A DNA stretch of 64,000 bases from assembly GCF_026151205.1 (NCBI RefSeq), contig NC_087082.1:9618901-9682900 (forward strand). Reading direction: 5' to 3'. Numbering within the stretch: the first letter of the stretch is position 1; each line of letters starts with the position of its first letter. The notes below the pieces were generated by a model. That model was not told the origin of the DNA, made no database searches, and saw only the letters and a list, made by a program, of their open reading frames with translations. The DNA is from Bolinopsis microptera (Eukaryota; Ctenophora; Tentaculata; Lobata; Bolinopsidae). Position numbers and translations under genes: made by a program. Shown one piece after another: positions 1 through 64,000 of this stretch.

Positions 1-215
1 CTTACTTTATGGTGACAATAGTGAAAAAAAAGGGAGTGGCGTGCCATGCATGCACCTTCTCTAATCAATGAAATTTTACGAAACTTTCAGGAAATTTTAG
101 TTTGACCCATATCTATATGCTCAAAAATTGTTATGCAATTTTAATACGAATTACGTGAGTTATTAAAGGGTTGCGTGTGCGGGCAGTTACTTATGGGCCA
201 CCCTGTATATAAGTC
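1..215. repeat. dispersed repeat, copy 1, with transposon-like terminus
   Basis: The first ~165 bases match, in inverted orientation and with moderate divergence, the stretch at 48170-48310 (shared blocks around GGTGACAATAG and GGCGTGCCA). Near 184-209 there is an end reading ATGGGCCACCCTGTAT, the same terminus as the Tc1-like MITE at 51419-52185. No coding potential seen. The left boundary is outside the window. Confidence 0.6.
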
Positions 216-941
216 ATTAAAGAGTTTACAATACACTATAACTATAACTGTACATTCTGATTCATCACTAAACTGTTATCCTAAAATAGGCACTGCGATA
301 CGAGACATGATATAAATGGACCGTACAACACCAACAACCAAGAAAGGAGTTCCCCACTGACTGAGTGAGTGGTTCTGGAACCGCAAACCTAGCAGCTGCA
401 GGTGCAGGAGTAGTTTGTATCTAAATCAGAAACGGCGTTGTATCAGTCAGAGTTATAAGTGTTTGTTAACACGTGATAGCAATACCAGCCGGCTCAAAGT
501 CTAATATTTTTTCACGACCTGCGCACTTATTCGCGTAACTTTTCAAGCAAGTTTCCAGACTCAGGTGAGTCTTGAACTCTTGAAATAAGCAGCGTGGGAG
601 GCTAGTGATTGCGAGAGAGCAATCAATTTTACTGACAAATGATCGTAACCTTTTCTTTTTCTAAAAATTGCTAGGTTGCTTTGTTGCTCGTATTTGACTT
701 TTAGTTCTACAGATTGAGAGTGTCATTATTGAAGGTTTGTATTTTTATCTAAAAGATTATTACAAAGACGATATTAAGGATCGCATTTTGGTTATGGACA
801 CTTTAGAAGAGTTGAATGAAATAAAGGATATAATCATAATTATATAGCTCGCTGTAGGCAATGTAAGAGGAATCTTTTATAGGTTTTTGCACAATTTACA
901 GTGTGAACATGTTGTTACCACGGTAGATTCTATTTGTACTG
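216..941. other. no gene seen
   Basis: AT-rich sequence with only short ORFs and no recognisable protein, RNA or repeat array. Confidence 0.4.
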
Positions 942-949
942 TATGATCC

Positions 950-1218
950 CAGTGGCGTAACGAATGCCCCCGCTGACCCCGCTGTGAGGAGGGGGGCGCC
1001 AACACGCAACGTTACTGGGGTACTAACAGAACTGCGCGTTTTGATCTAGAACACACTTTCTTAGATATTTTACCGGCCTATCCTCTAAAATCACCTGATT
1101 TGTTCAATTTTAGGGAGGGGCGCCAAAAGGGAGGGGAGCGCCAACAGGGGGCGTTTTTTCCGGGTGGGGGGGGGGGGGGGGGGGGGGGGCAACGCCAACA
1201 GGCGACGTTACGCCACTC
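950..1218. mobile_element. hAT-type MITE (family A), copy 1
   Basis: Non-autonomous DNA element with terminal inverted repeats CAGTGGCGTAACG / CGTTACGCCACT. It is flanked by a perfect 8-bp target duplication TATGATCC (942-949 and 1219-1226), the length made by hAT transposases. The interior is GC-rich, contains a long G run near 1166-1189, and has no transposase ORF. Other copies lie at 6141-6438, 31264-31552 and (truncated) 51166. Confidence 0.9.
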
Positions 1219-1226
1219 TATGATCC

Positions 1227-2043
1227 TGTTAATTATTAATATTTTAAAAGACGGCCGTATATTTGCTCCTGGAAGTCTAGTCTGTTTAGTATAATAGGAG
1301 GATCAATTAACTGTTCGAGAATGAATGCTTTATATAATTTTCTTCTTAAATCTTTAAATCTTTGCAGTATAGTAAAACTAAAGTTAATAGTAGTTAGGAA
1401 TCTTTTATTACTGTTAGTTTTATATTCATTCAACAGGGTATAATGTGCAGAAGTTTGTAGATACAGATCTCAAACTGAGTCCGAGGAATAAATTGTAATT
1501 TACTCCCGACTCCGATTCCGAACTTTGACTCCGAGTTCAAAATTTCATATTTTCAGGTATGTGCACATGTTTTTGGATACAGACCACACTGTACAAACTG
1601 AGGAATAGACTTCTACCGAGGGGTCGCCACAATAAGATTGAAGATGTTCAGACTCAGGAGCTGATATTTGGGGTATTTAAACAGTTCAAGTACTCAATAC
1701 CAACATCGCCCGTAAAAAGAAGACACTCTATTTGAATATTCAGCAACAAGCTGATCGGTAGTGGCTTCACATTCATGGTTCATAGCCAATTTTATGCCGG
1801 AAATTAAATGCATATGGAATAAATCTGAAAAAGGAAATGCGTATTTCAACAGCAGGATTACCAACAATTGCACCCAGTTCTCACGCATTAACAGGTTCCC
1901 AATCAGCCATGTCAGATTCTCAAAACGATGCAGTTGTGCCCGCAGGATCACTGGACACTGTGTGCCCTTGTGGAGGTATGTGATATCAAGTAGTCAAGTG
2001 TAGATCAGGTGCATATAAAGATACAACATGCGACCAACCATCC
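1227..2043. other. no gene seen
   Basis: Only short ORFs without recognisable motifs on either strand. Confidence 0.35.
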
Positions 2044-2475
2044 ATGAAGAAGCTAATGCATTTGAGCGATGAAAGTGAACTATTATCGATATTTATTTGT
2101 TATGACAAGTTTTCAGCAAGTTCCTCGGCAACCGTGGTTCCAACTAGCTCCTCGAAACAATTAACTGATTTACCTACAACCACCGGAAGGATACTTGAAC
2201 CGACTACAACCCTGTCTCTCTCCGTGGAACATACCCATGATCCCTTGGTGGAGGAGAGGAAGGAGCTCGTCAACTCTACGAGGAAGAACTGGAAGATCAA
2301 CAGCTCCCCCCAGAATATCCTGCTAGAGACCCTATCTTCATCAGCTACTCCGGATCTGAACGTCCTTCTGCCGAAATTGGAGTCCCTTGCAAGAGTTGCC
2401 CAACGAGCTACATTGTCGATTATTGATTACTTTATTACGTTAAAATTTTTTGATTTATGGGATTTCAATCAATAG
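2044..2475 (+). CDS. hypothetical ORF, 143 codons
   Basis: Open frame of 143 codons rich in Ser and Thr in its first half and ending in a hydrophobic tail. I recognise no family, signal peptide or domain. It may be an exon or a chance ORF; the lack of stops over more than 400 bp of mixed composition is the only support. The minisatellite at 2611 follows closely. Confidence 0.25.
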   Translation: MKKLMHLSDESELLSIFICYDKFSASSSATVVPTSSSKQLTDLPTTTGRILEPTTTLSLSVEHTHDPLVEERKELVNSTRKNWKINSSPQNILLETLSSSATPDLNVLLPKLESLARVAQRATLSIIDYFITLKFFDLWDFNQ

Positions 2476-2610
2476 TATTATTGAAACACAGAAATAATAA
2501 TCTACCAGTATAATTAATTGTAACTCTATAATAGGACTAGACTTTAAGTTTGTGCTAAATCAAAATGATCTGAGGCTCACAATAGGATTTCATGATTAAT
2601 TTGTCGCAAA

Positions 2611-2806
2611 ATAGTCACATCTGCAGAAATAGTCGCATCTGCAGAAATAGTCGCATCTGCAGAAATAGTCGCATCTGCAGAAATAGTCGCATCTGCAGAA
2701 ATAGTCGCATCTGCAGAAATAGTTGCATCTGCAGAAATAGTTGCATCTGCAGAAATAGTTGCATCTGCAGAAATAGTCGCATCTGCAGAAATAGTCGCAT
2801 CTGTAG
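2611..2806. repeat. 18-bp minisatellite, about 11 units
   Basis: Near-perfect tandem copies of AGTCGCATCTGCAGAAAT. Variants are a C/T switch in GTCGC/GTTGC. Because 18 is divisible by 3 the array stays open in several frames and encodes a 6-residue repeat, but nothing suggests it is translated. Confidence 0.95.
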
Positions 2807-2879
2807 ATTAAGCAGTTATTATTGGTTTTTATTCGGCATCTTTCCATGATAGATTTATCTACAGAAGATAATTTCGGTA

Positions 2880-3770
2880 CACTAATTAATGACTTATTAT
2901 AATAAATGACTTATTATAATGATCGCAAGTTTATGTCCTGCCGTCACCTTGGCCATATTTGGTGAGAACTGCAAAAGGTTTCTTAACTTCTAATTCTAAA
3001 GAATGGTTCGTTAAATATTAAACGAGTAATTAATTTGCGTTTTCTTGTGCTGCTTTGCAGGATTATAGTGGAATCAAACAGCCTTTCAGTGAACAGTTAA
3101 TCAGCTGTCGATTAACAAATAAGATGGAAGGGTTAACATGGTGGATCACATTGTGCAGAACTTTATTAATATGTGCATATTATTTCGCTCACCCACGAAT
3201 TATCACGTGACTTGAGTTTTTACGGTCTTGCTGCCGAACAAAACGGTTTTATACATAATCCTTGACAATAACATGTGACACCAACCCTAACCACAACCCT
3301 AACCACAACCCTAACCTCAACCCTATAAGTATAACTTAACCCTAAAAAGTCGAATTTGCGTTTTACTAGCCCATAGCCCGCCGTACGTGGCTAAAAGTGA
3401 AACATTTTTTGCCCATATAATATTGCTCGGTACTCCTCAGAGTCGGGCACGCCGTGCCCGGCACGGTATTTTTATTTGGCCGAGTGATTTATTGGGAGCG
3501 CTTTGTTTACGCTGATATGATATACTACTTATATGTTAGGTTCTACTTCTGAGGTTCATTAATCAAGGCTTTATCGGCAAACCAATTAAATTCATTATAG
3601 TGTAGTTGGATTGAAATTTGATCATGTAAATTAGGGCAAAGTTAACACTGAACACCACAAGCCTGAAGCCCTCTATCATGGAAAGATGTGCCAGTTACAT
3701 TCTACAGGTTATGTAGAATTACCACATCATATGTACAATAGAATTGTATACTTCCATTTCATTATCAGAC
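2880..3770. other. intergenic; short telomere-like tract
   Basis: No gene seen. At about 3290-3335 there is a degenerate run of AACCCTAACC blocks separated by AC or TC. It is too short and irregular to be called an interstitial telomere. Confidence 0.4.
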
Positions 3771-3773
3771 AGT

Positions 3774-3855
3774 GCTGCGATGGCCGAGTGGTTAAGGCGT
3801 CAGACTTGAAATCTGATGGGCAATGCCCGCGCAGGTTCGAACCCTGCTCGCAGCG
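3774..3855 (+). tRNA. tRNA-Ser (anticodon TGA)
   Basis: An 82-base class II tRNA. The acceptor stem GCTGCGA (3774-3780) pairs with TCGCAGC (3848-3854), followed by discriminator G. The A box region is TGGCCGAGTGG. The anticodon stem TCAGA/TCTGA encloses the 7-base loop CTTGAAA, giving TGA, which reads UCA serine codons. A long variable arm (TGGGCAATGCCC region) and the B box GGTTCGAACC are present. No intron. A T run beginning near 3861 would serve as the RNA polymerase III terminator. It looks intact and functional. Confidence 0.95.
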
Positions 3856-4384
3856 AGGACTTTTTTATTTTAACAATATCTCGTTTACGTTCTAAACTGC
3901 ACTTATAGCCCTATGTTATGTTTATAACACTATACACACTATGTACATTACACTACTTTATAGTTATACGATATACTTAAATTATCAGTATACACTAGAT
4001 ATAGTCACTTATACATAATACATTATACAGTATACACAAGTTATACAGTATACACAAGTTACTCCTTATGGCTTAGCACACACCTTTTGCCACATTCGCC
4101 ATACAGTACTAGCAGGAACCCGTCTACCCTAAAGTGGTGTCAAGACTCGAGAGACTAAAATAATTATTACCTATTTAATTCGCGTTTTTGACACCACTTG
4201 GGAGTCAAAATTTTGGGCACTAAAATTCTTATTCCTTGGCCAATTTTTAATTTTTTTCATGCTGATTTGAAGGCCATTAAAGCATTTGACCAAGTCAAAA
4301 AAGTTTCAGTTGTATATCTTTTACGGTTTTTGCGGAAAGTCGCGTTAAAGTTGATGCCGTGGTCAGTGGTGTCAGTAAAATGGC

Positions 4385-4735
4385 ACGGATCCATATATAT
4401 ATATATATAGATATCACCGCAGCCTTGAGGGCAGTACTAAATATTGCACGCGCGTGCGCGTGCAATATTTTATATCTCCACGAGGGCGCCAGCCCGAGGA
4501 GGAGATATTTTCGTATAGCACGGAGGGCCCAACGGGCCCGAGTGCTATACGATAGTTCTGCCCTCATGGCGAGGAATGATATCGTGTATATCCATGAGCG
4601 GGCGCTTCTCAAGTGTAGTTGTAATGCCACTAATTAGATGATCATTTACTAAGTTTTATAAATGTAAATATATCAACAATGTAATATATCCACAAGTGGG
4701 CGTTTATCACGCCCACTTGTGGATATTTTTTTCCA
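4385..4735. repeat. cluster of successive perfect or near-perfect hairpins
   Basis: Four inverted repeats follow one another: a ~28-bp GC-rich palindrome centred near 4453 (ATATTGCACGCGC arms); a stem with ATATCTCC/GGAGATAT arms near 4470-4515; a stem CGTATAGCAC/GTGCTATACG with GGGCCC inner arms (4513-4552); and a 17-bp stem (ATATCCACAAGTGGGCG) at about 4685-4726. Sequences outside the first three (GAGGGCAGTAC and GTTCTGCCCTC) also pair, so 4420-4570 can fold into a multi-branched cruciform. Confidence 0.7.
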
Positions 4736-4925
4736 ACAATCACAGCAAATTAATGTACAAGATTTCAGAAATTTTACGAGAAAATCATGTTGCTTTTAGT
4801 TTAAGATGTAGAACAGGCCAAAATGACTGACTATAGAACGAAAAACCAGCCGCTATCAAACAATGTTTCAGCTCATTGTTTCATGTACATATGATTTTAT
4901 TGTAAATGATCAATATATTAATATA

Positions 4926-5130
4926 GGCCCTCTCTCCCTCTCTCCCTCATCTCCTTATCTCCTTCTCACCCTCTCTCCCTATCTTCCTTTCTCCTTCTCC
5001 CACTCTCCTTACCTCCCTCTCTCCCTCTATCACTCTCTCTTTATCTCCCTCTCTCTCTTCATCTCCCTCTCTCCTCCTCTCACTCTCTTTCTCACCCTCT
5101 CTACTTCTCTACCTCTTTCCCTCCCTGGAA
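4926..5130. repeat. CT-rich low-complexity tract
   Basis: Degenerate CTCTCCCT-type polypyrimidine repeat. The long ORF through it is a composition artefact. Confidence 0.8.
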
Positions 5131-6132
5131 CCAGAACAAGCACCGCCAGTCGCCACAGAGCAGCTGCTACTACCACGTGAGTTGTCATTATCAGTTACCA
5201 GGGTAACCAGGGTTACCCGGGTAACCAGTTACTAGAGTTTCTGTAGCAGCTACTGAGTGACTGGACAATCAAAAGAAGTAACCCAGAGAGCTCGAGATCA
5301 CAGTCTGATCATGGACATTGAATATGAAAGTTAAAGATCAAATTTATAACATCAATTTAAATGGCAGTTTCAAAACAAAAACAGGGCAAAATATCTTTCG
5401 GGAACACAATAGAATAGCACGTAAAATGTCGGCCTAAATTTCAAGGTTTATCAACTGAAATAGTGAACTGAAAATGGTAAACACAAAACAATTATCGATA
5501 CTGAAAAATATCACCGGCTTAGACTTAACGTCTCCACGAATTTGGTAACCATAGTAACAGTGTGTCACGTGTTGATTATGAGCCAATCATGGCAACCTGC
5601 GTGATATATAAGGTATGCTCAGAGTTCAGAGTTGATACATTCTTTACATCCACATATTGCCGTGGGAACTATTAAAGTGTACTGTGTAATGTGTAAGTGT
5701 GGATCAATAACACTGTTCAGTGTTTAGATTTCATGTCATCTGCTCACGATATGTATCATCAGCCCTACCGGACACAAAAATTTATCGCTACTGGACAAAT
5801 TTCATGCGGGCTATATTGGCTGTATTGTTACTTGTCACGTTAAGTGTCGTCTGCTCGCGTGCTGTATTTTAAGCGGGCTGGACGCGCACTGTGTCTTGTA
5901 ACATCGGGCTGCGAGTGCTCAGATGACAAAATATAGCCCGCTGGTGGATATATATATATATCGTCTCGCTTTATATATAGTAAGATTGTATTACATGCCA
6001 GTAATTATATATAGTTTGAATTTCATACGAGGAGTGTTATAAAGTTGTTGTACTCTATAAGTGTATATTCACCTACAAGCATAACTGCTTGGCGTGATGA
6101 GGTACATCTTTGATTGGTCGAAGGTCTTTCAA
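5131..6132. other. no gene seen
   Basis: Contains a TATA-like GATATATAAGG near 5601 and many short AT runs but no ORF or RNA I can support. Confidence 0.35.
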
Positions 6133-6140
6133 CAACACAG

Positions 6141-6438
6141 CAGTGGCGTAACGTTACTTTGTGCCGCCCCCCTGCTGATTGCCGCCCCTTTTCCGCCCCT
6201 AAAATTTTGTGTCCCTAAAAAAAAAAAAAAAAAAAAAGGTCGGGTACTTTTTTTGCCGCCCCCTACACCTTTTTGCCGCCCCCTGAAGCAACAATGGTAC
6301 CCCAAATATTTTTTTCACGTAGTACACCAATAAGGCGCTTTTTCCGTGAAATCAGACCTACAATCCAGGAAAATGCCGCCCCCCTAAGGTGCCGCCCCCC
6401 TGCTAGCAGGGTTAGCAGGGGCGGTTGTTACGCCACTG
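6141..6438. mobile_element. hAT-type MITE (family A), copy 2
   Basis: Same CAGTGGCGTAACG ends as the copy at 950, flanked by a perfect 8-bp duplication CAACACAG (6133-6140 and 6439-6446). The interior contains an A run at about 6219-6237 and repeated GCCGCCCC blocks. No ORF of its own. Confidence 0.9.
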
Positions 6439-6536
6439 CAACACAGCATCATCACTTTCATAGTAGTCCCCGGCTTATGACGGGTTCATAGCGGTATTAA
6501 ACATGTTTTTCTGGGCCCAAACATTCTACGCTCCTA

Positions 6537-9500
6537 CTATGCTATTACTGGTCTCTTGACTAACTCCCAATCATCTGTCCATATGGTATTGTTTCTGGAC
6601 AAATAGATGGTATACGATGCCCTCAGGCTGATCTCAGCGATCTTCATGCAGGCCTTCTTCTTCTCTTTGTTGTTTACGTTCAGGTGGTTCATAAAGGTTG
6701 GGAGGCTATAGTTGTAAATGCCTCGAGCTCCCACTTCTACTGTCTGGAGCTTGCAAGCCCATCCGTTGGCTTCTATCTCTTCTGTCAGCTGCTGATATCT
6801 CTTCATCTTTCGCTTCTCTTGATCAGCAAAGTTCTGCTCATTTCCACAAGTCAGCTCCATTAGATAAACCTTCTTTGCTTTATCTGAATAGATCACTACA
6901 TCAGGTCTTAGTGGTGTAGCTGCAATGTGCTGCGGGAAGTTCCTCTGTCTCTCATCCTCATCAAATATTATCTTCCAGTCGTTGGCATCTGAAAAGAAAT
7001 ATCTTTGGGTCTTATGATGAGTTGGGTCAGCTAAGGTAACCTTCTCGCGCTTATTGCCTGCCTTGTGAAAGACCGACGGTGCCCTCTTCGATTCCTTGGC
7101 GATGTCGGAATTAAACTCTTCAATCTGTGATGAAACAGTCTTCATGATTTCACGTAGGACCTGATCATGGCGCCAGTTGAAACGTCCCTGTCTTAGTGCA
7201 ACCTTGCAGAACGTCAGGATATGATTGAGTGTCCCTTGTTTGCTGCAGAGTTTACAGTTTCCTGAAACGGCTTTATTCCAAAGCTTTAGGTTGCTAGGTG
7301 TTGACGCAGTGTCATGAATAGCATTGACATGGAACTTTAACAGTTCCGGACTAAGTTGATAGATCAAGTTATTCCACGTGGTGTCAAATGTCATTGTATT
7401 TTCCCATGTGAGAAAGAGGTTTTGCCGCTTTTTGTCAAAAAGTGAACAAATAAGTGTCTCTTCATCAAAGGTCCTCACCATGTTGGTTAGCAGTTTCCTC
7501 TCTGATGTGTCCTCATATCTTGTCCCATACCCGAGGCCAGTTGTACCAACTGCAGGTTTTCCAACTAACTCTTGGAAGTAAAGTTGGCGCTGACGGTCTT
7601 TCAGCTCTTTGGGATAAGACCACATCTTCTGTGTGTCTGCAATAGCCTTATGGTTAGAGTACACTTTTTTGATGTAGGGGTCACTTGAGTTACAAAGTTG
7701 GTGTCCCTTAATAAGTTGGATGACTTTGTACTCAGTGCAGATGTTTTTCAGCTGCAATCCTTTCTGGTCTCTACTCCTGTAGAGGACGGTGGTGGTACAA
7801 GGATGCGCAATCCCTAGCCACTTCTTAAGGTATCTGTTACACAGTGCCTCAAGCTCTCTCACAAATGTGATGGGTAGGTTATAAACAGTAAACCCCCATG
7901 ACATCTTACTAATGATGAGGTTGTTATACACCCACGCCTTCATTGGACCGGTGATTTCATCATTAGACGTTGTTTCCAAAAGGTCCTCTAACTTCTTCTT
8001 AATCATGGACCGAATTTCCTTTACCTCAAGATCTACATACATGTACATTCCTAGGAACTTCATTGGTGCTTGGATAATGGACGGCACCTGTTGTTCGCTT
8101 AGTACAAACTCTGCATCATAGGTATTGTACTTTCCTCCAGTACACTTCATAGACATAGACAGGCACTTCGATGGTTTAGCCTTCATTTTCTTCGACCAGT
8201 CCAGGAACTCTTCTACTACCTTCAACATCTTCTTCATCTCCTTCTCGCTCTTCGACAACAGGGTTAGGTCATCAGCAAATGCTTTCTTTGAGGTCTTGCT
8301 ATCACTGAAGCTTGGCTCATACCCAACTTGACTGCACAGTACAGCTAGAAGTTCCAGTAGGATGTTGAATACTATAAGGAACAGGATCACGGACAGTGGG
8401 TCTCCCTGGAACAGGCCTAGCTCATACCAGAATGTTCTGGATGTCCATTTCCTGCACTTAACTAGGACACTGAGGCTTCCATAATACTCTATTATAAGCT
8501 TAATGAAGCTTTCAGGTAGGTGGTACCGGCGTAGGGCATAAATAATAAGGCTGTGCGGGATTCTCCCATACGCATTCATAAGGTCAATCCAGATCACGTG
8601 GACTTGTCTTCTGTGGCTTTTAGCATCTTTAATCTCTTCAAGGAGGGCTTGAGTGTGTTCTAGGCAACCAGGGGTTTTCTTCATGAAACCTTTCTGTACT
8701 GAGGTGTCAATGAACAGATTTCGTGTCATGTGCTCAAGTACACGGTCTCCCCAGATGGCAAAGAACAGCTTCCCGCTACAGTTTTGGAGTGTGATGTTAC
8801 GGAACTTGCCAGGATCTTTTAGATCATCCGTTTTAGGAATTAATGTACTCACTCCCACCTTCCACTGTGGGGGGACAACTCCTGTTTTCCAAATCCTGCA
8901 TATCAGATGGTGTAGATGGTGACTGAAAGTTCGACACTTCTTGTAGATCAGGTAGTTGACACCATTTGACCCAGGTGCTGACTTATTTCTCCTTGACTTA
9001 AGCTTTAGGTGGAATTCATCCCATGTGGGTGGCGCTGTACTGCAGATCCAATTAGGTTTGTCAAGGTCTTTCAGTCCTGTGGGGTTTACATAGTCACGCT
9101 CTCGGTCATCATCTTTGTACTCCTTTTCAAAGAACTTAGATGCTTCTTCACTGTCGAACTCAGGCTCTTTATCTTTAGTCTCTTCCTTCGTGAGCAGTTT
9201 CTTACCATACTCATAAGGGTTTCTTCTAAAGAGTTTGGAGCTATTCTCTTTCATCTTTTTCCTTTCTTTCTTCTGGGCGGTCTTTCTTGCTTTTTTATGA
9301 AGTCGTACTAGTTTCAGGTAAGAAATCTTCTGTCTTTTAACCTGTTCATCATCATTCGAGTCACATACTCTCTTCCATTCCTTTCTGCTCTCTTTCTTCA
9401 TTTCCCTCAACTGTCTGCACTCAGCATCAAGTCTCGGTTTTTTCTTCGATGGTATAATGTTTGTTGAACCAACTTCGCATATCAACTCGAGGTAGTCATA

Positions 9501-9920
9501 GGTGGTGTTCTCAAGTAACTCCAAACCCTTACTAGGGTCGCTGTGTGTAGTGAACTGGAGACCAATTAGACCGAGGTCTTGATCAATCTTGTCCCACCTA
9601 ATATCATTGGCCTTAGGTAGTTTTAATCGAGTTTTAATAACTACCGGTTCTGGTGGATCTGCGTGAGATCTAAAGTTTGCAGACGTAGACGTCCTCCATT
9701 TTGCACTGTGGTTTGTATCCTGGCTGGGTTCCGTCTCCGTGTTACCTCCTTCCTGACCGATAATGCCTACGGCATCCTCTTCCAGGCTCTTGTCCGGTGT
9801 CTGCTTACAAAATCTCGCGTGTTTCTTCACGTGCTTAAACCACCTTTTACACTTATCACACTGTTGGTCGTGTGTAACACTCCGTCCTGTGTTGTTTCCA
9901 CTATCATCTTGCTGGCTTGT
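6537..9920 (-). CDS. non-LTR retrotransposon ORF (R2/HERO-like, restriction-like endonuclease type)
   Basis: One uninterrupted frame of 1127 codons. Near the N terminus (about 9860-9800) is a zinc-finger-like CDKC...H...H...C motif. A basic lysine-rich stretch follows. The reverse transcriptase domain has a motif-A block WIDLMNAYG and the catalytic FADDL about 550 residues in. Toward the C terminus come the CCHC motif (CKLC...H...C, near 7250) and a restriction-like endonuclease block RPDVVIY...ELTC near 6900. Zinc finger, RT, CCHC and endonuclease in that order define the R2 superclade; the endonuclease block looks closest to HERO elements. No in-frame ATG occurs before or near the zinc finger, so the start is unclear: GTG at 9830 lies inside the finger. 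With no stop or frameshift it may be young or active. The 3' side abuts the MITE at 6141-6446, so any 3' UTR is under 100 bp. Confidence 0.9.
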   Translation of the reverse strand, partial: TSQQDDSGNNTGRSVTHDQQCDKCKRWFKHVKKHARFCKQTPDKSLEEDAVGIIGQEGGNTETEPSQDTNHSAKWRTSTSANFRSHADPPEPVVIKTRLKLPKANDIRWDKIDQDLGLIGLQFTTHSDPSKGLELLENTTYDYLELICEVGSTNIIPSKKKPRLDAECRQLREMKKESRKEWKRVCDSNDDEQVKRQKISYLKLVRLHKKARKTAQKKERKKMKENSSKLFRRNPYEYGKKLLTKEETKDKEPEFDSEEASKFFEKEYKDDDRERDYVNPTGLKDLDKPNWICSTAPPTWDEFHLKLKSRRNKSAPGSNGVNYLIYKKCRTFSHHLHHLICRIWKTGVVPPQWKVGVSTLIPKTDDLKDPGKFRNITLQNCSGKLFFAIWGDRVLEHMTRNLFIDTSVQKGFMKKTPGCLEHTQALLEEIKDAKSHRRQVHVIWIDLMNAYGRIPHSLIIYALRRYHLPESFIKLIIEYYGSLSVLVKCRKWTSRTFWYELGLFQGDPLSVILFLIVFNILLELLAVLCSQVGYEPSFSDSKTSKKAFADDLTLLSKSEKEMKKMLKVVEEFLDWSKKMKAKPSKCLSMSMKCTGGKYNTYDAEFVLSEQQVPSIIQAPMKFLGMYMYVDLEVKEIRSMIKKKLEDLLETTSNDEITGPMKAWVYNNLIISKMSWGFTVYNLPITFVRELEALCNRYLKKWLGIAHPCTTTVLYRSRDQKGLQLKNICTEYKVIQLIKGHQLCNSSDPYIKKVYSNHKAIADTQKMWSYPKELKDRQRQLYFQELVGKPAVGTTGLGYGTRYEDTSERKLLTNMVRTFDEETLICSLFDKKRQNLFLTWENTMTFDTTWNNLIYQLSPELLKFHVNAIHDTASTPSNLKLWNKAVSGNCKLCSKQGTLNHILTFCKVALRQGRFNWRHDQVLREIMKTVSSQIEEFNSDIAKESKRAPSVFHKAGNKREKVTLADPTHHKTQRYFFSDANDWKIIFDEDERQRNFPQHIAATPLRPDVVIYSDKAKKVYLMELTCGNEQNFADQEKRKMKRYQQLTEEIEANGWACKLQTVEVGARGIYNYSLPTFMNHLNVNNKEKKKACMKIAEISLRASYTIYLSRNNTIWTDDWELVKRPVIA

Positions 9921-10138
9921 TTACCTACAATTATAATTGTAACATATTAAAAATTCAATCAACCACATGAGCTAGGAGAACTAATTAATACCACACGATT
10001 TTATACTTATATAAAAAGTGTGTAACCCAAAAGCGGCACATACATCAAAATCAATAATCATACATCGACATTGTCTATTATAAAATATTTCTAAATAAAA
10101 AGCATCTGATATTCCGATCAAACTAAGCTGATTCTGTT

Positions 10139-10245
10139 AACGGGTGATACTCGTAAAATATTTGTTTCAAATATAGGATTAGGACCGTCGACGAGTCCAA
10201 CTCGGCGCGCGTCCTGGTAGGTTATACTTATAAACCTACAATGAT
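10139..10245 (+). repeat. dispersed GC-containing repeat, copy 1
   Basis: Shares with 45727-45815 (same orientation) and 45897-45965 (inverted) the blocks GATACTCGTAAAATAT and TCGGCGCGCGTCCTGGTAGG, followed by a small GTAGGTT...AACCTAC hairpin. Possibly a short interspersed element; no polymerase III boxes were identified. Confidence 0.7.
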
Positions 10246-10622
10246 TCTGGTGATCATCATTCATTATATATGCCATCACCCAATAATTAAAGAACATTTT
10301 AATCTGTTGATATACTCACAATTATGCTTTACCTTTGAAATTGCAGATCATTAAAAACTTATGTCGTATTACTATTTACAAGAAATGTGTGCGTTGCTGA
10401 CTGCTTGTGACTGAAATAATGAGCTAGCAACTAAAATATAGATCTATAAATATCAATTGTATAGAATACCGCTGTGTTCAAAACGAGAGAAATTATTACT
10501 AAATTAACTGTCTGATAAACCAACTCTCTGTTAAAACCTCCGCAGACTTTCTATAATATAGTTATACATATCTATCATCAAGTTTGGAGTAAGTGCTGAG
10601 TGCACTTGGTATTTGAAAGTGT

Positions 10623-13600
10623 TTATCTTTTAGTTTTAGACGAGAACCACTGTACCGGCCAAGTACCGTCCTTCTCAAGAGCCGACAACCAGTTCTCAAC
10701 CTGGGTAATAAAGATTTATAGAGGTGCGTAATTATTATATTGAATAATCACCAAATGTTCAAGTATTTGTATGTTGATCTATATCATAGTAACGCTTGAA
10801 AATAAAGGTAACTTATACAAATGCATATAAATAAGTTTCTGTGGCCACAGCTGCTAAAAGCTGGCCTCATAATTTCATGCATATATATTATACACTATAC
10901 ACTGTATAGTATACAGGGTGTTCACGATACATTGTATCATATCTGTAGTGCATTTATCCGGTGTGTATAATTGAAATTTGGAGATTTAACAAGCGGCTGC
11001 AGCTATAATATTCACCTTGACGTAAGAGTTGTGAGTGAGATATCCACCTTGATGTAAGAGTTGTGAGTGAGATATTCACCTTGACGTAAGAGTTGTGAGT
11101 GAGATATTCACCTTGACGTAAGAGTTGTGAGTGAGATATTCACCTTGACGTAAGAGTTGTGAGTGAGATATTAACCTTGGCGTAAGAGTTGTGAGTGAGA
11201 TATTCACCTTGACGTAAGAGTTGTGAGTGAGATATTCACCTTGGCGTAAGAGTTGTGAGTGAGATATCCACCTTGATGTAAGAGTTGTGAGTGAGATATT
11301 CACCTTGACGTAAGAGTTGTGAGTGAGATATTCACCTTGACGTAAGAGTTGTGAGTGAGATATTAACCTTGGCGTAAGAGTTGTGAGTGAGATATTCACC
11401 TTGAAGTAAGAGTTGTGAGTGAGATATCCACCTTGATGTAAGAGTTGTGAGTGAGATATTCACCTTGACGTAAGAGTTGTGAGTGAGATATTCACCTTGA
11501 CGTAAGAGTTGTGAGTGAGATATTAACCTTGGCGTAAGAGTTGTGAGTGAGATATTCACCTTGAAGTAAGAGTTGTGAGTGAGATATTCACCTTGACGTA
11601 AGAGTTGTGAGTGAGATATCCACCTTGATGTAAGAGTTGTGAGTGAGATATTCACCTTGACGTAAGAGTTGTGAGTGAGATATTCACCTTGACGTAAGAG
11701 TTGTGAGTGAGATATTAACCTTGGCGTAAGAGTTGTGAGTGAGATATTAACCTTGGCGTAAGAGTTGTGAGTGAGATATTCACCTTGACGTAAGAGTTGT
11801 GAGTGAGATATTCACCTTGGCGTAAGAGTTGTGAGTGAGATATCCACCTTGATGTAAGAGTTGTGAGTGAGATATTCACCTTGACGTAAGAGTTGTGAGT
11901 GAGATATTCACCTTGGCGTAAGAGTTGTGAGTGAGATATTAACCTTGGCGTAAGAGTTGTGAGTGAGATATTCACCTTGACGTAAGAGTTGTGAGTGAGA
12001 TATTCACCTTGGCGTAAGAGTTGTGAGTGAGATATTAACCTTGGCGTAAGAGTTGTGAGTGAGATATTCACCTTGACGTAAGAGTTGTGAGTGAGATATT
12101 CACCTTGGCGTAAGAGTTGTGAGTGAGATATCCACCTTGATGTAAGAGTTGTGAGTGAGATATTCACCTTGACGTAAGAGTTGTGAGTGAGATATTCACC
12201 TTGACGTAAGAGTTGTGAGTGAGATATTAACCTTGGCGTAAGAGTTGTGAGTGAGATATTAACCTTGGCGTAAGAGTTGTGAGTGAGATATTCACCTTGA
12301 CGTAAGAGTTGTGAGTGAGATATTCACCTTGGCGTAAGAGTTGTGAGTGAGATATCCACCTTGATGTAAGAGTTGTGAGTGAGATATTCACCTTGACGTA
12401 AGAGTTGTGAGTGAGATATTCACCTTGACGTAAGAGTTGTGAGTGAGATATTAACCTTGGCGTAAGAGTTGTGAGTGAGATATTCACCTTGAAGTAAGAG
12501 TTGTGAGTGAGATATTCACCTTGACGTAAGAGTTGTGAGTGAGATATTCACCTTGACGTAAGAGTTGTGAGTGAGATATTCACCTTGACGTAAGAGTTGT
12601 GAGTGAGATCAGCGTGGCCCACTCTCCTGAGAAACTCGTTGTACCTCGCTAGAGTCAGCTGCTCAGCAGGGTCTTTAGACTCTGAAGTTTCCTCCGTGGT
12701 GGGGGTCTCACTGTTCCTCCTGGTGGTGTACATGTCAGAGAGAGGTGTATAGGCTGATATGTACATTGTACATGTCAGACTGATATAATGTACATTGTAG
12801 GGGTATTGTATGCATGCAGGAGTAATTTTATACATTATGGGGTAGTTTTATACACGCAAGGGTGATGTAATGCATTTTGAGTTGGTTAAAAGACCATCGG
12901 AGGAGAATTACAATCGGAGTCATCTAAATTCTATTATCATGAATGATTTGAAGTTAATAATTGAAATCAATGAAAATTACAGCCTGTCCTTGTTTTAACA
13001 TGTATCTTAATAGTTTGCTAAATTTCGTACTGCTTCTGAGATGTGAGTAACCACACTAGTGACCACACTACAGACCTGTTGATGTAGTTGAAGGTGACCC
13101 TGATAGGCGGAGGGGTGGCAGCAGGGGAGAGGGGTGTGGTTTCTGCTGCAGGGCACCTGGTGTTTACTATTGGTGGCAGGTCCTCCTTCTGCTGGCCCTT
13201 AGTAGAGAGTCGTGCTGGGCTGAGAGGGTTGTTAGGCGGTTACTGTGGTGTTGTTAGGTGGTTACTGTGGTGTTGTTAGGTGGTTACTGTGTTGTTGTTA
13301 GGTGGTTACTGTGGTGTTGTTAGGTGGTTACTGTTGTGTTGTTAGGTGGTTACTGTGGTGTTGTTAGGTGGTCACTGTGGTGTTGTTATGTGGTTACTGT
13401 TGTGTTGTTAGGTGGTTACTGTGGTGTTGTTAGGTGGTTACTGTTGTTATTAGGTGTTTACTGTGGTGTTGTTAGGTGGTTACTGTGGTGTTGTTAGGTG
13501 GTTACTGTGGTGTTGTTATGTGGTTACTGTGGTGTTGTTAGGTGGTTACTGTGGTGTTGTTAGGTGGTTACTGTGGTGTTGTTAGGTGGTTACTGTGGTG

Positions 13601-15051
13601 TTGTTAGGTGGTTACTGTGTTGTTAGGAGGTTACTGTGTTGTTGTTAGGTGGTTACTGTGGTGTTGTTAGGTGGTTACTGTGGTGTTTTTAGGTGGTTAC
13701 TGTGGTGTTGTTAGGTGGTTACTGTGTTGTTGTTAGGTGGTTACTGTGGTTTTGTTAGGTGGTTACTGTGGTGTTGTTAGGTGGTTACTGTTGTGTTGTT
13801 AGGTGGTTACTGTGGTGTTGTTAGGTGGTTACTGTGGTGTTGTTATGTGGTTACTGTGGTGTTGTTAGGTGGTTACTGTGGTGTTGTTAGGTGGTTACTG
13901 CGGTGTTGTTAGGTGGTTACTGTGGTGTTGTTAGGTGGTTACTGTATTGTTAGGTGGTTACTGTGTTGTTGTTAGGTGGTTACTGTGGTGTTGTTAGGTG
14001 GTTACTGTGGTGTTGTTAGGTGGTTACTGTGGTGTTGTTAGGTGGTTACTGTGGTGTTGCTAGGTGGTTACTGTGGTGTTGTTAGGTGGTTACTGTGGTG
14101 TTGTTAGGTGGTTACTGTGGTGTTGTTAGGTGGTTACTGTGTTGTTAGGTGGTTACTGTGGTGTTGTTAGGTGGTTACTGTGTTGTTAGGTGGTTACTGT
14201 GGTGTTGTTAGGTGGTTACTGTGTTGTTAGGTGGTTACTGTGGTGTTGTTAGGCGGTTACTGTGTTGTTGTTAGGTGGTTACTGTGTTGTTGTTAAGTGG
14301 ACTTCGTATTTCTATAATTTGCCAAATTTTTTTAAATCGTGGTCTATGTAAGTCGATGCTACTGGCTGATTTTAATTGCTGTTCGAATTGGACCATTGGC
14401 ATTGATTGAAACATTTACCCTCCCATACCTTTTACTATGCACTACAAAGTGGCTGGGTTGTCTTGACTGAACTAACTTCCTCCCACCGGAATAAGCTGTA
14501 CTTTGTTTAGGACGGAACGGCTTTGTCCACACCGGGAATGAAACCTAAAGTTGTATTATTTATGATGAGATCACAACCATAACAAAATACATACGCAATT
14601 ATAATTAAATTAAATTAAAATGCAAATTAATGCAATTAAGATGCAAATCACAATCACCCATCAGTAAGCTGCAAGTAGGAGGTCAAATAAAAAGTAGGAG
14701 AAAACTAGGAGAAAACTAGGAGAAAATGCTGAAAAGTAAGAAAAGTATGAAGTATGAGGGTCTGGCCAACATGTCCATCAAACACCAGTAACCTGCGCTA
14801 ACCTGCTCTCTCATGGAGATATTGTTGAAGTTAGGAGCAGATTGAGTGATGCCGCTCCTCTGTCCGCATTGTCCACCTTTCTGTCCCCCACTATTACCAT
14901 TCCCTCCATTGTGGAGTCTCCCGTTGTTGCTCAGCACATTGTATTTGTAGCTCTTGTAGTAAGCTGATTTGTGGAGGGGGAAGTTTCGTGACAGGGAGGA
15001 AGTTATGTGTGTTGTTTTGGGTCTGGTGTCTTGGAGCGGAGGATGCGCCAC
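10623..15051 (-). CDS. unrecognised multi-exon gene (3' part), introns filled with minisatellites
   Basis: Four exons join in frame on the minus strand: 15051-14803 (83 codons, Ser/Asn/Gly-rich, ends MREQ), 13197-13076, 12719-12584 and terminal 10700-10623 (ends WFSSKTKR then TAA). Every junction has AG and GT: TTGCAG before exon 1, CAG|GTTAGC after it, AAG/CAG|GTCTG around exon 2, CACCAG before exon 3, AAG|GTGAAT after it, CCCAG before the last. Phases agree throughout (0, 2, 0), which supports a real gene. The visible product is 194 residues with no domain I recognise; the start and upstream exons were not found. Exon 3 runs directly into the first unit of the 32-bp array, and each unit repeats its donor. 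Introns 1 to 3 each hold an array beside a splice site. Confidence 0.65.
11006..12609 (-). repeat. 32-bp minisatellite, about 50 units, each containing a 5' splice-site motif
   Basis: On the gene (minus) strand each unit reads approximately ACTCACAACTCTTACGTC followed by AAGGTGAATATCTC. Variants occur on both sides (CGTC/CGCC/CATC/CTTC before; GTGAAT/GTTAAT/GTGGAT after), but AAGGT is retained in every unit I read. The first unit forms the 3' end of the exon at 12719-12584. The array fills most of the intron to the terminal exon at 10700. Units carrying GTTAAT place a TAA in one frame; otherwise the array is open. Confidence 0.95.
13228..14297 (-). repeat. 22-bp minisatellite in intron, about 48 units
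   Basis: Plus-strand unit GTGGTTACTGTGGTGTTGTTAG with shorter variants (17 and 19 bp). On the gene strand it reads CTAACAACACCACAGTAACCAC, which contains a branch-point-like CTAAC and an acceptor-like CACAG. It ends about 30 bp upstream of the true acceptor of the exon at 13197. Confidence 0.93.
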
Positions 15052-15063
15052 CTGCAATAGCTG

Positions 15064-15232
15064 TAAGTGGTGAAGTGGCACTGGGTGGTAAAGTGGCACT
15101 GAGTGGGGAGGTGAAATTGGGTGGTAAAGTGGCACTGAGTGGTGAGGTGGTACTGGGTGGTAAAATGGCACTGAGTGGTAAAATGGCACTGAGTGGCGAA
15201 GTGGCACTGAGTGATCAAGTTAAAAGTGGTAC
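15064..15232 (-). repeat. 18-bp minisatellite just upstream of an exon
   Basis: About nine degenerate units of GTGGCACTGAGTGGTAAA type. It lies about 13 bp upstream of the 3' splice site of the exon that starts at 15051. Confidence 0.85.
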
Positions 15233-15498
15233 TGGTTGGTTGATTCGAGAGTAACACTGAGTGGTAAAGTGGTACAGGAAAAGTGCAAATAGAAGGATTA
15301 TAACTTGTGCCTTGTATGTATCTAAAATGTACCTGTATCATGTTTCTGTTGGCTTGTCCCGATGTTCTACTGTCATATCCGTACATGACACTTCATTTCA
15401 CTGTCTCCCTTACATCTTGCCTTCTCTTTCTTAGCGTTCTATTTATTGAAGTTAACACATTTATCAAAGATAATTTTTAGTCTTACGTCCTCCAGACA

Positions 15499-15526
15499 GG
15501 GGGACTAAAGTGCACTTTAGTCCCCC
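15499..15526. repeat. 28-bp perfect palindrome
   Basis: GGGGGACTAAAGTG and its exact reverse complement with no spacer. It lies between the unrecognised gene and an ORF-poor region. Function unknown; it could be a hairpin in RNA or a dyad binding site. Confidence 0.85.
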
Positions 15527-15529
15527 GGT

Positions 15530-18500
15530 GTCCAGAAGCCGTTCATTAGGCAAACGGTTACCCGTTACTAAGAGGGAGCAAAGACTCTCAATAGAAAGAT
15601 GATATGACTAATTTATTAACTGTCTACTTTCTGTCAGAGTTAAAAACTGTAAAACTGTACTAGGGATAATAAGCAAATTCCAAACTAAAAGCCGAAATAA
15701 AAAAACGGGGGAAAGAGGTAAAGTCTGGTTCCGAGAAACACAGCACAGAAGGAAGCGAGCTCGAGCGAGCGGGAGTATATCAAGCTTAAGCGTAAAACAA
15801 CAAACAGGACTGAAAGTGTGAAACTTAAACCGTCTCAGACCCTCACTTAAGTGTGAGTGACGTCGCACGAGAGCCGTGGTTGTCATGGCAATTCCTCCGA
15901 GGCTGTTTGATCGCCACCTTGTATTTATAGACACATTGATAACATTAACACCGACTTTGAACGAGCGAGAGGCACACATTTACCAATCCCATATTAAATT
16001 TGAAATATAGTGCACTTTATGAGTTATATAATATATAGATATATATATTTTATGTCCAATCAGGGCTGTTAGATGAGCCCACGTGACTGGAGTAGGCCAA
16101 TGATATTTCGTATCTAGGTAACCGGTGATGTATGGATATTTCTGATCAGGAGATCATGACGGCATGACAAGCAGCCAATCTAAAAATCCAAAAGTACTGC
16201 AGGATTCAACACAGGTTCAGTTTAGCTACTATTTAGTTACTATAGTTACGACAGTCCTCAGTATAGCAGCTGTACTTTTGAAGATAAAAGTTTACTGTAG
16301 TAAATGATGACGGAGACACGCACTTCAAAAAACATACAGTGTCACTCATCACTGCCAAAAATCGTAAATTAAAATAAGCTTAACACAACCAAAAGTTGTA
16401 GCTGTCAGTGTCGACAAGATCTTAGAACAAAACGTTTACTAAAAATATTGCAGTACGGTTAAATTAAGGCGATATAATAGTTAAAATGTAATAAACCATG
16501 ATGGGGTCATCAGCCGATAGCCAAATACTCAGAATCATAATACTAATAGAAGCTATGATTCCTGGAACCCATTATCAATATGTCTTACCATCACATGCTG
16601 AATCCAGCATAAATAAAAATGAGTAAGTTGGACACTCTCAATTTCTGTATCTAAGATACAAATTTAACTTAGCATGGGATTTGGATTATAAATGTTTTCA
16701 TACTTAATGGAATCAATATGATATCAAGGAATATGTTAAAACCAAATCCAAGAGATCTAATATTAGACCATTAGCAAATTAGAAAAATCGACTAATACAA
16801 GTAACTACGTCAATGCATAAAGTCCCATATTGTCCAGAGATCTATTAGGAAATCTTTGGTTGCCAAGGTTACAGCACGATGTTATTGGGTTGCCGTAGTG
16901 ATAATTAATAAGGACCATTTGGTGAACATACTACTGAAATACGGTGAGCAGTAACCATTTCCGTGTCATAGAAGCTTTAAAATTGTGAGTTAAAATCATA
17001 ATGTCTACAAACTATCACCGAGTTTTGAGTGGAGGATTGTAGCTGGTATATAGTAGATACGCTATCCAAACAGATTGTGAGACACGAAATCCATTAATAT
17101 TGTAAAGCATGTGCGGTAAAGTGCGGTAAAGCATGTGCGGTAAAGTTAAAACACTGATAAGCCACAATTCTAAATGAAGTACGGGGCTCAGTTATAACAA
17201 AATTAAAAGAGCATGTGGACCTCAAATCGGTAAAACGAGAATATCCAATTTCAAATGGAGCAGTAGTTACAGTTATGTATTCTGGAGCCGTTGCCAGGGC
17301 AACATAATATGGCATATTAGAGAGATGCGAGTAAGCCGGGGGTGGATAAGAAGTAGCATGAGAGGAGTGTAGTTAGAATATTTTACTTTATATTTATTTA
17401 GCTCATGAGTCCTGTTCCTAGTATCATATCTACGCTGGCTGTAAGGGAGGGGTCGGTCACGTGCATAATTTGATTATAATAATATTATTTTTACTGAAAT
17501 GATAATAATATCCCCGATCTTTATAACTTAATGGGGATATATTATTAGAATTTCAGTGATATGAGCAGTTGCGTACCCCGTAAAATCATGTGGAGGCTTA
17601 CAGCGGTAGTGTTAACATCACGCCCGAAATAATGCTCCAATATTTGGGGATTCCACGAATCGGAAATTAATTTGAGCGTTGAGGAAGAAATTCACGCACA
17701 CCCAATTAGGTGCAATGGAATTAAACAGGAATTAAACATGAAATGACCAAGGAGAACACTAACGAACTCGTCTTGGTAATACAGCAATTCATAAAGACGA
17801 TCAGAACTCTAAAAATTGAGAGAATGTAACTATCCGGGAACATAATTTTAGGACATTATGTAGTATTAGTGATGTAGTAAGTAAATAAAGTAGTGATGTA
17901 ATAAGTAAGTAAAGTCGCAGTGAAACGTACACTAATTAGTATTCACTGAAAAGAGTATTACTATCTCCTTTGTCTTGTAAAGTTGTAACAATATGAATAC
18001 CAGACACATCTACCATTACAATATGTGACTAATAAACCATGTTCTAATATATTTAACTATGTTCATAATATCCGGATATTACATAATTTCCTTACTTTGC
18101 TAGTCAGCTTGTCAAGACCACGTGTATACACGTGTATAGTGTATACCACGTGTAGTGTATACCACGTGTATAGTGTATACCACGTGTATACCATGTCAAT
18201 CTTACCCTCACGTGTGACCAGCGAGCAATTAATCTTACAAGAGAGGAGATTATAACACCAGCATCGAGACACTGTAAGTACAGTGTACACATGCTTAACA
18301 AGCTATGTCAGCATATTCATTATTTCTGTTTATATTCCTACATAACGTACCCTACGTATTGTCTGCTACCTACATTACATACTTCAAAATACTTCTATTT
18401 AGAAGTTATGCTTTTGAATGTTGATATATCCAATTATTGTATGTTGAATGGGATATTACTGCATGATCATATCTGTTAAAAGAACCAGAAAAACGACGCA

Positions 18501-19190
18501 TATTTTAAATGATTGAAAATTAAAATTTCTAAAAATATTTATGATAAGTGAAACAAATAATTCGAGCAAAGCAGACTAGCTCCTGACAACTTCAAAACCT
18601 TCAAAAGATTAGTACGCTCTTCGTCAACTGCAAAAATTCTAGCAAACTTTTAACCGCAGTCTCACATCGGTCTTTCTCTTTATTTTAATATCATGAATGG
18701 AATGAGCGAACGCACATATATATATCCCATTTATGGATATCCATTATCTATTATTCATGTCATGCAATCAATCTGGTGATCTCAGACACGATCATGAACT
18801 ATTTCAACCACTGCCTTTCATACTATTATTCTATTACAGTTCTTCATGTATAGCAATTATCGTTCAATAGAATTAGATTGAAGCGCACTTTGCATGCTCG
18901 AGGGGCGACCACATAGAAAACGATAACCACATCATTGGTTCTGGAGAAAGTCTGGTTCTTAATAAATATATTAAAGTCTGGTTGGTGTTGGGAAAAAGGG
19001 GCTTTTTTTGTCGAAATGTTCGTTTCGGAAGGTTTCAAGTTTGAAAATAGCCCGGAAAATAGAAGATAATGTTCCTGGGCGCCCCACAGCTAGGAGGTAC
19101 TGTCCAATAACAAATAGCAGCTCCCACAGCAAAGTAATATGTGAGTTTGTCAGTGAAATAATAAGGTGTCCAGTGGTAGAGAGCGGGGGA
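15530..19190. other. long stretch without a supported gene
   Basis: The longest ORF (minus, 15979-15608, 123 codons) has no recognisable features. At about 18118-18195 there is a short tandem repeat of GTATACCACGTGTATAGT type. A duplicated GCGGTAAA block lies at 17110-17145. No RNA genes or transposon ends recognised. Confidence 0.4.
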
Positions 19191-27129
<7,939 letters not shown>

Positions 27130-27416
27130 CTCGACAACTTGCTAGTGTTTAATAAGATTTTAAATACTATGTTATATTGTAAGTCGCCGTATTAATTTGT
27201 ACAGTGAAGCTGCTAAAACAAATTATTTACAAATACCAAACATATTCTAAACAACTTATTAACAATCCCTTATAGCTCAACTCGGTGATTCGATTTTAAT
27301 AAGACAATATTATAGCAAATAAAATTTAGTGATTAAAAACAACAAAATTATGTTAAAAGCCCATTAGTGGGATTAGTACAATAGTAAAAGATTAAAATGC
27401 TACTTCAAACAATTTA

Positions 27417-30400
27417 TTATATTAAACCTTTCTCTGACAAAAATTTGTCGAATGTTTCCTTATCTTTATCCTTAAGAAATATTCTAAAACCTTTCAATAA
27501 GTCCTTGTGATTTGCCATAAACAAATCTGTAACATTGTCGATAAGTTTCACGATATTCTTTTCTGTCTTATACTCCTTCACGACCCCTCTGAATACTTCA
27601 TACTCAGCGTCAGATAACGAACTTTTTAATGTTGCAGAGAAATTTTGGGATTTTGTCACTTTAGGTTGTTCTCTCTGGGTAGAAGCCAGAGGGCTACTCA
27701 TAACGGATGTTATTTGCGACAAAGAGTTGAGGTTATTTTCTTTATCTTGTTTGGTAACAAGTCTGAATTTCTTTCTGGGATTTCTGATAGCCTCAGGTGT
27801 CTTGTAGTCCGTGGTAGATCGACTGCTTACCGGAGACATAGAAGGAGCAAAGGAGTAATCAGCCGAACCGGTACCGTTCAATGAGCTTATCAAGCTTACT
27901 CTCTTATCAGTTCGAGCCATTTTCCTGGGAGGCGGCGTAACTTCATGTGTAGAATCATCCAAGTTTGGTGCTGCAAATCTTTCTTTGGGTAAGTCCTTCT
28001 CGGTGGGTCTAAAGGCATCATACATGTTACTCAGTCGGTTGGTATTTGATGATTTAACAGGTTCTTCACTTTCTTCTTTCTCACATACCCTATTAACATG
28101 AAGTTTAAAGAATTGGGATAGTTCACGTAAACCGGAACCAAACTGCTCGTTTACCTTTGCAAATCCTCGTGCCCACTTAGGTAGCTCATCAACATTTGAT
28201 CTGAATGAAAATCTTTTGTCCATAAAAATAACTGCCCCAAAGTCATCTTTGTGTCGAATAACTCGGCCGACAGCCTGGTTCACAGCTCGGGAGCTCTGTT
28301 GAATGTACCACTCTTGACCGTTCAACGAATTTGGTCTGTTTCTCTTCTGTTGATCCAGATAGTTGATTTTAGCACTCACTTTAGGGTCGTTTTTCGGTGG
28401 AAAAGGCAGGCCTGTTATGATTACAGCCCGTCCATGCATGTCCGCAAAATCAATACCTTCACTGGCTTTACCTCTGCAAACTGCAAACAGCATTGCTCCC
28501 GTAGCTCCATCTGTAGGGTTTCTGACTTTGTCATCAAATTCACTCATCAATTTTGCCATTTCGTTCTTAGATCGTGGCTCTGTGAAGCAGTGTTTAGTTT
28601 TCAGCATACGAGAGTAAATATTGGTGGTTTGCCAAGATTGGATGGTGTTGTTCATGACTCCGTAACTGGGAAAGAAAACCAAAACTCCGTTGGGAATTAC
28701 TCTGAGTAGATTAACAATGGAAGTGCCCAAAGAGGAGAGGTATTTTGGGTTGCTTCTATTTGCGTATGTTGAAAGAAAATCAGTTCCATCACAGCCTTTA
28801 CAGATTATCTGAAATGGAAACGATTATACCATAAATAAGATGCATTATAGATATTACAACTTTAATTTTATATCCACAAAATTGATTGTATCGTATTTGA
28901 CGAAATACAAACACATCACAAAATACTGGCAAATAATGAGAAATAATGAGCTTCCAATTAAATGTTATATCCAATGATAGATATTGCAGGATTAGTACAG
29001 ATCCAAATTGTAAAAATGTGTGAAACGTACCTGCACAGATATTTGACTTGGCTGAATGACATGAGGATTCTGTAAAGTGATAGGAAAAGGTATCCTCAAT
29101 TCACAAGAAAAGGAATTTATTGGAGAAAGAGTACCACTGGTTAGTATAATGGAGTAAACACCACTCTTCACAAACTCCTCCATGGCTAGCCCAGGACTAA
29201 AACACCAGTAAGAAAGCTTGGTAATGAACTGTGGGGCAACTGATTCTATATTTTTATCAACCCAAGTCGAGGCTTTCCCTGACTTACCATATTTTGAATC
29301 CTTTTTCTCCTTCGACACATAACAAACATACTGGTGTTTGGAGGCCTCGCTCTGGTCGAGAGTCAAATCAAGTATCTGCATAAAGTTGTTGAGGACAACA
29401 AACGTGTTACCCACTAGTTTATTAGAACTGCTTAGAGATAACACTGATTCCATCTTTTGGAGAACCTCCGTAATCAACCCTTTTGTCTCTTGATTCACAT
29501 TTATGGACACAAGCAGGTTTTTAAAAGTAGACTTGTCTATGATGTTACCTGATCCTTTTACTTCTAACTTATTGAATTCTCTTTCAAGAGACAGGAAAAT
29601 AGCTTTCATAGTCAAAACATCCTCTTTTGTCAATTCACCACTGTCATAACTTGGCCCCGAACTTGTGCTAGCAGACCCATCGTCATCCAATATCCTTTGT
29701 AATGTCAACTGACAGTTTTCTATACAGTTAGCTATGTCTAAAGAAGTTATTTCAAATGAATACGATTCCTCACAAACCTTTTCTATGTTGTGAGCTTCAT
29801 CGAAGATAACAATGGAATTTTCAAGTGTTATGTTTTGATTTTTCCTAGTTTTGCTATCAATAAGATAGTTATATGGCATGAAGATTATATCAGCACGTCT
29901 CAAGAGTTCTCTTGATGAATAATATGGACACATGGTCTTCTCCTTTGAAACTGAAACAAGTTCCTCAATATCCAGTATCTCCCCAAATATTGCGTCATTT
30001 ATTTTCTTATCTACGTTAGTGTAGTGCACACAAGATCTTTCCTTCACTTTCGCACGGCAGGTGTGGATTTTTGCCATGTTGTTCTCGATGTTCATCACTT
30101 TGGGATGTAAACAGAGCTGATCTCTGGAGCCGAGCACACTCACTTTTGGTTTATATATCGTATTCTTGAGCTCGTTGACAACTTGTGAAATCTGAGAGTG
30201 AGTCCTTGATGCATATATAATTTTAGGAATAGCATTAAATCCCTCTAATGCTTGATTGTTCCCAGCAGCTTCATCCAATCCGGCAATATTAGCATTAGCT
30301 GCTATTCCACTGAGCTGAAGTTTGGCAATGTAAGTAAGTCGCCATGCAAGAACTGAGCACAGAAGGCACAATGTTTTACCAGTTCCAGTTGGAGATTCCA

Positions 30401-30518
30401 GAATTGCATTTTGTTTTGACTGAAGAGCTCTGATTACATGTCCCATGTAATCTTCCTGACATTTATAAGGAGAAAATGGAAAGTCAACATCTACATTGTT
30501 TACTGTCACTTGGGGCAT
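27417..30518 (-). CDS. RTEL1: regulator of telomere elongation helicase 1 (XPD-type Fe-S helicase)
   Basis: SF2 DNA helicase that dismantles D-loops and telomeric T-loops and unwinds G-quadruplexes. Two coding exons, 30518-29031 and 28808-27417, join in phase 0 (GTGCAG|GTACG, TTTCAG|ATA) to give 959 aa. The N terminus MPQVTVNNVDVDFPF matches RTEL1. Walker A SPTGTGKT is at 43-50. Four Fe-S cysteines are at about 136, 154, 163 and 197. DEAH is at 240-243. The C-terminal helicase half has FFPSYGVM, GKASEGIDFAD and QAVGRVIRHKDDFG. A downstream block of about 60 residues near the end resembles a harmonin-like domain. Vertebrate RTEL1 is over 1200 aa with a second such domain, a PIP box and a RING; this protein ends after the first. 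A 3' splice site lies 3 bases before the ATG, so a 5' noncoding exon or spliced leader is likely. An AATAAA overlaps the stop codon. Confidence 0.95.
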
Positions 30519-30954
30519 TGCCTGCAACGAGATTTAAAATTACTTATTGTTAAATAAAATTACATTTTTTACAAATCTATTACATTTAATTGTCAAATGA
30601 CGTAGTAAATTATATCACAGTTAATATTATATGGATATAAATGTTCAATGATATAGAGCGATTTCAAGAGTAGTGGTCCACATGGGTCCGAAAAAGCCGT
30701 ACAGGCACTTGGGTCCTTATCCTTATCACTAGTCTCAATTGGATTCAGTTTACACAAAACATGAACATTTACAATCTAAACGTACACATTGACACTATAT
30801 TTATTAGAAAGCTAAAATTATAAAATAATACGTGTGTGCGCAGCTTGGGCCGCGATGCATAAGAATTGATGCGTGTAGGGGCTAGGCTGGAGTACACTTG
30901 TTTATAGATTAATGAATTGCATTGTAAATATTTAGAATTGACGATATATTAGAA

Positions 30955-31640
30955 TTAGAATCGCCAATACCGTTGGCCTTTCTTTAGGCTGATCTTTTCA
31001 GCGAGATGTTTTAGAAACTGTGAAGCCTCATTTGCCATTCCTCCTGTAGTACTGAACACCAGTGGCGTGAAGGTAGCCTTTTCAACATTGAGGACTCTGT
31101 CATTGTACTCACGTTATTTGCTTTTCTCGTGAGATTGGTACATCTGTGAGATGCTCTTGTTACTGTTGGACTGGGCTTGAGGGTGAAGTACCCTTACATC
31201 TGTGAATGCCCTGTCCAGCGGCGACCAAAACGATCTCGCACTGATGTCCAGTCTTGCACCATCCAGTGGCGTAACGAAGGGCCCTGCTGACCCCGCTGTG
31301 CAGGGGGGCGCCGTCTTAGGGGGGGCGCCAAATCGTCGTTTGAATGTGGGACAATTTCGAAAACTTAACTAAAGTACAAGCAAAACTGCGCGTTTTGCTC
31401 TAGATACACACTTTTTTAGAGATTTTACCGGCGTATCCTCTAAAATCACCTAATTTGTTCAATTTTAGGGAGGGGCACCAAAAGGGGAGGGGGCGCCAAC
31501 AGGGGGGCGCCTTTTCGGCAGGGGGGCGCCAACAGGCAACGTTACGCCACTGGCACCATCCTGTCTATTTGTTTGCTGTGGCTTTTTTGGTGGTGTTGAT
31601 GGTATGTTCAATGAAGTTAAGTTTGCTGTCCTAGCTAAGG
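30955..31640 (-). pseudogene. mobile-element ORF fragment, split by a MITE
   Basis: Minus-strand frame beginning before the MITE and continuing after it reads QDGARLDISARSFW, AFTDVRVLHPQAQS, an in-frame TAA after HEKSK, then REYNDRVLNVEKATFTPLVF and STTGGMANEASQFLKHLAEK. I recognise this block as a recurring C-terminal segment of invertebrate mobile-element ORFs, but cannot name the family. It is inactive: one stop, and the MITE at 31264-31552 lies within the Gly-Ala codons. Confidence 0.6.
31264..31552. mobile_element. hAT-type MITE (family A), copy 3, nested
   Basis: CAGTGGCGTAACG...CGTTACGCCACTG with a perfect 8-bp duplication GCACCATC (31256-31263 and 31553-31560). It is inserted inside the transposon ORF fragment. 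The interior matches the copy at 950 closely (CTCTAAAATCACCTAATTTG and similar). Confidence 0.93.
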
Positions 31641-32109
31641 TCACTCCTAGAAATGTAGCCGACTTAGACAGACCTATAATGTTGTTGCCAACTGTTATAG
31701 GTCTTAAAACCTTTCAGCTGTAATTGGGTTAATAGTTGTCTGTTACAGACAAGCCAATGTCTGTAATCTAGGTAAACTATAGGTAAAAATATAATATTAA
31801 TCATAAGCTAAAATGTACTAATCTTTGTATTCTAAATGGGGAAAAGAAGAGACATTGTCAGTCAGTCGAGATAACTATTAAGTAAATGAAGCTCGTTTTC
31901 AGAATTTCACCTCATCAGTTTTTGTTAATCTGGGAGAGTTTCCTTGATACTATGATAAAAAGCAGCCTAGTATTGCACGTTATGAGGAGTGCATACCGAA
32001 ATTTTGTAATTGCAAAGAATCCTGTAAAAAGGGTTACATACCATAAATCTGATTTGAAAGCCTGACATAGTCGAAGAAATCTTATGAGTTATCATAATTG
32101 CTTTTTACT

Positions 32110-32960
32110 CGTCTAAATTTCTTTGATCGAAGTTGTGCGCACCGATTTATTTCTCGAAATGCTTGCCCGCGAGGCAAGTGCTACGAAGAAGCGCGCGCCG
32201 GGCTTTTTCATTAACAATGAAAGTCATGAAGATAGCTGAAATACAGCCGCACATGATGGTATAAAATAAAACAAATCCCTTAATTTTTTCACGTGTAAAA
32301 ATCCAAAAAGGTGGTCAAATGTGCCCTTTTTTGCTTAAAGTATAAATAATTTTTTGCAGTTGTATTGAATCAACCCAAAAATAGTCACATCGTGTTTTCG
32401 AAAATTTTTCCTTTCCGAAAAGTACCCATTTTATAATTCATATACCTTATCGAAGTTTGAATATTGTCACTCCGCAAGCGTTTTTGCCAAATTTTCGACG
32501 CGCAATACGCGCAAAAGCAAAAAGCATTTAGTTGATATTAATTGTCCAATTAATGGTTAAGTCTCAAAACGCATAGCAGAAAATTAAACACGTCTTTTTG
32601 CCCGTAAAAGCCTCTACTAAAAAGGGGTTCACCCTGATTTTCTTGTGAAATTTGATTTCGAGATAACAATTTACCAATGGCAATAAACTTAGGCGCGGCA
32701 TGTGACCGAACTTTTGAGGGGGTTCCGGACTCCGGTGTCCGGATGCCCACCGGTGCCCGCGGGATTGACGGATGTTACTCGTCTAAATTTCTTCGAAGTA
32801 GCGCGCGCTGATTTCTTCCGACGGCAAGTGCTACGAAGTAGCGCGCGCCGGGTTGCTCTATCCAGAGCCCTTGCGCTTGCAGTAGCGCGCGCCCGCCTCA
32901 CTTGTGAAACAAGCGCGCCCGCAGTGGCGCGAAAGCACATCGTTAGGTGAACGCGCCGGG
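32110..32960. repeat. duplicated GC-rich repeat
   Basis: Two related copies (from about 32105 and about 32775) share TTACTCGTCTAAATTTCTT, GGCAAGTGCTACGAAG and AGCGCGCGCCGGG. A third partial relative with CGCTTGCAGTAGCGCGCG is at about 45670. No gene evidence; the ORFs in this GC-rich patch have no recognisable features. Confidence 0.6.
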
Positions 32961-35350
32961 CCAGATCATTAACAATGGTCAACCGCGGGAGAGCCACGTC
33001 CATATTTGGTTAAGGTGCTCTACTTGTATACTTGTTATGTTATGTAGCTAGTGCCAGTGGTCCCCTGAACTCGTATATGAATTTTCATCAAGATTTGACA
33101 AAAAATGACTAAGTTATGAGCTAAAAACCATATGCCAATATTTAGACATACGCACCAAATTTGATAGATTTTAGCCCTAGCCCATAAATTGGTCAATTAT
33201 CAATATCTTGGATGAGACAAACTTTATATGAAAGGTAAGCCTATATTTCACATTTTCTATGATTATCAGCTCAGTATCTAGTTTACCTAATTGTGGATTT
33301 TGTGTTCAAATAATCGCAAAAAATGAACAAAATCGCCCATATCTCAGTTCGCGATATTTGCGAAACTGATTTTGCTCAAAACAATATAAATATAACTCAA
33401 AAGGGTTTCAATATTTTTCATTTTTACATGAAATTTTCAGAATCAACGTAGAATTATCACATTTCGACTTTAATTTTTTCCCTACTCTTGCCGAAGGCAA
33501 AAAGATCGTAGGGATCGGAATAAGTAATCGGGCTTGGATATATGAGGTGGCCCGATGGACCTGCGTTGTCGACAAAAGTCTGCTCCTTCGCAATATAGAC
33601 CACTCCCCTATAATATATGTGTATAATAATGTGTATAAAAAGAGTCTGTATTGCACGCGCGACGCCACAGTTATGTGTTAAGGCGCATGTTATACACCCC
33701 GGCGAATGCCGCGGGCTTCATATTGCTACGCGAGTCAAAACAATTTTTAGGCTGAAATTCGTCAAGAGATCGATTGTCATTTCGTTCACGAACCTTTTAA
33801 AGATATTTGACAGTGCCGATTCCATCCCTTAAAGGATTTTCAATAGTGCCGAGGAAAAATAAAACATCAAATTCATTCATCTGAATATTAGTAAAGGTTA
33901 TAATGATATCAAATCAAGATTTCAAACGCGTACAATCATTAACCCTAATCAAGTATTGTCAACTGTGATCAAAGATCATAGCAAAATATGCTATCCTATA
34001 TGTAAGCTACAATGAGGAAGAAACAGCATTATACAACAGTATTACAATAATAAATATAGGTATAATATCAAAATGTAACTATTACTGCTTACAAGACAAC
34101 TATAGCTAAAAGATTGGCTTAGAAGATTTAAAATTGACATGAAATTTATTTGCGGTTTATTTTAGAATGCAACACAAACACTGTACACATCAAATAGAAT
34201 CTTTAAAAACATAAAAAAAGAGATCATACACTATTTGTCATTACATATTACAATTGTCCAAATACCACCTAATAACATATCTGACAACGGTTGAGTAGCT
34301 CAGACGAGTAATCTGTGGGCTATAGTGTCAGGCAGCGAATGATGGACGTCCATGGTTCGATGCCGGGCGTGGTATTTTGAACATTTTGTGAAATTCATCA
34401 CTGCTTGAGAGGGTCCACTTCCAGTTACCGATTTTCTCCCCACAAAACATGTATTCATTCTCAGCTTGATCTGACGTATTTTCCAATATAGTTATTCCAT
34501 GTTCCAATGAATTGTTAATCTTCAAATTTGAGATCAGCAGTCGGGTTCTGAAATATCAAATTCATTTAATTTTAACGTCAACGGGCAAGTAATTCTTCTA
34601 CTAGTAAAATTGTGGTTTCCAGTTTCGGGCAAATTTTCAATATAGCTACATATCAAATTAGTAATGGAAGGGCCCTCCTACTTCCAGTTTATGTTTGTGG
34701 TCAGTTATGAATGATTCGATGCACGTGCAAATGACGCGCGGCTTTGTGCGCGCAAAGTTTATCAAAGCTTGCGCCAAATCTGTATCATGCCTTTGGTTTG
34801 TTTAAAATTTTATCAAATTCTCGAAGACTTTCGTCCCGATTTTTGTTCCGAAAATGTTCCAAAATTCCGGATTCATCAACTCTTAGAATATATGTCAATA
34901 GAATCCACGTTTTAGAAAACCTCGAGACAACTTTTAAACATTCTTTTAGTTTTAATTGTTATATTTATCCATTAAGTAAAGTAGACTTGACCTGCGATCC
35001 TGATGGGTAACAGTTGCGGTGGTCCTTTTAATGTGGTATGTTCCAAAACTGCTGTTAGCCCGAATTTGTGTTGTGATTTATTTCGACGGTTTATATCCCT
35101 TCAACCTGAGGTATTTATTGTTAGACTAACAAAAAATTTACTCAAAGCTGTCTTTCTTACAAATGTGTGAAATAGTCTTAAAATAGTTTCATAATTGTGA
35201 CATAGAGTGAGATGAATTTTTCTTACGGGTGGAATTCCTGAGTGAGTTGTTACTTACTTACTTTGAGTACTTTGAGTAGGTTTTGCTGTGATCGCTTCAG
35301 GACAACAGTATCAAGTACGTCCTCCTATCACTCCACAGGGGTCTTTTTGT
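32961..35350. other. repeat-derived DNA without a gene
   Basis: 33060-33350 resembles the interior of MITE family B. A block at about 33686-33725 (GGGGTGTATAAC / CCGCGGGCTTCAT) matches 39928-39965 in inverted orientation. The rest is AT-rich with no supported ORF or RNA. Confidence 0.5.
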
Positions 35351-35358
35351 AAGTACCA

Positions 35359-35765
35359 CTACCATTCCAAGAGTGAGTTGTTGTTAGTAGCGGTGTATCC
35401 TTTAGTCGGAGGTGTGTCGGGGAGTTCTTTAAGGAATTTAGCCAGTGACGATTTTAACAGGTCCAAAGTAGAGATGGAATTAATTTCTTTGGGGAGAAGA
35501 TTCCACAGCTGTGCCGCTTTCACTCCAAACGAGTTTTCATAGTGAGTTGCCACAGAACGCTGTGATTTGTTGTTCAGTGCTGGTACAGTAGCTTTTATTC
35601 CATGTCGGGGGTTGTTTTTGAACAGCATGCCAATATCATTTGGGGCCAGGCCATTGAGAATTTTCCATGTGTGGATCAAGATGTACCTTTCTCGACGTCT
35701 CTGCAATGATACGATATTGAGTTTCGTGAGACTGGAATGTTCTAGATGAAAACATGCTGTAATGA
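35359..35765 (-). pseudogene. 5'-truncated non-LTR retrotransposon (CR1/L2-like) RT C-terminus
   Basis: Encodes SLQRRRERYILIHTWKILNG followed by LAPNDI, FGVKAAQLWNLLPKEI and a short tail. This is the characteristic end of the ORF2 of CR1/L2/Jockey-type elements, downstream of the RT palm. Only about 130 codons remain; sequence upstream of 35765 shows no RT, consistent with 5' truncation during target-primed integration. Confidence 0.8.
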
Positions 35766-36015
35766 ATGTAATGTATTATACATTTATGGCGCCATGGCCA
35801 TCTAACTTGTGAACATTAATTTCAATGTTTATATTATGTACATAATTATCTGATATTTAGACAATTATATGTTAGCGTACTATTAAATATGCTATAATAA
35901 CTAAGATAACCGTACTCTATTATGACTTTGAATTCTCTCGGGTTCCCGGGATATAGGGGAACCATCCCCCCGATAATTTTCGTACCTTTTAAAACCTACT
36001 ATGTATTTAGTTTTC

Positions 36016-38985
36016 ATGGATCAAACAGATGATGAGTCAGACTCAAACATACAAGACGCCATAGCTTTGGAGACCATCGAAACAGGTACTCTTTGAATCT
36101 AGAAATTAACACCGTAAAATAAATATCTATCATAAAAATGTAGACCATCTGAAAAGGTACTCTTCGAATCTAGAAATTGATATCTTAAAATAGATATATT
36201 TCATTTAAAAGAGTAATTAATGCAACAAAATCATTTCTCAGGACACCCACTAATGTTTAATATAAATATACCTTGTTATAGTGTCATTATTTCGTAGTTT
36301 ATCGACAAAACAGATAGGAACCGTTCACATATTACGTTATCACGTCAATTAGTCAATTTTGAACCCCTGTCCCCTTCCTACCTTCATAATCATTTTTACA
36401 CAATAGCTATTGTGTCAAAATAAAACAAGCGTAATCTTTTGGAACCCCTCAGCTGAATAAGTCAACGACCACAATCAGGACGTTCTCGTATCGGTTAATT
36501 CAGCAGAATGATAGGCAACTTGATTGACGGTTAAATGAGGAGGGAGCCTGATGGCTTACCCCTTAGAACGACCACATAGTAGTGTTCTGTAAAAAAGGGC
36601 GGTCGAACTATTCGATTACCCTGTAGAATTAGAAGTCTAAGAACTCCAAATTAAAAACATTAATCAAACGTGCAGCGACATCCAGCTCCCACGATATTTT
36701 ATAGAATTGACAGTGGCACAAAACATGGCTATAATTATATTGGCTATTGTATAAACCCTTGCATTTTGCAAATTAAAAAAGAACTTGAAATAGTCACGCG
36801 AAAAATTTACCCCTCCATTTCATGCTTCTTTTTCATGTGACTATTTAAAGTCCTTTTATGTTTAAAATTTTTGACGCACAACAAACATGGATGTCGCTGC
36901 ACACTTCTGTGGACGTCCTGGATGTGCGCTCTGAGCCTGTGCCTATCTGTGTGGGATATACCACAGATGGCACAGTTAAATTTTGCTGGGCGTACTTCAT
37001 CATGTACGCTCCTTACGTGCTTTCTTAGGCTTTGACGGTGATTGTAATGTTTATGACATACATTACAAATGTGCTCTTCTGTTGAGGAGGGCGGAAATCT
37101 TAGAACTAGTATATAGTTACTTAATTGCAATAGTTGTAATGTCAACAGTATTGAACAGAATTTAAAAACTGAATGCTATCAAAATTTCCTCGCAGAACCT
37201 GGAAAAAAAAAGAAAACCACGCAGAAGGAAGTCCAATTTATCAAGGAAGAAGAATTCGAAACGGAATGCTCAAATTCTAGTGTCAGGAAATGTGAGTGAC
37301 AATTTCTCCAATTAGAATGAATGCGTATGAAAACAAAACCAGGCATTACAGGAATTCATAGTTAATATTATACTGCTGGTAGGCGTTATCTTGATATCCC
37401 GTGAGGCCCGGTATATAGACTAGAGGTTTGACTGTACATTCATAATATTCACTTTACAGAAACGGGATATTCCAGATGCCCTCGGATTTGTCAATAATCT
37501 AACCAAGATCAACAAACTTCAACATGCGTGCACGATAGGGGATCTGGACGAAACCCGGAGACTTATGGAAAATCTAAGTTACTCTCAGTTGTTAAAACGA
37601 GACACAAGTGGTGATACAGCCCTTCATAACGCGATAATTAACGGTAAATGACTCCACAGTAATACAGTAAACAACTGCTTTACGCTTATCAATAATACTG
37701 AAGTGACTTTAAAAAGAAGAATGTGGAAAACAGCATTGACCATATTATTCATATGCCTCTTTCTAGGTCTAAGAATCATAAAGCAGTTGGGGAATAACAA
37801 CGTCCCGGGATTAGTTTCTGATTCAGACGGCTATAAACACAAAGAGCAGCAGGATTACAGTATCGAAGGTGAAAATACCGAGCAGAGAGAGAGAGCCGAC
37901 ATATAGCTATAGTCAACGCGACTTAGACGGCTGGGTGTAACTTATTAGTTATTGCTCGATGTATCAGAGCGCGTCTCAGTCTTGCACGTGTTGTTAAGCT
38001 GCTACACATATTATAATCTGACGGCATAATATAGCAGAGTCTAGAATGTTCGCTTAACTACAATTATAAAGTGAGGATGTGTGATGGATCGTTTCGATAC
38101 TTTGCAGTTCTAACTTCTAATAGGAATGTAAGTGTACTGTGTACAGTGTAACTGAAGACTGCAATCTGCTTAACATAAATATGGATGCAACAATATATTA
38201 TATATCTATTTCAGGAAATTCAATATCAAGAAGATCAACAGTTCGAAAGGCAGAAGCAACAACAGAAAGAGGTTTAAGATAATGTTTTTAAGTATTCATT
38301 CCCCGCAATAAAAGAATAAACGAGTAGATCTGTCGCACTGCAACTGCATCAACAAACCGGTTTATAGACTTATCTGAACGTAACTAACACTGTGTATAAG
38401 TATTACAAAGCGCTTCATTGATTTTAACAATTAACACTTTTTCCAGAGAACTTCTCAATATGGTAAACAAGTCGTTCGCAACATCGCAGATAAGCATATG
38501 GCGAAGGGAATACGCCTATTTCTCTTTTCCTGATGCCTACAAACAGTAGCTACGAAGATCAAGAAGCTCCCCGCCTTCAGCAAACTCCTAGAGATACCAG
38601 AAGAAGACTCCTTCTACCCTCTCCCCTTTACTGGAGAGAATCTCTCTCAGAAGCTCAAGCTAAAGGATTGTCTGTTCGATAAAACACCTGGCTCTAAGAA
38701 GAATAAAGAGGTTCGAAATTTTAAACTTTTAAACAGGTTCTCATTGCTACATTCTTACTGAGGTCAGAGTTATATCAAAAGGTATTTAAGTTGCCAGCTA
38801 ACAAGATTTTGAAACTTTAAAGTGCACCTTAGTTTTAAATACAACTAGACGATAAACCTGCTGAAAAAGTGCGAAAATTAAAGACTTATTATTCCCAGGT
38901 TAGACCCAGAACGGTGAACGAGCCGCCCAGAGGTGCCGTTCCTGTTAGGACAGCCGGTTTCCACAAAAGGAATGAAGAAAGATAG
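36016..38985 (+). CDS. ankyrin-repeat protein, multi-exon
   Basis: Exons with GT-AG borders: 36016-36085 (ATG, acidic), 37196-37291 (KKKK basic then Glu-rich), 37476-37643 (or from 37460), 37767-37868, 38215-38271, 38447-38462, 38547-38710 and 38899-38985 (ends FHKRNEER, TAG). Exon 3 encodes LQHACTIGDLDETRRLMEN and RDTSGDTALHNAIIN, a clear ankyrin repeat, continued in exon 4 (GLRIIKQLG). Exon 5 is Gln/Glu-rich and probably a coiled coil. Exons 5-8 join in frame (phases 0, 1, 0). Exon 4 ends in phase 1 and exon 5 starts in phase 0, so a small exon may be missing near 37870-38210. I do not recognise the orthologue. Intron 1 holds a MITE and an opposite-strand zinc-finger ORF. Confidence 0.65.
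36318..36470. mobile_element. MITE family C, diverged copy
   Basis: CCGTTCACATATTACGTTAT at the left and GTCAACGACC at the right, with interior TTTTACACAATAGCTATTGT and TCTTTTGGAACCCC shared with the better-preserved copy at 47579-47747. It lies in intron 1 of the ankyrin-repeat gene. Confidence 0.65.
36807..37145 (-). CDS. C2H2 zinc-finger ORF nested in an intron
   Basis: Contains three consecutive C2H2 fingers: C-x2-C-x12-H-x4-H (CNVC...H...H), CAIC...H...H and CLLC...H...H, then MEG and stop at 36807. Linkers are not the TGEKP type. Such a protein would be expected to bind DNA in the nucleus. It sits on the strand opposite the ankyrin-repeat gene, inside intron 1. The true start is uncertain: the frame is open upstream and may be an exon joined to others. 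With intact Cys and His residues in all three fingers it appears under constraint. Confidence 0.7.
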   Translation of the reverse strand: MTLQLLQLSNYILVLRFPPSSTEEHICNVCHKHYNHRQSLRKHVRSVHDEVRPAKFNCAICGISHTDRHRLRAHIQDVHRSVQRHPCLLCVKNFKHKRTLNSHMKKKHEMEG

Positions 38986-38989
38986 AACA

Positions 38990-39924
38990 ATTTAAAATGT
39001 TCGATTGTGAAATGCATTATGTTTATTTTGTTTGTTTTCCGATATATGTTTGAAGAGTTGACTTCAAGTTTTAGTAGAGTTTAGAAGAGTTTTAGTAACT
39101 TATCTACCAGTTGATATAAAATGACTGACACACAATGTTACGTATTTTACCCTTTTCCAAAGAGTACGATTTTAAATACTATGATTAATGAAAGCATGCT
39201 ATTAAAAATAGAGTACATACCATTGTTCGAAGTCTGCAAAATCGGACGGGCTGACGATTGTTATCGGCTGCGTTCTCATATTTGAGCTAATTTAAAATAT
39301 AGAAGGTTAAACGACTATCAATTATACCAGACAGCATCAGCAAAAACTCTATCCAATAATGAACATAGCATAGGTGATGTAAGCAGTTTCCATCGGGCAA
39401 CAGTGGACGATGAACAGTTTAACTAAATCGCAAACACAGCGTACATCAACATATTTGTATTATTAACACAGCGTGTAAAACAGATGACGCGCGTTGAACA
39501 CAAGCGAATTCAAACTGTCAAATTTGACGCTGGCTCCAATATCAGGAAAGAATCATGAAACCAAGGCAACTGGATTCTATTATCCAACGCGACATTGGTT
39601 TGAGCGCATTATCGACACGTTTTAAATGCGCAAAATATTTTTGTGCGCGGCACTAGCATTTTAAATTTTCAAAATTCAAATCATAGCCAGAGTTATGGTC
39701 ATTTTTCCAGACAAATTTTGAGGCAAATTTTACGTGTAAATTATCCATTTTTCATTCATGATCACTCATAATTTGAACAATTTACCTTGGATTGAATTGA
39801 ACTTTTCAGTATTCGATAATTAAGACAATTATTTTAAGAACAGAGTAGTTTTAAAGCTAAACATTCGCAATTTGTCTTAACAGGAGTCTTGGGGGAATTA
39901 TAAAAATGGAATTTAAACGTTTTA
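38990..39924. other. no gene seen
   Basis: AT-rich; no ORF or repeat recognised. Confidence 0.35.
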
Positions 39925-39927
39925 GCG

Positions 39928-40315
39928 GCGCATGAAGCCCGCGGCGTTCGCTGGGGTGTTATATCTCCGCCAAAAGCACATCCAATTTGATACGTATGAA
40001 ATATGTCTATAACTTCCTTGATTATGCACTTAGTTGGTGTTTTACGACCAAAATTTAACGGGGAATCGTTTAAGATCACTTTTGAGGCACCTCGACAAAA
40101 GCTTCTCACGCTATTGTGCTTGTTATGGAGAAATACGTCAGTAGCGTTTTTGAGCTTGTTATTCTCTTTCAAAAGTATTCCAAGTGATTTGTATAAATGC
40201 ATATATTAACTCTGAATACATTGCAAAATAAATCGTCTCAATTCATGAAGTTTGAAAGAAGTTACAGCAATGCGCGCAATTTGGGGAGTGTGCTTTTGGC
40301 GGAGATATAAACTGC
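39928..40315. repeat. short element with inverted ends
   Basis: TATATCTCCGCCAAAAGCAC (39961 onward) and GTGCTTTTGGCGGAGATATA (about 40290-40310) are inverted copies about 330 bp apart. The left side also carries the CCGCGGCGTTCGC block shared with 33686-33725. The 122-codon minus ORF inside shows no recognisable domain. Confidence 0.55.
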
Positions 40316-40974
40316 GCCTATGTGTTAATTACATAATTAATTACAGGCATAGCAATAGGGTGGCGGATTTTGTATCGAATTTTTGAATCAAATACCGTTT
40401 TAAAGTTTATTTAAAATAAATAAGGATGGTGAAAGTTTTTTCGAAAATGGACTTGACCGAACTAAGAGAATGGCTAATAAACAAAACAATAATTGTCGCT
40501 GATCCAGTCTATAAGGGAGCCGGTCCATTGCTCCAACGATCCTCTCTAATTGACCTGCCAAGCCTTAGGGGAGCACCGTTGTTCCTGTGATCATGTACGC
40601 AAAATGTATCAACTGAGGTCACGTGATGGAGCCAAGAGCCCCTAGCGGCCTAATTACCGGTTTACACATACAACCACGAACGTTCGCGTTTGAATCTTGA
40701 GTTAAATGGTTGGTTTACAATATGTTAAGTATAATATAATCTTCAGCGTACACTCTACACCTAATATAAAGACATCAGCGGGACATCAGCCTTTCCTGCT
40801 ATAATTATGCGGAAGATTAATTGCCAGAAAACCGAAAGTTTACAACGAGAAATATTATACAACTTTGATAGATGTTGGTAATGATAGATGTAACTATACA
40901 ATTAACTACAAGTAAACTTAAACCTCAACGAAGCAATTCATCTCTCGTGACAACGAAGCAGCTTTCTCAAGGTA

Positions 40975-43705
40975 CCCTCGTGGTTCTAAAGCGGTATTCT
41001 CAAGAAACTCTTGTGGCACTCTAGCGGCACTCAAGCGGCTTTATCAAGGCACTCTCGAGGCACTCTCGTGGCATTCTAGTGGCACTCTAGTGGCACTCTC
41101 GTGGCACTCTCGTGGCACTCTATTGGCACTTAAATGGCATCATCAAGGCACTCTCGTGCCACTCAAGCGCTATTCTCGTGGCACTCTCGTCACAATCTCG
41201 TGGCTCTCACGTGACACTCTCAGGGCACTCTCGTGACACTCTCATGGCACTCTCGTGGAACTCTCATGGCACTCTCGTGGAACTCTCGTGGCACTCTCGT
41301 GGCACTCTCGTGGCACCCAAGCGTCAATCTCAATGCACTTAAGCGGCATTCTCAAGGCACTCTCGTGGCAGTCACGTGGCACTCACGTGGCACTCACGTG
41401 GCACTCACGTGGCACTCAAGCAACATTCTCAAGGCACTCAAGCGGCATCCTCAAGGCACTCTCGTGTTACTCAAGCGGCATTTTCAAGGCACTCTCGTGG
41501 CACTCTCGTGGCACTCTCGTGAAACTCTCATGGCATTCTCGTTGCAGTCTCGTGGCACTCAAGCGTCAATCTCAATGCACTTAAGCGGCATTCTCAAGGC
41601 ACTCTCGTGGCAGTCACGTGGCACTCACGTGGCACTCACGTGGCACTCACGTGGCACTCACGTGGCACTCACGTGGCACTCACGTGACACTCACGTGGCA
41701 CTCACGTGGCACTCAAGCAACATTCTCTAGGCACTCAAGCGGCATCCTCAAGGCACTCTCGTGTTACTCAAGCGGCATTTTCAAGGCACTCTCGTGGCAC
41801 TCAAGCGGCAGTCTCAAGGCACTCTTGTGGCACTCTAGCGGCACTATAGCAGCTTTATCAAGGCACTTTCGTGGCACTCTCTAAGCACTCTCATGGCACT
41901 CTTGTGGCACTCTTGTGGCACTCTCATGGCACTCTCATGGCACTCAAGTGGCATCATCAAGGCACTCTCGTGCCACTCAAGCGCTATTCTCGTGGCACTC
42001 TCGTCACACTCTCGTTGCACTCTTGTGGCACTCACGTGACACTCTCATGGCACTCCCGTGGAATTCTCGTGGCGCGCTCGTGGCACTCTCGTGGCATACT
42101 CGTGGCATACTCGTGGCACTCTCGTGGCACTCTCGTGGCACTCTCGTGACACACTCGTGGCACTCTCGTGGCACTCTCGTGGCACTCTCGTGGCACTCTC
42201 GTGGCACTCTCGTGGCACTCTCGTGGAACTCTCGTGGCACTCTCGTGGCATTTTCGTGGCACTCTCGTTGCACTCTCGTGGCGCTCTCGTGGCACTATCG
42301 TGGCACTCTCGTGGCACTCTCGTGGCACTCTCGTGGCACTCTCGTGAAACTCTCGTGGCATTCTCGGTGCAGTCTCGTGGCACTCAAGCGTCAATCTTAA
42401 GGCACTTAAGCGGCATTATCAAGGCACTCAAGCGGCATTATCAAGGCACTCTCGTGCCACTCAAGCGGCATTTTCAAGGCAATCTCGTGGCACTCAAGCG
42501 GCAGTCTCAAGGCATTCTTATGGCACTCTAGCGGCTTTATCAAGGCACTTTTGTGGCACTCTCGAGGCACTCTCGTGGCCTTCTCGTGGCACTCTCGTGG
42601 CACTCTCGTAGAACTCTCGTGGCATTGTCGTAACACACTTGTGGCACTCTCGTGGCATACTCGTGGCATACTCGTGGCACTCTCGTGGCACTCTCGTGGC
42701 ACTCTCGTGACACACTCGTGGCACTCTCGTGGCACTCTCGTGGCACTCTCGTGGCACTCTCGTGGAACTCTCGTGGCACTCTCGTGGCATTTTCGTTGCA
42801 CTCTCGTGGCGCTCTCGTGGCACTCTCGTGGCACTCTCGTGGCACTCTCGTGGCATTCTCGTGAAACTCTCGTGGCAGTCTCGTTGCAGTCTCGTGGCAC
42901 TCAAGCGTCAATCTCAAGGCACTTAAGCGGCATTCTCAAGGCACTCTCGTGGCACTCAAGCAACATTCTTAAGGCACTCAAGCGGCATTATCAAGGCACT
43001 CTCGTACCACTCAAGCGGCATTTTCAAGGCAATCTCGTGGCACTCAAGCGGCAGTCTCAAGGCACTCTTATGGCACTCTAGCGGCTTTATCAAGACACTT
43101 TTGTGGCACTCTCGAGGCACTGTCGTGGCACTCTCGCGGCACTCTCGTGGCACTTTCGTGGCACTTTTGTGGCACTCTCGTGGCACTCTCGTAGAACTCT
43201 CGTGGCATTGTCGTAACACACTTGTGGCACTCTCGTGGCATTCTCGTGGCAGTCACGTGACTCAAGCAACATTCTCAAGGCACTCAAGCAGCATCCTCAA
43301 AGCACTCTCGTACCACTCAAGCGGCATTTTCAAGGCACTCTTGTGGCACTCTACCGGCACTCTAGCGGCTTTATCAAGGCACTCTTGTACCACTCAAGCG
43401 GCATTTTCTAGGCACTCTTGTGGCACTCTAGCGGCACTCTAGCGGCACTCTAGCGGCTTTATCAAGGCACTCTCGTGGAACTCTCGTGGAAATCTCCTGG
43501 CACTCTCGCGTGGCACTGTCGTGGCACTCTCGTGGTACTGTCGTGGCATTTTCGTGGTACTGTCGTGGCATTCTCATAACAATCTTGTGGCACTCTCTTG
43601 GCACTCTCGTTCCACTCTCGTGACACTCTCTTGGCACTCTCGTGCCACTCAAGCGGCATCCTCAAGGCACTCTCGTGGCACTCAAGCAGAATTTTCAAGG
43701 CACTC
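40975..43705 (+). repeat. 11-bp tandem array (GGCACTCTCGT and variants)
   Basis: About 250 units; main unit GGCACTCTCGT with variants such as GGCACTCAAGC and GGCATTCTCAA. Larger blocks are repeated, for example 41330-41500 and 41570-41780 are near copies. As 11 is not a multiple of 3 all frames cycle through a 33-bp period, producing many overlapping 60-176 codon ORFs on both strands that are artefacts. Confidence 0.95.
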
Positions 43706-44585
43706 TTGAGAATGGCGCTTGAATGTCACGAGAGTGCCTTGAGAGTTCCTTGATAAAGCCGCTTGAGTGCCGCTAGAGTGCCACAAGAGTTTCTTGAGAA
43801 TACCGCTTTAGAACCACGAGGGTACCTTGAGAAAGCTGCTTCGTTGTCACGAGAGATAAATTGCTTCGTTGAGGTTTAAGTTTACTTGTAGTTAATTGTA
43901 CCTATAGTTACATCTATCATTACCAACATCTATCAAAGTTATATAATATTTCTCGTTGTGCCACGAGAGTGCCACTAGAGTGCCACTAGAGTGCCACGAG
44001 AGTGCCTCGAGAGTGCCTTGATAAAGCCGCTTGAGTGCCGCTGAAAAGCCGCTTCGTTGTCACGAGAGATGAATTGCTTCGTTGAGGTTTAAGTTTACTT
44101 GTAGTTAATTGTACCTATAGTTACATCTATCATTACCAACATCTATCAAAGTTGTATAATATTTCTCGTTGTAAACTTTCGGTTTTCTGGCAATTAATCT
44201 TCCGCATAATTATTGCAGGAAAGGCTGATGTCCCGCTGATGTCTTTATATTAGGTGTAGAGTGTACGCTGAAGATTATATTATACTTAACATATAGTAAA
44301 CCAACCATTTAACTCAAGATTCAAACGCGAACGTTCGTGGTTGTATGTGTAAACCGGTAATTAGGCCGCTAGGGGCTCCTGGCTCCATCACGTGACCTCA
44401 GTTGATACATTTTGCGTACATGATCACAGGAACAACGGTGCTCCCCTAAGGCTTGGCAGGTCAATTAGAAAGGATCGTTGGAGCAATGGACCGGCTCACT
44501 TATAAACTGGATCAGCGACAATTATTGGTTAGTTTATTAGCCATTCTTTTAGTTCGGTCAAGTCCATTTTCGAAAAGACTTCCAC

Positions 44586-45201
44586 TAGCTCACTAGGGGG
44601 TGCACGATAAAAATAAACTTGCTCGGATTTTAAAAAATTTTGTACCATTGTTTTCTAGAGACTGTGAGAATTTTCACAATACCAAATTTGTCATACCTTT
44701 TTGGAAAGATCAGTGAGTTTCGCCTAGGTGCCATATTTGATGGTGCGCGGCTTTTGGAGCAAAAGTAGCTGTAAAAGTCGCGTAATTTGACCAAATTTGA
44801 CCAAATTCGTTGATTTTTGTCGTATTATTTGGATATATCTTCAGTTCCTTGAATGAGATCATTCTGAAATTTGGCGACGACCTTCCAATAGGGCTTTCAC
44901 AACTGTCCGAAAAATTTGGTGGATATCGGAGTTGATATAGTGATGAAAATGGGGCAAAATACGCTGCTTTTAGCTGTAATATAATGTCTGATGGTTGGAT
45001 ATCAATATGCTTTAAATTTTTCGGACACTTTCCTTGTAAGTGTATAAGTAAGCTTACCAATTTTTGTTGCAATTGGAGGTCGGGAAGGATACTTAATATC
45101 TATTTGTTTGAAGAAAATTGTGCTGGCCGAAATTAGCGCTAAAAAACCATCCAACAGTCGGCACGCGCGGCTCACTGTCGATGGCGCACTACTGACTACC
45201 T
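44586..45201. mobile_element. 616-bp insertion in the foldback right arm
   Basis: Interrupts the right arm exactly; flanked by the 8-bp duplication ACTTCCAC (44578-44585 and 45202-45209). About 285 bp of it (GGTGCACGATAAAAATAAAC onward) recurs at 46408-46690. The minus ORF within it has no recognisable family. Confidence 0.8.
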
Positions 45202-45726
45202 ACTTCCACCATCCTTATTTATTTTAAATAAACATTAAAACGGTATTTGATTCGAAAATTCGATACAAAATCCGCCACCCTGGCTTGGCTAAAAAATGCC
45301 TTGAAAAATTTCGTGGCTCAACTCCATCGGAATCTAGACCAACGGGCCACGCCCTTATTTTTCGAGGCCCTTATAGTTATACAGGTAAAATTCTTAAAAT
45401 TACCGTTTTTGACCTTTAAACGTCTAGATAGGGTCCCGAAAGCAATGGAGCGTAACAGAAATGTGATAAAAAGGTTAACTTTAGTCAAGGTCTCATGTCT
45501 CTACGACCTTAGCATCAACATGTCTCAGGTCTCTGCGCCTCCATTCAATGGTCAGCGCGCGCGTCTTACGGTCGATGGCACACGGACTACATATAACAGC
45601 TATAGGATGATCAATGATGATTAATCACTATACACTTGACTTTCACTTTTGCTCTAACCAGTGCCCTCTCGCTTGCAGTAGCGCGCGACCGCCGAAGGCG
45701 GCAAAGATTTAAATTTGTGAAACAAT

Positions 45727-45965
45727 TAACGGGCGATACTCGTAAAATATCTGTTCCATATATCGACGAGTCCAACTCGGCGCGCGTCCTGGTAGGTTGT
45801 AAACCTACAATAGTACAATGAAACAAGCGCGTCACGCAGTACGCGTAGACACATGGCTATGTGAACTTGTAGAGCGATGCGTTACTGCGCCGCGTCTTGT
45901 AGGTTTACAACCTACCAGGACGCGCGCCGAGTATGGAACAGATATTTTACGAGTATCATCCCGGA
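45727..45965. repeat. dispersed repeat, two inverted copies
   Basis: 45727-45815 matches 10139-10245; 45897-45965 is the same sequence inverted. The two flank about 80 bp with GCGC-rich sequence. Confidence 0.75.
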
Positions 45966-46063
45966 TAGCAACCAGTTTTTGGTGCTTGACGACTGTTACA
46001 CACGAATCAATCTTGTAGCGCGATGCACTACTGGGTCGCGCCGCGCATCAAATAATTCTTCTC

Positions 46064-46922
46064 GCAATCACTTCGGTAGATCGCCGAGATGCACCACTGT
46101 GCCTCACCGAGCTGCGAAGGATTGACATCGTGAATCAAGGATCAATCATCAATTTAAGTGTTATTTTGGTGAAACAAGCTTAATAAATTACCGAGTGATA
46201 AAATTCAGCAAGTCAAAATTAAAACAAATAAAATTATGCTATCACTATCAGCTGATAGACCATAGACTCGTGGCTGATTATTTAAGTTTAACAGTTAATC
46301 GACACTGAATCACTGAATGGTAAAAAGCGAATACAAAGTTAAGAACAGATGTTACTTTACATTTACATTCAAGAAGCAACTAATATCAAAATTGCTATAT
46401 GTAGGCGGTGCACGATAAAAATAAACTTGCTCGGATTTTCAAAATTTTTGTACCATCGTTTTCTAGAGACTGTGAGAATTTTCACAGTACCAAATTTATC
46501 ATACCTTTTTGGAATGATCAGGGAGTTTCGCCTAGGTGCCATATTTGATGGTGCGCGGCTTTTGGAGCAAAATTAGGTGTAAAAGTCGCGTAATTTGACG
46601 AAATTCGTTGATTTTTGTCGTATTATTCTGTCATATCTTCGGTTCCTGAACATGAATCATGCTGAAAATTTGTCAGAACCTTCCAATCATACTTAACTAC
46701 CGAACCTAATTTAGTTGGGAGAGATTGGCCTTGACTAAGAAGTCTAAAAATGACAAAATAGGTATAAATTCGTTGATAACTCAAATTCTGAGCATCGAAA
46801 TTGCTCAAACTAAATTAGGTTCAGTAGAACATAAGTGTTTATGTAAGTTGATTCACGATGTCAATCCTTCGCAGCTCGGTGAGGCACAGTGGTGCATCTC
46901 GCCGATCTACCGAAGGATTGAT
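46064..46922. repeat. ~70-bp inverted repeat flanking a dispersed repeat
   Basis: Left arm at about 46064-46135 (CTTCGGTAGATCGCCGAGAT...) and right arm at about 46852-46922 are nearly perfect reverse complements. The interior from 46408 to 46690 is a second copy of the sequence found in the 616-bp insertion at 44586-45201. Confidence 0.75.
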
Positions 46923-46929
46923 GCATAAC

Positions 46930-47575
46930 AACAAGACACGCGCCAAAGACGCGCAGTTTACTGAGTGATGCCCACGATTTCTTTAAACACATTGATGTCA
47001 TTATAATTTAGCGTGACCGGTGATAGTACGAGAATGGAAACACATGTATAATTTACTAAACAAGGATTCTACGTTAACAGACTTGACTTCAAAGATAAGT
47101 TCTATTAACTGTCGTACTAACTCTCGTGCAAACTCTCGGGATTGCAATTATAATTATATTCGACTGAAAGAACGTGATAGATTCATACTGATCCATGATC
47201 CATCAGCCATCTCCATTATATAATTTTTTCTAAGGGGTCGTTCTCATATTACGTAAGATCAATATAATACTTGAGCAATTGTTTACAAAACAGTTCTGGT
47301 AAATCACCTTTCTTAACTGTTAACATCGTTAAATGGTAACTTAAAATATAGCGATGATATATTATGGTCAATGTCCCGGGACAAACAAAATTTTAAATAA
47401 AACCTTCAAGGACAAACTGAAATATGTTTATATAAGTCAAAACTGACACAGAACTCATATTTGTGATCTGGTATTGGTTACTTAAACTAATTTAATTGAA
47501 CATGAAGTTTGACGTTGGAGCTTTTCACTTTACAGTTTAAAAAACCTTTTCTAAATAATTGAATAGGGTGAATAC
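46930..47575. other. no gene seen
   Basis: A single MITE-family-C-like end (AAGGGGTCGTTCTCATATTA) occurs at about 47232. Otherwise AT-rich without ORFs of note. Confidence 0.4.
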
Positions 47576-47578
47576 TGA

Positions 47579-47747
47579 GGGATCGTTCACATATTACGTA
47601 ATCGTCTTTTGGAACATTTTTACCCGCCGCCCCCCCCCCCTCTTCGTGATCAGTTTTACACATGGTTATTATGTCAAAATTACACTAGCGTAATCATTCG
47701 GAACCCCCCCCTCCCCCCAGCTGATAACGTAATATGTGAACGACCCC
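47579..47747. mobile_element. MITE family C, intact copy
   Basis: 169-bp element with inverted ends GGGATCGTTCACATATTACG and its near reverse complement ACGTAATATGTGAACGACCCC. It is flanked by TGA on both sides (47576-47578, 47748-47750), a possible 3-bp target duplication as in PIF/Harbinger elements. C runs lie near both ends of the interior. Confidence 0.8.
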
Positions 47748-48169
47748 TGAATAGTGAATACTAAATAGTGAATACTGAATAGTACATTAGGCACTTGCAC
47801 TCAAGCCAGTAACAATATTAACATTATTAACATTTATTAATGCTTTCTTCACCCGGAAAACCCTGTTTTACTTCTCCCTCGGTGACACAAGACCGTGAGC
47901 CGTGACACTTAGTCACAATAATTAAGTCATAAGTCTTCTATTTAACCTAATACTTATAAAGTAAGCCTCCGGAAAACAGGTGCACGTTGTCGGGTGCACG
48001 CTGTCGGAAATGTTGTTTCTGTTGCTGATCCAAGATGATTCTTGTAGATTTGATTCAGCTCAGCAGTACAATCACTGTCTTCAAATAAATATTGTCCCAG
48101 TTCTGCAGTCTCGAGTGTTTTTGCCTAGAAGGCAGATCTGAAGAAATACGTGTATATTAGGAATAAGGA

Positions 48170-48310
48170 TAAGCTTATAGTCCAGAATTACACACCAATT
48201 TTATACTATCGATATGAGTCACATTTAAATTTCCTGTAAGTTTCGTCAAATTTAATTTATTACAGTGGGTGTGGCACGCCAATCCCTCTTTTTCGCTATT
48301 GTCACCATGA
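48170..48310 (-). repeat. dispersed repeat, copy 2
   Basis: Inverted relative of positions 1-165. Confidence 0.6.
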
Positions 48311-48844
48311 AGGTGAGAACGCTTTCAGCTAAGAATTTTCGTAAAATGTCATCAATTACAGTAGGTGTGGCATGTCACGTTGAACTCAAAACTCACAATT
48401 AAGTTGATTGTTTTATCTGTTTGTTTTTAGCCAGCTAAAGTTGATTTATACGTGTATCACTTTTATGATTTAAAAATCCCCCTTCAGTCCAAGTTGATTC
48501 AACTTAATTTAAGTAGCATTGTAGTCATAGTCTGTTGTCAACATTTTCTCAAGATTTTCAAGATCAAATAAAAATTTTTAAATGCCTATCTCAAACTTCG
48601 GCTGAGTCAAATCTTCTAAATCTTCTAAAACGATAAATCAATTTGCAATAGATCACTCAAACTTTGATCGGAATTCTACTGTATTCAAAACTTAGACTTT
48701 AAACGGAAAATAAGAACATAATTTTCTCTAAATAATTCAAATATCATTTCAGTGAAACATCTTCGCCCATCTTCTAGCGACTTAGACAAGTTTTCAGAGC
48801 AAGCAGTGGATCTAGTTATGTTAGTTTTATCACGTAGAGATGAT

Positions 48845-50737
48845 GATCTTCGTTTTGCCGAGGGTGGATAGATCCCCATATAAAGCATCCACTGAGGAAG
48901 ACTATGGACCAAGCGACCGTGACAGTCCCGTTGGGCATCATTCCTGAAAATCAGACAAGCACCGCTGCTAATGTCCGAATATTGAACGAATGTGAGCAAT
49001 ATATGAACAAGAAGAACGTGAGTAAATAGTAAATTCTCCTCGCCTCTATCATGAGTAGCGTGACTCTTGAACTGTCCTTAATGCTGAATTTCATAAACAA
49101 CAAATGTATTGGAAAATGGGCGATTAGGTTTGGCCTCTATACAGCCAATATACGGCTTCTATAGTCTATGCGGCCTCTATACTACCACTATAATATGACC
49201 CCTACACGGCCACTATACGGCCTTTATACGGCCATTTGAAAGATATATTACATTACTTTGTACGGCCTCTAAACAGGCACTATGCGGGTTAGGGTTAGGC
49301 CGTACAGAGGCCGTAAGAGGCCGTGTAGACTGTAGAGGCCGTATATAGGCCGTATAGAGGCCGTATAAAGGCCGCATAAACGCTGTATAGAGGCCGTATA
49401 AAGGCGGTTTAGTGGCCATATAGTGGTCGTATAGAGGCCGTATAAAGGCCGTATAGAGGCCGTAAGAGGCCGTGTTTAGGCCGTATAGAGGCCATATAAA
49501 GGTCGTATAACCGCTGCATAGAGGCCGTATAAAGGCCGTATAGTGGCCGTGTAGGGACCATATAGTGGTCGTATAGAGGCCGTATAAAGGCCATATTGAG
49601 GCCGTATAATAAACCTAATCGCCCAATTTCCTAATGTATTTGTATCAAAATAACTGGTTTCAGCTGACTTTTTTTTTACGGAGATTACCTCACACGTGAG
49701 AGACTTCAAGGCGCAAAAATAAGCCTGTCAAGTGTGCCGGACTTACTCTTACACAGTACAATAGAGGCAGACGGCAATTTTCATACCCTGATTGTGTTGC
49801 TGACGGTAAGAATAATACCTTATCCTACACAATAAACTGCGCTATCAACATATGTTTGAAACTGTTTTAGCACTTGTTTTTATTTGGGAAGAGCTGTTTC
49901 CCTATGTATCCCATCACCCCCCCCCCCCCAAACTTAACCATAACCATGAACGTAACTATTACACATTTCAGAGTATTATGAAGCTAATTCATTCGCAAGA
50001 AAGTAAGCTTGAAAAGGCAACATTTACCGGGACGTGTTATTCTTTGGGCAACTCAAAGGCTGCAACAACGAATGTAAAGGCAAACTACATAAAAACCAGA
50101 AATGCTTTTATCATATACTTTGAAGCGGTGCTTCATTCAGCATGGCTGAAGATGCTGAAAGATTACCCTATCATAAAAGAAGAGTTAGAGTCAGCAAAAA
50201 AAAAATGGCAAGATTGCCTTTCTTGAAAGACTTAGGTGAGCAATAGGCACAAAAATTACACAATCCAGCAGAATTTGTAAGATTATGCGTAAACCGGACT
50301 TCCGAATTTGTAGCACATGGATTAGATGGATTAGATGTTTCACTAAATGTTATACAATCTATATTTCAGATCGGATGTGACCAAATTGTTAAAACGCTTG
50401 CTACAATTTGATGAGAAACATTGGATTGATAATCGGCAACCACTTCCTTGCAGAATTTGTCAGGTAACCAATCGCAATCCCATGTTACACAATTTTTTTA
50501 TATCTTATTGTTTGAAAAATTGAAAAACAACCAGTAATCACTGTAAAATGGTTTTTCATGTTTTTAATGTAAATTTTCAAATTTTTGGATTAATAGCGCT
50601 GAATCAACAATAGGAGAAGTTTACAAATAGAGGACTAATAAGGAGACACCTAATAGAGAAACACAGCGTGACTGATGAATCAGCAGAGATAATTGTTAAA
50701 AGAGATTTCGGACATCTATTCGAGGATGATGAAATGT
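48845..50737 (+). CDS. unrecognised multi-exon gene or element ORF with a split C2H2 finger
   Basis: Plus-strand exons with splice borders: one ending at 49017 (TVTVPLGIIPENQTSTAANV, then ILNECEQYMNKKN|GTGAGT); about 49698-49804 (KCAGLTLTQYNRGRRQFSYP); about 49972-50225 (KTRNAFIIYFEAVLHSAW); about 50374-50464 (HWIDNRQPLPCRICQ|GTAACC); and about 50616-50736 (EKFTNRGLIRRHLIEKH, FGHLFEDDEM). Joining the last two gives CRICQ plus EKFTN...HLIEKH, a C2H2 finger split by an intron. The third exon reaches a stop after an A10 run near 50200; a one-base change there would carry the frame to the donor, so this is either a true frameshift or an assembly error. Family not recognised; a transposon origin is possible. 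A foldback element occupies the first intron. Confidence 0.45.
49111..49632. mobile_element. 522-bp foldback element of 11-bp units, with 8-bp target duplication
   Basis: Ends GGAAAATGGGCGATTAGG and (reverse complement) AGGAAATTGGGCGATTAGG. Flanked by a perfect 8-bp duplication AATGTATT (49103-49110, 49633-49640). The body consists of GGCCGTATAGA/GGCCGTATAAA 11-mers on the right (about 49300-49605) and their reverse complements on the left (about 49130-49235), so the whole can fold back. Confidence 0.88.
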
Positions 50738-50849
50738 GAGTTTATAGTTTAGGGTAAATTATTCCAATTGTACCCTAAATGTGATACTTAAGTGACTCAC
50801 ATTATTAAGGCATATTAAAAAGTCTGTGCACATACTTAGGGTCCTATAC

Positions 50850-51145
50850 CGCTGCCATGCTTCATATTTGAGACCTGTTACTTTGCAAATGGTATACTGT
50901 CACTACTCATCCGAAGATTCCGTCATCACAATTTAAAAATGTTATTTTTAATTTTTAGGAGCCAACCCCCTATCAACATTAAATTACTCATACTCGTGTT
51001 TGTAACCGTGTTACAGACTCTGTTGTAGTATATTAAAATATGGCATTAAATCTAGAATATAATCTGAAAAGATGGTGCGAAACGGATTTAAAATGACGAA
51101 GTTATCAAACAATGAGATTATCTCGTTAGCAAAGTTGATTGTATA
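50850..51145 (-). mobile_element. fragment of the Tc1-like MITE
   Basis: Inverted and internal match to 60815-60880 and neighbouring sequence (GGTGCGAAACGGATTTAAAA, ATTATCTCGTTAGC). No termini. Confidence 0.6.
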
Positions 51146-51165
51146 ATCAATGATTAGCCAATTAC

Positions 51166-51260
51166 CAGTGGCGTAACGAAGGGCCCTGCTGACCCCGCTG
51201 TGGGAGGGGGGGAGGGCTCCGTGTTAGGGGGCGCCAAATCGTCGTTTGAATGTGGGATAC
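51166..51260. mobile_element. hAT-type MITE (family A), truncated copy 4
   Basis: Starts CAGTGGCGTAACGAAGGGCC and matches the 31264 copy through GTCGTTTGAATGTGGGA, then diverges; the right end is missing. Confidence 0.8.
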
Positions 51261-51418
51261 AATTATGATATATCTTAAAGTCTTAAGAATGTTAAATTTA
51301 GTCTACCATAAATTTATTCAAACTTTTGACTAAAATTGTTGTAAACTAAATTTCATGTGATATGACTACATTTTTCGGCGACTAATTTTGAAATAGACCA
51401 AAATTTTAGTAGAACATA

Positions 51419-52185
51419 CAGGGTGGGCCATAATTCAGTACCCATACGTTGGCCTTTATAGCTCAGTCACTGAGTGCCCAATTTAAATACTTCTTTCTGG
51501 TATGACTTAGTACCACCACTGGTTCGAGGAATTTGTCAACTCGAAAAATATACGCGTTCATTTTTTTCAAATGGAGGTTCATTTTCACATTTATTTGATA
51601 ATTTGGATAGTCGGATCAAGCTAAATGTTATTGAATTGTGTTTGGCCATTCGAATTACGTTTGTCCTGAAAGAATTAGAACTGTACCTTCTCAGATGACC
51701 GAGATATGAAGCATAACGAGTTTATTCATTACGTGTGATCAGGTGATTGGTTTACCTAATTACGTGATAAGGTGCCCCCGTTAACTACCCCGTTAAACAT
51801 TATGGGAATTGTTAAGGGTGCCCAATTAAGGTGTCGTGTCACGGTGTCACATAATCACCCAGTCAATATTGTTAACGAGATACAGAAAATGCTTGATAAC
51901 TTCGTCATTTCTAATCCGTTTTGCCTCATGTTTTTAGATCATATGCAACATTTGATAATATACCGTCTCTGAAAAAATTAGGCGTTCAGCATGTTCAGAG
52001 AAAACAATATAGGTGTTTTAATATTGAATGGGCGTGGTCTAAAATATTCGAATTTTTAAATTTTGACGACGGAATCCTCGAACCAGTAAGTACAGTATGC
52101 CATCTGCAAAGCAACAGCTTTCAAATATAAAACACGGCGGAGCTATTAAGGCCAACGTATGGGTACTGACTTTTGGCCCACCCTG
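51419..52185. mobile_element. Tc1/mariner-type MITE, 767 bp
   Basis: Inverted ends of about 45 bp starting CAGGGTGGGCCATAATTCAG, with TA on both outer sides (51417-51418, 52186-52187). The interior has no transposase; ORFs are short. Relatives: 60379-61047, 50850-51145, 53724-53813 and the end near position 209. Confidence 0.85.
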
Positions 52186-52268
52186 TATATATTTATTTTA
52201 TTTCAATTTAATTTAATTGAATTTATATTAATTCATATATGAATTAAATTCAATTGAGCTTACATTCT

Positions 52269-52270
<2 letters not shown>

Positions 52271-52301
<31 letters not shown>

Positions 52302-52787
52302 ACCATATTGAAGTATATTAAAATGTAGGATTTTTTACAATTTTGACACGGGGATATACTTTAATATACTTTAATATACTTTAATATACTTTAATGTACT
52401 TTAATATACTTTAATATACCTACATTTTGTCCATCCAAATTTTGAATATTAAAATGTAGGTTTTTTTTTCCCAATTTTGACCCGGGATATACTTTAATAT
52501 ACTTTAATATACCTACCATTATAAAAAATTATGTGAAAAATTTTGTTTTATCCATTTGTATGGATTAGATTTACCTTTCATGTAAAGTTAGTCTTGTTCA
52601 AAGATATTGATACTTGACCAATTTATGAGCCAAAATATATGAAGTATGAGTTCAGGGGACTAGCAACTGGCTTATCTTCTAATCTACTAATTGTAGGTAT
52701 ATTAAAGTATATTAAAATGTAGGATTTTTTCCGATTTTGACCCGGGGATTTACTTTAATATACTTTAATATGGTTGCCCCCCCCCTC
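52271..52787. mobile_element. MITE family B, copy 2
   Basis: A run of about 39 G leads into CAACCATATTGAAGTATATT; the right end is AATATGGTTGCCCCCCCCC. Flanked by CATTCTTT on both sides (52263-52270 and 52788-52795), an 8-bp duplication. The interior repeats the TACTTTAATATAC/CCGGGGATA motifs of the copy at 23081-24240. Confidence 0.8.
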
Positions 52788-53374
52788 CATTCTTTATCAT
52801 TTGTTTATGATAAACAGTTAAATATCGCTAACTGTACACATGTCCCTACTGCGTGTAGTAAGAAATTGTGTGCTATAATATGTAACTAAATGTATGTAAC
52901 ATGTTATGTTATGTTGGCTCGCCGCTCGCGTTGGAATGTTCCCAGATCGAGAATATTACCCTTTACCAAAATACACCCGTATGGTGTAAGTTACAAGATC
53001 ACGAGGTTGATAATTTATCCACGTGACCGTTTGGCGCGCGGTGTGCACGTGGGCCCGTGGGAAAAATTTCTGATACATAGTTCAATAATGGAAAAATCAA
53101 ATAAATGGAATGGAAAATGGTCACGAAAAGTCAAAAAATTCGACTATAAATTTGCGAAATTTGTGCTTAAAATTATGGTAACCAAAATTATAGTAACCAA
53201 AGTTATTGTGACCCAAATTTGTTGGCCCTAAGGTAGAACATATTGTTATTGTATATCAATGGATCAGTGGTAACTCGGTTCACCCTTTCCTCACTTTAAA
53301 TTCTGATATATTTCTGCACGAAATTAAATTTCTAACTGTTTACTATTTCCATGAGGTTTAAAACATTAGGTCAC

Positions 53375-53533
53375 CTGATCAAATCTTTTCTGTTTTCGCT
53401 CGAGCTCGCTGTTTCTGGACTGTATGTGCTCTAGGTTGACCTTCAAGTCAGTTATCTCCTCGCCTTGCTTTTGTTGAGCCCGCTTGTAGTTGTTAGCCAA
53501 CGTTTCTTGATGTTCTTTCTCATCCTCAACTTC
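53375..53533 (-). CDS. orphan exon of myosin II heavy-chain tail
   Basis: A 53-codon exon in phase 0, bounded by TTACAG| and CAG|GTGACC. The product starts EVEDEKEHQE and ends LEHIQSRNSELERKQKRFDQ, matching the coiled-coil rod of class II myosins (the conserved LEKKQKKFDQ region). Charged heptads are intact. No neighbouring myosin exon was found within several kilobases on either side, and near-identical 55-60 bp direct repeats flank it (53174-53234 and 53647-53705). It may belong to a gene with very long introns or be a captured fragment. Confidence 0.75.
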
Positions 53534-53723
53534 CTGTAACAAAACCAATTTCAGATATTGAATAATTCAGAAGACATGCTGTATTTCATAACTTTCATAG
53601 GATGATTTCATATTAGTGAGCCTCCTCATAGTGAACCATGGAGATTATGGTAACCAATTATAGTCACCGAATTTATTGTGTCCCAACTTTGTTGGCCCTA
53701 AGGTATTCCACGAATGAGTGGTG

Positions 53724-53875
53724 ATAGTAGGTCATACCAGAAAGAATTATCTCAATCGGGCACTCAGTGACTCAGCTATTAAGGCCAATGTATGTGCACT
53801 GACTTTTGCCCCCCCCCCCCCGGCCCCCCCCCCCCCCCCCCCGGCCCCCCCCCCCCGGCCCCCCCCCCCCCTCCT
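53724..53875 (-). mobile_element. end of a Tc1-like MITE fused to a poly-C tract
   Basis: 53724-53813 matches the terminal region of the 51419 element (CACTCAGTGAC, TATTAAGGCCAATGTATG), but the last bases of the end are replaced by a poly-C tract with CGG interruptions to about 53871. Confidence 0.65.
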
Positions 53876-55137
53876 ATATATAGTTATACCTCGAAAGTCA
53901 AGATGGTTGCACAAATCAAAGTAGGCATTTATATAACTTGCGACTAACTATCTAACTAATATTAGTTAAGTATCCATATAATCCGGACGAATACATTTTT
54001 TTCACAGTGTACGCTAAAATTTGTATCATATAGATACTGCTGTAACAACTAAGTAACTCGGTATGAAACATGTTATTTCTGTTTTTCTCGATTTAATACA
54101 TATTATTATACACAGAAGTCCACGTACAGACAATAAATGGATATAATGTCATGCGAAGTTGTGTTTACCCCAATCCAAACAAGTGATAACCAGATAAAAT
54201 TCGGAAATGGACGTGTGAGATTGTTATCCTGCAAATGCTAAAAAAGTAGATTTTACATGTCATAAAATCATTGCCGGCACCGTAACCGTAAATTGTGAAT
54301 GACTTGCTTTCATAGTAGCGCTGTGTTGCCCTGACAACCGAAATTCCATCCGAGATCGACCAGTAATCGCATATAGTACACCATATCAAAAGATGAAAGT
54401 TTAATAGCAACACATTCCAGAGATTAGGTATATCATATATGTGTGTGTGGTAAACTATATTATATAGTCTGCTAGAATTACATTCCGTTCATATAATATA
54501 CAGTATACACGTATAATACATGTATAATATTCAACAATTTCGTTAATTTGTCTCCAAATTACACCAAATTTTATAGAGATAATATATCTGTGTCAAACTA
54601 AGATAAACTAATCAGTTTCGTAATCTTTGGTTAATTACAGAGGGTGACTGGTGTCGCACGCCAGGAGCTAGTCCATAGCATCGTAGCATGTCTCATTAAG
54701 TGGTACCAAGCATGTTATGGTGATAACGATTTCATTATTTCAAATGAATTTTTAAGCTATTTCAAATAATCAAGGAAAAATTAGTACCAGAATGCTATGA
54801 GATCTGACGGTGTCTTTTAGTGCGCTCATCGGCCTAGTATCATGCAGCCCCAGTTAATTGCATTCTGATTTAAGAAGGTCCCCTTGTGATCTGATAAGCC
54901 CAGGAGGAGCATTGAAATGGTGTGGAGGTTGAGGGTAGATTTCGCCATTTTCTTTATTTGGAAACGGAGGGTAGTAAACCATATCCGATGGCTAAATCGA
55001 TGGTTCATTCCAGTATAGCCGTATAGGTATTATGACAATCAAGGCTAACCAACCCTGAAACGCGAACACCGCATAAGTTTGCTATTCATGTAAAAGTACC
55101 AAACATTTGAAACCGACCAAGCGGTGTATGTGACTGT
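53876..55137. other. no gene seen
   Basis: AT-rich; a GTGTCGCACGCC-type block near 54650 resembles the dispersed repeat at 48270. Nothing else supported. Confidence 0.4.
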
Positions 55138-55295
55138 CCGCTCTAGAGTCCCCCGCTCTAGAGTCCTACAGTCTTCATAGTATGGGTCCTATAAGGGAGT
55201 TCCGCTATAGAGTCTTACCCTGGCGATTTGACTCCGCTCTAGGGTCCTACTTCCAACCGAGTCCGCTCTACAGTCCCCCGCTCTAGAGTCCTGCT
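55138..55295. repeat. short irregular repeat (CCGCTCTAGAGTCC)
   Basis: Six to seven dispersed copies of CCGCTCTAGAGTCC and variants separated by unique sequence. Confidence 0.6.
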
Positions 55296-55896
55296 CCCAT
55301 CATGGGATGAAGCGATTCATGAAATATCTCTAAACAGGATTCAATGTCTACATCGGCCTAGTATGCTCCACACCAGTGTCTACAAAAGGATAAACGGCTG
55401 GTAAAGCAATTTAAGTATTTAACTGCGGATTTGCCACAATGCTGCTTTAAGTAGATGGTACATATGATTATATTATTTCTATTGAAATAGTATAATCATA
55501 TGTATCATCTTCAAGTCGTATCATCAGCCTCGAAGTTAAAACAGGAACTAACTACCAACCTCATCAGTATCGATATATATATCAAAGCTGTGTTGACACG
55601 TTTCTGCAGTCGATTTAACTTCCCTTCTTTTACGGGTCGCCTGTCAATGTCAAATTCGTGGCCGATATCCCACTGCTCCAGTCTATCTTTCTATCATGAA
55701 GACTACCAGCACGAAACAAAGGAAACGGTCCGTGTCGATGTTGGCTCGCCCTGCTATAAAGAAAGTTGGTTTTAACAGAGGATATTAATTAATATATTTG
55801 TTGAAACCCGTACGTCGACAGTATTTTATAACTGCAGTCGTGGTCGATAAAAATAACGAGTGTCAACTCAAATTATCCTGATACACTAAATAATCC

Positions 55897-58800
55897 TGTA
55901 TCTGACAAAAAATCCGCACAATCATTTGAGTATAGTAGGTTTGTGATGTTATTTGGCTCCAGAAGGGTCTATAGATCAAAAAAAATTTGGGTGGAAAAAA
56001 AGTTATGTGTCTATGAAGTCTGTGGCCACGCCCTTTTATACGATCGTGGGAAAATCTTATATGTTCCAGAAATAAATTCATATTCTTATAATAAAAGCAT
56101 ATAGGTTATCCAAACCAATGTTTTTTGGCTCGGGAAATCGATTGGTGATGTCTATTTGACTCTCAGACCACTCCCTGATAAGATAACCACGCCCATATTC
56201 ACAATTGAGCTTCAAAATTCCCAAAATTTAAGTGATTTTCTTGGACAAGTTGGGTGTCAAAACCAATGTTTTTTGGCTCGGGAAATTGATTGGCGATGTC
56301 TATTTGACTCTCAGACCACTCCCTGATGAGATGACCACGCCCATATTCACAATTGAGCTACAAAATTCCCAAAAATTTTAGTGATTTTCTTGGACAAGTT
56401 GCATTGGGTGTCAAAACCAATGTTTTTGGCTCGGGAAATCGATTGGCGATGTCTATTTGACTCTCGGACCACTCCCTGATGAGATGACCACGCCCATATT
56501 CACAATTGAGCTACAAAATTCCCAAAAATTTGAGTGATTTTCTTGGACAAGTTGGGTGTCAAAACCAATGTTTTTTGGCTCGGGAAATCGATTGGCGATG
56601 TCTATTTGACTCTCGGACCACTCCCTGATGAGATGACCACGCCCATATTCGCAATTGAGATTAAAAATTTACAAAAATGTAAGTTATTTTCTTGGACAAG
56701 TTGGGTGTTGAAACCGTTTTTTTTGGCTCGGGAAATCGATTGGTTATTTCTATTGCACGAAAATGCCACACAGAACTAAATTGAAACAGTTTTTTGTTTT
56801 AATTTAGTTGAACTGTGTTTAAATTTTTACGGGTCAGCAGTCAGTGCACATCTCTTTGACCCCACTTTGCTTAGGTGATCAGATCCTGTTGCTAGATGTG
56901 CACTGAGAATTTCTTGACAAAAGTCTTTTCCGAATCTTTCAAACATTATGTGCACTGGCAACCTTTAGCAAGCTGCAAGAATAAGTTCTGTAACCCAAGA
57001 CTATGAAATTTTTCAAAGTAGTGTAACAGCAACACCATTACATCTGTATCCTCTGATACCAATGTGACACGAGACCTTGAAAACATAGAACTTATGTCCC
57101 ATCCAATATGTGGTATTATCCAGAGGTCTGCTTCTTCGTATCTTCTGCAATCCTAGTGGCTCTTTCACCGCCTTTAAGAGAGTTGTCCATGTAGCTGTCA
57201 AAAACGATGTGAAAAAGTGCTACATCGGGAAACCTCTTAAAAACTCTATCAAATGCCTCTGCCACCATCATCCCGAATGTCCAGGCTGAAGGGTTATCTT
57301 GGATTCAAAATAAAGACGGTGCTTTCAGGTCTTTAACTCTTGTGTCCAAGCTTTGTCCTCTAATGAACGACATAAAGTCGACCACAACAGACTGACAGAC
57401 TCCTCGTTAGAAGGATTGCATATGAGATCGTCAGTTTTGAAGGATGCTTTCTTTTCAAACTCCTCTCTCATTTTATTTTTGATTGGTTTTACCATCAAAG
57501 AATCGTTGAAGAGCGTACTGTCGTTTGTAATATCATACTTAAGAACTCTTGCTAAATCTCTTTTGCTATAGAAAGGATTTTGATTGCCAGCCTTGAAGCT
57601 TGCTCGTTTTTCTTGATTGACGTTTCAGTGGTATCTGATTTAGCAGCTGTTACATGATCCACAGGAAGTAAATTTATCTTGCTGATCTTGTCTGCCAATA
57701 ACCTTGTCTTTTCTTTGTAAACTGAATTTTGGAGTCATACTTTTCAGATACAATCTCAAAGAAATCATAATGCATCTTGGCAACACTGTCTTCAGCATAA
57801 ACTTGCGTAACAAGATTTTTAACTTTGACGTGATTCTCCTTGCAGAATGGATTTCCTTGACTACTTATATACTTGAGATACTGTCAGTGCGAGCATTGAT
57901 CTCTTGAATCTTTCTAGGACTTAAATGATGGTGGGAAGATGCATTGGCAGTCTCTGTGTTCCCTCCTTTATCCGAGTTTGTTGTCTCCCTAAAGGTGTTG
58001 GTTATGGAGAGAACCTCGTGATAAATGAGGGCCCATTCCGCAGCGTATTCCTGTTTCCTAGTCTGCCCTATGATTCCGTGTGAACTCTTTGAACTACGTT
58101 GTATTGTTTGTTCAAGGGCACGATCTGACGACACTGCGTTAAATGACCCAGAGGTTCTCTTTATTACAAAATGTTTCTTCAAAAAGGAGTCATATAACTC
58201 TGGATGAGTGTGCGTGACATTTGTAAGAAGCTCCAAGTAAAAAGAGCCGTATCTCAAATAGTTTAGAATGTCACAACCAAGAAACACAGGTTAAAGGTCT
58301 GAAATGGTCTTCATATTCAGCAAAAAATCTCCAGATCTCTTTCTGATCGTATGAAGTTTCTTATGAGGTTCATGATTTTCAGAAAGTTGAACCAATACTT
58401 GCATTGTGACGAGCTTTGCGAACAAACTTTCTCAAAACAATCAATATCCTGTTTTAACTTATTGACAGTATTACATTCAGACATAACCGATTGAGAAACT
58501 GCCTTATTGTTGTCACAAAGAGCTTTCTGAAATCGTTCCAGCTTAACTATAGCATCAGATTAGTTTTGCGGTGGGTGCTCTTTCCAAAAAGCCTTCATTT
58601 TCATTCTCGTCATGGAGTCACTTAGAATTGTGAGACCCTCTAAAGAACGATTGTAATGCTTTCCATTCATTACTGAATCAACAGTCTTCGGACCAAATAT
58701 TCCACATTCTATGAATATTTCCTTGACTCCAGACCCCTTCAAAAAGTTTCCTGCGCAGTACAAGGCCGTTTTAGTCAAATGAAATCCACCAAGCATGGGA

Positions 58801-60222
58801 AATATCCTCAAGAACAGTTCTGGCTGCTGCAGGTAGATTTTAGTGTCTAAATGGTAAACTCCTTCGTCGCATACCACTGGAAGAGTTTTTTGTCGCAACT
58901 GAGAAGCGATGTTGTCACAATTTCTGAGACATGTATACACAGTCTGAATATCCGTTATTGGGTCCACTCATTTAAGGTATATCATCAGATGTTGAGATGA
59001 TACTTTCACATCCAGCCCAGGACGGAACTTGAACAGAGTAAAAACTACTACTAGCCTGTGCAGGTAAGTTTAGATTTCTGGCAAGTTGCAAAGCCTCTTC
59101 TTTCTTCTCATTAGGCTCGTAAACAAACTTTTCTGAGGAGAAACTCAAAGGAAGTGGTTGACTTTTCTCCCGAAGTAGAAAGGTTGGAGTTGCTGGCAAC
59201 GTAAACTAGATATGTACCTTCGGCCTTGTACCACAAAATCTGTGTAATGAGATACGTTTCCTTTGGATGTAAAGGATAAATGGCCCATGTCAAATGGAAT
59301 TCTCTGGAATAAAACGATGACACTGTCATGTGTGTCATTCTTTCCTGTTGAAGAAGATGCATCGTTATGGTCAAAGTTATCAAGAGAAACTATGATTGGA
59401 TCATCTGTGTTGAAGTGACTTGGCAGTGGTACGTTTACTAGTCTGCACAAACACATGACATGGAATCGAAGTAATGCACGCATTCTTAACAGGGTCGGAT
59501 AACTGATACAGAAACCAAGGTGTTCGCCAATTGTGATCAAACTTCTACTTTTACAGATCTCATTTATTGCGTGAGCTCCTATCTTACATTAATCACTTTT
59601 AACAGCAATTTGAGTTATCATATTGGGCGTGGTTATCTTATTAATGGGTGATCTGAGAGTCAAATAGACATCACCAATCGATTTCCCGAGCCAAAAAACA
59701 TTGGTTTCGACACCCAACTTGTCCAAGAAAATAACTTAAAATTTTGGGAATATTGAAGATAAATTGTGAATATGGGCGTGGTTGTCTTATCAGGTAGTGG
59801 TCCGAGAGTCAAATAGACATCGCCAATCGATTTCCCGAGCCAAAGAACATTGGTTTTGACACCCAACTTGTCCAAGAAAATCACTTAAAATTTTGGGAAT
59901 ATTGAAGATAAATTGTAAATATGGGCGTGGTTATCTTATCAGGGAGTGGTCCGAGAGTCAAATAGACATCTCCAATCGATTTCCCGAGCCAAAAAACATT
60001 GGTTTGGATAACCTATATGCTTTTATTATAAGGATATGAATTTATTTCTGGAACATATAAGATTTTCCCACGATCGTATAAAAGGGCGTGGCCACAGACT
60101 TCATAGACACATAACTTTTTTTCCACCCAAATTTTTGTTGATCTATAGACCCTTCTGGAGCCAAATAACATCACAAACCTACTATACTCAAATGATTGTG
60201 CGGATTTTTGGTCAGATACTTG
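55897..60222 (-). mobile_element. 4.3-kb transposon with long inverted arms of ~150-bp repeats
   Basis: Left arm 55897 to about 56780 and right arm about 59590-60222 are inverted copies (shared outer block with GATTGTGCGGATTTTT and GGGCGTGGCCACAGACTTC). The arms contain a ~150-bp unit (GGCTCGGGAAATCGATTGG ... CTTGGACAAGTTGGGTGTC) five times on the left and three times on the right. The body (57000-59580) encodes a decayed protein on the minus strand. Exact ends and target duplication not determined. Confidence 0.75.
57000..59580 (-). pseudogene. decayed transposon protein, uncharacterised invertebrate family
   Basis: Successive minus-strand frames belong to one protein: 59540-59145 (YPTLLRMRALLRFHVMCLCR, DNFDHNDASSSTGKNDTHDS), 59199-58972, 58967-58560 (PVVCDEGVYHLDTKIYLQQP, GVKEIFIECGIFGPKTVDSV, GKHYNRSLEGL), 58287-57865 (FVIKRTSGSFNAVSSDRALE, GIIGQTRKQEYAAEW) and about 57200-57110 (FDSYMDNSLKGGERATRIAE). 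These blocks recall proteins common in cnidarian, mollusc and echinoderm genomes that I cannot assign to a named superfamily. Frame changes at about 59180 and 58970, and stops elsewhere, show it is inactive unless short introns were missed. Confidence 0.6.
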
Positions 60223-60378
60223 ATTAAAATTATCGTTGGCATTAAATTCACTTTACATTAGATCTGGGTATCGTTGCACCGATAGATATATGTTATAGTT
60301 GGGGTGGTATACGATATATTAATCAACGTCACACTTCCAAATAATACTGTTAACCTGATCCCCATTCCCCTGATCATA

Positions 60379-61047
60379 CAGGGTGGGCCAAAAGTCAGTA
60401 CCCATATGTTGGCCTTAATAGCTCAATCACTGAGTGCCCAATTGAAAAAATTCTTTCTGGTATTACTTACTACCACCACTGGTTCGAGAAATTTGTCAAA
60501 TCGAAAAATATTCGTGTTCATTTTTTTCAAATGAAGGTTCATTTTTGCATTTATTTGATAGTTTGGATAGTCGGATCAAGCCAAATTTTATTTAATAGTG
60601 TTTGGCCATTTAAATTACGTTTGTCCTGAAAAAAAATGAGAGTTCTAGCTTCTCAGATGACCGAGATATGAAGCATAACGAGTTTGTTCATTACGTGTGA
60701 TCAGGTAATTGGGTTGAGGCTAGATCCGCATTATGGGAATCGTGTAGAGAGCCCAATTACGGTGTCGTAATTGGGTAATCATTGAGTACCCAATCAATTT
60801 TGCTAACGAGATAAACAAATTGCTTGATAACTTAGTCATTTTAAATCCGTTTCGCACCATATTTTCAGATCATATTCCGGATTAAATGACCTATTGCAAT
60901 ATGCTACAACGGAGTCTCTAACATGTTCACAAACACCAGTATAAGCAATTCAATGTTGATTGGGTGTGGCCCCCAAAAATCGAATTTTCAAATTTTGGTG
61001 ACGGAATCCTCGAACAAGTAGGTACAGTATGCCATCTGCAAAGCAAC
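60379..61047 (+). mobile_element. Tc1-like MITE, right end missing
   Basis: Begins CAGGGTGGGCCAAAAGTCAG after TA and matches the 51419 element to CCATCTGCAAAGCAACA, then stops about 45 bp short of the other terminus. It lies directly upstream of the helicase exons. Confidence 0.8.
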
Positions 61048-61165
61048 AACAATAAGCTTTTGATAAATAATAACAAATAAGTTGACAAGTTTGGATATTA
61101 TAACAATTAACATCTTGCTTTTGATACAATAAATCATGTAAACTTTACGGACAGTTTTATGATAG

Positions 61166-62804
61166 GAACTAGAAGAGAAGGGGTGCACAACAGCAGGTCT
61201 GGAGGTGTACCACTCACAGATACCAGCTACAAAACAAGAAATGATTGCGAATAGTTTAATGCTAGAGGACGGCGACGTAAGAATCGTCATAGCGACCAGC
61301 GCTTTGTCAATGGGTTTCGACGCTGTCGGTAAGAAATTTTAATTTTATGACAACCAAGGTATACATATATTTTGCATGTATCATAGTGGAGTTTGGATCT
61401 CCACAATTAATTCCCTATGAATTTAACTATAAGATTTAGGGTCAACAACATAACGAATCAATTTTCAGGTATATGCTATGTTGTACACTTACAAATGCCT
61501 AGAAGATTGGAAGACTTCGTTCAAATGACTGGTAGATGCGGTCGAAAAGACGGCGTTAAAGCTTTCTGCCTCCTGTTTATTGACATTACACCCAGGGGTC
61601 TAGAAGAGTCCTGTAATGATTACAGGCTACAGAATGAAGAATGCAGACGATCGAATTTGGAAAAACGTTTTCCAGGTAATTTGGTAATGTTCTTCAATCT
61701 CATGAGATTTATAAAATATTGTGGCCTGTGGGGGCGGCGAATACCTGAGTTGGCACAAATACCAACAAGTTCACATAAACGAGTAATTGTTACCCACGCC
61801 CGCCATGGGCAACAATTCATTACACACGCAGAATGCGATACGAGATATGTCGATAACATAATACATTTTTCTAATTTCTAATTTCTAATTTCTAATTTCT
61901 AATTTATAATTTATAATTTATAATTTCTAATTTCTAATTTCTAATTTCTAATTTCTAATTTCTAATTTCTAATTTCTAATTTCTAATTGTTATACTTCAT
62001 TTGCCGAACTTCACGGAAAAATTAATGGAAGATTTAAAACGATGAATGAAAGTGCGTGCATCGAAAAACGCAAAATATAAATTTTCCTTCTACCAGGAGA
62101 TTTGATGGCTTACAACTCGACCATTAACGATACATGCTGCGACCTATGTGGTCCTACTGAGGACGAGGTTTTGAAAAGTCTTATTTCTCTTGAGGAGGGG
62201 AACGTCGCCGAATCTGTTCTAGCAGGTTAGTTGAGGCATATCTTTTCGGGACAAGGACTAATCGGTTCAGTTCCTTCCAGTTCAATTCAGTTTTCAAGTG
62301 ACAAAAGATATTGGATATCCCCAACATAATAATCTAGTTTCTTCATACTGACACAATAAACAGATGAACATATTGTTAACGTATTTCTGTGATTGTCTTA
62401 ATATTTTACTATTATTATTGATTGTATTGTTTGAATACTACACATATGTCAAATGAGCCTATCACTTGGCTATACATAATAAACTTTAAGCCTGGTAGAC
62501 GAGACTTTTTATGACTATGATCATTTTCTCAGACAGACATCCCGTAACATCTGTTAAAAGAGACAATTTTGAGAAAGCGTTGAAAGACCTTATGAATCAA
62601 ATCAGCTTTGGATCAATGCCGTTTCTCGATAATGACTTGACAGAGGGTATTATCAAATTGATTGTACAGGAGTGCCACAAAATCTGCTGTTTGCATGATT
62701 TGGATGCCTTGGTATCGGGGTTGAGTGATTCAACTAAAATGTACATAATGGAGATCTTTGATAACATCTTCAAGCTGCAAAAGGTCGATGGGGGCTCGAT
62801 GTAG
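61166..62804 (+). CDS. RecQ-like helicase, C-terminal half
   Basis: Four exons in matching phase: 61166-61328, 61469-61675, 62097-62225, 62533-62804 (stop TAG). The 257-codon segment starts inside the second helicase domain: EVYHSQIPATKQEMIANSL, DGDVRIVIATSALSMGFDAV, YVVHLQMPRRLEDFVQMTGR, CGRKDGVKAFCLLF (motif VI QMTGRCGR), then CCDLCG, possibly part of a zinc-binding site. RecQ enzymes unwind DNA 3' to 5' using ATP. The N-terminal half (Walker A, DExH) was not found: upstream is a MITE and then the 4.3-kb transposon. Either those exons lie beyond the insertions, or this is a broken copy or part of a mobile element. The intact frames and splice sites argue against old decay. Confidence 0.75.
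61862..61988. repeat. 7-bp microsatellite (TAATTTC)n
   Basis: About 18 units of TAATTTC/TAATTTA in intron 2 of the RecQ-like gene. Confidence 0.93.
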
Positions 62805-62809
62805 GCACG

Positions 62810-63440
62810 TCGTATTGCAATCACTAATGCAGTTACTTTTAGTCGGGGCTGTAAGGGGAATACGCTGGCAATAATGTTCAAATTGCCGCCAAATTTCAAA
62901 ACTTTTATATAAATATGCTCATTCTGGTTAGTTTTGAACTACAGAGAACTAACTCCATAGCAGTAATCAATTTGCAAAATTGCACTCAGCAATTGGCCGA
63001 AACTAATTTGACCGCATAAACAAAATTAGTTTTTTCGCCTAGAAATAATTTTGAACATTCCGTGCCAACAAACCTCAAAATCGACTTTTCCATACACCTC
63101 TAAGTCTAACTATGAACCGTATGAACATATTGAATTTACAATACCTTGTATGTTGATACACTTTTGATAAACTTTGAAGATAAATGTATTGATTTTTTTT
63201 GTATTTGCGTTTCTTAACTTATACATATTTGCATCTGAGATTTTGTGTTTAAATATGTTCAGTTCATTACAATTTACAATGGTATAATCGCGTATTATAT
63301 ACACTAATGTAACTGCGTATAATGCGATTACACTCGAATCCGAGTTCGATTATTACAGTTATTTCACGAGGCGCAGATAATCGAGTTGGACTTTCCGTTC
63401 CGTATGTTCCGCGGAACGATATTTGAAGAAAGTCGATTAT
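62810..63440. other. no gene seen
   Basis: AT-rich sequence between the helicase gene and the satellite. Two inverted TCGATTAT/ATAATCG-type motifs near 63340-63445; nothing else supported. Confidence 0.4.
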
Positions 63441-64000
63441 CTCGAGATCTGAATGATAGAATTTCTTTAAACTTTCCAGATAGTTACATGGCTATCAGAC
63501 CGATAATCTGAGCAAGTTTGGGCGAATTTCTATGTGCCAAACCTAAGATATGACTTCAAACACAAGAAAATATCTCAAATTGGCGCGTTCTAGCAGAACG
63601 CAGGCATTTATTTCGAGATCTGAATGATAGAATTTCTTTAAACTTTCCAGATAGTTACATGGCTATAAGACGGATAATCTGAGCGAGTTTGGGCGAATTT
63701 CTATGTGCCAAACTTAAGATATGACTTCAAACACAAGAAAATATCTCAAATTTGCGCGTTCTAGCGGAACGCAGGCATTTATTTCGAGATCTGAATGATA
63801 GAATTTCTTTAAACTTTCCAGATAGTTACATGGCTATAAGACGGATAATCTGAGCGAGTTTGGGCGAATTTCTATGTGCCAAACTTAAGATATGACTTCA
63901 AACACAAGAAAATATCTCAAATTGGCGCGTTCTAGCGGAACGCAGGCATTTATTTCGAGATCTGAATGATAGAATTTCTTTAAACTTTCCAGATAGTTAC
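63441..64000. repeat. 171-bp satellite array, continues past the window
   Basis: Units start at CGAGATCTGAATGATAG at 63443, 63614, 63785 and 63956, an exact spacing of 171 bp. Copies 2 and 3 differ at only a few bases; copy 1 is slightly more diverged, as expected at an array edge. No ORF. Confidence 0.95.

Follow-up and report, generated by a model that had tools for sequence, protein, structure and literature searches.

A tandem array of 50 units of 32 bp extends from the end of exon 5 into the last intron of gene A, a six-exon gene of the ctenophore Bolinopsis microptera, each unit corresponding to the 26 nt at the exon end and the 6 intronic nt that follow, GT donor included. In register with exon 5 the array occupies positions 11010..12609 on the minus strand of the window, the 64,000-nt stretch of DNA that was analyzed (NC_087082.1, 9,618,901 to 9,682,900). 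The array is a minisatellite lying across a splice junction. We consider it probable that its first donor is the working one, that the other 49 copies are intronic, and that the array is largely neutral.

The model of gene A, on the minus strand, is composed of exon 1 (coding part, 15333..15386, starting with ATG), exon 2 (14803..15060), exon 3 (14429..14544), exon 4 (13076..13219), exon 5 (12584..12719), and the last exon, exon 6 (10623..10700, phase 0, ending with TAA). All borders are GT-AG, the phases are compatible, and the frame runs from ATG to TAA to give a predicted protein of 261 aa. Exon 5 is open in one of three frames and ends CTCACAACTCTTACGTCAAG/GTGAAT (a slash within a sequence marks the splice cut), with the authentic donor CAAG/GTGAAT directly after position 12584; exon 6 is preceded by ACCCAG and has the same phase. 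The preliminary description had proposed that these two exons can be joined across the intron between them (10701..12583, 1,883 nt), and the borders, the matching phase, and the coherence of the six-exon model bear this out. The protein matches no Pfam family at E ≤ 10 and has no convincing match in the PDB (best E 0.56). Given that gene A has no known relative, it is the anatomy that supports exon 5, and judged by anatomy (start, stop, GT-AG borders, and phases) the coherence of the predicted model is good. Also on the minus strand, at 6540-9920, is an open frame of 1,127 residues.

TRF calls the array at 11008-12609 with a period of 32, 50.1 copies, 95% matches, and 0% indels, and when put in register with exon 5 the units number exactly 50, from 12609 down to 11010, in agreement with the earlier statement that a 5' splice site is present in tandem about 50 times. 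In unit 1 the exon contributes its final 26 nt and the intron its first 6 nt, so that the array spans the exon–intron boundary and begins 26 nt before the donor, in the exon. There are five unit types, with 24, 10, 7, 6, and 3 copies; the 24 units of the most common type match the authentic junction at every one of the 32 nt. Across the 50 units any variation is limited to four of the 32 positions (21, 22, 29, and 30), leaving 28 invariant. AAGGT, which the preliminary description had singled out as conserved, is present in 50/50 units, as is CAAGGT, and all units carry the splice signals AG and GT. The observation stands; the notion of special conservation does not, because with 28/32 positions invariant a given 5-mer is itself invariant with a probability of 0.49. 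Selection on AAGGT is accordingly unsupported. Blocks of up to nine units recur inside the array, as is expected from unequal exchange.

The coding consequence of each donor follows from translating all 50 donor choices of exon 5 through exon 6 with the standard code. Donor 1 yields ...HNSYVK/VENWLSALEKDGTWPVQWFSSKTKR and is the only one that gives the full protein, while donor 2 yields a product with a frameshifted tail. Donors 3–50 (48 of the 50) yield a single, identical truncated protein, given that unit 2 contains a TGA (12548..12550, minus strand) in frame with exon 5 that closes the reading for all of them. This result bears directly on an earlier proposal that the use of several donors could generate a ladder of in-frame isoforms in 96-nt steps. 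A GT does follow CAAG in 50/50 units, and the arithmetic behind the proposal is sound, three units being 96 nt or 32 codons; however, those codons are not open, and with one truncated protein for nearly every donor and a shifted frame for donor 2, an in-frame ladder at the protein level is refuted under the standard code. We therefore assign this reading almost no probability.

The same translations are relevant to a second alternative, mentioned in the preliminary description as a splicing sink, in which the downstream donors act as decoys that capture a portion of the transcripts, the products being truncated and degraded, and the length of the array tunes the output of the gene. Using a donor matrix built from the 33 other modeled donors, the authentic donor scores 7.30, the 11th lowest of 34. 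This score is shared by all 33 units with GTGAAT (the first included); the ten units with GTTAAT score higher, at 8.40, and the seven with GTGGAT lower, at 4.84. The stop codons read from donors 3–50 are located 31–1,535 nt before the last junction, so that, by the rule that relates nonsense-mediated decay to the distance of a stop before the last junction, many could trigger this decay. Regular splicing is reportedly undisturbed by the boundary-spanning repeats of amphioxus (PMC3087553, PMC3902484), which by analogy would argue against a sink in gene A, and we regard the decoy reading as unlikely. In support of the use of donor 1 are the start of the array 26 nt inside the exon and the full protein that this donor alone encodes; the ten units that outscore the authentic donor count against its exclusive use. 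The lack of decay among the copies is not required by neutrality and would also fit a function.

A third alternative is recursive splicing, in which each unit would be both acceptor and donor (AG/GT) and the array would be removed stepwise, regenerating the same junction. A pyrimidine-rich stretch precedes CAAG/GT in each unit, and ten units belonging to two types (7 and 3 units) have acceptor scores in the lower part of the modeled range. The remaining three types, 40 of the 50 units, score 3.2–3.4, below all 33 modeled acceptors (lowest 4.63), and recursive splicing is not favored given these low scores. In addition, a single step of 32 nt would be very short for an intron, and we consider this mechanism very improbable.

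The array constitutes most of the intron and starts in the exon, and the possibility arises that it is the remnant of a tandem duplication of an AGGT-bearing segment by which the intron was born or enlarged, an idea also put forward for the amphioxus repeats (PMC3087553). In such a case both splice sites would be copies of one segment. However, the array stops 307 nt short of the acceptor, so that the 3' splice site is not a copy of the unit; an origin of this kind is improbable, somewhat less so than recursive splicing. When the genome (264,652,675 bases in 232 contigs) was searched with the 32-bp unit allowing ≤3 mismatches, there were 50 matches in the 264.65 Mb, every one of them in the array of gene A. 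A dispersed intron-generating (introner-like) element is rejected on this basis. The exon at 12719-12584 has one match in the genome and is single copy in the assembly. COX1 was also searched for in the assembly and was not found.

The minisatellite probably arose by tandem duplication of 32 bp spanning the 3' end of exon 5 and its 5' splice site, and it would have grown to 50 copies by ordinary minisatellite processes, either unequal exchange or slippage. The exon-proximal unit would have remained the working donor. With the other 49 copies in the intron and removed with it, the usual product would be one mRNA. The array would be mostly neutral, and its length probably varies between individuals.

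Gene A also has arrays near other splice sites. In intron 3 a 22-bp array of 49.5 copies (13228..14300), with CTAAC and CACAG contained in its units, ends 8 nt short of the exon 4 acceptor, and in intron 1 a 36-bp (18-bp) array (15066..15213) stops 5 nt from the exon 2 acceptor. We extended the analysis to a region of 264 kb, composed of the window joined to 200 kb of flanking sequence, where 53 arrays (≥4 copies, ≥100 bp) cover 13.0% of the sequence. The five genes modeled in this region, with a total of 67 splice junctions and 33 introns, are gene A, gene D (whose Pfam matches are all below the cut-offs), a PPM1G-like gene (Pfam PP2C, E 5.8e-66), a PLAA-like gene (PFU, E 4.3e-30), and a ZCCHC24-like gene (ZCCHC24_C, E 1e-19). 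The window also contains a 2.7-kb array of 11-bp units at 41007-43683 (TRF 243 copies, 71% matches), in which several frames are open, and a 171-bp satellite array that occupies 63437-64000 and continues into L020:1-795, about 0.8 kb past the window.

Arrays are in excess at splice junctions in this region. Nine of the 53 are located ≤30 nt from a modeled junction, compared with 1.6 expected at random placement, and of the 11 large arrays in modeled introns nine are within 10 nt of a splice site or overlap one. The two exceptions are the second array of intron 1 of the PPM1G-like gene and the intron 1 array of the PLAA-like gene, which is 64 nt from the donor. Tested against uniform placement along the intron, the 16 arrays in modeled introns with ≥2.8 copies and ≥40 bp have a Fisher-combined P of 5.7e-6, or 5.4e-5 without the 32-bp array of gene A, from per-array P values rounded to three places before combination. 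These values carry a bias, in that gene D and the ZCCHC24-like gene were noticed while looking beside arrays, as was the PLAA-like gene in part. For gene A and the PPM1G-like gene, both located in the window, P is 0.0046, again without the 32-bp array, and it is 0.0026 when the PLAA-like gene is added.

The PPM1G-like gene is predicted to encode a protein phosphatase and has 11 exons at about 19191-27129 on the minus strand, with large arrays in introns 1 and 8. A 26-bp array of 24.7 copies (26361..27002, minus strand) starts 1 nt after the donor cut of exon 1, and a GA-rich array (20175..21363, minus strand) starts 7 nt after the donor of exon 8. A 40-bp array of 24 units in gene D contains copies of the end of an exon, AGTCCAGACGAG/GTTTGC, and the array of the ZCCHC24-like gene starts 3 nt before its donor. 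The end of exon 1 of the PLAA-like gene, GCATGACCGCCACT/GTAAGTT, is copied in a 25-bp array of 13.8 units that starts 64 nt downstream, and intron 2 of this gene ends in an array of TTACTAG/GTG units that extends 3 nt into the exon. In the same gene a two-copy tandem duplication of a 3' splice site, at about 4800-4960 on the minus strand of L029, comprises the acceptor and the start of exon 2 (ACAACCAG/GGTCTGATAGTGACAGGG). At L024, about 8300-8470 on the minus strand, an exon end, CGGAGCAATAGTTGGG/GTAATATG, is repeated downstream in what is likely another 5' splice-site array, which is outside our counts.

Our claim is limited to an excess, relative to uniform placement, of arrays that reach or cross junctions. 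When 24-mers centered on junctions were searched within 3 kb, nearby copies were present at 4/67 junctions, compared with 15/67 control positions at 60 nt and 15/67 at 120 nt into introns and 0/67 at 40 nt into exons; whole junctions are therefore copied no more than intron interiors, and the introns of the studied region are generally array-rich. A k-mer test of 70 units from 314 kb ranks AGGT third of 136 words (23 units compared with 13.7 expected), a mild enrichment. Five 10-kb stretches on other chromosomes contain few arrays and few recognizable multi-exon genes.

On the scale of the whole genome we searched for three occurrences of the donor word AGGTDAGT at 8–38 nt spacing. There are 5,681 such triples (2,610 + 3,071) and 294 of the reversed word (133 + 161), a ratio of 19, where the counts are of matches, usually several per array, and repeat counts are lower bounds. 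A shuffled word, GAGTDGAT, gives 395 triples (252 + 143); its reverse, TAGDTGAG, which includes the donor-like TAGGTGAG, gives 1,521 (677 + 844), against which the contrast is weaker, 3.7-fold. As single words outside arrays in 314 kb, AGGTDAGT occurs 21 times and the reversed word 30 times.

The matches listed make up six arrays, all in the initial 2.51 Mb of contig C1; a rough extrapolation gives some 600 in the genome. At 36.6 kb a 32-bp unit consists of the exon end plus donor of an exon encoding ...YLMIALFTQ/GTACTT, for which there is no Pfam family. At 401 kb a Sushi-like exon (E 0.024, below the cut-off) ends GAGAG/GTGAGT and has a 34-bp unit. At 804 kb the end of an exon encoding ...LAHMLGAG/GTTAGT is copied in a long G-rich array, and what is presumed to be the following exon, GIFVITPS..., resembles an amino acid permease (E 1.9e-4, below the cut-off). 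The array at 935 kb starts at the donor of a zinc-finger exon (best E 3.8e-6, at the cut-off). The last two arrays lie beside antisense coding sequence: the one at 1998 kb stops some 15 nt short of a predicted acceptor, located just upstream of the start codon, in a methyltransferase gene (E 4.4e-10), and the one at 2508 kb extends up to the predicted acceptor of a copine-like exon (E 1e-4, below the cut-off). Each of the six, taken in list order and without a matched control set, either abuts a predicted splice site or runs across it. The exon ends at 36.6, 401, and 804 kb have the same organization as the array of gene A, as do those of gene D and of exon 1 of the PLAA-like gene. For the arrays at 36.6, 1998, and 2508 kb the matched word is antisense to the exon, so that the word counts also include sequences other than copies of authentic donors.

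Tandemly copied splice junctions are apparently common in the genome of B. microptera. Based on the 19-fold ratio of donor-word triples and the six arrays at predicted junctions, we tentatively suggest that splice junctions may be preferred birthplaces of ctenophore tandem arrays, with a process linked to splicing or transcription, for example DNA repair at R-loops or stalled transcription, repeatedly duplicating exon ends together with splice sites. As part of the same tentative proposal, hundreds of introns may have junction arrays that lengthen them and supply spare splice sites. Such a genome would offer many natural settings in which to study the choice of the spliceosome between dozens of nearly identical donors, and likewise whether splice junctions are readily duplicated in tandem, a proposed route to intron growth or gain.

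The 264-kb region also contains a spliced-leader-like element at L011, about 3658-3701, on the plus strand, which ends AATTTGAG/GT and has 10 mismatches in 44 positions to the Hormiphora leader, the reference sequence being taken from PMC8527503; four further, weaker elements of this type are listed in the region. The leader end has 452 matches genome-wide at ≤3 mismatches, compared with 409 for the reversed word, so that the total count is not informative; the close matches cluster on C13.

Tandem repeats have been connected with introns in several other systems. The available sections of the Hormiphora genome paper report 13% tandem repeats by TRF and contain nothing on repeats at splice junctions (PMC8527503), and the same absence holds for the available text of the Mnemiopsis (PMC11797021) and Bolinopsis papers. 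Our literature search, whose coverage left out most subscription journals, returned no report of mirages, that is, boundary-spanning tandem repeats, in ctenophores. Earthworm metallothionein has intronic minisatellites, which in the text available are not described as junction-spanning. For potato RdRp, a tandem duplication connected with splice sites is reported to have led to intron gain (PMC4974935); there the duplication of an AGGT-bearing segment makes the intron, whereas the acceptor of gene A is 307 nt outside the array. Genes of human segmental duplications are reported to have variable internal tandem repeats with units of 30 bp on average, some at exon–intron boundaries and leading to novel introns (PMC2812944). 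These repeats average four copies, occur in recent primate paralogs, and have transcript evidence for altered gene structure, in contrast to the 50 units and single-copy exon of gene A.

Mirages are described from amphioxus in Adh3, where the units are 10–72 bp, in the globins BflGb6 and BflGb9, in TnC, and in PGBD5, with RT-PCR suggestive of regular splicing and with reported length instability (PMC3087553, PMC3902484). The array of gene A resembles them in that a tandem repeat lies across an exon–intron boundary and AG/GT is included in the units, and judged from its sequence it is a mirage-type minisatellite, a kind already known from amphioxus. It differs in its host, a ctenophore, and in its 50 units compared with the three and six reported for two BflGb6 haplotypes, and abundance throughout the genome is indicated in B. 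microptera. From the reports available, mirages are known from lancelets and short comparable boundary repeats from human duplicated genes. The ctenophore phylum is unexpected; the presence in a ctenophore of mirages, apparently many of them, means that the phenomenon is not tied to one lineage.
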